Positions 1 through 64,000 of a stretch of DNA of 64,000 nt are shown here, piece by piece. Position numbers and translations under genes: made by a program. The notes under the pieces are model-generated. The model did not search any database. It was not told the origin of the DNA and was given only the letters and a program-made list of their open reading frames with translations. Position 1 is the first letter of the stretch; each line of letters starts with the position of its first letter. This DNA is from Thermoanaerobacter kivui (GTDB lineage: Bacteria > Bacillota > Thermoanaerobacteria > Thermoanaerobacterales > Thermoanaerobacteraceae), in the NCBI RefSeq assembly GCF_000763575.1, contig NZ_CP009170.1, positions 1,141,501 to 1,205,500 of the forward strand. Direction: 5' to 3'.

Positions 1-108
1 AACATGATAAATATCCAAATAATTGGACAAAGCGATGATAAGGGGTCAAACAGGTTTTCTCTTTCTACAGATGTTTTTTTAAGGAAGAGTGGTATAAATG
101 TTCAATGA
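1..108 (+). CDS. C-terminal end of a prepilin-like protein (partial)
   Basis: An open frame enters from the left edge and stops at 106-108, leaving 35 residues. The tail carries the pattern F-S-L-S-T-D-V-F-L-R, which resembles the C-terminal part of minor pilin (PilV/PilW-type) proteins. The stop overlaps the start of the next pilin-like gene at 98, as expected inside a pilus operon. The identification rests mainly on this context, because the diagnostic N-terminal prepilin helix lies outside the window. Confidence 0.55.
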   Translation, partial: NMINIQIIGQSDDKGSNRFSLSTDVFLRKSGINVQ

Positions 109-757
109 CAGAGGTTCTGCCTTAATTTTTACTTTAATGGTAATTTTGATTCTCACAGTTTTAGCTGTAGCGATTTTAGAAGTAACTATTACCAATTACA
201 AAATTTCTCATGCTTATGCAAATTCTATATCAGCCACTTATGCAGCAGAAGCTGGCCTTGAACGAGTAAAAAATGAATTTACTATAGCTTTATCAGATGC
301 TTATCAGGGGAAAGGTAAAGGAAAAGGGAAAGGTGAATTTTGGATAAATGTAGTTGAAAATAAAAATACAACTAAAATTCAGTATAAACAAAATGCAAAA
401 AATTTATTAAGTGAGTCATTTGGACTTGACATTCCATTAGGGGAGTGGATTTCACTGGGTGATGCAGGACAAGAGTATAAAATTGACAGTATAGAAATAG
501 ATCCTCCTTCAAGTGAAGCTTTTGAAAATGAAGGAGAGCAAGTTTTGACCTATAAAGTACGTGCATGGACGGAAGGTAGGATGAACAAAATCGTACGTTA
601 CGGTTATGCGGAGATTACATTTAATATTAATGTAAATATTACGAAGATGGGTGATGATAAGAGTGCCAATTCTAAGGTGATTCTTAGTGGTAATACATCA
701 CAGTCTCCACCTATAGTAGATAAATGGACAATTGATTCAATTCCACAAACACAATAA
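98..757 (+). CDS. Type IV pilus minor pilin / PilX-like protein
   Basis: A 219-residue protein with a short N-terminus (FNDRGSAL) followed by a long hydrophobic helix at about residues 8-30, then the segment TYAAEAGLERVKNEF. This AAEAG-L-R motif is typical of PilX-type pilus assembly proteins. Residues 72-78 form a G-K-G-K-G-K-G run. The protein is expected to sit in the membrane and join the pilus initiation complex. It overlaps the preceding gene by 11 bases and precedes comFB-like and pilMNO genes. The start at 98 follows AGGAAGAG. The prepilin peptidase site is not the classical G-FTLIE form, so processing is uncertain. Confidence 0.7.
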   Translation: MFNDRGSALIFTLMVILILTVLAVAILEVTITNYKISHAYANSISATYAAEAGLERVKNEFTIALSDAYQGKGKGKGKGEFWINVVENKNTTKIQYKQNAKNLLSESFGLDIPLGEWISLGDAGQEYKIDSIEIDPPSSEAFENEGEQVLTYKVRAWTEGRMNKIVRYGYAEITFNINVNITKMGDDKSANSKVILSGNTSQSPPIVDKWTIDSIPQTQ

Positions 758-775
758 AAATAAGGAGAGGATTTT

Positions 776-1036
776 ATGCATCTTAAAAATTACATGGAAG
801 ATGCTGTTGACCAAATGATGGATGAGGTTTTGAAAGATTTAGACGTTTGTAAATGCGACAGATGTAGAATGGACATAAAAGCTTTAGCACTTAACAATTT
901 ACCTCCAAAATATGTTGTATCAGAAGAAGGAGAACTATATGTAAAGACAAATGAGTTAGTCAGGCAATTTGAGGTAGACATAATAAAAGCTATAACAATG
1001 GCTGCTATTAAAGTGAATAACAATAAGCGCCATTAG
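776..1036 (+). CDS. comFB: ComFB-family late competence protein
   Basis: This 86-residue protein has the hallmarks of the ComFB family: an N-terminal N-YMEDAV helix, a C-KCDRCRMDI cysteine cluster near residues 25-33, and the segment ALNNLPPKYVVS. In Bacillus the comFB gene belongs to a competence operon, and cyanobacterial relatives bind cyclic dinucleotides, so a signalling role in pilus or DNA-uptake control is possible. Here it lies inside the pilus operon, 18 bases after the pilin gene, with a strong AAGGAGAGG ribosome site. The function is inferred from family and location. Confidence 0.75.
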   Translation: MHLKNYMEDAVDQMMDEVLKDLDVCKCDRCRMDIKALALNNLPPKYVVSEEGELYVKTNELVRQFEVDIIKAITMAAIKVNNNKRH

Positions 1037-1046
1037 GAGGTAAAAA

Positions 1047-2006
1047 ATGCTTGGAATTGAAATAGGAAATTTTAATACAAAATTAGTGGTAGGGGACAAA
1101 AAGAATAAATTTTTTGGCAAAAAGCTGATGGTAAAGACTCCTTCCAATGTAGTAATAAATGGCAAAATAATAGATGTAAACACCTTATCAGAAGTAATTA
1201 GAGAAACTTTAAAAAAGAATGACATCAAAGAAAAAAAGGTTTGTTTTGCTATCTCCAGTCCCAGTAACATAATAAGAGACTTGAAATTTCCACAGATGAA
1301 GGAGGAAGAAGTAAAGAATGCTTTATCTTATGAAATAGAGCAATACATCCCTGACCCTGAAAATTATGTTGTGGATTATAAGTATTTGGGAAATGCTTTA
1401 GAGGATGATAAAAGCATTAGGGTTATGATTGCAGCATCTCCAAAAGAAATTACAGAAAAATACGTTAAATTAGCTGATATCTTAAAGCTGAGATTAGAAG
1501 CCATTGATATTTACAGCAATTGCATTTATAAAGCTTACAAAAGAACTAATTTGGACGCTGGAATAGTTGCAATTGTAGATATAGGCTCTAACCTTACGGA
1601 TGTGACTATAATTGACAACGGAATTTACATTTTTAGCAGGACTATGGAGTTTGGAGGAAATGAAATTACACAAACTATTGCAAATGCCTTTAATGTGGAC
1701 TTTGAGATGGCAGAAGAATATAAAAGGACAAAAAATTTGATTGGGGAAGAAAGCTATAAAGAGGCGGAAGAGAATATCGTTTTGTTTTTATCAGACATGT
1801 TTCAACAGATAGGGAGAATATTTGATTTTTATTATGCCACTTATCACAAAAGTATACAAAAGATTCTAATGATTGGCGGCACTTCAAGGCTTTTAGGGCT
1901 TAAAGAGTACGTGGAAAGCCATTTTAGAATCCCTGTTTTAGTCCCAGAGGAAGAGGACTATATATATTTTTTGCCTGCTTATGGATGCCTTTTAAGGGGT
2001 GAATAG
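1047..2006 (+). CDS. pilM: Type IV pilus assembly protein PilM
   Basis: A 319-residue actin-like ATPase of the PilM/FtsA type, cytoplasmic, which links the pilus motor to the PilN-PilO inner-membrane complex. The N-terminal LGIEIGNFNTKLVVG is the phosphate-1 loop. DIGSNLTDVTIID at about residue 178 is the phosphate-2 loop, and IGGTSRLLGL near residue 277 is the adenosine motif. The length matches the family. AGGAGG stands just before the ATG. pilN and pilO follow with almost no gaps, the conserved PilM-N-O order. Confidence 0.9.
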   Translation: MLGIEIGNFNTKLVVGDKKNKFFGKKLMVKTPSNVVINGKIIDVNTLSEVIRETLKKNDIKEKKVCFAISSPSNIIRDLKFPQMKEEEVKNALSYEIEQYIPDPENYVVDYKYLGNALEDDKSIRVMIAASPKEITEKYVKLADILKLRLEAIDIYSNCIYKAYKRTNLDAGIVAIVDIGSNLTDVTIIDNGIYIFSRTMEFGGNEITQTIANAFNVDFEMAEEYKRTKNLIGEESYKEAEENIVLFLSDMFQQIGRIFDFYYATYHKSIQKILMIGGTSRLLGLKEYVESHFRIPVLVPEEEDYIYFLPAYGCLLRGE

Positions 2007-2009
2007 AGT

Positions 2010-2543
2010 TTGAAAGACATAAACCTTATACCTGAAGAACTAAAAGAGCAAAAGTTGAAAAAGAAAAGGCAGATGACAAATATTTTTTTTGCTTTTGTTT
2101 TGATAAGTGCAATTTTTACGATAATGGTTTTGCCATTGGCGTACATAAACAAATTGTATGAAGATTTAAAATCGACAAACAGCGACTTATACAAATTTAA
2201 AAATATTTCTCAATTAGAGCAAAACGTAAAAAATATGTCTCTTTATGCCGAAAAAAAGAAAGCATTAATAAAAAAGTTGGAAAGTCAAAGACTGGATGCG
2301 GTAACTATATTGGAAGATTTATCTTTGAATATTCCCGATAGAGCATCAATTGCTTCTTTGAAATATCAAAAAAATACATTAGAAATTGACGGGGAGGCTT
2401 TCACGGAAGCTGATATAGCGGTTTTTATGCTTAATCTGCGAAGCATTGATTATGTTGAGGATGTTAAAATTTTGTCTGTAGAGTCTACAGATAAAGGTCT
2501 TTTAAAATACATTTTGCAAGTAAAACTCAAGGTGGTATCGTAG
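2010..2543 (+). CDS. pilN: Type IV pilus assembly protein PilN
   Basis: 177 residues beginning at TTG. The N-terminal KDINLIPEEL is the short motif through which PilN docks into PilM. It is followed by one transmembrane helix (about residues 24-46), a coiled-coil stretch and a ferredoxin-like C-terminal domain. The TTG start lies 10 bases after AGGGGTG and gives exactly this conserved N-terminus. It sits 3 bases after pilM and directly abuts pilO. Confidence 0.87.
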   Translation: MKDINLIPEELKEQKLKKKRQMTNIFFAFVLISAIFTIMVLPLAYINKLYEDLKSTNSDLYKFKNISQLEQNVKNMSLYAEKKKALIKKLESQRLDAVTILEDLSLNIPDRASIASLKYQKNTLEIDGEAFTEADIAVFMLNLRSIDYVEDVKILSVESTDKGLLKYILQVKLKVVS

Positions 2544-3302
2544 ATGAAGCTTACAAAGAGAGAAAGGTTTTTGATTTACTTAGCCTTAATAATAGGATTT
2601 TTTGCTATTTATTATCAGTACTATTTGACTCCAAAAATTTTGGAGATGCAAAAATTGTCAAGCGAAATAGCAGACAAAAAGAGACTATTAAATGAAATAA
2701 ACAGTCTAAACAGCAAAAGCCTTGAAGAAAAGTTAGGAAATTTAGATAATCAGTTAAAAGAATTAAATTTAAGGATTCCAGACAATAAAGATATAGAAAT
2801 TTTTCTCTTCAATCTGGAAAATATGATTTATACCACAGGAGTTAAAGTCAAAACTTTGTCTTTTGAAGATTTAAATCAGCAGCAGCCTCAACAGTCTCAG
2901 CAACTGAAAGAAAAAGAAGAATTTGTAACAATTCCTATAAATATTAGTGTTTCAGGTAAGTATAATCAAATCCTCTCTTTTATAGAAGAGATACAAAAAT
3001 CTAAAAGGTTGTGTAACATTCAAGCTTTTGACATTGTGAGAGGTCAAAATCCGGAGGAACTTTTTCTAAATATGCAGATTTCCATTTATTCAATGAAAGA
3101 TAGTGGCAGCAGTAAAATGGAAACAACTTTTTCAAAAGGAAAAAGTGACCCTTTTAAGCCTTTATTTGAAATGTCAAATAATATGCAACAATCCTCTTCA
3201 AAGGAGGTACCTCAAAACCTTCAAGGAATCGATTTAAATAAAATAATAAGTGATACAATAGAAAAGTTTTTGAAAGAATCAAAGACGCCATCATCGCCTT
3301 AG
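2544..3302 (+). CDS. pilO: Type IV pilus assembly protein PilO
   Basis: A 252-residue bitopic membrane protein: short cytoplasmic lead (KLTKRER), one transmembrane helix at about 9-27, a coiled coil up to residue 90 and a C-terminal domain starting near [17 protein letters not shown] glutamine-rich linker (QQQPQQSQQ) lies around residue 112. PilO pairs with PilN to form the alignment complex of the pilus machine. The last 50 residues are low-complexity and polar. Start and stop abut pilN and lie close to aroK. Confidence 0.82.
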
Positions 3303-3316
3303 GGAGGAAAAGATTC

Positions 3317-3832
3317 ATGAAAAACATCGTTTTAACAGGTTTTATGGCTACCGGGAAAACTACTGTTGGCAAAAAAGTGGCTACAACAATGAGCTTTGGT
3401 TTTATAGATACTGACAGGTTAATTGAAAAAATGGCTAATATGACGGTTTCACAAATTTTTGAAAGGCATGGAGAAGAATTTTTTAGGAGGCTAGAAAGGG
3501 CGGCTGTTAAAAAAGTAGCTCGCTTAAAAAATTTTGTCATAGCTACTGGCGGGGGAGTTGTATTAAACCCTTCAAATATTGTACAATTAAGAAAAAATGG
3601 TGTAGTCATTTGCTTTGTAGCCAGACCAGAAATTATATTGAGAAATATAGGAGAGAATAAAGACAGGCCTCTTCTTTTATCGGATAATCCAGAAGAGAGG
3701 ATAAAGCAGTTGCTAAAAAAAAGAGAGCCTTTTTATAAATTCGCCGATTCTACAATTGATGTTTCAGATATGACAATAGATGAAGTAGCAGTGGAAGTTA
3801 TAAAGGCTTACATTAGACTTAAGAAAGGATGA
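3317..3832 (+). CDS. aroK: Shikimate kinase
   Basis: 171 residues, normal for the family. It phosphorylates shikimate with ATP in aromatic amino acid synthesis. Visible motifs are the Walker [13 protein letters not shown] (residues 8-19), the shikimate-binding FIDTDRLIE with Asp, F-FRRLE, the ATGGGVVL loop near residue 75, and the lid region KDRPLL. AGGGAGG precedes the ATG. Another shikimate-pathway gene, aroQ, lies 3.3 kb downstream. The stop overlaps the next gene by 4 bases. Confidence 0.93.
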
Positions 3833-4707
3833 GGGGATTGACGATAAAATTTGGACCTTCTGGGAATTCCGACAGTTTTTACAAAGAAGGGCATAAGTCT
3901 TCTCTAGAAATGCCTGAATGGCTTTATAACATGGGGCTTGATGCGTATGAATATTCTTTTTCAAAAGGAGTAAAAATTAGTGAAAAAATGGCTAAAGAGT
4001 TGGGTGAAAATGCTCAAAAATTCAATATAACTATTACTATTCACGCTCCTTATTACATTAATTTAGCCACTACCGATAAAACTAAGATGGAAAATTCAAA
4101 GAGATATTTGATAGAAAGTTTAATTGCAGGAAAATGGATGGGGGCAAAAAGGGTAACTTTTCATCCTGGCTCTGCGACTGAAGGGACGAGAAAAGAGGCG
4201 TTGGAACGAGCAAAAAGGCTTTTAAAAGAAATTTTAAAAGAGATGGAAGACAAAGGTCTTACTGATATAACTATATGTCCTGAGACAATGGGAAAGAAAA
4301 ATCAATTAGGTTCTTTGGAAGAGGTGATGGAACTTTGTAATGTAGATGAAAGGATTATCCCAACTATAGATTTCGCTCATTTACATGCGAGAGACAACGG
4401 AAGATTTAAGACTATAGAGGATTATGCGGAAGTTTTAGATGTTATTGAAAAATCTTTGGGAAAAGAAAGAGCAAAAAAAATACACGTGCATTTTAGCAGG
4501 ATTGAATACACAGAACAAGGAGAAAAAAGGCACTGGACATTAAAAGATATCAAATATGGTCCTGAATTTGAACCTTTAGCACAGCTTTTTTATGAAAGAA
4601 ATATGGAACCCATAGTTATATGTGAGTCAAGGAGCACTATGGCAGAGGACGCCTTAAAATTAAAAGAAATATATTTGAATATTGCAAAAAGGATGACGAA
4701 ACTATGA
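3829..4707 (+). CDS. Endonuclease IV-like TIM-barrel protein
   Basis: 292 residues starting [12 protein letters not shown] and showing the metal-ligand pattern of the AP endonuclease family 2/xylose isomerase-like TIM barrel: [33 protein letters not shown] and [11 protein letters not shown]. These His, Glu and Asp ligands are the expected ones for a trinuclear zinc endonuclease IV, so DNA repair at abasic sites is likely, but sugar-isomerase relatives share the fold. It overlaps aroK and proB by 4 bases each, implying one transcript. Confidence 0.75.
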
Positions 4708-5822
4708 GGATTGTAGTAAAAGTTGGAACAAGTACTTTGACTTATGAAAATGGCAAATTAAACTTAGAAATAATGGAAAAACTGGTAAGGCAAATTGCTA
4801 ATTTGTTAAATAGAGGAGAACAAGTAATACTTGTAACTTCTGGTGCTATTGGTGCTGGAATGGGAAAATTAAATTTAAAAGAGAAGCCTAAGACCATCCC
4901 AGAGAAGCAGTCTTTAGCAGCGATAGGACAAGGGCTTTTGATTGAGATTTACGAAAAATTTTTTAATGAATATGGCAAAATTACTGCGCAAGTTCTTTTG
5001 ACTAAGGAAGATTTTAGCGATAGAAGGCGTTACCTCAATATAAGTTATACTTTGTCAAATTTACTTAAATGGGGTGTTATACCAATAATCAATGAAAACG
5101 ACACCGTGACAGTTGATGAAATTAAAATTGGAGACAATGACACCTTAGCAGCTCTTGTTGCCAGTTTGGTAGAAGCAGAACTATTAATAATATTGACTGA
5201 TACTGATGGGCTGTATGACAAAGATCCAAATGTACACAAAGACGCCCAAATCATAGAAGTGGTGACGGAGTTTTCGGATGAATTATTTAAAATTGCGGGA
5301 GGTGCTGGAACAAAAAGGGGAACAGGAGGAATGTACACAAAAATTCAGGCAGCGAAGATATGCTGGAATTCAGGAGTTAAGATGATTATTGCAAATGGTA
5401 AATTGGACAATGTCTTAAATAGAATAGTAAACGGCGAAAAAATAGGTACTACTTTTTTACCTATGAAAAATCCTATCAACAGCCGTAAAATTTGGATTGC
5501 TTTCAATGCAAAAGTCAGTGGTTTTCTTTTCATTGATGAAGGGGCAGCAAACGCCATAGTAAAAAACGGAAAAAGTCTTCTTCCAAGTGGAATAGTAAAG
5601 ACAGAAGGAGATTACGATTTAGGAGATTGTGTTGCTGTGATTGACCCTCAAGGGAAAGAGATTGCAAGAGGACTTATCAATTATCCATCAGAGGATGTGG
5701 AAAAAATAAAGGGCTGTAAAACAAAAGATATAGAAAAGATATTGGGTTATAAATATTACGACGAAGTGATTCATAGAGACAATCTAGTAATACTTGATAG
5801 GGGTGAAAAGTATGGAAGTTGA
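4704..5822 (+). CDS. proB: Glutamate 5-kinase
   Basis: 372 residues. The first step of proline synthesis, phosphorylating glutamate to gamma-glutamyl phosphate. The amino-acid-kinase domain begins [10 protein letters not shown], with TSGAIGAG at about residue 48, NENDTV near 131 and [16 protein letters not shown] near 164. A PUA domain occupies roughly residues 275-360. The length is normal for the PUA-containing form. proA follows with an 11-base overlap. proC is not in the window. Confidence 0.94.
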
Positions 5823-7056
5823 AGTAAAAGCTGCTCGTGCAAAAGCTGCAGCTAGGAAGATGGCTATTTTGGATGAGGATGTTAAAAATTTAGCTTTAAG
5901 TTATATGTCAGATGCTCTCATAAAAGAAATGCCAAAGATACTTGAGGCAAATAAAAAAGATGTTTTGGAAGCTGAAAAAAAGAACATAAAAGCTTCGCTT
6001 ATAGATAGATTAAGGCTTGACGAAAAGAGAATTGAAGCTATGGCAAAAGGTTTAAGAGAAATATCTGCCCTTCCTGATCCAGTTGGAAATATAGAGGAGA
6101 TGTGGAAAAGGCCCAATGGCCTTCAAATTGGCAAAATGAGAGTTCCTATTGGTGTAATAGGAATAATTTACGAGTCTCGTCCTAATGTCACTGCTGATGC
6201 GGCAGGTCTTTGCTTAAAGTCAGGCAATGCCGTAATTTTAAGAGGGGGAAGTGATGCTATAAACTCTAATATAGCGATTTCTTCTGTACTTGCCAAAGCT
6301 GCTTATGAAGCTGGAATTCCTGAGGGAGCTATACAACTTATTGAAAATACTGATAGAGAAGAAGTAAATCGAATGATGAAATTAAACGGCTTAATCGACC
6401 TTATAATACCGCGAGGCGGTGCCACCCTCATAAAAAGTGTAATTGAAAATTCTACAGTTCCTGTCATAGAAACAGGGGTTGGTAATTGTCATATTTTTGT
6501 AGATGAAACTGCCAAGTTAGACATGGCTAAGGATATTATTGTGAACGCTAAAGTGCAAAGGCCTGGAGTTTGCAACGCTGTGGAGACAGTTTTGATTCAC
6601 AAAGCCATTGCAAAAGGTTTTCTTCCTACATTAGTAGAGACTCTTACATCTTTAGGAGTGGAAGTAAGAGGCTGCAAGACTACCAAACAAATATGTCCAG
6701 CGGTAAAAGAAGCTACAGAAGAGGATTGGGCGACAGAATATTTAGACCTTATACTTGCTGTAAAAGTGGTAGAGGACATAAATGAAGCATTAGACCACAT
6801 TGAAAAGTATTCCACAGGTCATTCTGAAAGCATCATTACAGAAGATTATGAAAACGCCATGACATTTTTAAAGGCAGTAGATTCTGCTGCTGTTTATGTA
6901 AATGCGTCTACAAGGTTTACTGACGGTGGTGAATTTGGCTTTGGAGCGGAAATAGGTATAAGCACGCAAAAAATACATGCAAGAGGGCCAATGGGACTGA
7001 AAGAGCTTACCACCTACAAATATGTAATTTTGGGTAGTGGACAAATAAGGAAATAA
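5812..7056 (+). CDS. proA: Gamma-glutamyl phosphate reductase
   Basis: 414 residues when started at ATG 5812, preceded by AGGGGTG; an in-frame TTG 18 bases earlier has no better ribosome site. It reduces gamma-glutamyl phosphate with NADPH to the semialdehyde. Visible family motifs are [22 protein letters not shown], the catalytic cysteine in [10 protein letters not shown] (about residue 253), and the C-terminal [25 protein letters not shown] region. Translationally coupled to proB. Confidence 0.94.
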
Positions 7057-7085
7057 GGTGTAATATAGTAAAGTGAGGTGAGATT

Positions 7086-7532
7086 ATGAAAAGAGTTTTG
7101 ATAATTCACGGACCAAACATAAATTTGACAGGTAAGCGAGAAAAAGAGGTTTACGGAGAAGTAAATTACGAAGAGATAAACAACATGATAAAGAGAGAAG
7201 CTTCAAAGCTGGATATAGCAGTGAAAATACAGCAGTCTAACAGCGAAGGAGAGATAATTAATTTTATACACTCTGCTGAAAATAACTTTGATGCGATAAT
7301 CATAAATCCTGCTGCTTACACTCACTATAGTTTGGCTATTATGGATGCTATTGCTGCTGTGTCAATTCCTGTAATAGAAGTTCACATTTCAAATATTTTT
7401 GGAAGGGAGGAGTTTAGAAAAACTTCTGTTACTGCTTCCAAATGTAAAGGAATGATAACTGGCTTTGGACCTTATAGCTATGTCCTCGCCCTTAACGCAG
7501 TAAAGCTTTTGGAAGATTCTATCGGGGGGTAA
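7086..7532 (+). CDS. aroQ: 3-dehydroquinate dehydratase, type II
   Basis: 148 residues, matching the dodecameric type II enzyme of the shikimate pathway. The active-site loop is [16 protein letters not shown] with the catalytic Arg and Tyr. NPAAYTHYS and [15 protein letters not shown] supply the other substrate contacts. A GTGAGGTGAG ribosome site lies just upstream. The enzyme catalyses a step two before shikimate kinase, whose gene is close by. Confidence 0.93.
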
Positions 7533-7537
7533 AAATT

Positions 7538-8602
7538 GTGAATAAAAGATTACAAAACTTGAGAAATTTAATGAAAGAAAAAGACATAGAAGCTTTTGTT
7601 ATTTACAAATTTGTAAATGTTACATATATAACGGGATTTACAGGAGATGACAGTGCAGCTTTTATAACCCATGATAAAGCTATTTTTATAACAGATGCGA
7701 GGTATACAGAACAGGCGCAAAAGGAAGTTAAAGACTTTGAAGTGATAGAACATAAAAATGGTATAAAAGAAGTTATAAAAGAATATATAGAGAAATTGAG
7801 AATAAAAAAACTCGCTTTTGAAGAAAACATTTCTTTTAGGCAGTATAAAGAATTGAAAGATTTTTTAGGCATTAAACTTGTACCTCAAGCAAATCTTGTA
7901 GAGACTTTGAGAATGGTAAAAGATGATACGGAAATAGAAAACATAAAAAAGGCGCAAAATATTACTGATATGGCTTTTAACCATATACTGAATTTTATTA
8001 AAGTTGGGATGACTGAAAGAGAAGTGGCTTTGGAATTGGAATATTTTATGAAAAAACAGGGGGCACAGGACCTATCTTTTGAGGCAATTGTGGCTTCCGG
8101 GAAAAGGTCTTCACTTCCTCATGGAAAAGCTTCGGAAAAAGTAATTGAAAAAGGAGACTTTGTCACATTGGATTTTGGATGCAAAGTAAACGGTTATTGT
8201 TCAGATATGACAAGGACAATAGTCATGGGAAAAGCTGATGACAGGCAAAAAGAGATATACAATATAGTTTTAGAAGCACAGCAAAGAGCAATAGACAATT
8301 TAAAAGCAGGAATTACTTCAAAAGAGGCAGATTCTCTGGCAAGGTCTGTTATTGAAGAGAAAGGTTATGGGAAGTACTTTGGGCATTCTTTGGGACATGG
8401 TGTAGGACTTGAAGTTCATGAAGCGCCCAGCCTGTCTTTCAAAAATGAAGAAATTTTAAAAGAAGGAGCAATAGTTACTGTAGAACCGGGTATATATATT
8501 CCCGATTTTGGTGGCGTAAGAATCGAAGATATGGTATTATTAAAAGAAGATGGTGTTACAAATTTGACTAATTCACCTAAATATTTAATTGAACTAAACT
8601 AA
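7538..8602 (+). CDS. Xaa-Pro aminopeptidase, M24B family
   Basis: 354 residues starting at GTG after GGGGGG. The N-terminal creatinase-like domain (to about 125) is followed by a pita-bread metallopeptidase domain. Metal ligands are visible in LDFGCKVNGYCSDMTRT, HSLGHGVGLEVHE, VTVEPGIYIP and GVRIEDM, so the enzyme should be active on X-Pro N-termini or X-Pro dipeptides. The position just upstream of efp is conserved in many Firmicutes. Whether it is PepP- or PepQ-like cannot be settled by eye. Confidence 0.88.
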   Translation: MNKRLQNLRNLMKEKDIEAFVIYKFVNVTYITGFTGDDSAAFITHDKAIFITDARYTEQAQKEVKDFEVIEHKNGIKEVIKEYIEKLRIKKLAFEENISFRQYKELKDFLGIKLVPQANLVETLRMVKDDTEIENIKKAQNITDMAFNHILNFIKVGMTEREVALELEYFMKKQGAQDLSFEAIVASGKRSSLPHGKASEKVIEKGDFVTLDFGCKVNGYCSDMTRTIVMGKADDRQKEIYNIVLEAQQRAIDNLKAGITSKEADSLARSVIEEKGYGKYFGHSLGHGVGLEVHEAPSLSFKNEEILKEGAIVTVEPGIYIPDFGGVRIEDMVLLKEDGVTNLTNSPKYLIELN

Positions 8603-8620
8603 AGTGATGGAGGGATTTTT

Positions 8621-9178
8621 TTGATAGCAGCAGGTGATTTCAGAAAAGGAGTAACTATTGAGGTTGACGGACAGGTTTTTACAGTTGTGGATTTTATGCA
8701 TGTTAAGCCAGGAAAAGGTGCAGCTTTCGTGAGGACAAAACTTAAAAATGTGATGACAGGGGCTGTAATAGAGAAAACTTTCAGCCCAACAGAAAAGTTT
8801 GAGGAAGCAGTTATAGAAAGAAGAGAAATGCAGTATTTGTACAATGATGGAGAACTTTATTATTTTATGGACACAGAAACTTATGAGCAAATTCCTTTAA
8901 ATTATGATAAAGTTGAGGACGCAATTAAATACATAAAGGAAAATATGGTTGTTACAGTAAAGTTCTATAAAGGCGAAGCCTTTTCTGTTGAGCCCCCTAC
9001 TTTTGTTGAGCTGGAAGTTGTAGAAACAGAGCCTGGATTTAGAGGAGATACTGCAACGGGTGGTTCCAAACCGGCAACTGTAGAAACTGGTGCTGTCATC
9101 CAAGTCCCATTGTTTATAAACGTTGGAGACAAAATAAGAATTGACACTCGAACCGGAGAATATTTAGAGAGGGTATAA
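8621..9178 (+). CDS. efp: Elongation factor P
   Basis: 185 residues with a TTG start after GGAGGG. EF-P relieves ribosome stalling at polyproline. Domain I carries the loop [19 protein letters not shown] with a lysine at the usual modification position. Domains II and III end in [17 protein letters not shown], the canonical C-terminus. The AUG-less start gives IAAGDFRKG, the expected N-terminus. It sits 18 bases after the peptidase gene. Confidence 0.95.
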
Positions 9179-9226
9179 ACGCAGCAATTTGTCAAATACT
9201 ATTTTGTAAAGGAGGGTATGTGGAAT

Positions 9227-9688
9227 ATGGAATACTTAAATGAAAGGGTTTCCTACTTAAGAGGGTTAGCAGACGGCTTAGGGATAGATGACAGCACAAA
9301 AGAAGGTAAAATAATTTTGGCAATTTTAGATACTTTAGAGGATTTTGCAGATGCTATAAATGAGCTGGAAGCTTCCCATTCCGAATTAGATGATTATGTG
9401 GGAGAGATTGATGAAGACCTTTCTGAAATAGAAAACCAGATATATGGCGATGAGGACTATGATGATGAAGATGACGACTATGACTATGATTATGACGATG
9501 ATGATGAAGATGAGGATGAAGACGAAGATTATGAAGGGTATGTAGAAGTAGAATGTCCTAATTGCCATATGTTGATGAGTGTGGAAGAAGAGCTTTTAGA
9601 AGATGAAGATGCTGAGTTGGTATGTCCTCATTGCAATGAGACCATAAAAGTAAAAGATTTGAAAATTGTAGATGATGATGAAGACTAA
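9227..9688 (+). CDS. Acidic CD1247-type protein with C-terminal zinc ribbon
   Basis: 153 residues from ATG 9227, which has a better spacing (11 bases) from AAAGGAGG than the in-frame ATG at 9218 (2 bases). The N-terminal part (YLNERVSYLRGLADGL) is helical and resembles the CD1247 N-terminal domain of Clostridia. The middle is an extreme Asp/Glu/Tyr run (about residues 76-107) encoded by GAT/GAC/GAA repeats. The C-terminus has CPNCHML and CPHCNE, a zinc ribbon. Function unknown. It is the last gene before a strong terminator. Confidence 0.72.
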   Translation: MEYLNERVSYLRGLADGLGIDDSTKEGKIILAILDTLEDFADAINELEASHSELDDYVGEIDEDLSEIENQIYGDEDYDDEDDDYDYDYDDDDEDEDEDEDYEGYVEVECPNCHMLMSVEEELLEDEDAELVCPHCNETIKVKDLKIVDDDED

Positions 9689-9693
9689 TTGTA

Positions 9694-9735
9694 AAAAAAT
9701 GCCCACTAACGAAAAATTAGTGGGCATTTTTTTAT
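9694..9735 (+). terminator. Rho-independent terminator
   Basis: GCCCACTAA (9701-9709) pairs with TTAGTGGGC (9718-9726) around a short A-rich loop and is followed by TTTTTTT. An A run precedes the stem, so it could also act on the other strand. It separates the efp transcript from the spoIIIA operon. Confidence 0.92.
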
Positions 9736-9787
9736 TCATAAATATCTAGTCTTAGAAATATAATTTTACAAGAGGAGGGACAGGTAT

Positions 9788-10789
9788 ATGAACACGAGAA
9801 AAAATTTTGAAGAATTACTTGCAGCACTTCCTCCAATGGTTAGAGAACTGATAAAAAAAATACCGCCAAATTTGTTGGAGGAAGTAGAAGAAATAAGATT
9901 AAGGGCTTATAAACCTTTAATGGTGTATGTAGGGAATGAAGAAAAATTTGTATCAATGGAAGGAATAGTAACTTCTTCAGCTTCTACTGCCTATATAGTC
10001 ACAAAGGAGGATTGTGAAAAAGCTTTTCAACTTATATCAAAATCTTCTGTCTATGCTTTTGAGGAAGAAATAAGAAATGGATATATTACTTTAAAAGGTG
10101 GATATAGAGTAGGGATAGTGGGCAAATGTGTATTGGAAAATGGCTATATAAAAACTCTCAAAAATCTTTCTGGGTATAACTATAGAATAACGAAAGAGAT
10201 AAAAGGTGCGGCAGAGGACATCTTAAAATACATACTAAATTTTTCTGGTGATGTATACAATACTCTTATAATATCTCCACCACAATGCGGCAAAACAACT
10301 CTTTTAAGAGATATAGCGAGATTTATAAGTGATGGAATAGATTTTTTAGGATTTAAAGGGCAGAAAGTAGGGATTGTAGACGAAAGGTCAGAGATAGCTG
10401 CTTGTCACAACGGTATACCACAAAACGACGTAGGAATGAGGACAGACGTATTAGATGGATGTCCTAAAGCTTACGGCATGATAATGCTTATAAGGTCTAT
10501 GTCCCCTAAAGTAGTAATAACTGATGAAATTGGGAAAAAAGAAGATGTAGAAGCGATTCACGAAGTTTTAAATGCAGGTGTAAAAGTGATAACAACAATC
10601 CATGGAAATGACATTGAAGACCTCATAAAAAAACCACATTTGAAGGATATAGTTTCTCTAAAGTATTTTGAAAGATATATAATTTTGAGCAATCGCCTGG
10701 GAGCAGGGACTGTAGAAAAAATAGTGGATGAAAACTTTGATATTTTGTTTAAAGGTCCATATAAGAGGGGAAAGACAAAAAAATGGTGA
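9788..10789 (+). CDS. spoIIIAA: Stage III sporulation protein AA
   Basis: 333 residues. A secretion-type ATPase (PilT/VirB11-like) that powers or gates the SpoIIIA-SpoIIQ channel between mother cell and forespore. Walker A is SPPQCGKTTLLRD (about residue 164) and the Walker B region is SPKVVITDEIG near 240. GAGGAGGG precedes the ATG. First gene of an eight-gene operon in the Bacillus order AA to AH. In Bacillus the operon is under sigma-E; I did not find a convincing sigma-E promoter in the 50-base gap upstream. Confidence 0.94.
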   Translation: MNTRKNFEELLAALPPMVRELIKKIPPNLLEEVEEIRLRAYKPLMVYVGNEEKFVSMEGIVTSSASTAYIVTKEDCEKAFQLISKSSVYAFEEEIRNGYITLKGGYRVGIVGKCVLENGYIKTLKNLSGYNYRITKEIKGAAEDILKYILNFSGDVYNTLIISPPQCGKTTLLRDIARFISDGIDFLGFKGQKVGIVDERSEIAACHNGIPQNDVGMRTDVLDGCPKAYGMIMLIRSMSPKVVITDEIGKKEDVEAIHEVLNAGVKVITTIHGNDIEDLIKKPHLKDIVSLKYFERYIILSNRLGAGTVEKIVDENFDILFKGPYKRGKTKKW

Positions 10790-11298
10790 AATTAGTGGGA
10801 ATGCTTTTAGTCCTTTTTTCCGCCAGCAGCTTAGGGTATTTATTTTCTCTAAAATATAAAATGAGGCGATGGATGCTTAAGTCTTTGATATCTTCTTTAA
10901 ACCTTTTTAAAATTGAGGTAACCTATTCTAAGTCTCCTTTAAACGAAATACTTACGGCAATTTCTCAGTCAGCAGATAAGACCATAAAATTTATTTTTTC
11001 TAAAACTGCAGAAATGCTTTCACAAAATGAAGGATACACTGCTGGAGAAGCATGGGAAATTGCTTTAAATGAATGGAATAGCGATTATTTAAAAAAGGAA
11101 GACAAAGAAATTTTAAAGTCTTTCGGGTATGGACTTGGCAATTCTGACGTATACAATCAAGAAAAAAATTTTGATTTAGCCATTGAGCTTTTAAAAAGGC
11201 AACTTAGTAACGCAGAAGAAGAGAGTAAAAAGAACGAAAAGCTGTACAAAAATATTGGAGTTTTAACAGGACTGGCGATAATCATATTGTTTTTATAG
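10783..11298 (+). CDS. spoIIIAB: Stage III sporulation protein AB
   Basis: 171 residues with a transmembrane helix at each end and a GspF-like helical domain between them (about 30-145). The motif SPLNEIL and the C-terminal LYKNIGVLTGLAIIILFL are typical. It overlaps spoIIIAA by 7 bases. It probably acts as the platform protein for the AA ATPase in the SpoIIIA transenvelope complex. Confidence 0.9.
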   Translation: MVKLVGMLLVLFSASSLGYLFSLKYKMRRWMLKSLISSLNLFKIEVTYSKSPLNEILTAISQSADKTIKFIFSKTAEMLSQNEGYTAGEAWEIALNEWNSDYLKKEDKEILKSFGYGLGNSDVYNQEKNFDLAIELLKRQLSNAEEESKKNEKLYKNIGVLTGLAIIILFL

Positions 11299-11310
11299 AG
11301 GAGGATTATA

Positions 11311-11508
11311 ATGAACATAGATATAATTTTTAAAATTGCAGCAATTGGTATTCTGGTAACAGTATTAAATCAAGTATTAATCCGTTCAGGACGAGAGGAA
11401 CAAGCAATGATGGTGACACTGGCAGGAATAGTAGTGGTTTTGATGATGGTGATAAACATGATAAATAATTTGTTTAATGCTGTAAAAACAATATTTCAGC
11501 TTTATTAG
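11311..11508 (+). CDS. spoIIIAC: Stage III sporulation protein AC
   Basis: 65 residues with two transmembrane helices (about 5-20 and 32-52). The motif LNQVLIRSGREEQAMMVTL matches SpoIIIAC. It is a small membrane subunit of the feeding-tube complex. A GAGGAGG ribosome site sits before the ATG. The gene lies between AB and AD with short gaps. Confidence 0.92.
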   Translation: MNIDIIFKIAAIGILVTVLNQVLIRSGREEQAMMVTLAGIVVVLMMVINMINNLFNAVKTIFQLY

Positions 11509-11516
11509 GTGATACA

Positions 11517-11903
11517 ATGGAAATATTTCAAATTGTTATTTTAGGAATAGTGGTTTTGATTATTTTGACAGTTCTAAGAGAAACAAATCCTGAAATAGCA
11601 ATAATTTTAAGTTTGGTAGCCGGAGTCATTATCTTTATGATGATTCTTCCAAAACTCAGCGCAATTGTAGAAGTATTGAATACTCTTGCTAGAAAGAGTG
11701 GACTTGATAATATTTATTTTATGACAACTTTAAAAATCATTGGTATAGCTTACATAACAGAATTTGGTTCACAGTTGTGCATTGATGCAAATGAAAAAAA
11801 TTTAGCATCAAAAATAGAAATAGCAGGAAAAATAATCATAATATTTCTCTCAATACCCATAATTATTGCACTTATGGAAACAATCCTTTCCATAATGCCG
11901 TGA
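11517..11903 (+). CDS. spoIIIAD: Stage III sporulation protein AD
   Basis: 128 residues and four predicted membrane helices. The signature YFMTTLKIIGIAYITEFGSQ and the ANEKNLASKIEIAGK segment are characteristic of SpoIIIAD. It forms part of the multi-spanning membrane core with AC and AE. The start lies 8 bases after the AC stop. Confidence 0.92.
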   Translation: MEIFQIVILGIVVLIILTVLRETNPEIAIILSLVAGVIIFMMILPKLSAIVEVLNTLARKSGLDNIYFMTTLKIIGIAYITEFGSQLCIDANEKNLASKIEIAGKIIIIFLSIPIIIALMETILSIMP

Positions 11904-11906
11904 GGT

Positions 11907-13073
11907 GTGAAGGATTTGAAAAAGGTGGTTTTTATATTTTTTTTGATTATAGCTCTTTTTAGTACAGCAAATGCTTATACCGGACAAGAGGAAATAGAAA
12001 ATCAATTGAAGGGTATTGATACTTATCAGATTGACCAATTTGTAAAGAGTATCAATCAAAAAAATGGCAACATACTTCCTAATATTGATTTAAAGACTTA
12101 CATAAAAAATGTTCTCTCAGGAAAACAAACTTTTAACATTAAAGATATACTAAACAGCTTACTTAGTCTTTTATTTAAAGAATTGTATTCCTCAATGAGA
12201 TTTTTGGTACAGCTGGTAATTTTGGCGGTAATAGGCGGCATATTGATGAATTTACACAGTTCTTTTGAAGAAGAAAACATAAGCCAGATAGCTTTTTTAG
12301 CTGTGTACATGGTATTGGTTATTGTATCAGTGAAAAGCTTTATAGCGGCTTTAAACATAGGTAAAGAAGCAATTGACAATATGGTAGATTTTATGCAGTC
12401 TATGTTGCCTGTACTTATAACTTTGTTAATGTCAGTAGGAGCATTTACATCTGCTGCCTTTTTTCATCCTATTGTCATTGTCACAGTTGAGTTTATAGCA
12501 CATTTAATGAGGGATTTCATTTTGCCAATAATTTTACTTATGACAGCAGTGAAAATCGTCGGAAATATTTCTGAAAAATTCAGTTTGAATAAAATGGGAG
12601 ATTTTTTAAAAACCTTGTCTACTGCTTCAATGTCAATTTTATTAAGTATTTTTTTAGGGGTAATAACTATACAAGGGCTATCTTCCTCTATGGCCGATGG
12701 CGTAATATCGAGAACAGCGAAATATACAGTTGGCGCTTTTTTACCTGTAGTTGGAGGGCTTTTATCTGATAGCATTGATGCAGTTATAGGGGCCTCCCTT
12801 TTAATAAAAGGTGCTGTAGGGACATATGGCCTTATTGCAATTGTGTTAATTGTTGCGATGCCTTTAATAAAACTTTTATCTCTAATAATTATATACAGAT
12901 TTGCTGCAGCGGTAGTTGAGCCCATCGCTGATAAAAGAATTGTAAATTGTATTTCCGATGTAGCGACTTCTGTAACGTATATTTTTGCGGTACTGGCTTG
13001 TGTTACCGTCATGATGTTTTTCACAATAGCAGCTATTATAGGAACAGCCAGTGTGACTATCATGATGAGGTAG
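11907..13073 (+). CDS. spoIIIAE: Stage III sporulation protein AE
   Basis: 388 residues with an N-terminal signal-like helix (VFIFFLIIALFSTANA), an extracytoplasmic stretch, and about seven transmembrane helices from residue 90 onward. It is the large polytopic subunit of the SpoIIIA complex. The GTG at 11907 is used here, but a TTG at 11916 is nearly as likely because GTGAGG is better spaced from it. The C-terminal GTASVTIMMR is typical. Confidence 0.9.
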   Translation: MKDLKKVVFIFFLIIALFSTANAYTGQEEIENQLKGIDTYQIDQFVKSINQKNGNILPNIDLKTYIKNVLSGKQTFNIKDILNSLLSLLFKELYSSMRFLVQLVILAVIGGILMNLHSSFEEENISQIAFLAVYMVLVIVSVKSFIAALNIGKEAIDNMVDFMQSMLPVLITLLMSVGAFTSAAFFHPIVIVTVEFIAHLMRDFILPIILLMTAVKIVGNISEKFSLNKMGDFLKTLSTASMSILLSIFLGVITIQGLSSSMADGVISRTAKYTVGAFLPVVGGLLSDSIDAVIGASLLIKGAVGTYGLIAIVLIVAMPLIKLLSLIIIYRFAAAVVEPIADKRIVNCISDVATSVTYIFAVLACVTVMMFFTIAAIIGTASVTIMMR

Positions 13074-13081
13074 GTGAAAAG

Positions 13082-13663
13082 ATGGAATTTTTAAAAAACT
13101 GGATAACTCAAATAGTATATATTGCAATACTCTCTATAATCTTGGAACTATTAGTACCCTCTTCCAGCCTTAAAAAATACGCAAAAGTTGCAATAGGCCT
13201 TGTAATAATGATTACAATATTAAATCCCTTGATAAGTTTTTTAAAAGGCGGAGCAAATTTAGAAGCCCAAGTGTTTAAAAACAATTATTACTTGAAAAAC
13301 ATTGATATAGACCAAATTTCAAAAGAAGCTGAAAGACAAAGAAATAATTTAATTGTCAAAGAATACAAAAAAAGATTAGTTGAGCAGATAAAGGCTAAAA
13401 TTTTGAATCTATACAACATAGACAATGTAGATGTCAGTGTTTCAATTGTAGAGGATATGGAAGATAAAGACTTTGGTAAAGTAAAAGAAGTTGTGCTGTC
13501 TTTTAAAAATGCTAAAATTGTTTCGCAAAAAACTGGAGAAGTTAAAAAAATAGAATTGGGTGAATCAAAACCTAATGAAAAATTTGACTATCAAGAAATT
13601 AAAAAAACCATAAGTGCATTCTATAATGCACCTTTAAAGAATATAACTATAGAAGAGAAATAG
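13082..13663 (+). CDS. spoIIIAF: Stage III sporulation protein AF
   Basis: 193 residues from ATG 13082, which follows AGGTGAAAAG; the frame is open far upstream but that part overlaps spoIIIAE and is not coding. Two membrane helices (about 6-22 and 36-54) precede a soluble domain of the SpoIIIAG-like ring-building type. The sequence KYAKVAIGLVIMITILNPL is characteristic. A component of the mother-cell side of the channel. Confidence 0.9.
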   Translation: MEFLKNWITQIVYIAILSIILELLVPSSSLKKYAKVAIGLVIMITILNPLISFLKGGANLEAQVFKNNYYLKNIDIDQISKEAERQRNNLIVKEYKKRLVEQIKAKILNLYNIDNVDVSVSIVEDMEDKDFGKVKEVVLSFKNAKIVSQKTGEVKKIELGESKPNEKFDYQEIKKTISAFYNAPLKNITIEEK

Positions 13664-13682
13664 AGTGAAAGGAGGTACTTTG

Positions 13683-14267
13683 GTGGATTTTAATAAACTT
13701 AAGGATAAACTCATAAAGGACAACAAAAAGATGATCGAAAACTTGACAGTGATATTTTTAATAGGCTTGATATTGCTGATTGGTGCGAGCACTTTTTCAA
13801 AACCTCGCCCTTCGAATAATGATAGTGGCAAAGAATTAGTATTAGAACAAAAAAGAGAAGACAAAACTGAGGACTACGCTAAGCGACTAGAAATAGACCT
13901 TAAAAATATATTGTCAAAGATTGAAGGGGTGGGGAATGTCGATGTACTTATAACCCTTAATTCAGACGAAGAAGTAGTGGCAGCGATGGATGTTGTAGAG
14001 TCCAGTACTACCACAAATGAAAAAGACAGCAGCGGAGGAATACGAGAGACGACACAGACTGAATCAAACAACAGAATTGTAACTTCTCAAGATACCACCG
14101 GACAAAGTGTGCCTATAGTCCTAAAAAAAATAATGCCAGAAATACGAGGAGTGATTGTGGTAGCTGATGGAGCAAAAGACCCAAGGTTAAGATACGAACT
14201 TTCTTCGGCAGTACAAACTGCCCTTGGAATTCCAGCTTATAAAGTAAAGGTTATATCGTCAAAATAA
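13683..14267 (+). CDS. spoIIIAG: Stage III sporulation protein AG
   Basis: 194 residues from GTG 13683, 6 bases after GGAGGT. An earlier in-frame GTG at 13665 would lie upstream of the ribosome site. One membrane helix (about 21-38) is followed by a ring-building domain with KIEGVGNVDVLITL and the C-terminal RGVIVVADGAKDPRLR. SpoIIIAG assembles a large ring in the intermembrane space around the forespore. Confidence 0.92.
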   Translation: MDFNKLKDKLIKDNKKMIENLTVIFLIGLILLIGASTFSKPRPSNNDSGKELVLEQKREDKTEDYAKRLEIDLKNILSKIEGVGNVDVLITLNSDEEVVAAMDVVESSTTTNEKDSSGGIRETTQTESNNRIVTSQDTTGQSVPIVLKKIMPEIRGVIVVADGAKDPRLRYELSSAVQTALGIPAYKVKVISSK

Positions 14268-14285
14268 AATTGGGGAGGAGTTGTT

Positions 14286-14831
14286 ATGGTGTATATGAAA
14301 AAGAAACTTGTGGCAATAGTTTCTCTTATCTTGTTAATCGCTATCGCTTTTGTTTTAAACTATGGGTATACTAACAAAAAAGAACAGGTTACTAAAAATC
14401 AATATGGAAGCAATTTAGAGACTGTGACAACTACCAGCTCAACGACTGAAACAAAACTTACAGATAAAGACAAACTTTTTACAGGTATATTTACTACTTA
14501 TAGAGAAGAAAGAGAGATAAATAGAAGCAGAAGTATTGATGCTTTAAAAGAAATAGTTGAAAATAAAAATACCAGTCAAGCTACCAGAGACCAAGCGCAA
14601 AGGCAGATAATCAAACTCACAGAGATAACAAACCAAGAGATGATAATTGAAAACCTCATTAAGGCTAAAGGATTTCAAGATGCTGTTGTTTTGATTGACA
14701 ACGGTATAGTAAATGTAATAGTGCAAGCTGATAAATTATCAGAACAAGAAGTAGCGCAAATTCAAGACATTGTATCCAGACAGACGGGCGTTTCTTTAGA
14801 CAATATAAAAATCATGACTAGATTGGAATAG
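14286..14831 (+). CDS. spoIIIAH: Stage III sporulation protein AH
   Basis: 181 residues with an N-terminal membrane helix (about 5-23) and a Thr/Ser-rich linker. The YscJ-like domain ends EVAQIQDIVSRQTGVSLDNIKIM. In Bacillus this protein binds forespore SpoIIQ across the septum. GGGGAGGAG lies 5 bases before the ATG. It is the last spoIIIA gene; no obvious terminator separates it from the asp23 promoter. Confidence 0.92.
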   Translation: MVYMKKKLVAIVSLILLIAIAFVLNYGYTNKKEQVTKNQYGSNLETVTTTSSTTETKLTDKDKLFTGIFTTYREEREINRSRSIDALKEIVENKNTSQATRDQAQRQIIKLTEITNQEMIIENLIKAKGFQDAVVLIDNGIVNVIVQADKLSEQEVAQIQDIVSRQTGVSLDNIKIMTRLE

Positions 14832-14841
14832 AAAAATTTAA

Positions 14842-14871
14842 TTGTTTTTATAAGTTGGATTATGGTATAAT
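14842..14871 (+). promoter_or_regulatory. Sigma-A-type promoter for the asp23/amaP operon
   Basis: TTGTTT (14842-14847), an 18-base spacer and TATAAT (14866-14871), with a TGG extended -10 directly before the hexamer. It lies 60 bases upstream of the asp23-like gene and is the clearest vegetative promoter in this stretch. Confidence 0.7.
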
Positions 14872-14932
14872 TTATTTGACAAATATTTATTTTCTCTAAA
14901 AATTTTTTACTTTTTAAAGGGGTGAAACTGTT

Positions 14933-15331
14933 ATGGAAGAAAATATTAATTTGACAGAAAAACAAGAATTGGGAACTATAAAGATTTCTGAAGAAGTTGT
15001 AAGCGTAATTGCAGGATTGGCGGCAACTGAAGTACCAGGTGTTGCAGGCATGAGCGGGGGAGTTGTAAACGGCATTTCAGAGATGTTGGGAAGAAAAAAT
15101 TTAGGTAAGGGTGTAAAAGTAGAGGTAGGGGAAAAAGAAGCAGTTGTGGATTTGTACTTAATAGTGGATTATGGTGTAAGAATACCTGAAGTAGCTTGGA
15201 ACGTTCAGGAAAATGTAAAGAATTCTATAGAAAGCATGACAGGGTTAAAAGTTGTAGAAGTCAATATTCATGTTCAGGGTGTTAATATGGATAAGGAGGT
15301 CAAAGCGGAAGCAAAAAAACAAGAAAATTAA
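14933..15331 (+). CDS. Asp23/Gls24 family envelope stress protein
   Basis: 132 residues. The Asp23 motif GTIKISEEVVSVIAGLAATEVPGVAGMSGG and the later IPEVAWNVQENVKNSIESMTG segment identify the family. Asp23 proteins form a membrane-associated layer anchored by AmaP. The gene order here (asp23, amaP, DUF2273, nusB) matches that in other Firmicutes. The start follows AAAGGGGTG. Confidence 0.9.
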   Translation: MEENINLTEKQELGTIKISEEVVSVIAGLAATEVPGVAGMSGGVVNGISEMLGRKNLGKGVKVEVGEKEAVVDLYLIVDYGVRIPEVAWNVQENVKNSIESMTGLKVVEVNIHVQGVNMDKEVKAEAKKQEN

Positions 15332-15340
15332 CCATCAGAT

Positions 15341-15376
15341 CAAACTAACCCTCTGAAAAACCAGAGGGTTAGTTTG
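15341..15376 (+). repeat. Perfect 15-bp inverted repeat between asp23 and amaP
   Basis: CAAACTAACCCTCTG (15341-15355) and CAGAGGGTTAGTTTG (15362-15376) form a perfect 15-bp stem with a 6-base loop. No T run follows; the next bases are GATTGGAGG, the amaP ribosome site. It is therefore unlikely to be a simple terminator and may instead protect or process the mRNA. Confidence 0.75.
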
Positions 15377-15393
15377 GATTGGAGGAATTGAAA

Positions 15394-15927
15394 ATGAAGT
15401 TGCTAAGCAGATTTTTATTGGCACTTTTTACTTTTATTGTTTTGGTTTTTTCTGTATTATTAATAGCTCTAAGTTTTGGTATAATAAATATGGATTCAAT
15501 TACCACGGTTATAAAGAATTTGCACGGTAACTGGGTATATTCGATATTAGGGGTATTTCTTATAATTGCAAGTTTAATATTACTATTTGATGGAACAAGC
15601 AAGAGAAGTGCGATTGCCGGAGTGACTCTCACAAGTAAGTACGGAGATATAAATATTTCATATGATACAATAATAAGTTTGGCAGAAAAACAGGTGAGGA
15701 AAATAGATGGTGTAAAGAGCTTAAATATATATGCCTCTAAAAATCAAGATAAAGTACAATTGACTATGAATGTGACAATTGCTCCTGATGTCATAATTCC
15801 AGAAATAATACAAGTAGTGCAAAAGGAGATTAAAGAGTATATAGAAAGAAATACTTCTATATACATAGAAAATATCAAAGTAAATGTGGTCAATACAAAT
15901 TCTACCGTAAAAATGAGGGTGGAATAG
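15394..15927 (+). CDS. amaP: Alkaline shock membrane anchor protein AmaP
   Basis: 177 residues from ATG 15394, 8 bases after TTGGAGG. Two transmembrane helices (about 8-29 and 47-66) precede an Asp23-like domain with KYGDINISYDTIISLAEKQVRKIDGV. AmaP tethers Asp23 to the membrane in staphylococci. The gene follows asp23 and precedes the DUF2273 gene by 2 bases, which supports the assignment. Confidence 0.85.
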   Translation: MKLLSRFLLALFTFIVLVFSVLLIALSFGIINMDSITTVIKNLHGNWVYSILGVFLIIASLILLFDGTSKRSAIAGVTLTSKYGDINISYDTIISLAEKQVRKIDGVKSLNIYASKNQDKVQLTMNVTIAPDVIIPEIIQVVQKEIKEYIERNTSIYIENIKVNVVNTNSTVKMRVE

Positions 15928-15929
15928 TT

Positions 15930-16160
15930 ATGGACATCGACAAATTTTTTGAGGTATTTAAAGAAAATAAAGGTAAAATAATTGGTGTTATATTGGGTTT
16001 TATAGTTGCTTTGAGTATCTTGTTAATAGGTTTTTTTAAAACTATATTTATAGGAATTTGTATAATTGGAGGATATTATATTGGTAAAAAAATTGATGAA
16101 GGAGAAAACATAGCTAATTTGGTAGATAGTATTTTGCCACCCTGGAAGAGAAGGAGTTGA
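15930..16160 (+). CDS. DUF2273 small membrane protein
   Basis: 76 residues with two closely spaced hydrophobic segments (about 16-34 and 36-50) around a [12 protein letters not shown] motif. DUF2273 proteins sit next to Asp23/AmaP genes and are thought to be part of the same membrane-associated stress layer. The biochemical role is unknown. ATG directly follows the amaP stop. Confidence 0.82.
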
Positions 16161-16164
16161 TTTT

Positions 16165-16590
16165 GTGAACAGAACAGAAGCTCGAGAATGGGTTGTTAAA
16201 ATGCTGTACCAATACGATGTGTCGCGATTGCCCGTATCTAAAATATTTGAAAATTTTTACAAAGATAATGACCCAGGTCAGCAAAAGGAATACATAGAGA
16301 GCACGGTAGTCGAAGTTATCAATCATTTACAAGAAATTGATAAAGAAATAGAAAAATACTCTGAAAGTTGGGCTATTAATAGAATGCCAAAGATAGATTT
16401 AGCGATTTTAAGGTGTAGTATTTATGAGATTTTGTACAGAGAGGATATACCAATAAGTGTTTCCATAAATGAGGCAGTTGAAATAGCTAAAAAGTATAGC
16501 ACTGAAAATTCTCCTGCTTTTATAAACGGGTTGTTGGGGGCATTTGTAAGGGATAAAGGGTTAGAGGAAGGTGAAACAAATGATAATTGA
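16165..16590 (+). CDS. nusB: Transcription antitermination factor NusB
   Basis: 141 residues starting at GTG after AAGGAG. The all-helical NusB fold is shown by [17 protein letters not shown] at the N-terminus and the C-terminal signature [18 protein letters not shown] followed by [26 protein letters not shown]. NusB binds boxA RNA with NusE (S10) in rRNA antitermination. The stop overlaps the next gene by 11 bases. Confidence 0.95.
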
Positions 16591-16966
16591 TGGCAAAGAG
16601 ATTTCAAAAAGCAATATTTTAGGTAAGCCTGTGGCGAAACTTTTGTTGGACAAAAATTGCACAGTGACTGTATGCCATTCAAAGACGAAGGATTTGACAA
16701 TGTACACAAAACAAGCAGATATTTTAGTACTGGCAGCGGGAAAGATTAACTTGATAAATGGCAATATGATTAAAGAGGGGGTTATACTTATAGATGCGTG
16801 TATAAACGTTTACCAAGGGAATATATACGGAGATGCGGATTTTGAGAGCGTAAAAGATTTGTGCCCTTATGTCACACCAGTTCCGGGAGGGGTGGGACCT
16901 GTCACCACAGCTATGATACTTAAAAATACTTTGGAGGCCTTTAAATATGCAGTTAAAGGCGCTTGA
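16580..16966 (+). pseudogene. folD: FolD with in-frame internal deletion (catalytic domain missing)
   Basis: This 128-residue frame starts IIDGKEISK, the usual first residues of FolD, and then jumps directly to SNILGKPVAKLLL, which in the normal enzyme lies about 150 residues later. The rest is the normal NADP-binding half (VTVCHSKTKDL, ADILVLAAG, TPVPGGVGPVT). Lost is the substrate domain with the catalytic Tyr-Lys pair. The normal length is about 280 residues. The frame is intact and still coupled to nusB (11-base overlap) and xseA (20-base overlap), so it may be kept only for coupling or have a new role. Methylene-tetrahydrofolate dehydrogenase/cyclohydrolase activity is not expected. Confidence 0.85.
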
Positions 16967-18152
16967 AGTTAGAGAGATTACAGAATACATCAAAAAAATG
17001 ATGGACAATGACATAATCTTAAGAAACGTCCGTGTAAGAGGAGAAATATCCAATTTAAAGTATCACAGCACTGGAATATATTTTACATTGAAAGATGAAG
17101 TTTCTTCTCTAAAATGTGTGATGTTCAATGACTACAGAAAACTTTTAAATTTTACTTTGGAAGATGGAATGTCGGTAATGGTAACAGGCAAAATAACGGT
17201 TTATGAAAAAAATGGCACTTATCAGTTATATGCTCAAAGTGTACAATCAGACGGCGTAGGAGCATTGTACCTTGCTTTTAACAAGCTTAAAGAAAAACTT
17301 CAAAAGGAAGGGCTTTTTGATTCTGACAAAAAGAAACCCATCCCCAAAAATCCTAAAAAGATTGCTGTTGTGACTTCTCCTACAGGGGCTGTAATACGGG
17401 ATATAATAACAATTTCAAAAAGGAGAAATCCTACGGTAGATATTTTAGTAGTTCCTGTTTTAGTTCAGGGTAGTTCAGCAGCCGATGAAATATGCCAAGC
17501 CCTTGAAATTTTAAACAAAAGAAGTGATGTGGATGTCATCATTTTAGCAAGGGGAGGGGGATCTTTAGAAGAGATTTGGCCTTTTAATGAGGAGAAAGTG
17601 GCAAGGTGCATTCATGCCTCTAAAATTCCAGTTGTGTCTGCAGTAGGGCATGAGACCGATTTTACTATTTCTGATTTTGTGTCTGATTTGAGAGCACCCA
17701 CTCCTTCTGCAGCTGCAGAAATTGTAGTGCCAGATATAAAAGTTTATCAAAGAGAGATATTTTTATTAAAAACAAAACTCATAGCCTTAATGATTGGGGA
17801 GTTGAAGCGGAAAAGAAAAGATATTGAAGGGTTAAAAAAAGTTCTTTATCTCAACAGTCCTATTAAGAAGAGTGAAATTTTAAGGCATAAAATTGATAAT
17901 TTAAAAACTTCTTTATACAAAGAAATGCTTTCTATATATAATCGTAAAAAAAATGAGTTTTACATTCTAATTGAAAAGTTAAATTCCTTAAGCCCTTTGA
18001 ATGTGCTTACAAGGGGCTATACAATTGTTTTGGACTCCCAGGAAAGAGTTATATCTACTGTGAAGGCTATAAATCCTCAAGAAGAGATAAAAATTATGTT
18101 CAAAGATGGTGAAGCTAAAGCGGTCATAAGCGAGGTGAGCAGTTATGAATGA
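16947..18152 (+). CDS. xseA: Exodeoxyribonuclease VII large subunit
   Basis: 401 residues. An OB-fold at the N-terminus ([21 protein letters not shown]), then the catalytic region with [56 protein letters not shown], a coiled coil, and the C-terminal LTRGYTIV. It degrades single-stranded DNA together with XseB, whose gene overlaps by 8 bases. The length is slightly short of E. coli XseA but typical of Clostridia. Confidence 0.95.
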
Positions 18153-18372
18153 AGAATTGAGCTTTGAGGAGGAAATGACAAGATTAGAGGAAATTGTTAC
18201 TACGTTGGAAAAAGGAAATTTATTACTAGAAGAATCTTTTAATCTATTTAAAGAAGGGATTGAAATATCAAAGAGATTGGAAAAGAGATTAAGAGAAGTG
18301 GAAGGAAAAATAACACTTCTTATTAACGAAAGCGAAGAAATTGATTTTCAAGAGGAGGAAAATGATGTTTGA
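18145..18372 (+). CDS. xseB: Exodeoxyribonuclease VII small subunit
   Basis: 75 residues, the usual size. The helical hairpin signature is visible: [20 protein letters not shown], then [22 protein letters not shown]. It binds the coiled-coil of XseA to form exonuclease VII. Overlaps both xseA (8 bases) and ispA (11 bases). Confidence 0.94.
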
Positions 18373-19249
18373 AGAACAACTGAGAAAAAAACAACAGCTT
18401 GTTGAAGAGGAATTGCACAGGATATTGGATATAGATGAAAAACCAGAGATAATTTATGAAGCCATGAGATACAGTGTATTTGCAGGTGGAAAGAGGTTAA
18501 GACCTGTATTATGTCTTTCCTCTTGTGAGCTTTTAGGAGGAGATTTGAATAAAGCACTTCCTGTAGCCTGTGCCATAGAGCTTATACACACTTATTCGCT
18601 TATACACGATGACCTGCCGGCAATGGACAATGATGACTTGAGAAGGGGAAAGCCTACAAACCACAAAGTTTACGGAGAAGCTATTGCAATTCTTGCCGGA
18701 GATGGTCTTTTAAATTTAGGTTATGAAGTTTTAGTTAGATACGCGTTAGAAAATCCCCAGGATTATGAAAGAATTTTAAAGGCGACAAATGAGATTGCAA
18801 GAGCATCGGGATGCAAAGGAATTATAGGTGGGCAGGTAGTAGATATTTTGTCACAGAATACCAAAATTAGTTATGAAGAATTGAAGTTTATGCATGAACA
18901 TAAGACAGGGGCATTGATAGAGGCATCTGTTTGTGCAGGTGCTTACATTGCTGGCGCTACAGAAGAGGATATTAAAGTATTGAGAGAGTATGCAAATTTG
19001 ATAGGTTTTGCCTTTCAAATAAAAGACGACATATTAAATGTTATAGGAGAAGAAGAAAAACTAGGGAAGAAGGTAGGTAGCGATAAAGAAAAAGGCAAAT
19101 CGACTTTTGTGAATATCTTTGGCTTAGAGAAATCTCAAGAGATGGTAAGGGAGCTTACCCAAAATGCTATAAGGATTTTAGATAGATTTGGCAAAAAAGC
19201 GCAGTTTCTGAAAGAATTGTCTAATTATTTAATAGAGAGAGTAAACTAA
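18362..19249 (+). CDS. ispA: Farnesyl/geranyl diphosphate synthase
   Basis: 295 residues from ATG 18362 (the next codon, 18365, is also ATG); GAGGAGG sits just upstream. A class I trans-prenyltransferase: first Asp-rich motif [15 protein letters not shown] and second [12 protein letters not shown]. It makes farnesyl diphosphate from IPP and DMAPP. Its neighbours, the OLE RNA, oapA and dxs, form the isoprenoid cluster in which OLE RNAs are known to occur. Confidence 0.94.
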
Positions 19250-19277
19250 AGCATAGGTGAGTATTGACAATGCTTTT
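19248..19277 (+). terminator. Possible weak terminator after ispA
   Basis: AAAGCAT (19248-19254) pairs with ATGCTTT (19270-19276) and the right arm runs into a TTTTT stretch. The stem overlaps the ispA stop. Two further small hairpins lie before the OLE promoter (19298-19314 and 19317-19342). Moderate support only. Confidence 0.4.
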
Positions 19278-19341
19278 TGAAAGAAATGAGTTTTTTGACA
19301 GTTAAATGACTGTAGCAACCTTCTACAGACTTTGTAGAGGT

Positions 19342-19371
19342 TTGATATTGTCATTTTTATTATGTTATAAT
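19342..19371 (+). promoter_or_regulatory. Sigma-A-type promoter for the OLE RNA
   Basis: TTGATA (19342-19347), an 18-base spacer and TATAAT (19366-19371) with a TGT extended -10. Expected initiation near 19378 falls about ten bases before the 5' arm of the OLE end stem, so this promoter probably makes the OLE RNA and reads on into oapA and dxs. Confidence 0.72.
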
Positions 19372-19388
19372 TAATATACCTTGAAAAG

Positions 19389-19977
19389 AAAGGCAAAGTG
19401 GTGCAGTATCCTAGTCAGAGGCGCTAATCCCGAAGACGGGCCTAAAAATCCGTCAAGGGCACATCGATGAAGTTCCTGGTGCTGGCTTTCAACGCCCAGT
19501 TGGGGGCTGGTGCTGGGAGTTAAGGAGGGGGGGCGATCCACAATGGCATGTGGGCGTTGACCCTTCCTCCGCGGAGACCTACTTGCGTGGCTTTTACAGG
19601 CTACGGGGTAGGATGAACCTGTCTCGCGGCCATAAAGCTGCGGACAGTGTAGCCTGCCTTGAGTGATTCGGGTGGATATCAGTTGTAAGCCATAATTCAA
19701 AGAGCTCTTGAATTACTGGCTATTGCTGATGAAACCCGAATTGCAAAAGAGGATAGGGGTTAGTCCCTCTGTTGAGGAAAACTCCTAGGCTGCGCCTTGC
19801 CGGGCGGCATATTGGGGATTACGGTGCGGACTAAGTGGTAGTCCAGTCTTACCTTTGGCGACAAGGTAAAAGCGGGCTTAAAGGGGAACCGCTGAACGGC
19901 GACGTTCAGTGCACGCTTGGGAAATCCTACTGGACCTAAGCCGCAAAGTTTACCCAATATGCTACCACTTTGCCTTT
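19389..19977 (+). ncRNA. OLE RNA (ornate, large, extremophilic RNA)
   Basis: About 590 bases without a plausible gene, clearly richer in G+C than the flanks and full of local hairpins. The ends AAAGGCAAAGTGGT (19389-19402) and ACCACTTTGCCTTT (19964-19977) form a perfect 14-bp closing stem. OLE RNAs are known from extremophilic Firmicutes, are about 600 bases long and lie in isoprenoid operons next to the gene of their membrane partner OapA. Here the RNA stands between ispA and an OapA-like gene followed by dxs, exactly that context. In Bacillus halodurans the RNA and OapA form a membrane ribonucleoprotein linked to tolerance of alcohols, cold and metal stress. Open frames on either strand inside it are structural shadows. 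Confidence 0.93.
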
Positions 19978-20004
19978 ATACATGTAGGAGGTCTTTTTTT
20001 TATT

Positions 20005-20592
20005 ATGAAAAATAAAAACATAAATACGAATTATAAGTGGATTTTACATATAACTATTATAACCTTTTTTCTTGCCACTATATTAAATTTTTTTTCTGAT
20101 GTTGCATTAAAAGAGAGCAATCTCCTTGTAGCCTTTTGTATTCTTGGTTTTATAGTGTTAATTGGTATAATTTTTGATATAATAGGTACAGCAGTAATTT
20201 CAGGCAGAGAAGAACCTTTTCATGCAATGGCGGCTAAAAAAGTATTTGGAGCAAAGGAAGCCATAAAACTTCTTAGAAATGCTAATATTGTGGCTAATTT
20301 TTGCAATGACGTAGTAGGAGATATTTCTGGAATTGTTTCTGGTGCTGCTCTGATGGCAATAATTGTAAAATTAGCTTTTGAGGGACCCAAAGGTTCTATT
20401 TATACTGCGATTTTAGGAGGTTTATTATCTGCCATTACAATTGGAGGAAAAGCTATTGGTAAAAATATAGGTATAGCTAAAAGCCAGTCTATTGTTTATA
20501 CAGTTGCTGTAATTTTTGCTTGGATAGAAAAAAACACGGGTATAAAGATTTTGCCCGATTATAAAAATAATAAAAGGAAAAAAAGAAAGTGA
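20005..20592 (+). CDS. oapA: OLE-associated membrane protein OapA
   Basis: 195 residues from ATG 20005; TAGGAGGT stands 12 bases upstream, just after the OLE end stem. Membrane segments lie at about residues 11-30 and 39-60, and two weaker ones at about 110-130 and 140-160. The motif GREEPFHAMAAKKVFGAKEA and the segment NANIVANFCNDVVGDISGIVSG fit OapA, the OLE RNA-binding integral membrane protein. Its position directly downstream of the OLE RNA and before dxs is the family's usual one. Confidence 0.88.
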   Translation: MKNKNINTNYKWILHITIITFFLATILNFFSDVALKESNLLVAFCILGFIVLIGIIFDIIGTAVISGREEPFHAMAAKKVFGAKEAIKLLRNANIVANFCNDVVGDISGIVSGAALMAIIVKLAFEGPKGSIYTAILGGLLSAITIGGKAIGKNIGIAKSQSIVYTVAVIFAWIEKNTGIKILPDYKNNKRKKRK

Positions 20593-20601
20593 GGGTTTTA
20601 A

Positions 20602-22464
20602 ATGTTAGAACAAATTAACAGCCCTTATGATTTAAAAAAAATTGACAAAAAGGACTTTCCACTGCTTTGTGAAGAAATACGCCAGTTTTTAATAGAAAAG
20701 GTGTCTAAAACAGGTGGGCATTTAGCTTCAAACCTTGGAATTGTTGAACTTACAGTTGCACTTCACTATGTTTTTAATTCACCTGTTGACAAAATAATTT
20801 GGGATGTTGGGCATCAATGTTATGTACATAAAATAATTACAGGTAGGAAAGACCAGTTTGATACTTTAAGGAAATTCAATGGCCTTTCTGGTTATACTAA
20901 AAGAACGGAAAGTGTGCATGATATATTTGGAGCAGGTCACAGTAGCACCTCTATATCTGCGGCATTGGGAATAGCAAGGGCTAGAGATTTAAACAATGAA
21001 AAATACTTTGTGGTGGCAGTAATTGGTGATGGAGCGTTAACAGGTGGTATGGCATTTGAAGCCTTAAATGATGCAGGTAGGTCTAAAACCGATTTGATTG
21101 TAGTTTTAAATCACAATGAGATGTCTATCTCCGAAAATGTCGGCAGTGTATCTTTATATTTGAGTAAACTCAGAACTGACCCGGGATATAATAAATTGAA
21201 GCAAGAAATTGACAATTTATTAAATATAATACCTCCAATTGGAAAGAACTTGCACAGGTATATTGAAAAAATTAAAGATTCTGTAAAACAATTGGTAGTG
21301 CCGGGAATGTTTTTTGAAGAAATGGGATTTACGTATTTGGGACCTATTGACGGACATGATACTGAAATGCTCATAGAAGTTTTAGAAAGAGCGAAGAAAA
21401 TGAAAGGTCCTATTTTAGTGCATGTCATCACAAAAAAAGGCAAAGGTTATAAATTTGCAGAAAAAAAACCTGATAAGTTTCATTCGGCGGCTCCTTTTGA
21501 TATAGAAACAGGCAAATTTGTCAGTGAAGGCCAAGCTACATATTCTGATGTATTCGGAAAGACGCTTACTGAAATGGCTTTAAGAGATAAAAAAATCGTC
21601 GCCATAACTGCTGCAATGCCAGAAGGAACAGGGCTTATTCATTTTGCAAAATTGATTCCTGAGAGATTTTTTGATGTGGGAATAGCCGAACAACATGCTA
21701 CGACTTTTGCGGCAGGAATGGCAGTACAAGGATATAAGCCGTATTTTGCAGTATATTCTACGTTTTTGCAAAGAGCTTACGACCAGCTTATACACGATGT
21801 ATGTATACAAAAATTACCTGTTGTTTTTGCAATTGACAGAGCGGGAATTGTAGGAGAAGACGGAGAAACTCACCAAGGAGTCTTTGATTTGTCTTTTTTG
21901 AGAGCTGTACCCAATATCTCAATTATGTCTCCTAAAGATGCAAATGAATTGGTTGAAATGGTTAAGCTCTCGCGAAATCTCGATTTTCCCGTTGCAATAA
22001 GGTATCCACGAGGAAAAGCGGGTAGCTTTGATGTAAATAGAGAGTGTAATATAGAGTTCGGAAAAGCCGAAGTGATAAACAGCGGAGAAGAAATTGCAAT
22101 TTTTGCTTTAGGCAGAATGGTAGCAAAAGCTGTAGAAACGCGAAAGATTCTTGCTGATTTTAATTTGAATCCATTTATTGTTAATTTGAGATTTGTAAAA
22201 CCTTTGGATGAAGAATTGATTTTGGACATTTCAAGTAAAGTCAAATTAGTTGTCACAATAGAAGACAATGTAGTAGCTGGTGGCGTTGGAAGCGCTATCT
22301 TGGAACTTTTAAACTCTAAAGGAATATATAAACCTGTTTTGCGTTTAGGCTTTCCTGATAAATTTATAGAGCACGGAGATGTAGAGAACCTATTTAAAAA
22401 ATACGGTTTAGACGCCAATTCAGTTGCCAATACTATATTACAAAAGTATAAGGAAATGATGTGA
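20602..22464 (+). CDS. dxs: 1-deoxy-D-xylulose-5-phosphate synthase
   Basis: 620 residues. It condenses pyruvate and glyceraldehyde-3-phosphate with thiamine diphosphate, the entry step of the MEP isoprenoid pathway. Motifs: GGHLASNLG, VGHQCYVHKI, the ThDP-binding GDGALTGGMAFEALNDAG, then VGIAEQHATTFAAG and IDRAGIVGEDGETHQG. The length is normal. It lies 9 bases after oapA. Its last 4 bases overlap tlyA. Confidence 0.95.
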   Translation: MLEQINSPYDLKKIDKKDFPLLCEEIRQFLIEKVSKTGGHLASNLGIVELTVALHYVFNSPVDKIIWDVGHQCYVHKIITGRKDQFDTLRKFNGLSGYTKRTESVHDIFGAGHSSTSISAALGIARARDLNNEKYFVVAVIGDGALTGGMAFEALNDAGRSKTDLIVVLNHNEMSISENVGSVSLYLSKLRTDPGYNKLKQEIDNLLNIIPPIGKNLHRYIEKIKDSVKQLVVPGMFFEEMGFTYLGPIDGHDTEMLIEVLERAKKMKGPILVHVITKKGKGYKFAEKKPDKFHSAAPFDIETGKFVSEGQATYSDVFGKTLTEMALRDKKIVAITAAMPEGTGLIHFAKLIPERFFDVGIAEQHATTFAAGMAVQGYKPYFAVYSTFLQRAYDQLIHDVCIQKLPVVFAIDRAGIVGEDGETHQGVFDLSFLRAVPNISIMSPKDANELVEMVKLSRNLDFPVAIRYPRGKAGSFDVNRECNIEFGKAEVINSGEEIAIFALGRMVAKAVETRKILADFNLNPFIVNLRFVKPLDEELILDISSKVKLVVTIEDNVVAGGVGSAILELLNSKGIYKPVLRLGFPDKFIEHGDVENLFKKYGLDANSVANTILQKYKEMM

Positions 22465-23267
22465 AAATGGCTGCACAAAAAGAAAGACTCGACGTTTTGC
22501 TTGTTCAAAAAGGTTTCTTCGCTTCAAGAGAAAAAGCGAAAGCTTCTATTATGGCAGGAGAAGTGTATGTTGAAGGCAAAAGGGTTGAAAAAGCCGGAGA
22601 ATTTGTTAAAATAGATTCGCAAATTGAAATAAGAGGGAAAGCTTTACCTTATGTAAGTAGAGGTGGATTAAAACTCCAAAAGGCAATAGAAACTTTTAAG
22701 ATTGATGTAAAAGGAAAAGTTGCTTTAGATATTGGTGCTTCTACAGGCGGTTTTACTGATTGCCTTTTAAAAAATGGAGCTTCAAAGGTATATGCTGTAG
22801 ATGTGGGATATGGACAGCTGGACTGGGCACTTAGAAATGATTCAAGAGTTGTAAACATGGAAAAGACGAACATAAGGTATTTAGAGACTTTGCCTGAAAT
22901 GGTGGATATAATCACCATAGATGTTTCTTTTATTTCTCTTGAATTGGTAATACCTTCTGCGGATAGGTTTTTAAAACCCAAAGGAGATTTAATAGCTCTT
23001 ATAAAACCCCAATTTGAAGCAGGAAGAGAAAAGGTTGGCAAAAAAGGTGTTGTAAAAGACCAAAACGTTCATAAAGAGGTAATTGAAAAGATTATTTTTG
23101 TGCTAAAAAACCATTCCTACTCTATAATGGGGCTTACTTATTCTCCCATTAAAGGTGCTGAAGGAAATATAGAGTATTTAATTCTTGGAATAAAAGAAGT
23201 CGATGACAGTAAAGACATCGACATTGCAAAAATTGTGGAAGAAGCTTTTGAAAGTTTGAATAAATAA
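22461..23267 (+). CDS. tlyA: TlyA-family rRNA 2'-O-methyltransferase
   Basis: 268 residues. An N-terminal S4 RNA-binding domain (RLDVLLVQKGFFASREKAK) is joined to an FtsJ-like methyltransferase domain with the SAM motif ALDIGASTGGFTDCLL, VDVGYGQLDWALR and DVSFISL. GTG 22461 is preferred because AAGGA is better spaced from it than from ATG 22467. Located between dxs and nadK, as in many Firmicutes. Confidence 0.9.
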   Translation: MKMAAQKERLDVLLVQKGFFASREKAKASIMAGEVYVEGKRVEKAGEFVKIDSQIEIRGKALPYVSRGGLKLQKAIETFKIDVKGKVALDIGASTGGFTDCLLKNGASKVYAVDVGYGQLDWALRNDSRVVNMEKTNIRYLETLPEMVDIITIDVSFISLELVIPSADRFLKPKGDLIALIKPQFEAGREKVGKKGVVKDQNVHKEVIEKIIFVLKNHSYSIMGLTYSPIKGAEGNIEYLILGIKEVDDSKDIDIAKIVEEAFESLNK

Positions 23268-23325
23268 AATATTTAGCAGGAAAATTTACTTTTTTGTAGA
23301 ATATCATAAATGTGGTGATATAATA

Positions 23326-24177
23326 ATGAAAAAAGTCGGAGTGATCCCAAATATAAACAAAGACAAAGATTTAGAGACAACAAAATCGGTAGTGGAATGG
23401 CTTCTTGACCATGATACCGAACCATACCTTAATGAGATTATTGCTTCCAAAATAGGATATAATGAATATGGCAGAATATCTACAGACATATACAGCAAAT
23501 GCGATTTTATAATCGTTTTAGGTGGGGATGGCACTATTTTAAATGTAGCAAGGCTTTGTGCTCCATTTGGAACCCCTATTTTTGCTGTCAATTTAGGACA
23601 TCTCGGGTTTCTTACAGAAGTAGATATTAATGATATCTTTCCTTCATTAGAAAAATTATACAGAGGAGAATATACTGTAGAAAAAAGGATGATGTTAGAA
23701 GCAAATGTTGTCAAAAACGATATGGAAATAATCAATTTTAGGGCCTTAAACGACATCGTGGTGACCAGGGGAGCTTTTTCGCGAATGGCTCGTTTAAAGG
23801 CTTATGTCAACGACAATTATGTAGATACTTATTTGTCAGATGGAGTGATCGTCGCAAGCCCTACTGGCTCAACTGCTTATTCTCTTTCCGCAGGAGGGCC
23901 TATTGTATACCCTACAGTAGAACTTTTGATAATAACACCTATTTGTCCTCACACCCTTTATTCGAGGTCTATTATTGTATCAGCGAAAGATATTGTAAAA
24001 TTGGAAATAGATGAGGAAAATCAAGGCTTGATGATAACTACTGACGGACAACAAGGATATAAGCTAAACTATAGAGATGTCATCTATATTAAAAAAAGCA
24101 ATGAATACACTAACCTTATAAAAGTTAAAAATACTAATTTTTTTGATTTGCTGCGAGACAAGCTAACAGAAAGATAA
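23326..24177 (+). CDS. nadK: NAD kinase
   Basis: 283 residues. It phosphorylates NAD to NADP. The diagnostic IIVLGGDGTILNVAR (about residue 64) holds the GGDGT motif with its catalytic Asp. NLGHLGFLTE, LNDIVVTRG and the second glycine-rich segment SPTGSTAYSLSAGGPIVYP follow. The ribosome site is weak (GTGGTGATAT). Part of the dxs-tlyA-nadK-argR-recN string common in Firmicutes. Confidence 0.95.
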   Translation: MKKVGVIPNINKDKDLETTKSVVEWLLDHDTEPYLNEIIASKIGYNEYGRISTDIYSKCDFIIVLGGDGTILNVARLCAPFGTPIFAVNLGHLGFLTEVDINDIFPSLEKLYRGEYTVEKRMMLEANVVKNDMEIINFRALNDIVVTRGAFSRMARLKAYVNDNYVDTYLSDGVIVASPTGSTAYSLSAGGPIVYPTVELLIITPICPHTLYSRSIIVSAKDIVKLEIDEENQGLMITTDGQQGYKLNYRDVIYIKKSNEYTNLIKVKNTNFFDLLRDKLTER

Positions 24178-24204
24178 AAAGTTTTTGAAGAGGTGAATTT
24201 ATAC

Positions 24205-24660
24205 ATGATGAAAATAGCGAGACATGCTAAAATTCTCGAAATAATTTCTGAAAAGGAGATCGAAACGCAGGAAGAACTAGCTGCAGAACTTCAAAAACAG
24301 GGTATTGATGTGACACAGGCAACCGTTTCAAGAGACATAAAAGAATTGCGATTAATTAAAGTTTTAACAGAGGATGGAAAAAGATACAAGTACGCCCCTA
24401 TGGGAAAAGTAGATAGCCATATCTCTGACAGGCTTATGACTTTGTTGTCAGAATCTATAGTAAACGTGGATTATGCTGGAAATATCATAGCTATAAAAAC
24501 GTTATCAGGCACAGCTCCCGCAGCAGCAGAGGCGATTGATACATTAAATTGGAAAGATATTGTAGGTACTTTGGCAGGAGATAATACTATCTTTGTTTTA
24601 GTGCGAAGTGAACAAGCTGTTGGGGAATTAGTAGAGAAGTTTAAGAAATTGATTAAATAA
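24205..24660 (+). CDS. argR: Arginine repressor ArgR/AhrC
   Basis: 151 residues from ATG 24205, 8 bases after GAGGTGA; an upstream in-frame GTG overlaps the ribosome site itself. The winged helix N-terminus contains [16 protein letters not shown], and the arginine-binding C-terminal domain holds [13 protein letters not shown] and [11 protein letters not shown] with the Asp pair that binds arginine. It regulates arginine synthesis and breakdown. Confidence 0.94.
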
Positions 24661-24678
24661 CTTTGGAGGGTTTATCCT

Positions 24679-26379
24679 ATGATCCTTGCACTTAGCATTC
24701 AAAACGTCGCACTTATTGACAAAGCAGAGATACAATTTGAAGAAGGGCTCAATGTATTAACAGGAGAAACAGGTGCAGGAAAGTCTATTGTGATTGATTC
24801 TGTCATGTTGCTTTTAGGTAGCAGAGCCAGCAAAGAAATAATAAGAACTGGCGAAGAAAAGGCTATTGTAGAAGGGATATTTTTTGTGGATTCCAACAAA
24901 GATAAAATTGTAGAAATTTTAGAAGAAGCAGGTTTGAGTTTAGAAGAGGATGATACTCTGATTATAAATAGAGAAATAACCACCAGCGGAAGGAACTATT
25001 GTAGAATAAATGGGAGAATCGTGCCTCTTTCTTTTTTAGCGAAAATCGGTTCTTTTTTGGTGGATATTTTGGGTCAGCATGAGCATCAATACCTTTTGGA
25101 TAACAGCAAGCATTTATCTCTTTTAGACAGTTTTGGAGATGAGGAGTTTATAAATATAAAGGCAAAAATAAAAGAGCTATTAGAACAATACAGAGAAATA
25201 CAAAGAGAACTGACTAAATTTTTTACAGATGAAAAAGAAAAAGCTTCTGCTATTGAACTTTTAAAGTACCAAATTGATGAGATTGAAAAAGGAAATTTAA
25301 GTGTAGAAGAGGAAAAAAAACTTTTAGAAAGAAGAAATTTATTAATAAACTTTGAAAAACTATTTAATTCCTTAAATTCCAGTTACAAGATTTTATATGA
25401 GAGTAGTGGAGGTTTTGCTGTTTTAGATAATTTGCATGTTGTTTTAAAAAATCTTGAAACTGCTGCTTCTATTGACGAAAAATTAAAAGGCTTAAAAGAA
25501 AAAATTGAAAACATAACATATGAGTTAGAAGATTGTGCTTTGCAAGTACGAGATTACTTAAGTGAACTAGATTTTAGCCAGCAAAGTTTAGATGAAGTAG
25601 AAAGAAGATTGGATCAAATAAATACTCTCAAAAGAAAATACGGTCCTACTATACAGCACATTTTAGAATTTAAAGAGGGAAAAATAAAAGAATTAGAAGA
25701 CATATTGAATTCTGAAGAAAGGCAACAAAAACTTAAATTACAACAACAAAAACTATGGGATGAAATGATAAATTTAAGTGGGATATTGCATTTAAAAAGA
25801 AGAAAAATAGCAGAACACATTGAAAAAAATATAAACAACATATTAGCTGAACTAAATATGCCAAATGCCTTTTTTAAAGTTGAAATACAAAAATCAAAAG
25901 AACCAACAGAAACAGGTTTTGACAATGTAGAGTTTTTAATTTCCACTAATATAGGAGAACCTTTAAAGCCTTTATCTAAAATTGCTTCTGGTGGAGAACT
26001 TTCGAGAATCATGTTAGCTTTAAAGACCATATTAGCTGATGCGGATGGAATACCTACTTTAATTTTTGATGAAGTTGACACAGGAATAAGTGGAAAAACA
26101 GCCCAGTTGGTGGCAGAAAAGATGGCATATCTTTCTAAAAAACACCAAATAATTTGTGTCACCCATTTGCCTCAAATTGCGGCTATGGCAGATGCACATC
26201 ATAAAATTTCCAAAATAACCCATAAGAACAGAACTTATATACATATAGAAAAACTTGACTATCAAGGAAAAATAAATGAATTATCAAGAATCATGAGTGG
26301 TTCAAATGTAACACAAACCACAATAGAACACTCCAAGGAATTATTGGAAATTGCAGATAAATTTAAAAGCAAAATTTAA
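24679..26379 (+). CDS. recN: DNA repair protein RecN
   Basis: 566 residues, an SMC-like ATPase acting early at double-strand breaks. Walker A is LTGETGAGKSIVIDS (about residue 29), a central coiled coil spans about 150-380, and the signature and Walker B regions are ASGGELSRIMLALK and TLIFDEVDTGISG. The D-loop/H-loop segment ICVTHLPQIAAMAD follows. Normal length. It follows argR, as in Bacillus. Confidence 0.95.
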   Translation: MILALSIQNVALIDKAEIQFEEGLNVLTGETGAGKSIVIDSVMLLLGSRASKEIIRTGEEKAIVEGIFFVDSNKDKIVEILEEAGLSLEEDDTLIINREITTSGRNYCRINGRIVPLSFLAKIGSFLVDILGQHEHQYLLDNSKHLSLLDSFGDEEFINIKAKIKELLEQYREIQRELTKFFTDEKEKASAIELLKYQIDEIEKGNLSVEEEKKLLERRNLLINFEKLFNSLNSSYKILYESSGGFAVLDNLHVVLKNLETAASIDEKLKGLKEKIENITYELEDCALQVRDYLSELDFSQQSLDEVERRLDQINTLKRKYGPTIQHILEFKEGKIKELEDILNSEERQQKLKLQQQKLWDEMINLSGILHLKRRKIAEHIEKNINNILAELNMPNAFFKVEIQKSKEPTETGFDNVEFLISTNIGEPLKPLSKIASGGELSRIMLALKTILADADGIPTLIFDEVDTGISGKTAQLVAEKMAYLSKKHQIICVTHLPQIAAMADAHHKISKITHKNRTYIHIEKLDYQGKINELSRIMSGSNVTQTTIEHSKELLEIADKFKSKI

Positions 26380-26393
26380 TATTTTAGCTTAAG

Positions 26394-26496
26394 CTCACTT
26401 CCTTTTACTGTTGGATAATATATTGACAGTATATAAAGCTTTCAAAAAGGTTAATTTAATTTTAGATTAAAATTTAGACGCAAAAAAGGAAGTGAG
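26394..26496 (+). promoter_or_regulatory. Ribosome-site-sequestering inverted repeat flanking the spoIVB promoter
   Basis: CTCACTTCCTTTT (26394-26406) is perfectly complementary to AAAAGGAAGTGAG (26484-26496), which contains the spoIVB Shine-Dalgarno sequence. Between them lies a sigma-F-like promoter: GTATA (26429-26433), 15 bases, GGTTAATTTA (26449-26458). A transcript from that promoter lacks the left arm and should be translated freely, whereas read-through from recN would carry both arms and could hide the ribosome site. Confidence 0.6.
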
Positions 26497-26499
26497 ACA

Positions 26500-27813
26500 A
26501 TGGTACAAAAGAAACTAAAATTACTACTTTTTATATTGCTTAGCTTTTTTTTAGTATTTGCAAATTACTTTACTTCTATACGTAATATATCGCAAACCCC
26601 GTCAAATTTTAAATTTTTTGAAGGAGAAAAGGCAAGCTATAATTTTAACTTACCAGTAAAAGTAAGCTTTAATACTGATAAAAAAGGAATTTTAAAGATT
26701 AATGAAACTGACGATCAAACTGTTTTAAATTTGAAAGAGCCTATAACAATTGAAGCTGTAAATACAGGGACAGTTAATGTAGATTTTAAATTATTTGGCA
26801 TATTTCCAATAAAGCATGTCAGTATTGACATTGTACCAGCAATAAAAGTTATACCCGGAGGTCAAGCCATAGGAGTAAAATTAAATACTAAAGGTGCGTT
26901 AGTTGTAGGATATTCTGAAATAATTGGGGAGGACGGAAAAGTTTATAACCCCTATCGAGAAGGTAAAATACAAATTGGGGACATCATATTAGAAGTGAAT
27001 GGGGTAGAAATTAAGCAAGCAGAAGATATAACAAAAATTGCCAATGAGCAGAAGAGAAAAGCTTTAAACTTAAAAATAAATAGGAAAAACAATATTTTTT
27101 ACACAACAATTCATCCTGTTAAATCCAAAGAAGATAAGCAATACAGAATAGGTCTTTGGGTTAGAGACCATACAGCAGGAATTGGGACATTGACTTTTTA
27201 TTATCCCCGAAGCAAAATGTATGGCGCCTTAGGTCATGCCATAACCGATGTGGATACAGGTCATGTGCTTTCTGTAGAAAATGGTGAAATTATGAATTCA
27301 AGAATCACTTCGATCGACCAAGGAAGAAGGAGCAAGCCAGGAGAGTTAAAAGGGATTTTTTTAGAGGAAGTCGATACCATTGGAAATATATTAAAAAATA
27401 CAGAGTTTGGCATTTATGGAAATATGTACAAAGATTACAAGAACGAGTTATATGATGAAATACCCATAGCGTATCAAAGTCAGATAAGGGAAGGACCAGC
27501 AAAAATATTGGCAACAGTTGACAATAACGGGATACAGCAATTTGATGTTCAAATTGTCAAAAAGGCATATCAAGAGACTCCAAGTCAAAAGAGCATGATA
27601 ATTAAAATTGTGGATAAAGATTTGCTTAAAAAAACAGGTGGAATAATTCAAGGGATGAGTGGAAGTCCTATTATACAGGATGGTAAATTAGTAGGTGCAG
27701 TAACTCATGTTTTTGTTAATGACCCTACAAAAGGTTATGCTGTTTATGCAGAGTGGATGATTAATGAAATGAACAATTTACTAAACAACAAGCAGGTTTT
27801 TAGAAACAAATAA
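26500..27813 (+). CDS. spoIVB: SpoIVB serine peptidase (S55)
   Basis: 437 residues. A membrane-anchored signalling protease made in the forespore which triggers pro-sigma-K processing. An N-terminal hydrophobic helix (about 8-24) is followed by a PDZ domain (REGKIQIGDIILEVNGVEI, about 150-205). The peptidase domain has the catalytic His in GALGHAITDVDTG and the Ser in GMSGSPIIQDGKLVGAVTH. ATG 26500 follows AAGGAAGTGAG. It stands immediately before spo0A, the conserved arrangement. Confidence 0.94.
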   Translation: MVQKKLKLLLFILLSFFLVFANYFTSIRNISQTPSNFKFFEGEKASYNFNLPVKVSFNTDKKGILKINETDDQTVLNLKEPITIEAVNTGTVNVDFKLFGIFPIKHVSIDIVPAIKVIPGGQAIGVKLNTKGALVVGYSEIIGEDGKVYNPYREGKIQIGDIILEVNGVEIKQAEDITKIANEQKRKALNLKINRKNNIFYTTIHPVKSKEDKQYRIGLWVRDHTAGIGTLTFYYPRSKMYGALGHAITDVDTGHVLSVENGEIMNSRITSIDQGRRSKPGELKGIFLEEVDTIGNILKNTEFGIYGNMYKDYKNELYDEIPIAYQSQIREGPAKILATVDNNGIQQFDVQIVKKAYQETPSQKSMIIKIVDKDLLKKTGGIIQGMSGSPIIQDGKLVGAVTHVFVNDPTKGYAVYAEWMINEMNNLLNNKQVFRNK

Positions 27814-27831
27814 AAAATTTTTAGGGAAAAA

Positions 27832-27860
27832 GAAGGAAATTCAAATATTATGTAGAATAA
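27832..27860 (+). promoter_or_regulatory. Sigma-H promoter of spo0A
   Basis: GAAGGAAAT (27832-27840) and GTAGAATAA (27852-27860), separated by 11 bases, match the sigma-H consensus (RnAGGAwWW, RnnGAATwW) at every fixed position. TGTAGAA at 27851-27857, one base from the Spo0A box TGTCGAA, overlaps the -10 and suggests self-regulation. It lies 40 bases upstream of the spo0A start. Confidence 0.75.
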
Positions 27861-27898
27861 ATATTATATACTAATATTAGCAATGGGAGGTTAAATAA

Positions 27899-28681
27899 TT
27901 GTTTAAGAAAATTAAAGTAGGAATAGCGGATGATAACAAAGAATTTACTACTATTTTAGCAGAGTACCTTTCCGCTCAGGAGAATATTGAAGTGGTGGGT
28001 ACTGCAAGCGATGGCAATCAAGCTTTGGAATTAATTAAAAATCACTCGCCAGATTTGTTGATTTTAGATATTATAATGCCATATTTAGATGGTATAGGAG
28101 TTTTGGAAAAGATAAATGAAGAGCAACTAAAAAAGCCCAAAATATTGATTTTATCAGCTGTAGGACAGGAAAAAATAACACAAAGGGCGATTGCATTAGG
28201 AGCAGATTACTACATTTTAAAACCCTTTGATTTAGAAATGCTCTCTAAAAGAATATCAGAACTGATGGAACCAGAGTTAGACGTCGTTTCAAAGACTGTA
28301 TTACCAGTCATCAAGTCAAAGAAGAACTATGACCTTGAAGCGATGATAACAGAAATAATTCACGATGTAGGTGTTCCTGCTCACATAAAAGGATATATGT
28401 ATCTAAGAGATGCGATATCTCTTGTAATAAGCAATATGGAGTATTTAAACTCTGTCACTAAAATGTTGTATCCAAAAATTGCCGAGAAATACAATACTAC
28501 TCCAAGTAGAGTAGAAAGAGCGATAAGACATGCGATAGAAGTAGCTTGGAGTAGAGGAAAGACAGAGGTTTTAAATGACTTGTTTGGATACACCATTAAC
28601 GATGAAAAAGGTAAACCGACAAATTCAGAGTTCATTGCGTTGATTGCCGATAAATTGAGGTTGGGAATGAAAGCCGGGTAA
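27899..28681 (+). CDS. spo0A: Sporulation transcription factor Spo0A
   Basis: 260 residues with a TTG start 8 bases after GGGAGG. The N-terminal receiver domain carries the phospho-acceptor Asp in [13 protein letters not shown], Thr/Ser in ILSAVG, and Lys in ILKPFD. The C-terminal DNA-binding domain has the diagnostic [20 protein letters not shown]. Master regulator of sporulation entry. It is preceded by spoIVB and by a sigma-H promoter. Confidence 0.96.
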
Positions 28682-28719
28682 ACGAGGTGGAAACCACGCC
28701 GTTTCATAGTGTAAAATTA

Positions 28720-29192
28720 TCGTAGGATTTTTAGAAAATAAAAAACAAGAGACAACCCCTGTAATAAAATAGAATTTGGAAACAAGATATCACAGAAAGG
28801 GGTGTCTCTTTTATTTTAACATCTTATATAAGTCATATATTTTCAGACAGATTAAGCAGAAATCCATTAGGGTGGAGTAGAAAAGGATTAAAGCTAATGG
28901 CAAAATTAAGGGTGTTTAGCAAAAATGGAGGCAAATTAAGGGAAATAAAGTGGTATAAAAACAATAACAACAACAAAGGTTATAAATTAACCAAGAAGGA
29001 AATAAAATAAATCGTCTACAAATGAAAAAATAAATAACATCACGGTCTTGAACATAGGTAAAGTAACACCAATGTATAGAATTTTGAAGGCAATAAAATA
29101 TGAAAATATGATATAAAAAACTAATAGAAACAAGTACACGGTGAAAACCTTAAGTTAAGATATTTCAGGGGTTGTTTCTAAAAATTATTCTA
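28720..29192 (+). mobile_element. Internally deleted ISLre2-like element
   Basis: The left end contains AAGAGACAACCCCTG (28748-28762) and the right end CAGGGGTTGTTTCTA (29166-29180), an inverted-repeat pair with one mismatch; further out TTTTTAGAAA and TCTAAAAATT also match in inverse orientation. Inside is only the C-terminal fragment of a UPF0236/ISLre2-type transposase. A hairpin of AAGAGACA-A-CCCCT with AGGGGTGTCTCTT followed by T's (28748-28812) near the left end could end spo0A transcription. Together this looks like an element that lost most of its transposase gene. No intact gene lies in this 610-base gap. Confidence 0.65.
28843..29010 (+). pseudogene. C-terminal fragment of an ISLre2/UPF0236 transposase
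   Basis: Reading frame 28843-29010 gives [19 protein letters not shown], then [13 protein letters not shown]. This closely resembles the conserved end of UPF0236 (ISLre2 family) transposases (S-RLSSRPMGWS, MAKLR, NGG). About 55 residues remain of a protein that normally exceeds 400. There is no start codon or ribosome site. Identification is from memory of the family. Confidence 0.65.
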
Positions 29193-29202
29193 CAGTATCT
29201 TG

Positions 29203-29253
29203 ACACTATCAGTGTTTTTTTTTATTTTATACAAAAAATTTTTGTGCTATAAT
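29203..29253 (+). promoter_or_regulatory. Terminator-like hairpin and -10 element upstream of steA
   Basis: ACACT-ATC-AGTGT (29203-29215) followed by nine T's resembles a small terminator that would close off the inserted element. TATAAT (29248-29253) with a TGC extended -10 lies 39 bases before the steA start and is the likely vegetative promoter. No good -35 is present. Confidence 0.5.
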
Positions 29254-29291
29254 AATAAACAATGGAATGATAGTTTGTGGGGGCAAATATT

Positions 29292-30413
29292 ATGCAAATA
29301 ACAGGAATAATAAAAATTGATAAGAGAACAAAAAACTTAGTAAAACGAATAAACCCTGGAGAAATAGCTGTGATACATCACAGAGATATAGATGAAGTAG
29401 CTGCTGAATCTTTGGTTGAAAAAAAGGTTTTAGCTGTCATAAATGCTGATAAATCCATAAGTGGCAGATATCCCAACACGGGACCTTCTATTTTGTGTGA
29501 TGCAGGAATCCCAATTATCGATGATGTAGGAGAAGATATTTTTGAGTTGCTCAAAGAAAACGACAAAATAACCATAATAGACAACGAAATATACAAAGAT
29601 GGGGTATTTATAAAGAAAGGCAAACTTCTCACTAGAGATGTAATAAACTACAAGTTAAAAGAAAGTCGTGAAAATATAAGCATAGAATTAGATAAATTCA
29701 TAGAGAACACATTAGAATATGCTAAAAAAGAAAAATATTTTATTTTAGGGAACGTAGAGTTGCCAAATGTCAAAACGCCATTTAAAAATAGACATGCTCT
29801 TGTAGTAGTGAGAGGGAAAGACTACAAAGAAGATTTATTTACAATAAAACAGTATATAGACGATGTAAAGCCAGTTTTAATAGGTGTAGATGGTGGAGCA
29901 GATGCTCTTTTAGAGTTTGGACTTATTCCTGACATAGTTATTGGAGATATGGACAGTGTCAGTGATGAGGCTTTAAAAAAGACAAAGGAGATTGTTGTTC
30001 ATGCATACCCTGATGGAAGAGCACCGGGTTTAGAGAGAATAAAAACTTTAGGACTTAAAGCTTCAATTTTTAAAGCTCCTGGTACCAGTGAAGACATAGC
30101 TATGCTTTTAGCTTTTGAAAAAGGTGCTGACCTCATTGTTGCCGTTGGAACTCATTCCAGCATGATTGACTTTCTGGAAAAAGGGCGCAAAGGTATGTCC
30201 AGCACTTTTTTAGTGCGCTTAAAAGTGGGAGAAAAATTAATCGATGCCAAAGGAGTAAACAAGCTGTATAGAGAGACCTTTAAGATATCATATATATTTA
30301 GCATTATATTAGCTGCTCTAATACCTCTGGGAGTGATAGCTTATTTTTCTCCTCCTATGCAGCAGCTTCTTAAGTTATTGCAACTGAGGATTCGTCTTTT
30401 AATAGGCTTTTAA
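29292..30413 (+). CDS. steA: SteA-like cytokinetic ring protein
   Basis: 373 residues from ATG 29292; a GTG 15 bases upstream overlaps the G-rich ribosome site. The central domain resembles a thiamine pyrophosphokinase catalytic fold: VVVRGKDYKEDL, LIGVDGGADALLEFG, PDIVIGDMDSVSDEAL. A single transmembrane helix lies near the C-terminus (about 333-353). SteA and SteB form a membrane complex at the division site in Corynebacterium. The partner steB is separated from steA by an inserted IS607-type element. Confidence 0.85.
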   Translation: MQITGIIKIDKRTKNLVKRINPGEIAVIHHRDIDEVAAESLVEKKVLAVINADKSISGRYPNTGPSILCDAGIPIIDDVGEDIFELLKENDKITIIDNEIYKDGVFIKKGKLLTRDVINYKLKESRENISIELDKFIENTLEYAKKEKYFILGNVELPNVKTPFKNRHALVVVRGKDYKEDLFTIKQYIDDVKPVLIGVDGGADALLEFGLIPDIVIGDMDSVSDEALKKTKEIVVHAYPDGRAPGLERIKTLGLKASIFKAPGTSEDIAMLLAFEKGADLIVAVGTHSSMIDFLEKGRKGMSSTFLVRLKVGEKLIDAKGVNKLYRETFKISYIFSIILAALIPLGVIAYFSPPMQQLLKLLQLRIRLLIGF

Positions 30414-30428
30414 GGAGGTAGGTAACAG

Positions 30429-30457
30429 TTGAAGATAGTCATGCAAAGTGGTATAAT
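30429..30457 (+). promoter_or_regulatory. Promoter at the left end of the IS607 element
   Basis: TTGAAG (30429-30434), a 17-base spacer, and TATAAT (30452-30457) with a TGG extended -10. It would transcribe tnpA and tnpB and could also supply transcription to steB after the insertion. Confidence 0.6.
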
Positions 30458-30476
30458 TTTAATTGGGTGATAACAA

Positions 30477-30875
30477 ATGTTACTAAGCATGCAAAAAGTA
30501 AAGGAAATGTACTCAATTAGTCGAAGAACACTTATAAACTGGGAAAAGGAAGGATTAATAACACCTGTGAGAACTCCAAAAGGCATTAGAAGGTATAAAA
30601 AAGAAGATATAGAGAAGTTATTAGGCATGCTGGAAGAAAAACCAAAACCTAAAGTGAGTGTCCACAAAGAAACAAGAAGAATATCTTAAGAATCAAATTA
30701 GAAGGCTTGAAGAATACGCTAATTCCAAAGGATGGCAGTATGAAGTCATACATGAGATAGCAAGTGGGGTAAATGAAATAAAGAGCTAGCAGAAGACTTA
30801 ATAGCAATAGTAACATCTTTCGCAGCAAGAATTTACGGGCAAAGGGGCAAAAAACATGATAGTGATACAGGCTAA
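30477..30875 (+). pseudogene. IS607 TnpA serine recombinase, frameshifted and deleted
   Basis: The first 70 codons form an intact MerR-type DNA-binding domain (KVKEMYSISRRTLINWEKEG, RRYKKEDIEKLL). The catalytic domain continues in another frame as VSTKKQEEYLKNQIRRLEEY, NSKGWQYEVIHEIASG, then, after a further break, as LAEDLIAIVTSFAARIYGQRG. Missing are the few residues around the start of the catalytic motif and roughly 75-80 residues including the D-RLTRFG region. It overlaps tnpB by about 20 bases, as in intact IS607 elements. Confidence 0.85.
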
Positions 30876-32291
30876 ACTTATTTTTCTAAATCAACAAGCC
30901 AAACAAATAGTATTAGACTTAATGAGAAGATGGTCATCCTGCATGAGATTTGCATATAACAGACTTTTAGAAGGAGAAAAAAGAGCAGATTTAAAAAGAA
31001 AGTTACCCCAGGTATTCAATTTAAACTCAAGATATGTAGATGATGCAATAATGAAAGCAAGGAGTACACTGGAATCTGCGAAAGAACTAGGTAAAAGTCC
31101 AAGAAAAGTCATTTTTGGCGGGAAAAAACTGTTTAGAAAACTTCAAAAACATCATTTAAATGGTAAAGCATATAAAAAATTAAAAATTAGGTGGCAGGAG
31201 AAAAGAAAAGGAAATCTCTATTCAAGAGGGGATAAAAGCAAAAAAGGAAATCTCAACACAAGAATAGAAGTAAGAAAAAACGGCACTTTCTTAAGGATAA
31301 ATGTAGGGGAAAGAAAATATGTATACGCCAAAATAGAAGCAGGCTACAAAAAGAATAAAAAAAGAAAAGAACTCCTGCAGGAAATTGCCAATCAAACATA
31401 CCATACTCTGTAGAACTAAAACTCAAAAATGGCAGCATATGCGCCTATTTTGCCATTGAAGAACAATATCCAGAAATAAAAATAACAAAAGAAAAAGGAA
31501 TCATAGGAATAGATGTGAACGCATATCCGGACAACATATCATGGGCAGAGGTAGATGAAAAAGGAAATCTAATAAGCTATAGCAGTATACCGATGCCGGA
31601 ACTTGCAAGCGGCAATTCAGATAAAAGAGAGTATTTCAGATGGCAGTATGTTCATGAGATAGTAAAGATAGCAAAAGAAAAAAGAAAAGCAATAGTAATT
31701 GAAAAATTAGACATAAAAAACAAAGGAGAAAAAGGAGACTTTTCAGGCAAAAAGTCAAGGAGAATAAGACATAACTTTAGCTACAAATCCCTTTTAAAAA
31801 AGATAAAAATTTTAGCAAAAAAGGAAGGGATAGAAGTAATAGAAGTCAATCCTTCTTACACCTCAATAATAGGCATGTTAAAATATGCGCCGCAGTACAT
31901 GATAACAAAAGACATAGCAGCAGCTTACGTAATAGCAAGAAGAGGATTAGGCAGAGAAGAAAAGATACCAGACAATTATATAAAGTTTCTTAACGCACTA
32001 ACTATAGATGAATTAGAAGAATTAAAAAAGCATGTAAAGAAAACAGTCAGGAACAAGCAGTTGAAGAAAAAACACTTAAAAGAGATAAATAAAGCAATAG
32101 AAATTTTACAAAGCCTTGAGAGTGAGCCAGGAAAGGTGCTAAAACTTCTGGATGGAACAAGTTTTAGTGCCCATGATTTCTGGCAAGTTCTCAAGGCAGC
32201 GGTGGTAACTCCACTCTCCCCTGAGAAGGTGCCAAGAGACTTCTCTGCCCTAAAAAAGCTGTTAATTCAGGGCAAGTGGGGAGACCCATAA
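30856..32291 (+). pseudogene. TnpB-family RNA-guided nuclease, one frameshift
   Basis: Frame 30856-31413 carries the N-terminal part (MIVIQAKLIFLNQQAKQIV, RRWSSCMRFAYNRLLEGEK) and frame from about 31395 to 32291 the rest. The switch lies between about 31380 and 31400. The RuvC-like residues are kept: Asp in IIGIDVNAYPDN, Glu in AIVIEKLDI, Asp in ITKDIAAAYVIARRG. The usual CxxC zinc ribbon is absent; NPSYTSIIGMLKYAPQYM takes its place, as in a zinc-less TnpB subgroup. The C-terminal extension (about 110 residues) is Lys-rich. Not functional unless frameshifting occurs. Confidence 0.85.
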
Positions 32292-32424
32292 AGGCGCGAG
32301 TTCCTGCTTCTTGGGGCAGGGGCTATGGCTTTCCCAAATACCGCCTGCTGGGGCTGGGAAAGCCTGAAGGGCGGACTACAAATACCCCAGCTGCCCAAAC
32401 TGCACAGTTTTGCACAGTTTGGGT
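32170..32424 (+). ncRNA. Probable omega (reRNA) guide RNA scaffold of the TnpB element
   Basis: From the last codons of tnpB to the right element end the sequence becomes G+C-rich and highly structured, for example CCAGCAGGCGG-like pairings around 32340-32380 and the repeated TGCACAGTTT (32400-32420). TnpB systems make their guide scaffold from just this place, the 3' end of tnpB through the right end, with the guide continuing into flanking DNA. The flank here is the start of steB. The 5' boundary is approximate. Confidence 0.6.
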
Positions 32425-32438
32425 AACCAGGATTTTTT

Positions 32439-33347
32439 ATGAATATAAATATTAAATACTACGTTTTGACAATAGCTTCTATTTTTATTGCTTTAGGAAT
32501 TGGAATATTTATTGGCTTCATGTTAGATGGGCAGAAAATTTTTTCTGAACAGCAAACAGCTATTATAAACGAATTGGAGCAAAAGTTTAAAGATTTGCAA
32601 GCAGAAAATGCTAATTTGAAAAATACTGTGCAAGAATTGAATCAACAAATAGGATATTATAATCAATATCATCAAATTATTTTTCCTGAATTGGTAGCTA
32701 ATAAGTTAAACGGCGTTAAAGTTTCAATCATTGAAACCACAAACGAATTCATATATTCAGGGATGAGAAATGCGCTTTTGAAAGCAGGCGTTACAATTGA
32801 GTCTATTACTGTCATAAAAGAAGGGTTTGACAAGGTAAATGAGTTAGAAACTCAAAATTTAGTCAATTTTCTTTCTTCAAAATACGGTGTTACAGTGGAT
32901 GCAAAACATTTAAATGAATTTGTAGCAGCTAAATTAGCTCATGCAATTGTAACAGGGCAAGATACCGACTTAATAAATTATCTCAAAGAAAATGGGTATA
33001 TAGATTTTACAGGAATTGCAGGAAATACAGATTTTGTAATTATAGCAGGAGGCAGTAACAATAAAGACAATAATGTGAGTTCTATTGATATACCAATTAT
33101 AAAACAGGTTAAGGTGCTTAATGTGCCTATTATAGGAGTAGAGCAGACTGATGCCAAATACTCATATATCGATGCTTATAAAAAACAACATATATCTACA
33201 ATAGACAATGTAGATAATATAATAGGGCAAACTTCTCTTATAATGGTGATGGAAGGGAAGGAAGGCAATTACGGAATTAAACAAAGTGCAATAAATTTAA
33301 TGCCAGATTCTTTTGTTAGTCATACAAATTCTATGACTAAAAAGTGA
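32439..33347 (+). CDS. steB: SteB/MctB-type copper-transporter-family protein
   Basis: 302 residues. One N-terminal transmembrane helix (about 8-28, ending GIFIGFML) and a coiled coil (EQQTAIINELEQKFKDLQAEN) precede a globular extracytoplasmic domain. The family (PF11382-like, MctB) is annotated as copper transporter in mycobacteria, while SteB partners SteA in corynebacterial division. The ATG has only a weak AGGA ribosome site because the insertion has separated it from the likely original GGAGG after steA. Confidence 0.83.
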   Translation: MNINIKYYVLTIASIFIALGIGIFIGFMLDGQKIFSEQQTAIINELEQKFKDLQAENANLKNTVQELNQQIGYYNQYHQIIFPELVANKLNGVKVSIIETTNEFIYSGMRNALLKAGVTIESITVIKEGFDKVNELETQNLVNFLSSKYGVTVDAKHLNEFVAAKLAHAIVTGQDTDLINYLKENGYIDFTGIAGNTDFVIIAGGSNNKDNNVSSIDIPIIKQVKVLNVPIIGVEQTDAKYSYIDAYKKQHISTIDNVDNIIGQTSLIMVMEGKEGNYGIKQSAINLMPDSFVSHTNSMTKK

Positions 33348-33357
33348 GGTTAGATAA

Positions 33358-34038
33358 ATGACTAAAAAAGTTAGTATTTTAATACCTGCATATAATGAAG
33401 AAAAGAGAATATTAGATACTATTAAGGGTTTAGAAGGCATAGAAGAGATCGATGAAATTATTGTGGTAAACGACGGTTCAACGGATAATACTGTAGAAAA
33501 AGCTAAAAAAGCAGGTGCAAAGATAGTCAACATGAAGAGAAATGTAGGAAAAGGGACAGCATTAAAAGAAGGATTAAAGTATGTAAAAAACGATATTGTC
33601 GTCTTTTTAGATGCAGATGTGGGCCTTTCCTCCCGGGAAGTAAAGAAATTGATACTTCCTGTAATACAAGATGAGGCAGATGTTACAATCGCCAAATTTC
33701 CCAAGACAAATGTAAAAACAGGTTTTGGATTTGTAAGAACTTTAGCTAAAAAAGGAGTAAAATATTTTACAGGATATGAAATTGAGTCTTCACTTTCTGG
33801 TCAAAGAGCTTTTAAAAAAAAAGTTTTGGATGATTTAAAAACTTTTTACAAAGGATATGGAATAGAAGTAGGAATGACGATTGACATATTGAAAAAGGGA
33901 TACAGGATAAAAGAGATAGAAGTAGAAATGACCCATTCTGTTACTGGAAGAGACTTAAAAGGTTTTATTCACAGGGGAAAACAGTTTTGGGACATATTAA
34001 AAGTATTGTTGTATAAATTAATAAAGAATAGCAGGTGA
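33358..34038 (+). CDS. Family 2 glycosyltransferase
   Basis: 226 residues. A GT-A fold: VSILIPAYNEEKRILDTI, VVNDGSTDNT, GKGTALKEGL and the DxD motif VFLDADVGLS. The acceptor region SGQRAFKKK follows. No membrane helix is seen, so the enzyme is cytoplasmic. Its position after steAB and before a MraY-like transferase suggests synthesis of a lipid-linked cell-envelope sugar. Substrate unknown. GTGAGG precedes the ATG. Confidence 0.85.
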   Translation: MTKKVSILIPAYNEEKRILDTIKGLEGIEEIDEIIVVNDGSTDNTVEKAKKAGAKIVNMKRNVGKGTALKEGLKYVKNDIVVFLDADVGLSSREVKKLILPVIQDEADVTIAKFPKTNVKTGFGFVRTLAKKGVKYFTGYEIESSLSGQRAFKKKVLDDLKTFYKGYGIEVGMTIDILKKGYRIKEIEVEMTHSVTGRDLKGFIHRGKQFWDILKVLLYKLIKNSR

Positions 34039-34039
34039 G

Positions 34040-34858
34040 ATGGTGTTTTGGTTCTTACTCTTTATCATTCCTTTGTTAGTTAGCATTTTGACTAAAAACT
34101 TTCTGATGAAAATCATTGATAAACCGGTATGTCTGAAAGAAAATTATAAAAAGAATATGATACCTGTTTGTGGCGGTATCATATTTGCACCTGCTTTATT
34201 TGTTTCAGTTATAATTTTTAATATTTTAGGTTATAACATAAGGTACCAATCAATAATTTTACCAGCTTTAACAATGATTTCTTTTGTTGGGTTTATTGAT
34301 GATGTATTGGGAGATAGAAATGTCAGAGGACTAAAAGGGCATATAACTATGCTTTTTCGAAGTAAACCTACGACAGGAAGTTTAAAAGCCTTATCAGGGT
34401 TTTTGATAGCTTTTTTTATAAGTTTTAATCTTGCAAGAAATAATATAATGGAATTAGCATTCGATACATTGATAATAGCTTTATTTACAAATTTTTTAAA
34501 TCTTATGGACTTGAGGCCTGGAAGGTGTTGTAAGGCTTTTATCGCTATTTCATTATTTTTTTTAGGGATAGCAAAAGGAAAACTCGCTTTTTTAGTTATG
34601 TTACTTATTATTTTGATTGCGTATTTCCCTGATGATTTACAGGCAAAAGTTATGATGGGAGATACAGGTTCAAACGTTTTGGGAATGTCTTTAGGGATAG
34701 CAAGTGTAGTAATTTTCGGGTTTTATGGAAAAGTCATAACTCTTATTTTGTTAATTTTGATACATCTTTTGACAGAAAAGTATTCTTTGACTGCCTTAAT
34801 AGAAAAGAATAGGCTTCTAAATTACATTGATATGTTAGGAAGAAAAGGAGAAAAATAA
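34040..34858 (+). CDS. MraY/WecA-like phosphoglycosyl transferase
   Basis: 272 residues with about eight membrane helices. Motifs of polyprenyl-phosphate sugar-1-phosphate transferases are visible: PVCGGIIFAPA, FIDDVLGDRNVRGLKGH with the Asp pair, NFLNLMDLRPGRCCK, and MMGDTGSNVLGMSLG. It would transfer a sugar phosphate to undecaprenyl phosphate. It is shorter than MraY (about 320) and lacks the usual long C-terminal histidine loop. Adjacent to the family 2 glycosyltransferase (1-base gap). Confidence 0.82.
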   Translation: MVFWFLLFIIPLLVSILTKNFLMKIIDKPVCLKENYKKNMIPVCGGIIFAPALFVSVIIFNILGYNIRYQSIILPALTMISFVGFIDDVLGDRNVRGLKGHITMLFRSKPTTGSLKALSGFLIAFFISFNLARNNIMELAFDTLIIALFTNFLNLMDLRPGRCCKAFIAISLFFLGIAKGKLAFLVMLLIILIAYFPDDLQAKVMMGDTGSNVLGMSLGIASVVIFGFYGKVITLILLILIHLLTEKYSLTALIEKNRLLNYIDMLGRKGEK

Positions 34859-35929
34859 ATGATTAGTATTTATTTAGGTTCTGTTACTGAGATTATTTCA
34901 CAAAGAAAAGGAATAACTGTTGTAGAAGTTACTACAGGAGAAGAAAAAGCTTTAGCATTAAATTATGATGATATAACTGGAAAAATAGATGTTGGAGATA
35001 CGGTTTACCTAAACCGCACTGCTCGCTTCCTTAATTTAGGTACAGGAGGATATGATTTTGTAATTGCAAACACAAAATATACGAAATTAGATGCAATTGG
35101 TGATGGTCATATAATGAAATTGAGATATACCCCTTTTCAGATAAATGTTTTGGTTATGGAGGAGCAATCAAGTCCTTACCACTCTCTTTTTAATGGGTTT
35201 AAAAGTTTAGATGGATTACCTGTAATAATAGGGGAGCTTCACAGCATGGTGGCTCCGGTTTCTTTGGTGCTAAAAAAAATAAAACCGAATTTAAAGGTAA
35301 CATATGTAATGACAGACTCTGGATGCTTGCCTATTAAGTTTAGCAATACCGTTAACGAACTTAAGCGAAAAAATATCATTGATGCTACAATAACTATTGG
35401 ACATGCTTTTGGCGGCGATTTTGAGGCTGTCAACATATATACAGCCTTGATAGGGGCAAAAGAAGTCATAAAAAGTGATGTAGTGATAGTGGCGATGGGA
35501 CCAGGGATAGTTGGTACAGGGACAAAATATGGATTTTCAGGAGTAGAACAAGCCCATATCATAGACGCTGTAAACAAACTAAAAGGTATCCCTGTATTAA
35601 TTCCAAGGCTAGGTTTCAACGACAAAAGAGAAAGGCACCGCGGAATTAGTCATCACACAATAACAGTTTTGGAATTGTGCAATACTTCTTGTATTTTGAC
35701 ATTTCCTTTAATGGATAAGGAAAAAACCGATATAATAAAAAATCAAATTGCATCAAATGTGATTTTTTCAAACTTTAACATAGAATTTATTGATGCTTCT
35801 ATTACAAAAGAGTGTATAAAGGAATTGGGAGTAAATATTACTACAATGGGAAGAAATTACAATAGTGAACCAGACTTTTTTAACGCTTGTGGAGCAGCTG
35901 CTCTCTATACTTGTAATAAATTAATTTAA
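34859..35929 (+). CDS. DUF3866 family protein
   Basis: 356 residues, cytoplasmic by composition. The conserved start ISIYLGSVTEIISQRKGIT and segments LNRTARFLNLGTGGYDFV, VMEEQSSPYHS and IGHAFGGDFEAVN match DUF3866, a family of unknown function found in actinobacteria and Firmicutes, often near SteA/SteB and Nudix genes. The glycine-rich GPGIVGTGTKYGFSG could be a nucleotide- or substrate-binding loop. The start abuts the previous stop. Confidence 0.75.
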   Translation: MISIYLGSVTEIISQRKGITVVEVTTGEEKALALNYDDITGKIDVGDTVYLNRTARFLNLGTGGYDFVIANTKYTKLDAIGDGHIMKLRYTPFQINVLVMEEQSSPYHSLFNGFKSLDGLPVIIGELHSMVAPVSLVLKKIKPNLKVTYVMTDSGCLPIKFSNTVNELKRKNIIDATITIGHAFGGDFEAVNIYTALIGAKEVIKSDVVIVAMGPGIVGTGTKYGFSGVEQAHIIDAVNKLKGIPVLIPRLGFNDKRERHRGISHHTITVLELCNTSCILTFPLMDKEKTDIIKNQIASNVIFSNFNIEFIDASITKECIKELGVNITTMGRNYNSEPDFFNACGAAALYTCNKLI

Positions 35930-36037
35930 TTTAATTAGATTTTCCAAAGTTTTATATTTTCTACTGAGTTCGTTTAATAAAAGCAACAAAGTCGAAAATT
36001 TACCACTATAATAAACAGTATTTCCAATTATAATCAT
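35921..36037 (-). CDS. mciZ: Candidate MciZ, 38-residue FtsZ inhibitor
   Basis: A short reverse-strand frame with an excellent ribosome site (GAGGTGG, 5 bases before ATG). The peptide IIIGNTVYYSGKFSTLLLLL then NELSRKYKTLENLIKLN aligns by eye with Bacillus MciZ: a Gly-Lys, an amphipathic helix with L-E-R spacing, aromatic residue and terminal Leu-Ile. The length is 38 against 40. As I recall, mciZ lies next to nudF in Bacillus subtilis, as it does here. MciZ is a mother-cell peptide that blocks FtsZ assembly during sporulation. CATACATA (reverse strand, 36060-36067) resembles a sigma-E -10. Too short to be sure without a profile search. Confidence 0.62.
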   Translation of the reverse strand: MIIIGNTVYYSGKFSTLLLLLNELSRKYKTLENLIKLN

Positions 36038-36103
36038 TTTTACCACCTCATATTTATAGTATGTATGGGCAAATAAAAATATACATAGAAAGGAAGATGT
36101 TCT

Positions 36104-36643
36104 TTGGAACAAAAAGAAGAAACTTTAAGTACCCGCAGAATTTTTGAAGGAAAGATAATAAACTTGAGAGTAGAGGAGGTAAAACTGCCAGATGGAAGGA
36201 CAGCTACTAGAGAAATAGTGGAACATCCTGGGGGTGTGTCTATTGTTGCAGTAAAGGACAATGGAAATATTCTGCTGGTAAAACAATATAGAAAGCCAGC
36301 AGAAGAGGCTTTGTTAGAGATACCTGCAGGGAAATTAGAGTATGGGGAAGACCCGGAGGTTTGTGCTAAGAGAGAGTTGTTGGAAGAGACAGGATATGAA
36401 GCAGGTTATATAAAGCATTTGATGACTTTTTTTACCACGCCAGGTTTTTCAAACGAAAAGATGTATTTGTATTTTGCTAAAAATCTTGTAAAACATACTG
36501 CTCACCCAGATGAGGATGAATTTTTAGAAGTATATGAATATACACCTGAGAATTTGTTGGAGATGATTTTGCAAAACCAAATAAAAGATTCTAAAACAAT
36601 AATTGGAATTCTTTACTATCTTAAAATGAGGAATAGCTTATGA
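36104..36643 (+). CDS. nudF: ADP-ribose pyrophosphatase (Nudix)
   Basis: 179 residues with a TTG start after GGAAG. The Nudix box is complete: GKLEYGEDPEVCAKRELLEETGYEAG has the G-x5-E-x7-RE-x2-EE-x-G form near residues 70-95. N-terminal elements LRVEEVKLPDG and EIVEHPGGVSIVA are typical of ADP-ribose hydrolases. The stop overlaps the next gene by 4 bases. Confidence 0.9.
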   Translation: MEQKEETLSTRRIFEGKIINLRVEEVKLPDGRTATREIVEHPGGVSIVAVKDNGNILLVKQYRKPAEEALLEIPAGKLEYGEDPEVCAKRELLEETGYEAGYIKHLMTFFTTPGFSNEKMYLYFAKNLVKHTAHPDEDEFLEVYEYTPENLLEMILQNQIKDSKTIIGILYYLKMRNSL

Positions 36644-37815
36644 AATGTCATGTAGATTTACACGTCCACCTAGGAAGAAGTGCAACAGGTGTTCCTATAA
36701 AAATAGCTGCTTCAAAAAATTTAACTGTTTTAAATATTCTCGAAAGGTGTATGATAAAAGGGATAGATGTAGTGGGCATTGTAGATGGGGCTTCTCCCCC
36801 AATCTTAGAAGAATTGAAAAAATACGTTGAAGAAGGAATATTGTCTTTGATTGATGGGGGAGGATTGAGGTATAAAGATAAAGTCACTTTGATTTTGGGC
36901 AGCGAAATAGAAATAGCGAAAGAAGGAAGAGGTTCTCCCCATTTGATATGCTATTTCAAAAATTTAGAAAAGATTTCTAAGTTTTCTCATGAAATCTCTA
37001 AATATGTAAAAAACATAAATTTGAGTTCTCAAAGATGCAGTCTTAAAAGTGCTGAAGTTTTTGAAATCGCCAATAGATTTGAAGGAATTGTAATACCTGC
37101 TCACGTTTTTACTCCTTTTAAGAGTTATTATGGAAGTACCACAGATAGATTGAGTTATGTTTTTAAAGATTATTATCAATATATTCATGCGCTAGAATTA
37201 GGTCTTAGTGCAGATTCCGATATGGCAGATCAAATTGAGGAATTAGCTGATAAGACTTTTTTGAGCAACTCGGATGCGCATTCATTAGAAAAAATAGGTA
37301 GAGAATTTAATGTTTTTGATATTGAGGAAGCTAATTTTGAAGAGATTTTATTAGCATTAAAAAGACAAGGTGGAAGAAAGATCGCAAAAAATTACGGATT
37401 AAATCCCAAATTAGGCAAATATCACAGGACTTTCTGTTTAGATTGTGGTTATATTGCTACTGAAGATCCACCTATAAAAAAGTGTTTAAGGTGTGGTAGC
37501 AATAATGTAGTTTTGGGAGTAAAGGATAGGATTATGGAAATTAGAGATTATGAGACAAGACACCCTCATTTTAGGCCAGATTACGTGTATCAAATACCTT
37601 TGGAATTTGTTCCGAACATTGGGAAGAAAACAATTGAAAAGTTGCTGAATCATTTCGGCAATGAATTATATGCGCTTCATTATGCATCTTATGAAGAGCT
37701 GGAAAAAGTAATAGGACCTTTGAATGCATCAAATATCTTAAAAGCGAGGAATGGTGAGATTGAAATTTCTTCCGGAGGGGGAGGAATATACGGCAAAGTG
37801 ACTATAGATAAATGA
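36640..37815 (+). CDS. Endonuclease Q-like PHP-domain protein
   Basis: 391 residues. A PHP phosphoesterase domain (DLHVHLGRSATG, IVDGASPP, LGSEIEI, IPAHVFTP, SNSDAHSLEKIGREFN) supplies the metal ligands. A zinc finger (CLDCGYIATEDPPIKKCLRC, about 266-285) and a helix-hairpin-helix (VPNIGKKTIEKLLNHFG) follow. This is the architecture of endonuclease Q, which cuts 5' of deaminated or abasic bases in archaea and some Firmicutes. It overlaps nudF by 4 bases. Confidence 0.83.
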   Translation: MKCHVDLHVHLGRSATGVPIKIAASKNLTVLNILERCMIKGIDVVGIVDGASPPILEELKKYVEEGILSLIDGGGLRYKDKVTLILGSEIEIAKEGRGSPHLICYFKNLEKISKFSHEISKYVKNINLSSQRCSLKSAEVFEIANRFEGIVIPAHVFTPFKSYYGSTTDRLSYVFKDYYQYIHALELGLSADSDMADQIEELADKTFLSNSDAHSLEKIGREFNVFDIEEANFEEILLALKRQGGRKIAKNYGLNPKLGKYHRTFCLDCGYIATEDPPIKKCLRCGSNNVVLGVKDRIMEIRDYETRHPHFRPDYVYQIPLEFVPNIGKKTIEKLLNHFGNELYALHYASYEELEKVIGPLNASNILKARNGEIEISSGGGGIYGKVTIDK

Positions 37816-37816
37816 A

Positions 37817-37880
37817 TATTGTCCCCTATTATATCATAAATTTAGAATAGCTGTTAAAACGAAATTGGTAGGGGGCAATA
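37817..37880 (+). promoter_or_regulatory. Inverted repeat pairing with the spoIIM ribosome site
   Basis: TATTGTCCCCTA (37817-37828) pairs over 12 positions, one of them G-U, with TAGGGGGCAATA (37869-37880), which includes the spoIIM Shine-Dalgarno sequence. Between the arms lies a possible promoter: TTGTCC at 37819-37824 and TAGAAT at 37843-37848. The left arm would therefore be absent from a transcript started there but present in read-through from the upstream gene. Confidence 0.55.
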
Positions 37881-37883
37881 GTC

Positions 37884-38507
37884 TTGAAATTTTTAAAAGG
37901 AAAATTTTATTTGCATATTAGGCATAATTCTCTTCTATATGTACTTGTGATAATCTCGTTAATGATAGGGATAGCAGCAGGTTCTTTTACTGTAAACAAC
38001 ATAACTGAGGTGCAAAAAGAGCAAATAATAAATTACATCTCTAAGTTTTATCAAGTGGCAAAAGCCACAAATTTAAGTTCTGTGCAAATCTTCAAGCAGT
38101 CTCTGTTAAACAATTTTGTGACGGTTTTTGTGCTTTGGATTTTGGGAGCAACTATTATAGGTATTCCATTTATATTTTTAGTAATAGGTATAAGAGGATT
38201 TATGTTGGGATTTTCTATAGGAATTTTAATCGGGGAATTCAAGTTGAAAGGGATATTACTTGTTTTAGTGGGTATTGTACCTCAAAATGTTTTTATATTG
38301 TTGGGTTTATTGTTTATATCTGTAACCTGTATTAATTTTTCTATTTACCTTTTAAAAAATCGCAAATTCAGCATTGAAGAATTGTTTTCACAATTTATAT
38401 CCTACACTTTTATGGTATACGCGGGATTTATAGTGATTTTGGTAGGAAGCTTAATAGAGTCTTATATTTCGCCATATATATTACTTTTACCGCCTTTTTC
38501 ACAGTAA
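37884..38507 (+). CDS. spoIIM: Stage II sporulation protein M
   Basis: 207 residues with a TTG start after TAGGGGGC. Five membrane helices (about 14-34, 73-95, 98-118, 124-155, 172-196). The sequence HNSLLYVLVIISLMIGIAAGSF and LGATIIGIPFIFLVIGIRGFMLGF are typical. SpoIIM joins SpoIID and SpoIIP in the peptidoglycan-degrading complex that drives engulfment. Placed before xerD, as in many Clostridia. Confidence 0.9.
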   Translation: MKFLKGKFYLHIRHNSLLYVLVIISLMIGIAAGSFTVNNITEVQKEQIINYISKFYQVAKATNLSSVQIFKQSLLNNFVTVFVLWILGATIIGIPFIFLVIGIRGFMLGFSIGILIGEFKLKGILLVLVGIVPQNVFILLGLLFISVTCINFSIYLLKNRKFSIEELFSQFISYTFMVYAGFIVILVGSLIESYISPYILLLPPFSQ

Positions 38508-38593
38508 AAAAAGAAGGAAAATGACATTTTATGTTGAATATTTATAATTAACAAATTAAATTATAAAAATTGTGGGATTGTAGGGTAAAGAAT

Positions 38594-39466
38594 ATGTTAA
38601 ATGATATCGTTGGGGAGTTTTTAGATTTTTTAAAAAAACAAAAAAGATTGTCCAAGAATACCCTTGAATCTTATAGCAGGGACATAAACCAATTTTTCAA
38701 ATATCTAAATAATTCTCATATTAATTACCTTCATGTAAAAAAGTCAATAATATTAAATTATCTGTATTATTTAAAGAAAAATGGGAAATCTCAAGCAACT
38801 ATCTCCAGAAGTCTTTCTTCGCTTAAGGCTTTTTATCATTATCTGTTTATGAAGAAACTGATAGAAGAAGACCCGACGTATATGATAGATACTCCAAAAG
38901 TAGAAAAAAGAGTCCCTGCCACATTGACAGTAGAACAAGTAGATATGTTGTTATCTTTAGATTTTGGCAATGATGAAAAGGGACTTAGAGATAAGGCTTT
39001 AATTGAATTACTTTATGCGACCGGACTTAAAGTTTCAGAAGTGATCTCTCTTAAGTTGGAGGATGTAAATCTTTCTTATGGTTACATAGTGACTCGTTCA
39101 GGTAAAGAAAGAGTAATTCCTATAGGGTCTCATGCTATTGCTGCTTTGAAAGATTATATTGAAAAAGGACGCAAAGGAAATCCTGAAGAAAAAACGCTTT
39201 TTTTGAATTTAAGAGGTAAAAAACTTACAAGACAAGGTTGTTGGAAAATAATAAGAGAATATACCGACAAAATAAATCCTGGTTTTCCTGTTACTCCTAA
39301 TACTTTGCGCCAATCTTTTGCACAGCATATGTTAGAAAACGGTGCAGATGTGCGTGCTGTTCAAGAAATGTTAGGATATCAAACAGATTTCAATGCAAAT
39401 TTAATTTCTTTGATGTCTAAGTCAAAAATAAAAGAAGTATATAATAAATTTCATCCAAGAGCGTAA
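38594..39466 (+). CDS. XerD-like recombinase with degenerate active site
   Basis: 290 residues from ATG 38594, normal XerD length, with both the SAM-like core-binding domain (about 1-90) and the catalytic fold ending in the characteristic HPRA. Aligned with E. coli XerD, five of six active-site residues are replaced: Arg148 by Lys146 (ATGLKVSE), Lys172 by Arg168, His244 by Asn236 (TPNTLRQSF), His270 by Tyr262 (LGYQ) and the nucleophile Tyr279 by Ile271. Only the second Arg (239) remains. DNA strand cleavage is not expected. The frame is full-length, so a DNA-binding or partner role may be conserved. A working XerC/D or XerH should exist elsewhere in the genome. Confidence 0.88.
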   Translation: MLNDIVGEFLDFLKKQKRLSKNTLESYSRDINQFFKYLNNSHINYLHVKKSIILNYLYYLKKNGKSQATISRSLSSLKAFYHYLFMKKLIEEDPTYMIDTPKVEKRVPATLTVEQVDMLLSLDFGNDEKGLRDKALIELLYATGLKVSEVISLKLEDVNLSYGYIVTRSGKERVIPIGSHAIAALKDYIEKGRKGNPEEKTLFLNLRGKKLTRQGCWKIIREYTDKINPGFPVTPNTLRQSFAQHMLENGADVRAVQEMLGYQTDFNANLISLMSKSKIKEVYNKFHPRA

Positions 39467-39477
39467 AAAAGAATAAT

Positions 39478-39522
39478 ATTCACCCTCTGTGACAAAATAA
39501 ATAGTGAACAAGGAGGGTGAAT
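39478..39522 (+). promoter_or_regulatory. Inverted repeat pairing with the dacF ribosome site
   Basis: ATTCACCCTC (39478-39487) is perfectly complementary to GAGGGTGAAT (39513-39522), the right arm being the dacF Shine-Dalgarno region, with a 25-base loop. No promoter fits inside the loop. No T run follows. The structure should lower translation from any transcript that starts upstream. Confidence 0.55.
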
Positions 39523-39525
39523 TAA

Positions 39526-40668
39526 ATGTTTAAAAGGGCGTTAATTGTAGTACTTACCTTGATAATAATGAGTTCTTTTGTTTTTAATAACAGCGTTTAT
39601 GCTGATAACTTAAATTTAAAATCTAAGTCTGCTATTTTAATAGATGCTAATACAGGACAAATTTTGTATGAAAAAGATAGCCACAAAATTTTGCCTCCTG
39701 CCAGTGTGACAAAAGTAATGACTCTTTTGTTGGCCATTGAAGCAATAGATTCCGGAAAAATCAAAATAACTGACAAGGTTGTAACAAGCAAGCACGCTTA
39801 TGACATGGGAGGCACTCAAATATACTTAGAAATAGGAGAAGAGATGACAGTAGATGATTTGATGAAAGCGATAGCTATGAATTCTGCCAATGATGCATCA
39901 GTTGCATTAGCAGAGTATATCGCAGGTACAGAGGAAAACTTTGTGGAGATGATGAATAAAAGGGCAAAAGAGCTGGGAGCTAAAAACACAAACTTTAAAA
40001 ATGCTTCAGGACTACCCGAGGAAGGTCATGTAACGACTGTTTATGATATGGCCATGATTTCCAGAGAGTTAGTAAAACACCAAAGTATTTTTAAATATTT
40101 GACCAATAAATTGGATTCTTTAAGAGGAGGAAAATTTAGCCTTATAAATACAAATAAATTGTTGTGGCGCTATAAAGGAGCTGATGGCATTAAAACAGGT
40201 TCTACTTCAGAAGCTTTGTATTGTCTCACAGCAACGGCAAAACGCGGAGATACGCGGTTAATAGCTGTGGTTTTTGGCGCACCTGATTCTGAGACAAGAT
40301 TTAACGAAACAGCAAAACTATTAGATTACGGATTTGCAAATTATGAAACTTTAAAAGTAGCTTCTAAAGGACAGGTATTTGGGAATGTCAGAGTGTTAAA
40401 AGGCAAACAAGATACTATTGCTGCTATATCACAGCAAGAAGAATATGTGCTGATTAGAAAAGGAGAAAGCAAAAACATAAAGACTGAGATAAATTTGAAT
40501 AAATTTATACAAGCTCCTGTAAACAAAGATAAAAAAATTGGAACAGTGAAAGTGTTACAAGACGGAAAAGTGATAAAAACCTTTGATTTATATCCTCAAC
40601 AAGAAGTGTTAAGGTCTAATCTTTTGGAAAATTGTAAAAAAATATTTAAAGAGTGGCTAAAAAAATAG
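39526..40668 (+). CDS. dacF: D-alanyl-D-alanine carboxypeptidase DacF
   Basis: 380 residues. A signal peptide (about 1-26, ending NSVYA) precedes an S11 transpeptidase-fold domain with S-x-x-K in PPASVTKVMTLLL, SxN in MNSANDAS and the KTG box in GIKTGSTSEA. The C-terminal domain ends in an amphipathic membrane-binding helix. It trims peptidoglycan side chains. As in Bacillus it precedes the spoIIA genes, but here a terminator separates them. Confidence 0.92.
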   Translation: MFKRALIVVLTLIIMSSFVFNNSVYADNLNLKSKSAILIDANTGQILYEKDSHKILPPASVTKVMTLLLAIEAIDSGKIKITDKVVTSKHAYDMGGTQIYLEIGEEMTVDDLMKAIAMNSANDASVALAEYIAGTEENFVEMMNKRAKELGAKNTNFKNASGLPEEGHVTTVYDMAMISRELVKHQSIFKYLTNKLDSLRGGKFSLINTNKLLWRYKGADGIKTGSTSEALYCLTATAKRGDTRLIAVVFGAPDSETRFNETAKLLDYGFANYETLKVASKGQVFGNVRVLKGKQDTIAAISQQEEYVLIRKGESKNIKTEINLNKFIQAPVNKDKKIGTVKVLQDGKVIKTFDLYPQQEVLRSNLLENCKKIFKEWLKK

Positions 40669-40675
40669 TTTCTCT

Positions 40676-40718
40676 AAAGGAGTACTAAAACCTGGATAGG
40701 TTTTTAGTACTTTTTTAT
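40676..40718 (+). terminator. Terminator after dacF
   Basis: AGTACTAAAACCT (40681-40693) pairs with AGGTTTTTAGTACT (40698-40711) with one bulged base, followed by a TTTTTT run. It isolates dacF from the spoIIA operon, unlike in Bacillus where the two are cotranscribed late in sporulation. Confidence 0.9.
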
Positions 40719-40744
40719 TTTTTATAGAAAAATATTACACAAAA

Positions 40745-40773
40745 GGAGGATTTTTAAAAATTTTATCGAATAT
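40745..40773 (+). promoter_or_regulatory. Sigma-H promoter of the spoIIA operon
   Basis: GGAGGATTT (40745-40753) and ATCGAATAT (40765-40773), separated by 11 bases, match RnAGGAwWW and RnnGAATwW. The same 11-base spacing is seen at spo0A in this window. In Bacillus the spoIIA operon is transcribed by sigma-H with Spo0A. It lies 21 bases before the spoIIAA start. Confidence 0.7.
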
Positions 40774-40794
40774 AATAAAGTGAGGGGTGATAAA

Positions 40795-41130
40795 ATGGGT
40801 ATAAAATTTTCTAAAAAAGAGGATTCGTTAATAGCAAAAATTGAAGGTGAATTAGACCACCATGTATCTGAAAATATAAAAAATGCTATCAATGAGGAAT
40901 ATGTAAAAAAATCCTGTAGAAATTTGATTTTTGATTTAAAAAATGTAAATTTTATGGATAGTTCCGGCATTGGTGTTATAATAGGAAGGTATAAAAAAGT
41001 TAAAGAAAACAATGGGAAAGTTGCTATTGTCAATGCTAATAAACAGTTACATAAGTTAATAGAGGTTTCAGGATTATTAAGAATAGTTAAGTGCTATAAT
41101 GACATTGAGGAAGCTTTAAAGGATATGTAG
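40795..41130 (+). CDS. spoIIAA: Anti-sigma-F factor antagonist SpoIIAA
   Basis: 111 residues from ATG 40795, after GAGGGGTGA. A STAS domain: IAKIEGELDHHVSENIKNAI, LIFDLKNVNFMDSSGIGVIIGRYK with the phospho-serine in DSSG. When dephosphorylated it binds SpoIIAB and frees sigma-F in the forespore. First gene of the three-gene spoIIA operon. Confidence 0.95.
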   Translation: MGIKFSKKEDSLIAKIEGELDHHVSENIKNAINEEYVKKSCRNLIFDLKNVNFMDSSGIGVIIGRYKKVKENNGKVAIVNANKQLHKLIEVSGLLRIVKCYNDIEEALKDM

Positions 41131-41142
41131 AGGGGGATTATC

Positions 41143-41574
41143 ATGGAATATACAAATATGATGGAATTAAAGTTTTTAAGCAAGTCGCAAAATGAATCTT
41201 TTGCAAGAACAGTAGTAGCGGCTTTTGCAGCACAATTAGATCCTACTATTGAGGAAATTGCGGATATAAAGACAGCTGTTTCAGAAGCAGTGACAAACTG
41301 TATAATTCATGGATATGAAAATAAAATTGGTATTATCACGTTAAAAGCTTTTATTTCTGACCACAAAATAATAATTGAAGTTATAGATGAGGGTAAAGGT
41401 ATTGAGGATGTTGAAAAAGCTATGCAGCCTCTTTTTACCTCCAAATTGGAGGAAGAACGGGCAGGAATGGGCTTTACTGTAATGCAAACCTTTATGGATG
41501 AGTTAGAAGTTGAGTCAACTCCCGGAAAAGGGACTATTGTAAGGATGACTAAATACATTCGTCCTAACAAATGA
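41143..41574 (+). CDS. spoIIAB: Anti-sigma-F factor SpoIIAB
   Basis: 143 residues. A GHKL-type serine kinase: N-box [15 protein letters not shown]1 box [15 protein letters not shown] and G2 box [20 protein letters not shown]. It binds and inhibits sigma-F or phosphorylates SpoIIAA depending on nucleotide. Between spoIIAA (12-base gap) and sigF (9-base gap). Confidence 0.95.
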
Positions 41575-41583
41575 GGTGACCCT

Positions 41584-42324
41584 ATGAAGGAGAGTAGTTT
41601 TGAAAAAACCGATGAGAACTTGGAATTGATACGATTAGCACAAAAAAATGATAAACAAAGTCTGGAAAAATTGATAACAGAAAATAGCGGACTTATTTGG
41701 AGCATAGTTAAGAAATTTTCCAATAGAGGTTACGAAATGGAGGATTTGTATCAAATAGGCTGCGTAGGCTTTGTTAAGGCAGTTCAAAAATTTGATGAGT
41801 CATATAATGTGAAATTGTCTACTTATGCAGTTCCCATAATAATGGGAGAAATTAAAAGGTTTTTAAGAGATGACGGCTTAATAAAAGTTAGCAGGTCTTT
41901 GAAAGAACTTTCCTCAAAAGCTTTTTATGTTAAAGAAGTTTTAAGCAATGAACTCAACAGAGAGCCTTCTATTAATGAAATAGCCGAGAGGTTAAACGTA
42001 ACACCTGAAGAAATAGCAATGGCGTTTGAATCAGCTGCTACAACGGAGTCTTTATACGATAATGCGACTCATGATGAAGATGACAGACTTCTTATTGAAA
42101 TGGTAAGTGAAGAAGAAAAAGACTTTGACATAGATGATAAACTAGCCTTACAAATGGTAATAAGTAAATTAAAGCCAAGAGAAAAACAGATAATATTTTT
42201 ACGCTATTTTAAAGATATGACTCAGATGGAAGTGGCAAATATTTTAGGGATTTCTCAAGTGCAAGTGTCGCGAATTGAAAAAAAAGTTTTACAAAAATTA
42301 AGAAACGAATTGGAAGAAGTGTAG
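41584..42324 (+). CDS. sigF: RNA polymerase sigma-F factor
   Basis: 246 residues. Sigma-70 region 2 DLYQIGCVGFVKAVQKFDESYNVKLSTYA with VPIIMGEIKRFLRDDG (the sporulation sigma hallmark), KVSRSLKEL, region 3 REPSINEIAERLNV and region 4 LKPREKQIIFLRYFKDMTQMEVANILGISQVQVSRIEKK. First forespore-specific sigma factor. The terminator stem overlaps its stop codon. Confidence 0.95.
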   Translation: MKESSFEKTDENLELIRLAQKNDKQSLEKLITENSGLIWSIVKKFSNRGYEMEDLYQIGCVGFVKAVQKFDESYNVKLSTYAVPIIMGEIKRFLRDDGLIKVSRSLKELSSKAFYVKEVLSNELNREPSINEIAERLNVTPEEIAMAFESAATTESLYDNATHDEDDRLLIEMVSEEEKDFDIDDKLALQMVISKLKPREKQIIFLRYFKDMTQMEVANILGISQVQVSRIEKKVLQKLRNELEEV

Positions 42325-42354
42325 TATTATTACATAAATACTACACTTTTTTTG
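42318..42354 (+). terminator. Terminator after sigF
   Basis: AGTGTAGTAT (42318-42327) and ATACTACACT (42338-42347) form a perfect 10-bp stem with a 10-base loop, followed by TTTTTT. The left arm includes the sigF stop codon. Confidence 0.92.
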
Positions 42355-42382
42355 AATTAAAATTAGTCATTTTCACATAATA
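42353..42382 (+). promoter_or_regulatory. Possible sigma-F/sigma-G promoter of the dodecin-spoVA operon
   Basis: TGAATT (42353-42358), a 17-base spacer and CATAATA (42376-42382) resemble the sigma-G elements (GHATR and CATnHTA). It lies directly after the sigF terminator and before the operon containing spoVAC, AD and AE, which is forespore-specific in Bacillus. Confidence 0.4.
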
Positions 42383-42397
42383 TTAATGGTTGGTGAA

Positions 42398-42742
42398 ATG
42401 AAAATGAAAAAAATATTGTTTGTAATTACGGCAGTGATTTTAATTTTTGCTTTAAGTTATTTTTATATGCACAAAACCAACAAAAAAGTACCTGAAAGTG
42501 CTGATTTGGTATATAAGGGAGGAGGAAAGGGTATGGCGGTTGTAAAAATTTTAAATGTTGTTGGAGATTCAACAATCAGTTGGGATGATGCTATACACAA
42601 AGCTGTAGAAGAAGCAGCAAAATCTATCGACAATATTTCTGGAATTGAAGTCGTAAATCAAACAGCAAATGTAAAAAACGGTAAAATAGTAGAGTATAAA
42701 GCTAATTTGCAAATTGCTTACAGGGTAGATAAGGAAATATAG
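42398..42742 (+). CDS. Membrane-anchored dodecin-like protein
   Basis: 114 residues from ATG 42398. One transmembrane helix (about 5-23) and a short linker are followed by a dodecin-like domain (about 46-112): VVKILNVVGDSTISWDDAI, VEEAAKSIDNISGIEVVNQ, GKIVEYKANLQIAYRVD. Dodecins are small cytoplasmic flavin-storage dodecamers without a membrane anchor. Here the flavin-stacking Trp position (KW-EVVEQ in relatives) is Gly (SG-EVVNQ), so flavin binding is doubtful. The domain would lie outside the membrane. Cotranscription with spoVA genes suggests a role in the forespore envelope. Confidence 0.72.
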   Translation: MKMKKILFVITAVILIFALSYFYMHKTNKKVPESADLVYKGGGKGMAVVKILNVVGDSTISWDDAIHKAVEEAAKSIDNISGIEVVNQTANVKNGKIVEYKANLQIAYRVDKEI

Positions 42743-42762
42743 AGCACCACTTATGGTGCTCT
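42741..42762 (+). repeat. Hairpin between the dodecin-like gene and spoVAC
   Basis: AGAGCACCA (42741-42749) and TGGTGCTCT (42754-42762) form a perfect 9-bp stem with a CTTA loop, starting in the stop codon. The following bases (TGTCGTAAAA) are not a T run, so full termination is unlikely; it may be a stabiliser or weak attenuator. Confidence 0.7.
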
Positions 42763-42785
42763 TGTCGTAAAAAAGGGTGAATTTT

Positions 42786-43232
42786 ATGGAAAAAGATGTA
42801 AAAAAACAACAAGAATATAAAAATATCGCTCAAAAATATGAGCCCAAACCCACTTTATTAAAAAATGTCATAATGGCTTTTGTAGTGGGAGGATTGATTT
42901 GCGACATAGGACAGTTTTTTTTAAATTTTTACCTTTCAAAAGGTTATTCTCTTCAAGATGCCAATACTCTCGTATCAATTACAATGGTGTTTATAGGAGC
43001 ATTTTTAACAGGAATTGGAGTGTATGACGACATAGGAAAATTTGCAGGAGCAGGTTCTATAGTACCTATAACAGGATTTGCGAATTCTATTGTGTCCCCT
43101 GCAATGGAATTTAAAAAAGAAGGTTTTGTCTTTGGTGCGGCTGCAAAAATGTTTAACATTGCGGGTCCTGTTATTGTATACGGTGTGAGTACATCAATAA
43201 TTGTAGGGTTAATATACTACTTTTTGAAATAA
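42786..43232 (+). CDS. spoVAC: Stage V sporulation protein AC
   Basis: 148 residues from ATG 42786, 7 bases after GGGTG. Four membrane helices (about 28-50, 62-80, 88-108, 122-146). Motifs AFVVGGLICDIGQ, GAFLTGIGVYDDIGKFAGAG and ITGFANSIVSPAMEFKKEG are diagnostic. SpoVAC is a mechanosensitive channel for dipicolinic acid movement across the inner spore membrane. Confidence 0.94.
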   Translation: MEKDVKKQQEYKNIAQKYEPKPTLLKNVIMAFVVGGLICDIGQFFLNFYLSKGYSLQDANTLVSITMVFIGAFLTGIGVYDDIGKFAGAGSIVPITGFANSIVSPAMEFKKEGFVFGAAAKMFNIAGPVIVYGVSTSIIVGLIYYFLK

Positions 43233-43247
43233 AAGGGGAAGGATAGG

Positions 43248-44261
43248 ATGGCTGAGAAAAAGCTTGGTTCACAGACAGTCAAATTTAAAAACCCTCCTTC
43301 TATAATATCAGGAGGAACAATAGTAGGTCCAAAAGAGGGTGAAGGTCCTTTAAGAGATTATTTTGACATGATTTTAGTGGATGATACTTATGGGGAAAAA
43401 AGTTGGGAAAAAGCTGAATCAAAAATGTTTCAAGATGCTGTAAATTTAGCTTTAAAAAAGGCTAATTTAAAAATTTCTGAGATTGATTATCTTTTAGGGG
43501 GAGATTTATTAAATCAAATCATAAGTGCAAGTTTTGCTGCCAGACAACTAAACGTACCCCATTTTGGATTATATGGAGCTTGCTCTACTATGATAGAGGG
43601 ATTGAGCTTAGGTGCAATGCTTATCGATGGCGGTTATGCTGATTACGTAATTGCAGCGACTTCCAGTCATTTTTCCACTGCAGAGAGGCAATATCGGTAT
43701 CCATTAGAGCAAGGGATTCAAAGGCCTTTTACATCTCAATGGACAGTGACTGGAGCAGGTGCTACAATTCTTGCTTCTACAGGGAATGGTCCTTACATCA
43801 CTCATGCGACAACAGGAAAAGTTGTAGACTTGGGTATGAAGGATGCGAATAATATGGGTGCTGCAATGGCACCGGCAGCTGCAGATACTATCATCACTCA
43901 TTTTAAAGACACAGGCTTTACTATAGATGATTATGACATTATAGTGACAGGAGACATGGCAAGAGTAGGAGGAAGTATACTTTTGGAGCTATTGTATAAA
44001 GAAGGCTATGATATAGAAAAAAAATATAAAGACTGTGGAATTGAAATTTATGACGAATCTCAAGACGTTCACTCAGGGGGAAGCGGAGCAGGATGCTCTG
44101 CCGTAGTTTTAAACGGATGGCTGTTATCTCAAATACGAAATGGAGTATATAAAAGGGTGTTATTTATGGCGACAGGTGCTCTTTTATCTCCTACCAGTAG
44201 TCAACAAGGAGAATCTATACCTGGAATTGCCCATGCTATTACAATATCAAGAACAATATGA
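43248..44261 (+). CDS. spoVAD: Stage V sporulation protein AD
   Basis: 337 residues. A thiolase-like fold that binds dipicolinic acid: GLYGACSTMIEGLSLGAML holds the cysteine-containing loop, HATTGKVVDLGMKDANNMGAAMAPAA follows, and HSGGSGAGCSAVVLNG is near the C-terminus. Normal length. It docks on the SpoVA membrane complex and supports DPA uptake into the forespore. GGGGAAGG precedes the ATG. Confidence 0.95.
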   Translation: MAEKKLGSQTVKFKNPPSIISGGTIVGPKEGEGPLRDYFDMILVDDTYGEKSWEKAESKMFQDAVNLALKKANLKISEIDYLLGGDLLNQIISASFAARQLNVPHFGLYGACSTMIEGLSLGAMLIDGGYADYVIAATSSHFSTAERQYRYPLEQGIQRPFTSQWTVTGAGATILASTGNGPYITHATTGKVVDLGMKDANNMGAAMAPAAADTIITHFKDTGFTIDDYDIIVTGDMARVGGSILLELLYKEGYDIEKKYKDCGIEIYDESQDVHSGGSGAGCSAVVLNGWLLSQIRNGVYKRVLFMATGALLSPTSSQQGESIPGIAHAITISRTI

Positions 44262-44271
44262 GGAGGATTTT

Positions 44272-44628
44272 ATGGATTACTTGAAAGCTTTTTTAGTAGG
44301 TGGATTAATTTGTGCTATTGCACAAATTTTAATTGATAAAACCAAATTAACTCCTGCGCGAATATTAGTAACATATGTAACATTAGGTGCTATATTAGGA
44401 GGACTTGGAGTATACAAAAAATTGATAGACATAGGTGGGGCAGGAGCCACAATACCACTTTTGGGATTTGGGAATTCTCTTTCCCAAGGAGTGATAAAAG
44501 CTGTCGAAAAAGATGGATTGATTGGGGTATTTACAGGTGGATTGACTGCGACTGCGGGTGGAATTTCTGCGGCAATATTTTTTGGATACCTTTTTTCTTT
44601 AATTTTTAATCCTAAGACGAAGAAATAA
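44272..44628 (+). CDS. spoVAE: Stage V sporulation protein AE
   Basis: 118 residues from ATG 44272, after GAGGAGG; the open frame upstream overlaps spoVAD and is not coding. Four membrane helices. The motif AFLVGGLICAIAQILIDKTKLTPARILVTYV and LGGLGVYKKLIDIGGAGATIPLLGFGNSL match SpoVAEb. AC, AD and AE alone is the typical clostridial minimum set. Confidence 0.93.
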   Translation: MDYLKAFLVGGLICAIAQILIDKTKLTPARILVTYVTLGAILGGLGVYKKLIDIGGAGATIPLLGFGNSLSQGVIKAVEKDGLIGVFTGGLTATAGGISAAIFFGYLFSLIFNPKTKK

Positions 44629-44664
44629 GTATAGGTTAATTTTAACTTATACTTATTTCTTTGT
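44623..44664 (+). terminator. Terminator after spoVAE
   Basis: AAATAAGTATA (44623-44633) pairs with TATACTTATTT (44648-44658), and inside it GTTAA pairs with TTAAC, making a long hairpin followed by CTTTGTTT. It includes the spoVAE stop. Confidence 0.8.
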
Positions 44665-44676
44665 TTAATCCTGTGG

Positions 44677-44682
44677 TATAAT
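44677..44682 (+). promoter_or_regulatory. Extended -10 promoter upstream of the cca-like gene
   Basis: TATAAT (44677-44682) preceded by TGG (extended -10), 36 bases before the proposed start codon. No convincing -35 hexamer. Confidence 0.5.
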
Positions 44683-44717
44683 ATAAAAAGTAAACAATAT
44701 TGGATAAGGGTGATTCT

Positions 44718-45887
44718 TTGTACATTGAGATTGATGGCAAAGATTTTGTAGAGCTTTTGAGAAAGATTTCTTTAGAGTTCAAAATTAAATCATACATCGT
44801 AGGTGGTTTTATAAGAGATTATTTGCTGGGAGTAAAAAATTTTGATATTGATGTGGTAGTGGAAGGAGACGGAGTAGAATTTGCTAATCTTTTGTCAAGA
44901 TATCTAGAAGGTGATATTGTAATTCACGAGGCATTTAGAACGGTAACTTTAACGTATAAAAATATTTCTATCGATGTCATATCTGCTCGAAAAGAGTATT
45001 ACGATTACCCTGCGGTTTTGCCAAGAATTGAATTTTCAAACATATATGATGATTTGGCAAGAAGAGATTTTACTATAAACACTTTGGCTTACGATGTGGT
45101 TGAAAATAAATTTATCGATTATTTTAATGGTATACAAGACTTAAAAACAGGGGTAATTAGGATACTTCACAGCAAAAGCTTTATTGATGACCCTACAAGA
45201 ATATTTAGAGCCATAAGGTATTCTGTGAGGTATTCTTTTGCGATTGAAAGTGAAACAGAAAGGTTGCTAAAAGAATCAATAGATAAAATTAGACTTCTCA
45301 CTCCAGACAGAATAAGAAATGAACTTTTTTTGATTTTAAAAGAAGATAAAGCAAAAGAAATGATAGAAAAGGTTATTTATTATGGCATTGATAAAATTGT
45401 TTTTGGGGATGTCAGCATTAACACAAAAAATCTTGATTATTTTGAAAACAGTGATATAGACATTGTTTTATACAGGTTTTTGATATTGTTTTACTTAATA
45501 AAAGAAAAAGACTTGATAAAAATCAAAGAGAGTTTGAATATAAGTAGTTTATATTTAAAATCCTTAGAAGATTTGATTTTTTTGTGTAAACAACTAAAAT
45601 GTAAAGACAAAAATGTGCGAAAGATTAGGTTGACTTTGCAAACTACAAAAAAAGAAGTCATAAAAGCTATTAGCACAATGGAAAATGGGGAAGCACAGCG
45701 AATAGTCAATACAAAATTGTACATAACAGGAGAAGATATTAAAAATTTAGGTTTAAAACCCAGTCCTTTATATGGTGAATTGATGGATAAATTATTTGAG
45801 GCAAAAATGAAGGGACTTCTCAATAACAAAGAAGAGGAGATTGAATTTGCAAAAAAATTGATAGAACAACTAAAGAAAGGAGAATAA
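44718..45887 (+). CDS. tRNA nucleotidyltransferase / poly(A) polymerase family protein
   Basis: 389 residues from TTG 44718, 5 bases after AAGGGTGA; an earlier TTG at 44700 has no ribosome site. The head domain shows SYIVGGFIRDYLLG, the catalytic DIDVVVEGDGVEF, and RRDFTINTLAYDV, with the RNA-binding segment DPTRIFRAIRYSVR. This class II fold adds CCA to tRNA or a poly(A) tail. No HD domain is seen. The first gene of a unit that continues into the M50 protease and scpAB. Confidence 0.85.
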   Translation: MYIEIDGKDFVELLRKISLEFKIKSYIVGGFIRDYLLGVKNFDIDVVVEGDGVEFANLLSRYLEGDIVIHEAFRTVTLTYKNISIDVISARKEYYDYPAVLPRIEFSNIYDDLARRDFTINTLAYDVVENKFIDYFNGIQDLKTGVIRILHSKSFIDDPTRIFRAIRYSVRYSFAIESETERLLKESIDKIRLLTPDRIRNELFLILKEDKAKEMIEKVIYYGIDKIVFGDVSINTKNLDYFENSDIDIVLYRFLILFYLIKEKDLIKIKESLNISSLYLKSLEDLIFLCKQLKCKDKNVRKIRLTLQTTKKEVIKAISTMENGEAQRIVNTKLYITGEDIKNLGLKPSPLYGELMDKLFEAKMKGLLNNKEEEIEFAKKLIEQLKKGE

Positions 45888-45889
45888 AT

Positions 45890-46489
45890 TTGATAGACTT
45901 TTTGTATAGAATACCTGCACTTCTTATTGCAATGAGTTTTCATGAATTTAGCCATGGGTATGTGGCTGACAAGTTAGGTGACCCTACTCCAAGGCAAAGT
46001 GGTAGGCTTACATTAAATCCGTTGGCTCATATTGACCCCATAGGACTTTTGATGCTTTGGATTTTGAAATTTGGGTGGGCAAAGCCAGTGCCTATAAATC
46101 CCATGTATTTTAGAGATACCAAAAAGGGCGTATTATTGGTGTCTTTAGCAGGACCTCTTTCCAATGTTTTGTTGGCAATTATTTCGCGAATATTAATGGT
46201 TTGGTTTAAAGACGTGGCAGTAGTGTATCCAATTTTGTATTTGTTGTACATATACAATTTAATTTTTGCTGTTTTTAATATAATACCTGTGCCTCCGCTG
46301 GATGGCTCGAAGGTATTGTGGAGTTTACTTCCGCCAAGGCAGGCTTATATGATTTCTCAATATGAAATATATGGACAGGTTATTTTGCTCCTTCTTGTTT
46401 TCACTGGGGTTATTGGACAAATTATAGGGCCTCTTATGAATGCTTTGGACTCTTTTATAACTCTTATTTTAAAACCTTTTGGGGTGTGA
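45890..46489 (+). CDS. M50-family intramembrane metalloprotease
   Basis: 199 residues with a TTG start after AAAGGAG. Zinc motif AMSFHEFSHGYVADKLGD (HExxH), and the third ligand in NIIPVPPLDGSKV (NPxDG-type). Five membrane helices. A site-2 protease of the short, PDZ-less type that neighbours scpA/scpB in many Firmicutes. Substrate unknown; not the sporulation SpoIVFB by context. It overlaps nothing and lies 2 bases after the cca-like gene. Confidence 0.88.
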   Translation: MIDFLYRIPALLIAMSFHEFSHGYVADKLGDPTPRQSGRLTLNPLAHIDPIGLLMLWILKFGWAKPVPINPMYFRDTKKGVLLVSLAGPLSNVLLAIISRILMVWFKDVAVVYPILYLLYIYNLIFAVFNIIPVPPLDGSKVLWSLLPPRQAYMISQYEIYGQVILLLLVFTGVIGQIIGPLMNALDSFITLILKPFGV

Positions 46490-46491
46490 AG

Positions 46492-47223
46492 ATGTACAAC
46501 GTAAAATTAGAAGTGTTTGAAGGACCTTTTGATTTGCTTTTTCACCTTATAGAAAAAAATGAAATTGATTTGATGGATATCCCTATTTCAGTTATTTTAG
46601 AACAATATATGGAATATATTAAAACTTTGCAGGAAATGGATTTAAATGTGGCATCAGAATTTATTGTAATGGCAGCTACTTTATTAGAAATTAAATCTAA
46701 AATGTTACTTCCCAAACAGCAGTTTAAGGGACAACAATTGGAAATGGAAGAAGTAGACCCAAGAGAAGAATTGGTGACTAAATTGATTGAGTACAAGAAA
46801 TACAAAATTATTGCCCAGACTTTTAAAGAAATGTACAAAATTGGTTCTCGTTTTTTTAGAGAAGAGCCTGAAGTAAAATATATAGATAAAAAAATTGCTT
46901 TAAACTACTCTAGCGAGGATATATATAAAGCGTATCTTAAAGTTATTTCAAAAAATAACGCCAGAGAAGATGAAATAGAAATAAAAAAAGATGAATATAC
47001 TGTAGAGAATAAGATTAAAGAGTTATTAGTGAAATTAGTAAAAAAGCCTTTCCTTTGGTTTAGTGAACTTATTAAGAAAAGTCGAGCAAAAGGAGAAATT
47101 ATTGTTTCTTTTATCGCTGTTTTAGAGTTAGTGAGATTAAATAAAATTGTAGCAGAACAAAAGACTACTTATGGGGATATACTTATTAAATCCTTTAGGA
47201 GAGGAGAAAAAAATGAGCAATGA
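46492..47223 (+). CDS. scpA: Segregation and condensation protein A
   Basis: 243 residues from ATG 46492, after GGGGTG. Kleisin of the SMC-ScpAB condensin. Characteristic N-terminus VKLEVFEGPFDLLFHLIEKNEIDLMDIPI, then VMAATLLEIKSKMLLP and a C-terminal winged helix (SFIAVLELVRLNKI). Overlaps scpB by 11 bases. Confidence 0.95.
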   Translation: MYNVKLEVFEGPFDLLFHLIEKNEIDLMDIPISVILEQYMEYIKTLQEMDLNVASEFIVMAATLLEIKSKMLLPKQQFKGQQLEMEEVDPREELVTKLIEYKKYKIIAQTFKEMYKIGSRFFREEPEVKYIDKKIALNYSSEDIYKAYLKVISKNNAREDEIEIKKDEYTVENKIKELLVKLVKKPFLWFSELIKKSRAKGEIIVSFIAVLELVRLNKIVAEQKTTYGDILIKSFRRGEKNEQ

Positions 47224-47719
47224 GGGAAAAATAGAAGCTATATTGTTCGCAGCAGGGGGACCAGTAAAATTAAAAACCTTATCCGACGTAGTAGGACTTC
47301 CTCAAGAGGAAATAGTAGATGTTGTAAACAAATTAAAAGAATATTACGACCGGGAAAATCGCGGTTTAGATATTATATTTTTTGAAGATAAAGTTCAAAT
47401 GTGTACAAATGATAATTATGGAGAAATAGTTAGACAAGCTTTGGGATTAGAAATAAAACAAGGACTTTCTCAAGCAGCATTAGAGGTTTTGGCTATAATA
47501 GCTTATAATCAACCTATTACAAGGGCAGAAATTGAAAGAATAAGGGGTGTAAAAAGCGATAAAGCTATAAATACTTTGCTGGAGTATAATTTGATCAAAG
47601 AAAGTGGAAGGGCTTTATCTCCTGGTAGGCCAATACTGTATACTACTACAGAAGATTTTTTAAAGTATTTTGGAATTAAATCTTTAAAAGAGTTACCGCA
47701 AATTGAAATCACACCTTAA
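47213..47719 (+). CDS. scpB: Segregation and condensation protein B
   Basis: 168 residues from ATG 47213, after GGAGAGGAG; the longer frame upstream lies inside scpA. Two winged-helix domains with EAILFAAGGPVKL, SQAALEVLAIIAYNQPITRAEIERIRGV, and the typical LGRPILYTTTEDFLKYFG-like end. It forms a dimer that bridges ScpA in the condensin. Confidence 0.95.
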   Translation: MSNEGKIEAILFAAGGPVKLKTLSDVVGLPQEEIVDVVNKLKEYYDRENRGLDIIFFEDKVQMCTNDNYGEIVRQALGLEIKQGLSQAALEVLAIIAYNQPITRAEIERIRGVKSDKAINTLLEYNLIKESGRALSPGRPILYTTTEDFLKYFGIKSLKELPQIEITP

Positions 47720-47740
47720 AAAAGGAGGAGGTTTTAATGT

Positions 47741-48616
47741 ATGAAAAGAAGCATAGTGTCTTTACTTTTAATTTTAATAGGGCTTGCTTTTACATTTCTT
47801 TCAACCACTTTTGCCTTTGCAAATGAAAAAGAGATAGTAAGTTTAGGTGCGGACCTTACTCCTAAACAACAGGAAGAAATGATGGAATATTTTGGAGTCA
47901 ATCCAAACACGACTAAAATTATAAAGGTTACAAATGAGGAAGAAAGAAAATATTTAAAGGGATTGGTACCTGATAAACAGATAGGTAGCCGAGCCATTTC
48001 TTCAGTGTATGTAAAACTTCTCCCACAGGGAGAAGGAATTATGGTTGATACTCACAACATAACCTGGGTCTCTAAAGAGATGTATGCCAATGCAATGGTG
48101 ACAGCAGGCATTAAAGATGCAAAGGTGGTAGTAGCTGCTCCCTTTGATGTATCAGGCACGGCAGCTCTTACAGGGATAATGAAGGCATTTGAAGAAGCAA
48201 CAGGGGAAAAATTAAGTGACGAGGCAAAAAAGACAGCCAATGAAGAATTGGTTATAACAAGTACTTTAGGGGAAAAGATAGGAAAAGATAAAGCAGCTGA
48301 ACTTATTCAAAAGGTTAAAGAAGAAGTAATTGCAAAAAAACTTACAGATGAAAATGAAATTGCAAATGTTATAAGGGATATTGCTAAACAGCTTAACATT
48401 AAACTAACTGATGAACAGATATCTCAGATTGTACAACTTATGAAAAAGATAAATCAACTCAATCTAAATGTTGAAATAATAAAAAAGCAATTAGAGAAAA
48501 TAGGGGTAGATGTTGATAAAATAAAGAAGACGGTAGAAGAGAATAAAGGTATATTAAAAGCAATTTTAGACGCTATAAAAAGCTTTTTCGATTGGTTGGC
48601 ATCCCTTTTTAAATAA
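47741..48616 (+). CDS. DUF1002 secreted protein
   Basis: 291 residues. A signal peptide (about 1-25, ending ATTFAFA-type) is followed by a domain with LGADLTPKQQEEMMEYFG, VSKEMYANAMVTAGIKDAKVVVAAPFDVSGTAALTGIMKAFE, the DUF1002 hallmark. The C-terminal third is a Lys-rich coiled coil (about 225-290) ending in an aromatic amphipathic helix (FFDWLASLF). Function unknown; extracellular or wall-associated. AAAAGGAGGAGG precedes the ATG. Confidence 0.8.
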   Translation: MKRSIVSLLLILIGLAFTFLSTTFAFANEKEIVSLGADLTPKQQEEMMEYFGVNPNTTKIIKVTNEEERKYLKGLVPDKQIGSRAISSVYVKLLPQGEGIMVDTHNITWVSKEMYANAMVTAGIKDAKVVVAAPFDVSGTAALTGIMKAFEEATGEKLSDEAKKTANEELVITSTLGEKIGKDKAAELIQKVKEEVIAKKLTDENEIANVIRDIAKQLNIKLTDEQISQIVQLMKKINQLNLNVEIIKKQLEKIGVDVDKIKKTVEENKGILKAILDAIKSFFDWLASLFK

Positions 48617-48630
48617 AATGAAATGTTAAA

Positions 48631-48723
48631 AAAGCAGGTGCTCTTTTATAAAGAGTTAACCTGCTATATTATTATAAGTACAATTTTACATAGAAGTTTT
48701 CTACAATTGTACTTGCTATTTTT
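48631..48723 (+). terminator. Two tandem hairpins after the DUF1002 gene
   Basis: AGCAGGT (48633-48639) pairs with ACCTGCT (48659-48665), with an inner CTCTT-AAGAG stem. A second hairpin, AAGTACAATT (48676-48685) with AATTGTACTT (48705-48714) plus an inner TAGAA-TTCTA, is followed by GCTATTTTTTT. The second is the stronger terminator. The rest of the 270-base gap to the next gene is A+T-rich with no recognisable element. Confidence 0.75.
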
Positions 48724-48884
48724 TTAAAAAAAAGTTATCATATATCAAGATACTATATTTCCTTTATATGGATAAAAATACAATATAGGCAGTTTTTAAT
48801 AACTATTAATTTTTTTACTAAAACTATAATAAAGACCTAAATCTTGCTTAGAAAAGGCTTATAAACAGCGTGATATGAGGTGAA

Positions 48885-49496
48885 ATGATGAAATATTTGT
48901 CTGTTGTTTTTATAATCCTTATTTTTTTGATTTTACTGTATTTTTTGCCTCTTCAAATTAAAATAAAAGCGAATAAAGAGGGGAAAAATATTTCCCTGGA
49001 AATAGCAACTAATATATTTTTTGTAAATTTTTTGACCTTTAAATTACAGAAAGAGCCCGAAAAAGAGGAATTGTATTTTAAAGTTTTAGGTGTCAAGATA
49101 CTTAAAAGTGCAGGAGCAAAAAAATTAGAGAGAACTAAAAAAGAGGGAAAATTTTCAGCTTTAGATATAGGATATAAAGATTTTTTTAAAATTATAGAAC
49201 TTTTAAAAGGTATACTAAAAAATACTGTTGTTTATAAATTTTATTTAAATGTAAAAATAGGTTTAGAAGATGCAGCTTGGACTGCTATATTGAGCGGTTC
49301 TTTATGGGGCGTAATATATACAGCTCTTATGCCGATATATAATAACGCAACCTTTACTACTGCACCAGAGGTTTATATCACGCCTTGCTATGGTCAAAAT
49401 AAGTTAGAGGGAAATTTAATTTGCATATTTAAAATAACCTGTGGTAATATTATTATTAATGGAATAAAGTTTTTGGGTAGTTTAAAGGGGAGGTGA
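48885..49496 (+). CDS. DUF2953 membrane protein
   Basis: 203 residues (the next codon is also ATG) with an N-terminal membrane helix (about 5-22) and the DUF2953 pattern YLPLQIKIKANKEG-like start, LEDAAWTAILSGSLWGVIYTAL and TPCYGQNKLEGNLICIFKI. Paired with ytfJ in most spore formers. A membrane role in spores is inferred from that pairing. GAGGTG precedes the start. Confidence 0.8.
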   Translation: MMKYLSVVFIILIFLILLYFLPLQIKIKANKEGKNISLEIATNIFFVNFLTFKLQKEPEKEELYFKVLGVKILKSAGAKKLERTKKEGKFSALDIGYKDFFKIIELLKGILKNTVVYKFYLNVKIGLEDAAWTAILSGSLWGVIYTALMPIYNNATFTTAPEVYITPCYGQNKLEGNLICIFKITCGNIIINGIKFLGSLKGR

Positions 49497-49502
49497 AAAT
49501 AA

Positions 49503-49949
49503 ATGAGTGACCACCCAATCGATGCATTGATGAAAACAACCATGGAAAGCTTAAAAGATATGATAGATGTCAATACAATAGTTGGAGATGCTGTTGAAGC
49601 TCCTGATGGAACTATAATAATACCGATTTCCAGAGTGACTTTTGGTTTTGCCGCTGGCGGAGGAGAAATTAGCCCTCCTAAAAATGACAAAAAAGGTGCA
49701 GAACAAGATTCTTCTCAAAAAATGCCCTTCGCAGGAGGAAGTGGGGCGGGAGTTTCAGTTCAACCAGTAGCTTTTATGGTGGTAGGACAAGGACAGATTA
49801 GACTGCTTCCTGTGACTCAGAGTGCGATGTTAGAGAGAATAATTGACTTGACACCTAAGCTTATAGAAGAAATACAAAATTTATTCACTAAAAACAAGCC
49901 TTCTAAAAAAACTCAAAATTTGATAGTCAATGATAATGCTGATATTTAA
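49503..49949 (+). CDS. ytfJ: Sporulation protein YtfJ (GerW family)
   Basis: 148 residues. HPIDALMKTTMESLKDMIDVN, IVGDAVEAPDGTIIIPISRVTFGFAAGGGE and FAGGSGAGVSVQPVAFMVV are diagnostic. GerW-family proteins are needed for lysozyme-type germination and are made in the forespore. Six bases after the DUF2953 gene with GGGGAGGTGAAA before the ATG. Confidence 0.92.
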   Translation: MSDHPIDALMKTTMESLKDMIDVNTIVGDAVEAPDGTIIIPISRVTFGFAAGGGEISPPKNDKKGAEQDSSQKMPFAGGSGAGVSVQPVAFMVVGQGQIRLLPVTQSAMLERIIDLTPKLIEEIQNLFTKNKPSKKTQNLIVNDNADI

Positions 49950-49972
49950 AAGTGGGGAATCCCACTTTTTTG
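49948..49972 (+). terminator. Terminator after ytfJ
   Basis: AAAAGTGGG and CCCACTTTTTT form a compact stem with a GAAT loop and T run (49948-49971). Confidence 0.9.
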
Positions 49973-50078
49973 CATATAGAAGGAGGCATAGTGTGAAAGT
50001 AAAATAGTTAAATTTGGGCATGACAAAAAGGGCACCAAATGAAGCTGCCCAAAGCCAAATAATGGTAACATATAATGT

Positions 50079-50575
50079 TTAAGTAATTTTTGGAGGGATA
50101 ATAGTACAACCTTCTTTTTCTAAAAGTTTAATAGCTTTCTTAATATATTGTTGCCTATGCTTTTGATAAAGTTTTTCTGGCATATTAGTGTAATCGGAGT
50201 CAGAAGGATTAAAAGGTTCCCTTTTCAAAAGCATATGATAGAGACAAGTGAGGATCATACGAGCAATAGCAACAATTGCACGTTTATGACCGCGGCGCTT
50301 TTTAATACGTTCATATTTAATCCTAAAATAAGGATTCTTTTTATCCCTAATTGCTGCATTGGCACACTGTATTAAGAGAGGTTTTAAGTAAACACCTGCT
50401 CTTGAGACATGGACAGATTTTTTCTTACCTGCACTTTCGTTGTTTTGAGGAGTAAGACCAGCCCAAGAGCAAAGGTGCTTGTCAGATTTAAAAACTGTCA
50501 TATCCGTGCCGATTTCAGCGATGATTTTTTGTGAACATCTATGCCGCAGCAGATAGGGTGAACAATTTTTAACAT
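50079..50575 (-). pseudogene. IS110-family transposase, internally deleted
   Basis: On the reverse strand ATG 50575 begins LKIVHPICCGIDVHKK, the conserved N-terminus of IS110 transposases with the DEDD-domain Asp. After 17 codons the frame shifts and continues as IIAEIGTDMTVFKSDKHLCS, then WAGLTPQNNESAGKKK and the Transposase_20 region. About 230 internal residues of a normal 400-residue enzyme are gone. An AGGAGGAGGG ribosome site precedes the ATG. Flanking non-coding DNA, 49973-50078 and 50576-50670, may contain element ends; I could not place them. A bridge RNA would lie upstream of the gene if intact. Confidence 0.85.
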
Positions 50576-50705
50576 AAATAACCCTCCTCCTCCGTGCTTT
50601 GTAGTATATCTATATATTTTAAAAGAAATTATATCAAAAATATCGCTCAATAGCACACTTTCATTACAATTTGTGCTTGAGCAAAGCGAAAGGATGTGGG
50701 TTAAA

Positions 50706-51851
50706 ATGAAGAAATTTGTTTTTGTGTTTTTTGTTTTGTTGTTTTTTATGTCCTCTGTTAAAGTATATGCTGACAGTGATTATCCCTCTGTGGCGGCTAA
50801 AGCTGCAATTGTGATGGACCAGCAAACTGGAAGGGTGCTTTACCAAAAGAATCATCATCAAAAGTTGCCAATGGCAAGTACTACTAAAATTATGACATTA
50901 TTAGTAGCATTGGAAAAGGGAAATTTAAGTGACATCGTTACTGTCAGTAAAAGAGCAGCCAGCATTGGAGGTTCTTCTATTTGGCTATCACCAGGAGAAA
51001 AAATCGATATGGAGAATTTGCTTTATGGGCTTATGTTGAACTCTGGAAATGACGCAGCTACAGCGATTGCTGAACACATAGGAGGAAGTGTAGAAAATTT
51101 TGTTGATATGATGAATGAAAAAGCGAAAGAAATAGGAGCTTTTAACACTCATTTTGTAACTCCTTCCGGTTTAGATATAGGGATTGATGACCATTACACT
51201 ACTGCTTACGACTTAGCTTTGATAACTAGATATGCTTTTAGGTATCCTAAATTTGAAGAGATAGTATCAACAAAAGAGAAAACAATCCCGTGGGAAGGTC
51301 GTGAGTGGGATAGATATTTAAGAAACAAAAACAAGCTTTTGTGGATATACCAAGGAGCTGATGGAGTAAAAACGGGTTTTACTAATAAAGCGGGAAGATG
51401 TCTTGTATCTTCTGCTACAAGAGAGGGAAGAAGATTTATTGCTGTTGTTTTAAACAGCCCTCCTATGTGGGAGGATTCTATGAAAATATTAGACTACGCT
51501 TTTTTAAAATATAAGCCTTATAAAGTTTTAGAAAAAGACAAAATTATAAAAAATTTAAAAGTGGAAAATGGCAAAAAAACTTTAACTCCCATTGGGTGTG
51601 CTGCTGATTGCATTATTCCTGTTTCAGAAGAGGAAAAAGAAAAAGTACAAATGGAAATTTACCTTCCTGACAGTCTCAAAGCACCAGTCGAAAAAGGTGA
51701 AAAAGTGGGGTATGCAACAATCAAAATAGGTGAAGAAAAAATTTGTGATGTTGATTGTGTGGCTTTGCAAAAAGTAGAAAAAGAAGACTTCAACTATAAT
51801 TTCCAAAAGATAATAAAAAGTTGGCTAAGGCTATTACGAAAACCCTCTTGA
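50706..51851 (+). CDS. dacB: D-alanyl-D-alanine carboxypeptidase, DacB/DacF type
   Basis: 381 residues from ATG 50706; upstream in-frame ATG 50694 overlaps AAAGGA. Signal peptide about 1-22 ending VKVYA. S11 motifs: S-x-x-K in MASTTKIMTLLVAL, SxN in LNSGNDAAT and KTG in GVKTGFTNKAG. A beta-sandwich C-terminal domain ends with an amphipathic helix. A second S11 enzyme beside dacF; the pairing with the rluB region suggests spore cortex trimming by DacB. Confidence 0.88.
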   Translation: MKKFVFVFFVLLFFMSSVKVYADSDYPSVAAKAAIVMDQQTGRVLYQKNHHQKLPMASTTKIMTLLVALEKGNLSDIVTVSKRAASIGGSSIWLSPGEKIDMENLLYGLMLNSGNDAATAIAEHIGGSVENFVDMMNEKAKEIGAFNTHFVTPSGLDIGIDDHYTTAYDLALITRYAFRYPKFEEIVSTKEKTIPWEGREWDRYLRNKNKLLWIYQGADGVKTGFTNKAGRCLVSSATREGRRFIAVVLNSPPMWEDSMKILDYAFLKYKPYKVLEKDKIIKNLKVENGKKTLTPIGCAADCIIPVSEEEKEKVQMEIYLPDSLKAPVEKGEKVGYATIKIGEEKICDVDCVALQKVEKEDFNYNFQKIIKSWLRLLRKPS

Positions 51852-51873
51852 GCTTGGCTCAGGAGGGTTTTTG
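51840..51873 (+). terminator. Terminator after dacB
   Basis: AAACCCTCTTGAGC (51840-51853) pairs over 14 positions, one G-U, with GCTCAGGAGGGTTT (51857-51870), followed by TTTG. The left arm contains the dacB stop. Confidence 0.9.
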
Positions 51874-51930
51874 TAATAGTTTTTGATGCTGGCGAATATG
51901 TTATTAGTGTAAAATCGGAGGTGATATAAG

Positions 51931-52902
51931 TTGGCAAATAGATTAGAATGCATTGATGCAGCCACAGATTATTGCCCTTGCTATTTGGCAGAATTAAATG
52001 AATGCATCGTGTGTTCTCAACTTCAGGGCAAAAATTTTTGTGATTGCAATTGGAGAGGTGTGTGTATTTATCAGGAATTTGTGTGGGCAGGATACAAAGC
52101 CAAAGCTACGCGTAGTACAATATTTTCAAAAGTGTTAAAAAAAGAAAAAATTAACAAAGAAGTTATTATTTTAACTTTAAAAGTTCCTAACAAAATGGCC
52201 CGTGAACTAAACGAACCCGGTTCTTTTGTTTTTTTGAGGGGAATTTCCAGTCCATCTTTTTTTGACACTCCAATGTCTGTGATGTTTGCAGATGAAATGG
52301 AGGGAATTATTAAAATAGCAATACAAGTTAATGGACCCAAAACAAAATTAATTCAGCAATCGCAAGGAGAGGAAGAAGTATATCTTAGAGGTCCCTATTG
52401 GAATGGTCTTTTAGGTCATAGGTACATAAAAGGAACTCATAATTCGAAAGCTTTAGTTGTTTTAAGAGGTATTGCACAAGCACCTGGGGTAATAGTAATT
52501 TCAAAGCTAATAAACAATAAAAATAATGTAATTGCAATTATAGATAAAGGTAAAGTTGGCGTAAATTTTATAGGAGATTATATAAAAGATTTTGACATAA
52601 CAACAGTTGATACAGACCTTTTGAGTGAAGAAGGCCAAAGAATTTTAAAAGAGTTAATCAAAGATAAAGGAATAACACTTGTATACAGCGGTGGTTCAGA
52701 TGAACAGCACGTAAATATTTTAAATTACTTGGAGTTATACAACAAAGAAGCTTATTTAGCTGTTTCGAATAATAACACCATATGTTGCGGAGAGGGGATT
52801 TGTGGAAGTTGTGAAGTGCAAATTGGGGACCAAAAGGTCCGAATGTGTAAAGTTCAAGTGGATATTAGAAAAGCATTAGAAAGGAAGATGTTAAATGGTT
52901 AA
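51931..52902 (+). CDS. Electron-transfer flavoprotein with N-terminal cysteine cluster (PyrK-like)
   Basis: 323 residues with a TTG start after CGGAGGTGAT. The first 45 residues hold eight cysteines (7, 15, 17, 25, 28, 37, 39, 45), enough for one or two iron-sulfur clusters. An FNR-type FAD domain (about 75-170) and an NAD-like domain (about 170-270) follow. The C-terminal CCGEGICGSCEVQIG, then C, matches the 2Fe-2S site of dihydroorotate dehydrogenase electron-transfer subunits. The stop overlaps the flavoprotein gene by 8 bases. It probably shuttles electrons between NAD(P)H or ferredoxin and that partner. Not PyrK itself, because no pyr genes are near. Confidence 0.78.
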   Translation: MANRLECIDAATDYCPCYLAELNECIVCSQLQGKNFCDCNWRGVCIYQEFVWAGYKAKATRSTIFSKVLKKEKINKEVIILTLKVPNKMARELNEPGSFVFLRGISSPSFFDTPMSVMFADEMEGIIKIAIQVNGPKTKLIQQSQGEEEVYLRGPYWNGLLGHRYIKGTHNSKALVVLRGIAQAPGVIVISKLINNKNNVIAIIDKGKVGVNFIGDYIKDFDITTVDTDLLSEEGQRILKELIKDKGITLVYSGGSDEQHVNILNYLELYNKEAYLAVSNNNTICCGEGICGSCEVQIGDQKVRMCKVQVDIRKALERKMLNG

Positions 52903-54178
52903 AGTTGTTGTAATAGGCGGAGGCTGGGCTGGTTGTGCAGCTGCTTTAACAGCAAGAAAAGCAGGAGCAGAAGTGGTGATTCTTGAAAAAACTGATATGC
53001 TTTTAGGATGTGGACTTGTAGGAGGAATAATGAGAAATAACGGAAGATATACTGCGGCAGAAGAACTTATATATTTAGGTGGCAATGAGCTTATAGAAAT
53101 AACAGACAAAGCAGCAAGACATGTAAATATAAATTTTCCTGGCCATGCCCATGCAAATCTTTATGATGTAACAATGGTAGAACCAATGGTGAGAGAAATG
53201 CTACTTAAAAAAGGAGTAACAATAAAATTGATGGCAAGAGCAACAGATGTCGTAATGAAAAACAGCAAAAGAATAAAAGGAATTGTTTTAGCAGACGATA
53301 CCGTTGAGTATGGTGATGTTTTTATTGAGGCAACGGGTTCTACAGGTCCAATGGGGAACTGCTTAAGATATGGAAATGGCTGCTCTATGTGCATACTTAG
53401 GTGCCCCTCCTTTGGTCCAAGAATCAGTATAAGTTATAGAGCGGGAGTAGAAGACTTGTTGGGTATGAGGGCTGATGAGGTGTATGGTGCTTTCAGTGGT
53501 TCTTGTAAACTCAATAAAGATTCCCTGAGCGAAGAAATAAGAGAAAAATTAAATAAAGAAGGTGTAGTAGTGCTACCTGTCCCTAAAGAAGATATCAACA
53601 TGGAGAAGTTGAATTTAAAAGTGTGTCAGCAATACGCATTGCCAGAGTACGCAGAAAATGTTATACTATTGGATACTGGACACGCAAAACTCATGACTCC
53701 TTTTTATCCTCTGGAAAAATTGAGAAAGATTCCAGGTTTAGAAAGAGCGAGATATGAAGATCCTTATTCTGGTGGCAAAGCTAATTCTGTGAGATATTTG
53801 TCAATGGCTCCACGAGATAATGCCATGAAAGTAATAGGCTTGGACAATTTGCTGTGTGCTGGTGAAAAATCCGGGTTGTTCACTGGTCACACTGAAGCAA
53901 TGGTGACGGGATGTCTTGCAGGGCACAACAGTGTAAGATTAGCACTTGGTATGCCTCTTTTAGAATTGCCGAGGAATTTAGCATCAGGTGATTTGATAGC
54001 TTATGCTAATGAAAGCATAAAGACAAAAGAAGGTCTAAAAAAGAGATATACTTTTGCAGGAGCGGAGTATTTTGAAAGAATGAAGCAATTAGGTCTTTAC
54101 ACTACTGATACCAATTTGATAAAAGAAAGAGTTATGAGGAATAATTTATTAAAAATATACGATGAAAAACTGGTATAA
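52895..54178 (+). CDS. FAD-dependent oxidoreductase, GidA/TrmFO-like
   Basis: 427 residues. A Rossmann FAD motif VVVIGGGWAGCAAALTARKAG at the N-terminus, then a succinate-dehydrogenase/GidA-like fold with FIEATGSTGPMGNCLRYGNGC and a CSMCILRCPSFGPR cysteine cluster (about 165-175). The C-terminal GLDNLLCAGEKSGLFTGHTEAMVTGCLAG is typical of FAD closure in this superfamily. Gene coupling with the PyrK-like subunit implies a two-protein complex. Substrate unknown; tRNA modification or a metabolic dehydrogenation are both open. Confidence 0.78.
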   Translation: MVKVVVIGGGWAGCAAALTARKAGAEVVILEKTDMLLGCGLVGGIMRNNGRYTAAEELIYLGGNELIEITDKAARHVNINFPGHAHANLYDVTMVEPMVREMLLKKGVTIKLMARATDVVMKNSKRIKGIVLADDTVEYGDVFIEATGSTGPMGNCLRYGNGCSMCILRCPSFGPRISISYRAGVEDLLGMRADEVYGAFSGSCKLNKDSLSEEIREKLNKEGVVVLPVPKEDINMEKLNLKVCQQYALPEYAENVILLDTGHAKLMTPFYPLEKLRKIPGLERARYEDPYSGGKANSVRYLSMAPRDNAMKVIGLDNLLCAGEKSGLFTGHTEAMVTGCLAGHNSVRLALGMPLLELPRNLASGDLIAYANESIKTKEGLKKRYTFAGAEYFERMKQLGLYTTDTNLIKERVMRNNLLKIYDEKLV

Positions 54179-54198
54179 TAATTGATGGGTGAACACAA

Positions 54199-54909
54199 AT
54201 GGAAAGATTGCAAAAATACTTGGCAGAGTGTGGAATAGCTTCTAGAAGAAAATGTGAAGAATATATTTTACAAGGAAGAGTAAAAGTAAATGGAAAAGTG
54301 ATTAAAGAGCTTGGCACAAAAATTAATCCTGATGTTGACATAATTGAATTTGATGATAAAATTGTAAAAAGGGAAAGGGAAAAGATTTATATAATGCTGA
54401 ACAAGCCAACAGGATATATTACTTCAGTAAAAGACCAATTTGGAAGACCAACAGTGTTAGATTTGGTTAAAGTAAAAGAGCGTATATATCCTGTTGGCCG
54501 CTTGGATTATGATACATCAGGACTTCTTTTGCTTACAAACGACGGAGAAATAGCTAATATTTTAATGCATCCAAGGCATCAGATTGACAAAACCTATATA
54601 GCTAAAATTAAAGGAGTGCCTACAGAAGAAGAATTAAATAAATTTAGAAATGGAATTTTTATAAATGGCTATATGACTTCCAAAGCGGAGATAAAAATTT
54701 TAGATGTAAAAAATGGTACAAGCCTAGTAGAAATAAAAATCCATGAAGGGAAAAATAGACAAGTGAGAAAAATGTGTGAAGCTATTGGACATCCTGTTAT
54801 TTCATTAAAAAGAATTAAAATAGGTGAATTATCTTTGAAAGGACTAAAAACTGGAGAATGGAGATATTTAACTGAAAAAGAAATAGAATATCTAAAAAGC
54901 TTGAAGTGA
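54199..54909 (+). CDS. rluB: rRNA pseudouridine synthase RluB/RsuA family
   Basis: 236 residues. N-terminal S4 domain (ERLQKYLAECGIASRRKCE), then LNKPTGYITSV, the catalytic aspartate in VGRLDYDTSGLLLLTNDGE, and LEGKNRQVRKM-type motif (IHEGKNRQVRKMCEAIGH). It modifies 23S rRNA uridine in the peptidyl transferase region. The adjacency to scpB/dacB is conserved in Firmicutes. Confidence 0.93.
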   Translation: MERLQKYLAECGIASRRKCEEYILQGRVKVNGKVIKELGTKINPDVDIIEFDDKIVKREREKIYIMLNKPTGYITSVKDQFGRPTVLDLVKVKERIYPVGRLDYDTSGLLLLTNDGEIANILMHPRHQIDKTYIAKIKGVPTEEELNKFRNGIFINGYMTSKAEIKILDVKNGTSLVEIKIHEGKNRQVRKMCEAIGHPVISLKRIKIGELSLKGLKTGEWRYLTEKEIEYLKSLK

Positions 54910-54912
54910 GAT

Positions 54913-55289
54913 ATGTTTTCAATAAAATTTACGAAAAAAGAAGATTTTGAATTGATTAAAAAATAGCAATTGACTGCAATATCGTAACACCTTTAAATTA
55001 TTTGGAAGAAATTTTTATGATTGCGAGGGAAGACAAACCCTTTGGTTTTATTTCTATGAAAGTGGAAAATAATAATGCTATTATAACTAATTTAGCAATT
55101 TTGCCACAGTATCAAAATAAAGGTTTTGAAAATTTAATGGTGAGAGTAATGCTTAATCACGCCATTGACATGGGGTTAGAAAATGCTTACGTTAATTTGC
55201 CTTTTTACAAAGATTTTTTTTATGAATTGGGTTTTAGAGAAAAAGGCGATTTTCTGGCAGTTAAATTAAAAGAATTTTTTAGGGAGTAA
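54913..55289 (+). pseudogene. GNAT acetyltransferase with a frameshift in an A6 tract
   Basis: The frame from ATG 54913 reads FSIKFTKKEDFELIKK and stops at 54964 directly after AAAAAA (54958-54963). One more A would restore the frame to IAIDCNIVTPLNYLEEIFM and on to LAILPQYQNKGFENLMVRVM, the acetyl-CoA loop of the GNAT fold, ending at 55289. The complete protein would be about 125 residues. It is either a pseudogene or a gene relying on slippage in the A tract. An internal ATG at 55002 gives 95 residues without the N-terminal strands. Confidence 0.75.
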
Positions 55290-55342
55290 AAATTATTTTT
55301 TTAATAAAATAAAATCATTAAAAACTTTGGAGGTGTTTTACT

Positions 55343-56176
55343 GTGGAATTGTGGTTTACAGAACATCAAGATGAAAATTTGAGGTTTTCTTTTAAAGTAA
55401 AAGAGACGTTGGTGGTAGAGAAAACTCCATATCAACATTTAGCAATACTTGATACATATCAGTTAGGAAGAGTATTAACTTTAGATGGAATTGTTCAAAC
55501 AACAGAAAAAGACGAATTTGTATACCATGAGATGATAGTCCATGTACCGCTTTTTACCCATAAAAATCCTAAAAGCGTATTGATTGTCGGTGGTGGCGAT
55601 GGTGGTTCAGTGAAAGAAGTGTTAAAACATCCTTCTGTTGAAAGAGTAGTGTTAGCAGAAATTGATGAAGCAGTAGTGAGAAATTCACAAAAATATCTCC
55701 CTACTATAAGCTATGGTTTGCAGGATAAAAGAGTAGAAATAATGATTGGAGATGGAATAAAATACGTAAATGAACACAAAAATGAGTTTGATGTGGTAAT
55801 AGTAGATTCTACAGATCCAATAGGACCTGCAGTAGGATTGTTTACTTTTGATTTTTATAAATCAGTTTATGAATGCTTGAAAGATGATGGGATTATTGTT
55901 GCACAGACAGAATCGCCATTTATTTATGGAAAATTGATAAACAAGCTAAGCAAAATGTTTAAAGAAATATATCCAATAACAAAAGCTTATATATGCACTA
56001 TACCCACTTATCCGGGAAGTTTGTGGACATTTACAATGGGATCTAAAAAGTATGACCCTGAAGAGGTGGATATAAACTCTATTCCGAGAATAGATACAAA
56101 GTATTACACGCCTGAAATTCACAAAGCAGCTTTTGTGTTGCCTAAGTTTGTGAAGGATATTTTTGATGAGGTGTAA
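55343..56176 (+). CDS. speE: Spermidine synthase
   Basis: 277 residues with a GTG start after TTTGGAGGTG. It transfers the aminopropyl group from decarboxylated SAM to putrescine. Motifs: [57 protein letters not shown]. The length is normal. Directly followed by speB. Confidence 0.94.
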
Positions 56177-56177
56177 C

Positions 56178-57044
56178 ATGATACAAGAGGATGTTTTTGT
56201 TAACACCGGTAAATTCCTTGGCGCGATTGAAAATTATGAAAAGTCAGATGTAGTTATAGTAGGACTGCCTATGGATTATACAGTAAGTTTTAAGACAGGA
56301 AGCCGATTTGGACCTTCTGCTATAAGACAAGCTTCATACGGCTTAGAGGATTACAGTGTGTATCTGGATAGAAGTTTGCAAAATAGAAATTATTGTGACT
56401 TAGGGGATGTAGTGTTTCCATACGGAAATGTTGAAAAAAGTTTAGATGTGATTGGTAAAGTAGTTAAAAATATTTTGCAAGACGACAAAAAGGGATTGTT
56501 TTTAGGAGGAGAGCATTTAGTAACATATGCGATTATAAAAGAGTATTTCAAAAAATACGGAAATGACCTAATAATCCTCCATTTTGATGCTCATGCTGAT
56601 TTGCGAGAGGAGTTTTTTGGAGAGGTTTATTCCCATGCGACAGTTATGAGAAAAGTTTGGGACTTTTTCAAGGACAAAAATCTATATCACTTTGGTATAA
56701 GGTCAGGTGTAAAAGAAGAGTTTGACTTTGCAAAAGACCATACTCATATGTTTTTGTACAAAGTAGTTGAACCTTTAAAAAACACAGTGAGTGAAATAAA
56801 AGACCGCCCTATTTATATTACATGGGATATAGACGTTGTAGACCCTGCTTTTGCTCCTGGTACGGGGACGCCAGAACCAGGAGGCATAACTTCAAAAGAA
56901 GCGTTAGAAGCAATACATCTATTGAAAGATTTAAACGTAGTGGGGATGGATTTAGTAGAAGTATCTCCCTCCCACGATTTAGCAGGAATAACGACTTTTT
57001 TGGCTGCTAAGCTTATCAGAGAATCCCTCCTTTCGTTTTTCTAA
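56178..57044 (+). CDS. speB: Agmatinase
   Basis: 288 residues from ATG 56178 after GAGGTG. An ureohydrolase converting agmatine to putrescine and urea. Manganese ligands in GGEHLVTY, HFDAHADLREEF and DIDVVDPAFAPGTGTPEPGG. Coupled with speE (1-base gap), so putrescine from this enzyme feeds spermidine synthesis. No speA is in the window. Confidence 0.94.
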   Translation: MIQEDVFVNTGKFLGAIENYEKSDVVIVGLPMDYTVSFKTGSRFGPSAIRQASYGLEDYSVYLDRSLQNRNYCDLGDVVFPYGNVEKSLDVIGKVVKNILQDDKKGLFLGGEHLVTYAIIKEYFKKYGNDLIILHFDAHADLREEFFGEVYSHATVMRKVWDFFKDKNLYHFGIRSGVKEEFDFAKDHTHMFLYKVVEPLKNTVSEIKDRPIYITWDIDVVDPAFAPGTGTPEPGGITSKEALEAIHLLKDLNVVGMDLVEVSPSHDLAGITTFLAAKLIRESLLSFF

Positions 57045-57079
57045 AACTTTTGAGCCATTTTGGCTCTTTTTTATTTTTT
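57044..57079 (+). terminator. Terminator after speB
   Basis: GAGCCA (57052-57057) and TGGCTC (57061-57066) with a TTT loop, followed by TTTTTTATTTTTTT. Preceded by AAAACTTTT. Confidence 0.88.
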
Positions 57080-57123
57080 TTAGCAGCTAAAAATAGTATA
57101 ATATATTATGAGGAGGTATTAAT

Positions 57124-58521
57124 ATGAACAGTAAAGTTAAAATTACGGAAACTGTATTAAGAGATGCGCACCAATCCCTTTTAGCGACAAGAATGTCAAC
57201 AGAAGAAATGCTTCCTATTGCGGATAAATTAGATAAAGTAGGATATCATTCCATAGAGGCATGGGGAGGAGCTACTTTTGACGCTTGCATGAGATTTCTC
57301 AATGAAGATCCATGGGAGAGGTTGAGAAGGTTAAAGAGCAAAATAAAAAATACGCCATTGCAGATGCTTTTAAGAGGACAAAATTTGTTGGGGTATAAGC
57401 ATTATCCAGATGATATAGTGACAAAATTCATCGAGAAGTCTATTGAAAATGGCATAGACATAATAAGAATTTTTGATGCATTAAATGATGTACGAAATCT
57501 TGAAGTTGCTATTAAAGCTACAAAAAAGGCGGGAGCCCATGCTCAAGGTACACTGGTTTATACTATAAGCCCTGTTCACAACATTGACCATTACCTTAAA
57601 GTAGCAAAAGAGCTTGTACAATTAGGTGTTGATTCAATATGCATAAAAGACATGTCTGGAATCCTAACTCCTTATACCGCTTATGAATTAGTGAAAAGCC
57701 TTAAAGAAACAGTAAATGTTCCTATACAGTTGCACAGTCATTATACCAGTGGTATGGCAGCTATGACCTATTTAAAGGCAATAGAAGCTGGGGCGGATAT
57801 AATAGATACTGCTATATCTCCTTTAGCATTGGGGACTTCTCAGCCTGCAACAGAGACTATGGTAGCTGTATTAAAAGGTACTCAATATGATACAGGATTG
57901 GATATGGAACTATTATCTGAAATTGCCGAGCATTTCAAAGAAGTAAAACAAAGTCACAGCAAAGATTCTGATCTGTCTATGGTTACGGGAGTAGATACAG
58001 ACGTACTAATTTACCAAGTTCCAGGTGGAATGTTGTCAAATTTGATTTTACAATTGAAACAACAAAATGCGTTGCATAAATATGAAGAAGTATTAAAAGA
58101 AATTCCCAGAGTGAGGGAAGATTTAGGCTATCCACCTCTTGTTACTCCTATGAGTCAGATGGTGGGAACACAGGCGGCTTTAAATGTAATAACTGGCGAA
58201 AGATATAAAATGGTTCCAAAAGAAGTCAAAGACTATGTAAAGGGGTTGTATGGAAGGCCACCTGCCCCTATTTCTGAAGAAATAAAAAAGAAAATAATAG
58301 GAAATGAAGAAGTGATAGATGTTCGGCCAGCTGACCTTTTGAAGCCGCAATTTGAAGCGATTAAAGAAGAAATAAAAGAATACTACGAACAAGAAGAGGA
58401 TGTTTTATCTTATGCCCTATTCCCTCAGGTAGCAAAAAAATTTTTTGAATACAGACGAGCTCAAAAATACAAAATAGATGCGACTCTTGTCAACATGGAA
58501 TATATGACATATCCGGTTTAA
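57124..58521 (+). CDS. Oxaloacetate decarboxylase alpha / pyruvate carboxylase B subunit, no biotin domain
   Basis: 465 residues. The carboxyltransferase TIM barrel begins ITETVLRDAHQSLLATRM, then SIEAWGGATFDACMRFLNEDPWERL, FDALNDVRN, and a PYC_OADA region with MVTGVDTDVLIYQVPGGMLSNL and YPPLVTPMSQMVGTQAA. The C-terminus (FFEYRRAQKY) ends without the biotinyl lysine motif (AMKM). A separate carrier must exist. The catalytic role is biotin-dependent transcarboxylation of pyruvate/oxaloacetate. The ATG follows GAGGAGG, with TATAAT at 57097. Confidence 0.88.
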   Translation: MNSKVKITETVLRDAHQSLLATRMSTEEMLPIADKLDKVGYHSIEAWGGATFDACMRFLNEDPWERLRRLKSKIKNTPLQMLLRGQNLLGYKHYPDDIVTKFIEKSIENGIDIIRIFDALNDVRNLEVAIKATKKAGAHAQGTLVYTISPVHNIDHYLKVAKELVQLGVDSICIKDMSGILTPYTAYELVKSLKETVNVPIQLHSHYTSGMAAMTYLKAIEAGADIIDTAISPLALGTSQPATETMVAVLKGTQYDTGLDMELLSEIAEHFKEVKQSHSKDSDLSMVTGVDTDVLIYQVPGGMLSNLILQLKQQNALHKYEEVLKEIPRVREDLGYPPLVTPMSQMVGTQAALNVITGERYKMVPKEVKDYVKGLYGRPPAPISEEIKKKIIGNEEVIDVRPADLLKPQFEAIKEEIKEYYEQEEDVLSYALFPQVAKKFFEYRRAQKYKIDATLVNMEYMTYPV

Positions 58522-58550
58522 CAGGGAAGTTACTCCCTGTTTTTTTTATT
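58519..58550 (+). terminator. Terminator after the carboxyltransferase
   Basis: AACAGGGA (58520-58527) and TCCCTGTT (58534-58541) form an 8-bp stem around AGTTAC, followed by TTTTTTT. Confidence 0.9.
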
Positions 58551-58570
58551 GCTTAAATTCCTTCACTGTA

Positions 58571-58596
58571 ACATAATTTTTTATCCTTCATAACAT
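58571..58596 (+). promoter_or_regulatory. Possible sigma-K promoter of the LysM gene
   Basis: AC (58571-58572), a 16-base spacer, then CATAACAT (58589-58596) resembles the sigma-K consensus (AC, CATAnnnTA), 29 bases upstream of the start codon. It would make the LysM protein a late mother-cell product. Confidence 0.35.
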
Positions 58597-58625
58597 GTAT
58601 TAGGAAGTAGAAAGGAGGAAATAGG

Positions 58626-59015
58626 ATGGCTTTTGATATGCCTTATTACCATCATTATCCTTACCATCATCACCCGGCTTACTGTAAAACAATTTACACA
58701 GTAAAACCGGGAGATACAATGTGGTCAATAGCTAATATGTTTGGAATAAGCCTTGACTGTTTGATAAGAGCAAACCCGCAGATACCAGATCCAAACTTAA
58801 TATATCCAGGACAGCAAATATGCATACCATTTTATTGCCCACCGCCAAAACCTGAAACTTGCAGAACAATTTACACAGTAAAACCGGGAGATACAATGTG
58901 GTCAATAGCTAACATGTTTGGAATAAGCCTTGACTGCTTAATAAAAGCAAATCCGCAAATACTTGATCCAAATTTGATATATCCAGGACAACAGATATGT
59001 ATACCTTCTGCATAG
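58626..59015 (+). CDS. Two-LysM spore or wall protein
   Basis: 129 residues with no signal peptide. The N-terminus is His/Tyr/Pro-rich (PYYHHYPYHHHPAYC). Two LysM domains follow at about residues 22-70 and 80-128, each with TIYTVKPGDTMWSIANMFGI and a Cys-Leu-Ile-ANPQI loop. Cysteines flank each repeat. LysM binds N-acetylglucosamine polymers. The absence of a secretion signal, together with the histidine tail, suits a spore-coat or cortex-interface protein such as SafA-type proteins; that is an inference. AAAGGAGG stands before the ATG. Confidence 0.82.
   Translation: MAFDMPYYHHYPYHHHPAYCKTIYTVKPGDTMWSIANMFGISLDCLIRANPQIPDPNLIYPGQQICIPFYCPPPKPETCRTIYTVKPGDTMWSIANMFGISLDCLIKANPQILDPNLIYPGQQICIPSA
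58689..59006 (+). repeat. Recent tandem duplication encoding the LysM domains
   Basis: The unit beginning ACAATTTACACAGT (58689) recurs 177 bases later (58866). The first 47 bases are identical, and differences elsewhere are mostly third-position. It corresponds to a 59-codon repeat. Confidence 0.85.
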
Positions 59016-59020
59016 GGTTT

Positions 59021-59059
59021 AGTTGTTAGGGTACCTATAAGGTGCCCTAACAACTAACA
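59021..59059 (+). repeat. Long inverted repeat between convergent genes
   Basis: TTAGTTGTTAGGGTACC (59021-59037) pairs over 17 positions, one G-U, with GGTGCCCTAACAACTAA (59043-59059) around TATAA. It covers the stop of the reverse-strand gene at 59047-59049. It lacks a T run on either side, so it is only a possible bidirectional stop. Confidence 0.65.
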
Positions 59060-59685
59060 TGTAGATAAATAGTGTTAGGATAATTGCTTATGTACTTTAT
59101 AACTTTTACTGGGCCCGGTTGAATATTTTTGCCACATTTCAAACAAGTATAATTTTTTGATTCTTTTAAGTAGGAATAACTCACTTCTATGTTTAAATGT
59201 CCGTATTTTTTCCAACTATCCCAACCAGTTTTACACAATTTAGATCTATTTTCATAATCTGCGTATACCCATCTCAATAATCGGTGAAAATGAAAAGGAT
59301 ATTTTGTATATCTTAAAAATTTTTCTGGCAACCCTAAGGAAAGTGCATAATCTTCAAAAGACCTTTCTATGACATCTTGAAGAGGATTTAGTATTTGTGT
59401 ACTTTCCCAATTATGCCCTTCTTTTTCTAACCATTTTCTCAAGTTATCAAACATATAACCTCTACAAACCAGTATTTTTTCTTCTTTATCTGTTCTAAGC
59501 TTTTTTAAGAGAGTCTTTGCTATTTCACAAGCTTTTACTAAATATAGTTTCTTTTTGAAATTTTCTTCGCTATAATATTCTATGGGAATTATATCACAGA
59601 GAAATTCACCAGTTTCTACTCTCATAGCTCCAATACAAGTTCCGCCTACCAAACTTCCACTTCCTGCGTCATCTATTTGTATCAC
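59047..59685 (-). CDS. Uncharacterised protein, N-terminal DDAGSGS motif and C-terminal zinc ribbon
   Basis: 212 residues. The N-terminus IQIDDAGSGSLVGGTCIGA and EYYSEENFKKKLYL suggest an RNase H-like beta-hairpin with paired Asp. VCRGYMFDNLRKWLEKEG is in the middle. The C-terminus contains CLKCGKNIQPG, then a Cys near the end, a treble-clef zinc element. I do not recognise a named family. It is one of two reverse-strand genes in a + strand region and converges on the LysM gene. A role in RNA or nucleotide handling would be speculation. Confidence 0.7.
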   Translation of the reverse strand: MIQIDDAGSGSLVGGTCIGAMRVETGEFLCDIIPIEYYSEENFKKKLYLVKACEIAKTLLKKLRTDKEEKILVCRGYMFDNLRKWLEKEGHNWESTQILNPLQDVIERSFEDYALSLGLPEKFLRYTKYPFHFHRLLRWVYADYENRSKLCKTGWDSWKKYGHLNIEVSYSYLKESKNYTCLKCGKNIQPGPVKVIKYISNYPNTIYLHVSC

Positions 59686-59767
59686 TGTATCACTCCTTGC
59701 CTATATATAAATTTTATAATAAAATCAAAGTAATTATACACAAACTTTACATAAGAGGAGGTAAAAA

Positions 59768-60526
59768 ATGAAAATACTTCTTACTAATGACGATGGAGTT
59801 CACGCATTAGGAATTTTAAAATTGGCGGACTATCTTAAAAACAAATACCATGTCATTGTTGTAGCTCCGGAAAGAGAAAGAAGTGCTGTAAGTCATGCGA
59901 TTACTCTTCACAAACCTTTAAGGCTTAAGAAAGTAAAAGAGGAAAATAACTTAAAAATATATGCTGTCAACGGTACCCCTTCTGACTGCGTCAAATTGGG
60001 AATTGAAGTAGTGCTGGGACAAAAACCTGACCTTGTGATTTCAGGAATAAATGAAGGTTTAAACCTTGGTACAGACATATTATATTCCGGTACAGTATCA
60101 GCTGCTATAGAAGCTGCTATTTACGGTATTCCAGCTATTGCAGTATCTCTGTCTGAAAAAGCAGAAGTAGAAGATAAACGCATTTATAAATTTTTGGAAA
60201 ATTTAATAACAAAAGTCTTACAAAAGGGTATTCCTGCAAACACATTATTAAATGTAAATATACCAGATTTAAAGGAAAACATAAAAGGAGTAAAATCTAC
60301 AATATTAGGAAAAAGAACTTACATTGAAACTTTTCAAAAAAATTTTGATCCAAGAGGAAAAGAGTATTATTGGATGGCAGGAAAGATTTCAGAGGCGGAA
60401 AACGACGAACGAACAGATATAGTCTCTGTCAAAAATGGTTATATCTCTATTACTCCTATACATTTTGATTTGACCAGCTACGACATGATAGATGACATAA
60501 ATTCTTGGAATTTAAAAATAGAGTGA
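59768..60526 (+). CDS. surE: 5'-nucleotidase SurE
   Basis: 252 residues. A metal-dependent nucleotidase: LTNDDGVHALGI (paired Asp ligands), VVAPERERSAVSHAIT, NGTPSDCVKLGI, DLVISGINEGLNLGTDILYSGTVSAAIEAA. Hydrolyses nucleoside monophosphates and short polyphosphate, linked with stationary survival. AGAGGAGG lies before the ATG. Apparently monocistronic; the DNA after it is a decayed operon. Confidence 0.94.
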   Translation: MKILLTNDDGVHALGILKLADYLKNKYHVIVVAPERERSAVSHAITLHKPLRLKKVKEENNLKIYAVNGTPSDCVKLGIEVVLGQKPDLVISGINEGLNLGTDILYSGTVSAAIEAAIYGIPAIAVSLSEKAEVEDKRIYKFLENLITKVLQKGIPANTLLNVNIPDLKENIKGVKSTILGKRTYIETFQKNFDPRGKEYYWMAGKISEAENDERTDIVSVKNGYISITPIHFDLTSYDMIDDINSWNLKIE

Positions 60527-60661
60527 ATATCAATTTAATTTTATATGATGCAAGAATTGTATCAAAAATGTTCGTGACATTTATAATTCATTTTATGGAG
60601 GATTTTTTATTTTTGTATAGAATATACATATTATAGAGAAAAATTTGATGAAGGTAATAGA

Positions 60662-60921
60662 TTGGTAAAAAATAAAGAACTGATAATAATTAAAGAATGG
60701 TGTAAAAACTGCACAAAACATAGTAGGGAAAGCTTTTGTCGCAAATATAGTGTCTTTAGGTGTGATAGCTGAGTTGACCAAATGTCACAAAAGAATCATT
60801 GGAAAAAGCTATTTTAAATAGAGTGCCCCCAGGGACAGAAGAGATGAACAAAAGAGCTTTGTTAGAAGGATATAATCTTGTGAAAATGAGGGGTGTAATA
60901 AAATATGAGCAAAACGGATGA
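60662..60921 (+). pseudogene. Remnant of a 2-oxoacid:ferredoxin oxidoreductase operon (korD fused to korC)
   Basis: Frame from TTG 60662 gives VKNKELIIIKEWCKNC, the N-terminus of the 4Fe-4S KorD subunit, and breaks at the first cluster motif. From about 60720 another frame reads IVGKAFVANIVSLGVIAELTK and, after one frameshift near 60780, VTKESLEKAILNRVPPGTEE and NKRALLEGYNLVKM, the end of the gamma subunit KorC. KorA, korB and most of korD/korC are missing. The deletion therefore joined the first gene to the last of a four-gene operon. The end overlaps rpiR. No function expected. Confidence 0.8.
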
Positions 60922-61768
60922 TTTAATAAAAAGAATACAGGATAATTATGCAAAGTTAAGCAAAAGTCAAAAGATAATAGCAGAATACATTATAAACCAC
61001 TACGATAAAGCTGCTTTTATGACGGCAGCAAAACTTGGTGCTAACATTAATATAAGCGAATCAACAGTTGTGAGATTTGCGAACACTTTAGGATATAATG
61101 GATATCCAGAACTTCAAAGTGCCCTGCAAGAGCTTATAAAAAATAAACTTACCACTGTTCAAAGGCTGGAAATGACAGAAGAAACAGATGAAATTGCGAT
61201 ATTGAACAATGTTTTAAAATCTGATATAGAAAACATAAAAGAAACTCTCACTGAAATAAACAAAGAAACTTTTAAAAAGGTAGTATCTGACATTTTTGAA
61301 GCAAAAAAGATTTATATAATAGGTTCAAGAAGTTCTATAGCTATTGCTGAATACTTGGGATTTTATTTAAACTTGATTCTTGAAAATGTATCAGTCGTAA
61401 AACCAGGTATATCAGACGTGTTTGAACAAATACTGCGGGTTTGTGAAAAAGATTTAGTAATTGGAATTGGTTTTCCACGTTATTCAAAGAGGACTTTGGA
61501 AGTTTTAAAATATGCAAAATCTCAAAACGCAAAAATTGTCACAATAACGGACAGCCTTATTTCCCCATTGACTTCCGTTGCTGATGAAATATTGATTGCT
61601 AAGAGTAACATGGCTTCTTTTGTAGATTCACTAGTAGCACCTCTTAGCCTTGTTAATGCCCTTATTGTAGCTGTAGGGTTGAAGGAAAAAGATAAAATAG
61701 CAGAAACATTTGAAAAGCTAGAGAGCATTTGGGATGAATACGGCGTGTATTTATCAAAATTATCTTAA
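60905..61768 (+). CDS. RpiR-family transcriptional regulator
   Basis: 287 residues. The N-terminal RpiR helix-turn-helix (KLSKSQKIIAEYIINHYDKAAFMTAAKLGANINISESTVVRFANTLGYNGYPELQSAL) is followed by a SIS sugar-binding domain (IYIIGSRSSIAIAEYLGFYLN, DLVIGIGFPRYSKRTLEVLKYA, IVTITDSLISPL). Such regulators sense phosphosugars and usually control neighbouring sugar genes; none is left here. The ATG follows GAGGGGTG, within the tail of the korC remnant. Confidence 0.9.
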   Translation: MSKTDDLIKRIQDNYAKLSKSQKIIAEYIINHYDKAAFMTAAKLGANINISESTVVRFANTLGYNGYPELQSALQELIKNKLTTVQRLEMTEETDEIAILNNVLKSDIENIKETLTEINKETFKKVVSDIFEAKKIYIIGSRSSIAIAEYLGFYLNLILENVSVVKPGISDVFEQILRVCEKDLVIGIGFPRYSKRTLEVLKYAKSQNAKIVTITDSLISPLTSVADEILIAKSNMASFVDSLVAPLSLVNALIVAVGLKEKDKIAETFEKLESIWDEYGVYLSKLS

Positions 61769-61817
61769 AAAATGTTATTTTTTTTGAAGAATTATCAAAA
61801 AATTTGTAGAAGTATAT

Positions 61818-61973
61818 ATGAAGAGGTCATCGATTGATGGATCAATAAAAGTGGTGTTCAAAGGATACCAGGCTCAACACAACGATGCTATATATAGGAC
61901 CTACAAAATGTACAGCCCTGCTGTCATTACTGGAAAGCCTCTGATATACGGTATTTATAAAGGGCTTCATTGA
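61818..61973 (+). other. Small open frame of 51 residues, possible gene fragment
   Basis: ATG 61818 opens KRSSIDGSIKVVFKGYQAQH, then NDAIYRTYKMYSPAVITGKP and LIYGIYKGLH before a stop at 61971. The composition is protein-like and it has no upstream ribosome site of note. I do not recognise it. It may be the C-terminal remnant of a larger gene lost when neighbouring DNA was deleted. The stop lies inside a terminator hairpin. Confidence 0.35.
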
Positions 61974-61985
61974 AGACCTTTTTTA
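61959..61985 (+). terminator. Terminator before the arginase-like gene
   Basis: AAAGGGCTTC (61959-61968) pairs with GAAGACCTTT (61972-61981) with one mismatch, followed by a T run (TTTTTT). Confidence 0.75.
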
Positions 61986-62038
61986 TGTGGTAAAATATAT
62001 AAAAAGTTTTTAAGAAAAGCGAGGATGGGGTGTCCTGT

Positions 62039-62746
62039 ATGATGCGCAGTCTGTTGACTGTGGATTGGGATTATTTCATACCCTCCAAAAGAGAATGGAT
62101 GGCTTCTTACGCTGAAAACGAAAAAAACATGACACAGCTCTGGTATAAAAGGTATATAAAAAGCGCTTTGGTAAGAGAAAATTTAGAAGAAACAATAAAA
62201 GTAGGGCCAATAGCGAAGGATTTTTGGAACAAAGTAAAAAAGCACTTCACATTTGCAAAAAACGTCAAAATATTTGTATCTGAGTCTCATAAGGTTGGAT
62301 ATTATCTTGCAAAAAATTTTAACTGTGTTGAAGTATATTCTTTTGACGCCCACGCTGACTTGGGATATGGAGGTTTTTCTTCTTTGGATTTTGAACTTAA
62401 CTGTGCCAATTGGCTTGGCAAACTTTTAAGAGAAGACATAATAAAGAAAGCTAATATAATCTACAGTCCATATACTTTTGAAAAACCTTCGGATTTTGAA
62501 TACATTAACAAGGCGTATTGGGTAAGTTACTACACAAGCATTGAAAGTTTACCTCAAGATATTTTTATAGAAGTCATTCACATCTGCAGGTCAGGCATAT
62601 GGACACCACCTTGGCTTGATGGCAAGTTTGAAAAATTTGTGATAGAATTAGGACTACCTTTCCGCAAGGTTGGCATAAAGGAAAGAGAATGGAATATTTC
62701 AAAACTTTCTTATTCGGACCAAATTTTTTACCTCAATTTTGCATAA
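62039..62746 (+). CDS. Uncharacterised protein with arginase-like motifs
   Basis: 235 residues from ATG 62039 (62042 is also ATG), after GGATGGGG. VDWDYFIP near the N-terminus and VYSFDAHADLGYGGF near residue 100 resemble the Asp/His metal sites of ureohydrolases. A Cys-rich, GGDHS-like part is not seen; SESHKVGYYLA stands instead. The order of motifs is unlike true arginases, so the fold is only suggested. No functional assignment. Confidence 0.7.
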   Translation: MMRSLLTVDWDYFIPSKREWMASYAENEKNMTQLWYKRYIKSALVRENLEETIKVGPIAKDFWNKVKKHFTFAKNVKIFVSESHKVGYYLAKNFNCVEVYSFDAHADLGYGGFSSLDFELNCANWLGKLLREDIIKKANIIYSPYTFEKPSDFEYINKAYWVSYYTSIESLPQDIFIEVIHICRSGIWTPPWLDGKFEKFVIELGLPFRKVGIKEREWNISKLSYSDQIFYLNFA

Positions 62747-62765
62747 AAGTTTAAGGAGGAATTAT

Positions 62766-63386
62766 ATGACAACACGCCTTTATATAGCGCGACACGGACA
62801 ATCGGAGTGGAACCTAGAAAATAAAATTCAGGGAATACAAGATACAAATTTAACAGAAACAGGTATAAGACAGGCGCAATTGTTAGCCAAACGGTTAAAG
62901 AGTGAAAAAATAGATTGTATATATTCCAGTGATTTGAAAAGAGCGCATGAAACGGCGCAAATAATTGCACAAGAGTTTGGACTTGAAGTTAAGAAAATTC
63001 CTGAGCTTAGAGAGATGTCTTTTGGCGTCTGGGAAGGACTCACTGCTGAAGAAATAAATAAATTGTATAAAGAAATATATCAGTTGTGGCGTATAAATCC
63101 AGATAAAGCCGTTATAGAAAAAGCAGAAACTTTAAAAGAAGTTCAAAAAAGAATTTTAATAGAAACTTACAACATAATTGAAGAAAACCGCGGGAAAAAT
63201 ATTTTGATAGTTTCCCATGGCACTTCGATAAAAGCATTAATTTTAGGTATTTTAGGTATAGATTTGAGTTTTTATCCTAAAATAAGACTTGACAACACTT
63301 CTCTTAACATAATAGACATTAAAGAGGACGGAAAAGCCGTTTTGGTATTACTAAACGATACTTGTCATTTAAGGAGCGATGTATAG
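62766..63386 (+). CDS. Histidine phosphatase family protein
   Basis: 206 residues from ATG 62766 after AAGGAGG. The catalytic motif YIARHGQSEWN with the phospho-histidine, then SDLKRAHETAQII, the acid/base ELREMSFGVWEG, and the second histidine in ILIVSHGTSIKAL. Related to phosphoglycerate mutase and CobC alpha-ribazole phosphatase; the substrate cannot be read from the sequence. Confidence 0.9.
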   Translation: MTTRLYIARHGQSEWNLENKIQGIQDTNLTETGIRQAQLLAKRLKSEKIDCIYSSDLKRAHETAQIIAQEFGLEVKKIPELREMSFGVWEGLTAEEINKLYKEIYQLWRINPDKAVIEKAETLKEVQKRILIETYNIIEENRGKNILIVSHGTSIKALILGILGIDLSFYPKIRLDNTSLNIIDIKEDGKAVLVLLNDTCHLRSDV

Positions 63387-63391
63387 ACAAA

Positions 63392-64000
63392 ATGAAAAAA
63401 GTATTTGTAATAGGCGGCGGAGCAGCTGGAATGATGGCAGCATTATCTGCGGCAATGAAGGGGAAAGATGTAAGCATATTTGAAAGAAATAATATTTTAG
63501 GTAAGAAATTATTGGTTACAGGTAATGGAAGGTGCAACATAACCAACTTTGCTGATAAAGAAGAATTTTTTGAGAATGTTCCAGGTAATAGTAAGTTTTT
63601 GTACAGTGCTTTTAGCAAATTCTCCAACAAGGATTTAATAGAATTTTTAAATGCTTACGGTCTTAAAACAAAAGTAGAAATGGGGTTGAGGGTTTTCCCT
63701 GTATCTGACAAATCCGTCGAAGTGAGAGATTTTTTTGTTAATATGCTTAATAAATATCATGTGAAAATTAATTATAACTCCAGAGTAAGTGATATAAAAG
63801 TGGAAAATGGGTGTGTAAAAGGGATAGTTGTAAATGAGAAATTTCTTAGTTGTGATAGGGTGATATTAGCCACAGGAGGTCTGTCCTATCCTACTACAGG
63901 ATGTACAGGAGACGGGTATGAAATTGCAAGAAAGTTGGGCCATACCATTATCGAGCCTTTTCCTTCTTTAGTGCCAATGGTAACTGAGGAGGATGTAAAA
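63392..64000 (+). CDS. NAD(P)/FAD-dependent oxidoreductase, HI0933/BaiN family (partial)
   Basis: 203 residues to the window edge, 3' end missing. N-terminal FAD motif VFVIGGGAAGMMAALSAA, then LGKKLLVTGNGRCNITN, the hallmark of the HI0933 family, and VILATGGLSYPTTGCTGDGY. The length of full members is about 400. A dehydrogenase of unknown substrate; some relatives reduce bile-acid intermediates. Begins 5 bases after the phosphatase gene. Confidence 0.9.
   Translation, partial: MKKVFVIGGGAAGMMAALSAAMKGKDVSIFERNNILGKKLLVTGNGRCNITNFADKEEFFENVPGNSKFLYSAFSKFSNKDLIEFLNAYGLKTKVEMGLRVFPVSDKSVEVRDFFVNMLNKYHVKINYNSRVSDIKVENGCVKGIVVNEKFLSCDRVILATGGLSYPTTGCTGDGYEIARKLGHTIIEPFPSLVPMVTEEDVK

Follow-up and report, generated by a model that had tools for sequence, protein, structure and literature searches.

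A XerD orthologue with replaced catalytic residues in Thermoanaerobacter kivui and a candidate one-recombinase Xer/dif system in its order

The window analysed here is a 64,000-nucleotide stretch of Thermoanaerobacter kivui DNA, positions 1141501-1205500 on a single 2,397,824-bp contig. In it, an open reading frame on the + strand runs unbroken from an ATG at 38594 to the stop codon at 39466 and encodes 290 amino acids. Its best family is TIGR02225 (XerD; residues 8-290, E 7.5e-96) with 320.9 bits, 8.7 bits below the equivalog cut-off of 329.6 bits; a Caldanaerobacter orthologue that is equally dead clears this cut-off with 331.0 bits. From tree and synteny, the frame is clearly a XerD orthologue. 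It lies between two genes that we take to be spoIIM (from synteny and family knowledge) and dacF (from family knowledge). The unbroken frame, both domains, the HPRA end and the spoIIM-xerD-dacF position described in the original prediction were all seen in the reading frame, the Pfam matches and the neighbouring frames. The features of the locus, in window coordinates, are as follows.

37884..38507, + strand: upstream neighbour, presumably spoIIM-like (ORF; orthologues in relatives)
38594..39466, + strand: xerD orthologue, predicted to be catalytically dead, 290 aa (ORF, translation, TIGR02225 best family)
38594..38893, + strand: core-binding (SAM-like) domain, residues 1-100 (PF02899 at residues 8-85; AF2 helices)
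38924..39466, + strand: former catalytic domain, residues 111-290 (PF00589 at residues 111-263; VIA-align Z 16.8 to XerD-CTD/FtsK-gamma 5dcf)
39029..39031, + strand: K146 codon, Arg148 position (alignment to E. coli XerD)
39095..39097, + strand: R168 codon, Lys172 column (alignment uncertain, hairpin shortened)
39227..39274, + strand: putative DNA-binding helix, residues 212-227 (TRQGCWKII...), highly constrained (identity 0.80 between dead genera, omega 0.03)
39299..39301, + strand: N236 codon, His244 position (alignment to E. coli XerD)
39308..39310, + strand: R239 codon, Arg247, kept (alignment to E. coli XerD)
39377..39379, + strand: Y262 codon, His270 position (Tyr invariant across the dead clade)
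39380..39409, + strand: relaxed nucleophile loop, residues 263-272 (identity 0.19 vs 0.75-1.00 in active comparators; omega 0.26 vs 0; pLDDT < 50 at 265-274)
39404..39406, + strand: I271 codon, in place of Tyr279, within the nucleophile loop
39410..39463, + strand: conserved C-terminal helix and HPRA tail, residues 273-290 (identity 0.85 between dead genera vs 0.57-0.75 in active comparators)
39526..40668, + strand: downstream neighbour, presumably dacF-like (ORF; conserved synteny)

In the alignment, the E. coli XerD hexad R148-K172-H244-R247-H270-Y279 becomes K146-R168-N236-R239-Y262-I271; the catalytic R-K-H-R-H-Y with its nucleophilic tyrosine is absent, and K-R-N-R-Y-I is found instead. 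The alignment thus bears out the predicted Lys, Asn, Tyr and Ile at Arg148, His244, His270 and Tyr279 and the retention of Arg247, and places no tyrosine at the nucleophile position. The predicted change of Lys172 fared less well. An arginine does stand in that column, but Lys172 to Arg is not diagnostic of catalytic loss: the beta-hairpin lacks two residues relative to that of E. coli, which makes the column ambiguous, a neighbouring lysine (KER) is retained, and many Tyr-positive clostridial XerDs also have no lysine there. The missing nucleophile argues strongly against DNA cleavage at dif together with XerC.

An AlphaFold2 model built from a 55-sequence alignment (mean pLDDT 88.8, residues 265-274 below 50) confidently predicts the two-domain core-binding and catalytic fold also indicated by PF02899 and PF00589, the nucleophile loop excepted. 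Its structural matches include an archaeal Xer (Z 22.4), XerH-difH (5jjv, Z 17.9) and Cre-lox complexes and, lower down, the repressors SroF (Z 15.9) and MrpR (Z 12.8). Likeness of fold alone shows no function.

The gene is carried by 19 of the 20 genomes of the GTDB family, and all 19 copies are of the dead type, in Thermoanaerobacter, Caldanaerobacter and Thermoanaerobacterium (named carriers include Thermoanaerobacter thermocopriae, T. wiegelii, Caldanaerobacter subterraneus, Thermoanaerobacterium saccharolyticum and Thermoanaerobacterium butyriciformans). Every intact family orthologue has Ile or Leu at Tyr279, Tyr at His270 and Asn or Ser at His244; Arg148 is retained in one dead orthologue (L014). 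The single exception to intactness is T. wiegelii (G002/L075), in which a T run has lost one base, shifting the frame; the remaining gene is intact and the deletion may be a sequencing error. Among 112 aligned Xer sequences, the 26 in which the tyrosine is replaced (a number that counts some genomes twice, the same genome having been fetched twice) all belong to the clade of these three genera, while Tyr279 and His270 are retained in all 82 other XerD relatives compared. Judged from these sequences, this confinement to one clade is more than chance, and the tree groups the dead XerDs as a single clade that arose once (SH-aLRT 100). The orthologues display conserved changes instead of random decay.

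The comparison of orthologues suggested with the original prediction gave substitutions fixed across the clade and a dN/dS of about 0.09. Pairwise dN/dS values of dead xerD are mostly 0.03-0.2; pooled over a handful of pairs, dN/dS is 0.092 in dead xerD versus 0.058 in the active f4 relatives, and in short segments, for which the values are approximate, it is 0.029 in the helix 212-227, 0.057 at the C-terminus and, in the nucleophile loop, 0.264 versus 0 in the active set. Thermoanaerobacter/Caldanaerobacter and Thermoanaerobacterium share 19% identity in the loop, where active comparators share 75-100%, but 85% in the last 18 residues, where the figure for actives is 57-75%. Moreover, 50 of the 63 positions conserved above 90% in active XerDs are retained in all dead XerDs. 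Dead xerD is under purifying selection and is not decaying; what relaxation there is falls mainly in the loop that formerly held the tyrosine, and the DNA-binding helix and C-terminal tail are tightly constrained. This is the pattern expected of a protein that has given up catalysis but still binds DNA and keeps a protein interface. The fold family suggests that the helix 212-227 contacts DNA.

The original prediction also tied the protein to sporulation, and this part did not stand. Active XerDs occupy the same neighbourhood (NUDIX-SpoIIM-XerD-DacF in L084), and the spoIIM/dacF position is therefore ancestral. The three genes also separate freely in relatives: G001 has spoIIM, another ORF that fills the gap and dacF, with no trace of xerD between them; in G020 and G021, dacF directly follows spoIIM; in f3 genomes other genes follow spoIIM; and in the f4 genomes G034 and G036, XerD is present and SpoIIM is not detectable. 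Elsewhere in the window, at 56001-60000, the GC skew falls to 0.07 from surrounding values of about 0.2-0.29; this segment may have been inserted or may run in the opposite orientation.

The original prediction had suggested looking for another Xer. The T. kivui genome has one other full-length tyrosine recombinase, a XerC-like protein of 333 aa with all six catalytic residues (R-K-H-R-H-Y). Its orthologue occurs in 37 of 37 class genomes. The sole further tyrosine-recombinase match in the genome is a broken phage-integrase remnant (L003, G000:C1:2338341-2338550). Two features outside the window, in contig coordinates, belong together here.

1220394-1220423 (G000:C1:1220394-1220423), outside the window: symmetric 30-bp dif-like site (L155), just upstream of the xerC-like gene, at the GC-skew switch
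1220455-1221453, outside the window: xerC-like gene, containing the cumulative GC-skew maximum (at 1221315; 258 kb examined)

The T. kivui copy of the site reads AATTATACGAAATA-AC-TATTTCGTATAATT, and its general form, AATTATACGAAATA-NN-TATTTCGTATAATT, is perfectly symmetric; the central two bases occur in either orientation (AC/GT) depending on the strain. With at most 3 mismatches, the site was found in 23 of 24 order genomes, several of them without XerD, and the 13 f4 genomes gave no match; the only order genome without one is G023, whose xerC lies at a contig end. In a sample of 299 phylum genomes, matches were found in family members only. The canonical Firmicutes dif (at most 3 mismatches) had no match in the T. 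kivui genome and 36 class relatives. In G001 and G011 the site adjoins xerC, 1.7 and 1.8 kb from the GC-skew maximum. For G020 and G021 the distances are 6.6 and 2.7 kb to xerC but 281 and 66 bp to the maximum. Because the skew switch follows the site where site and xerC are separated, the site is very probably dif, and these same two genomes rule out a palindrome serving merely as a xerC operator.

In f4 relatives, which carry a Tyr-bearing XerD, a related palindrome, ATTGCACAAAAT-N4-ATTTTGTGCAAT, is found about 30 bp upstream of xerC in 6 of 7 genomes examined, and the symmetric site is therefore probably older than the loss of XerD catalysis. The dead or absent XerD and the order's version of the site reflect a single common history and do not count as many independent events. 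At its GC-skew switch, T. kivui thus has a symmetric dif-like site, and its genome encodes one complete tyrosine recombinase. G001 and the f2 and f3 genomes have no detectable XerD orthologue, and they have SMC and, except G023, the same site. XerD is therefore unneeded for dif recombination in the order, which appears to use a one-recombinase Xer/dif system with the XerC-like enzyme acting alone on a symmetric dif.

Two side observations were also made. Imperfect dif-like copies lie a few kb from extra tyrosine recombinase genes in G008:C31 (site 16727, recombinase 8407-9291), G009:C32 (site 8793, recombinase 15141-16025) and G013:C30 (site 10544, recombinase 15222-16097), which suggests mobile elements exploiting this Xer site. 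A second recurring palindrome, AATTATACGAAAT-CATA-ATTTCGKATAATT, occurs off the terminus (G001:C1:547796, G002:C1:805249, G013:C99:65013, G014:C8:6708, G018:C1:921654).

We propose that XerD is, very likely, a DNA-binding pseudo-enzyme maintained here by selection. Chromosome dimers would be resolved by the single XerC-like recombinase on the symmetric dif at the terminus; cutting by XerD would no longer have been needed, and the nucleophile and most of the active site would have been lost in the common ancestor of the three genera. What would have preserved XerD is continued binding to specific DNA and contact with a partner, the pattern of constraint pointing to the conserved C-terminal helix for that contact. 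Of the candidate jobs, the likeliest, by analogy with B. subtilis, would be to sit on sites in the terminus region and expel arriving SMC complexes. In that species, according to two papers, XerD unloads SMC at the terminus independently of recombination (PMC8523169; PMC13220808). In the order, SMC is encoded in 24 of 24 genomes. Work by Karaboja in 2021 reportedly found that this unloading needs neither the catalytic residue nor XerC. Streptococci, which use XerS, have a non-catalytic XerD-like protein whose gene lies beside scpA/scpB; our literature search gave no confirmation of it.

We give even chances to the explanation as a whole, in which the dead XerD is retained for a recombination-independent job beside a one-enzyme dif system. 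SMC unloading as that specific job is a tentative assignment, for which the chances fall somewhat short of even. A natural separation of function, in which XerD, after the clade's move to a one-enzyme Xer/dif system, was stripped of recombination and left solely a chromosome-organising SMC unloader at the terminus, is possible and more doubtful still. The genomes with SMC and without detectable XerD (G001, f2 and f3) imply that XerD is not strictly needed for SMC function, so that unloading by XerD is not obligatory in the order. In the 258 kb surrounding the terminus, searches for enriched 12-mers and for half-sites resembling those of XerD gave no convincing candidate for a family of binding sites, and the overall dN/dS, somewhat above that of active relatives, also counts against the proposal. 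Purifying selection, the DNA-binding elements, the predicted fold and the fixed substitutions nevertheless support the predicted turn from recombinase to DNA-binding protein, with the sporulation tie set aside.

The dead XerD might instead be a non-catalytic subunit of the Xer synapse: its conserved C-terminal helix would link it to the XerC-like enzyme, which it would then activate or direct in the way that XerC and XerD act on each other in other organisms. In the Xer family this helix docks between protomers, and the greater identity of the tail than in active comparators (0.85 against 0.57-0.75) is in line with such pairing. However, the dif-like site has perfect symmetry, and G001 and G020, which are without XerD, carry an identical one; the XerC-like enzyme should therefore occupy both arms alone, and we regard a synapse subunit as unlikely. 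Improbable too is a transcriptional or other sequence-specific regulator resembling the phage repressors MrpR and SroF: the predicted DNA-binding fold is intact, both repressors are among the structural matches (Z 12.8 and 15.9) and MrpR is without recombination activity (PMC10516654), but they are distant sequences and not orthologues, no operator candidate was found, and XerD-specific sequence is kept throughout, C-terminal tail included.

Two further readings are unlikely. Early decay of a gene without function would account for the T. wiegelii frameshift and for the loss of the gene from relatives in the order, but it is very hard to reconcile with the unbroken copies in 18 other family genomes, which span three genera and are 60-86% identical, and with their dN/dS of about 0.09 and segment-specific constraint; moreover, the T. 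wiegelii copy has no further decay and may reflect a sequencing error. Relocated catalysis, with Tyr262 in the place of His270 as the new nucleophile of a still active enzyme, is scarcely credible: this tyrosine is invariant in all dead sequences and occurs in 0 of 82 active relatives, but Arg148 and His244 are lost as well, and Tyr262 lies nine residues from the old nucleophile position, the loop between being relaxed and folded with low confidence.

Retention of XerD as a DNA-binding pseudo-enzyme would be of wider interest. Annotations everywhere call XerD a recombinase, and even the dead copies reach or nearly reach the recombinase cut-off. If selection has removed nothing but the cutting from one clade's XerD, that clade would be a natural test of XerD's other roles and of the generality of SMC unloading. 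Neither the dead XerD clade nor the symmetric dif with a lone XerC-like enzyme was described in the literature searched; the latter would add one more single-recombinase system of dimer resolution, its intermediates preserved as a Tyr-bearing XerD in f4, a dead XerD in three genera and none in the rest of the order.

Among known systems, the T. kivui protein is closest to XerD (RipX) of B. subtilis and other Firmicutes, as a full-length orthologue with TIGR02225 as best match, an HPRA C-terminus and the spoIIM/dacF neighbourhood of several active relatives; it differs from them in the replacement of the nucleophilic tyrosine, both histidines and Arg148, and in its score (320.9 vs 329.6 bits). 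In XerS/difSL of streptococci and lactococci, a single recombinase acts with a dif-like site beside its own gene (PMC5357621), and the T. kivui xerC-like gene also has an adjoining site; however, the XerC-like protein falls below the XerS cut-off (149 vs 267 bits), and its site, a perfect dyad, has a short centre; difSL, in contrast, has imperfect symmetry and a centre of 11 bp. MrpR of SPbeta and SroF of phi3T likewise use a tyrosine-recombinase fold for DNA binding without recombination (for MrpR, PMC10516654). Unlike these phage repressors, with which it has low sequence similarity, the T. kivui case concerns a chromosomal housekeeping XerD, and MrpR, in contrast, retains the tyrosine and the lysine.
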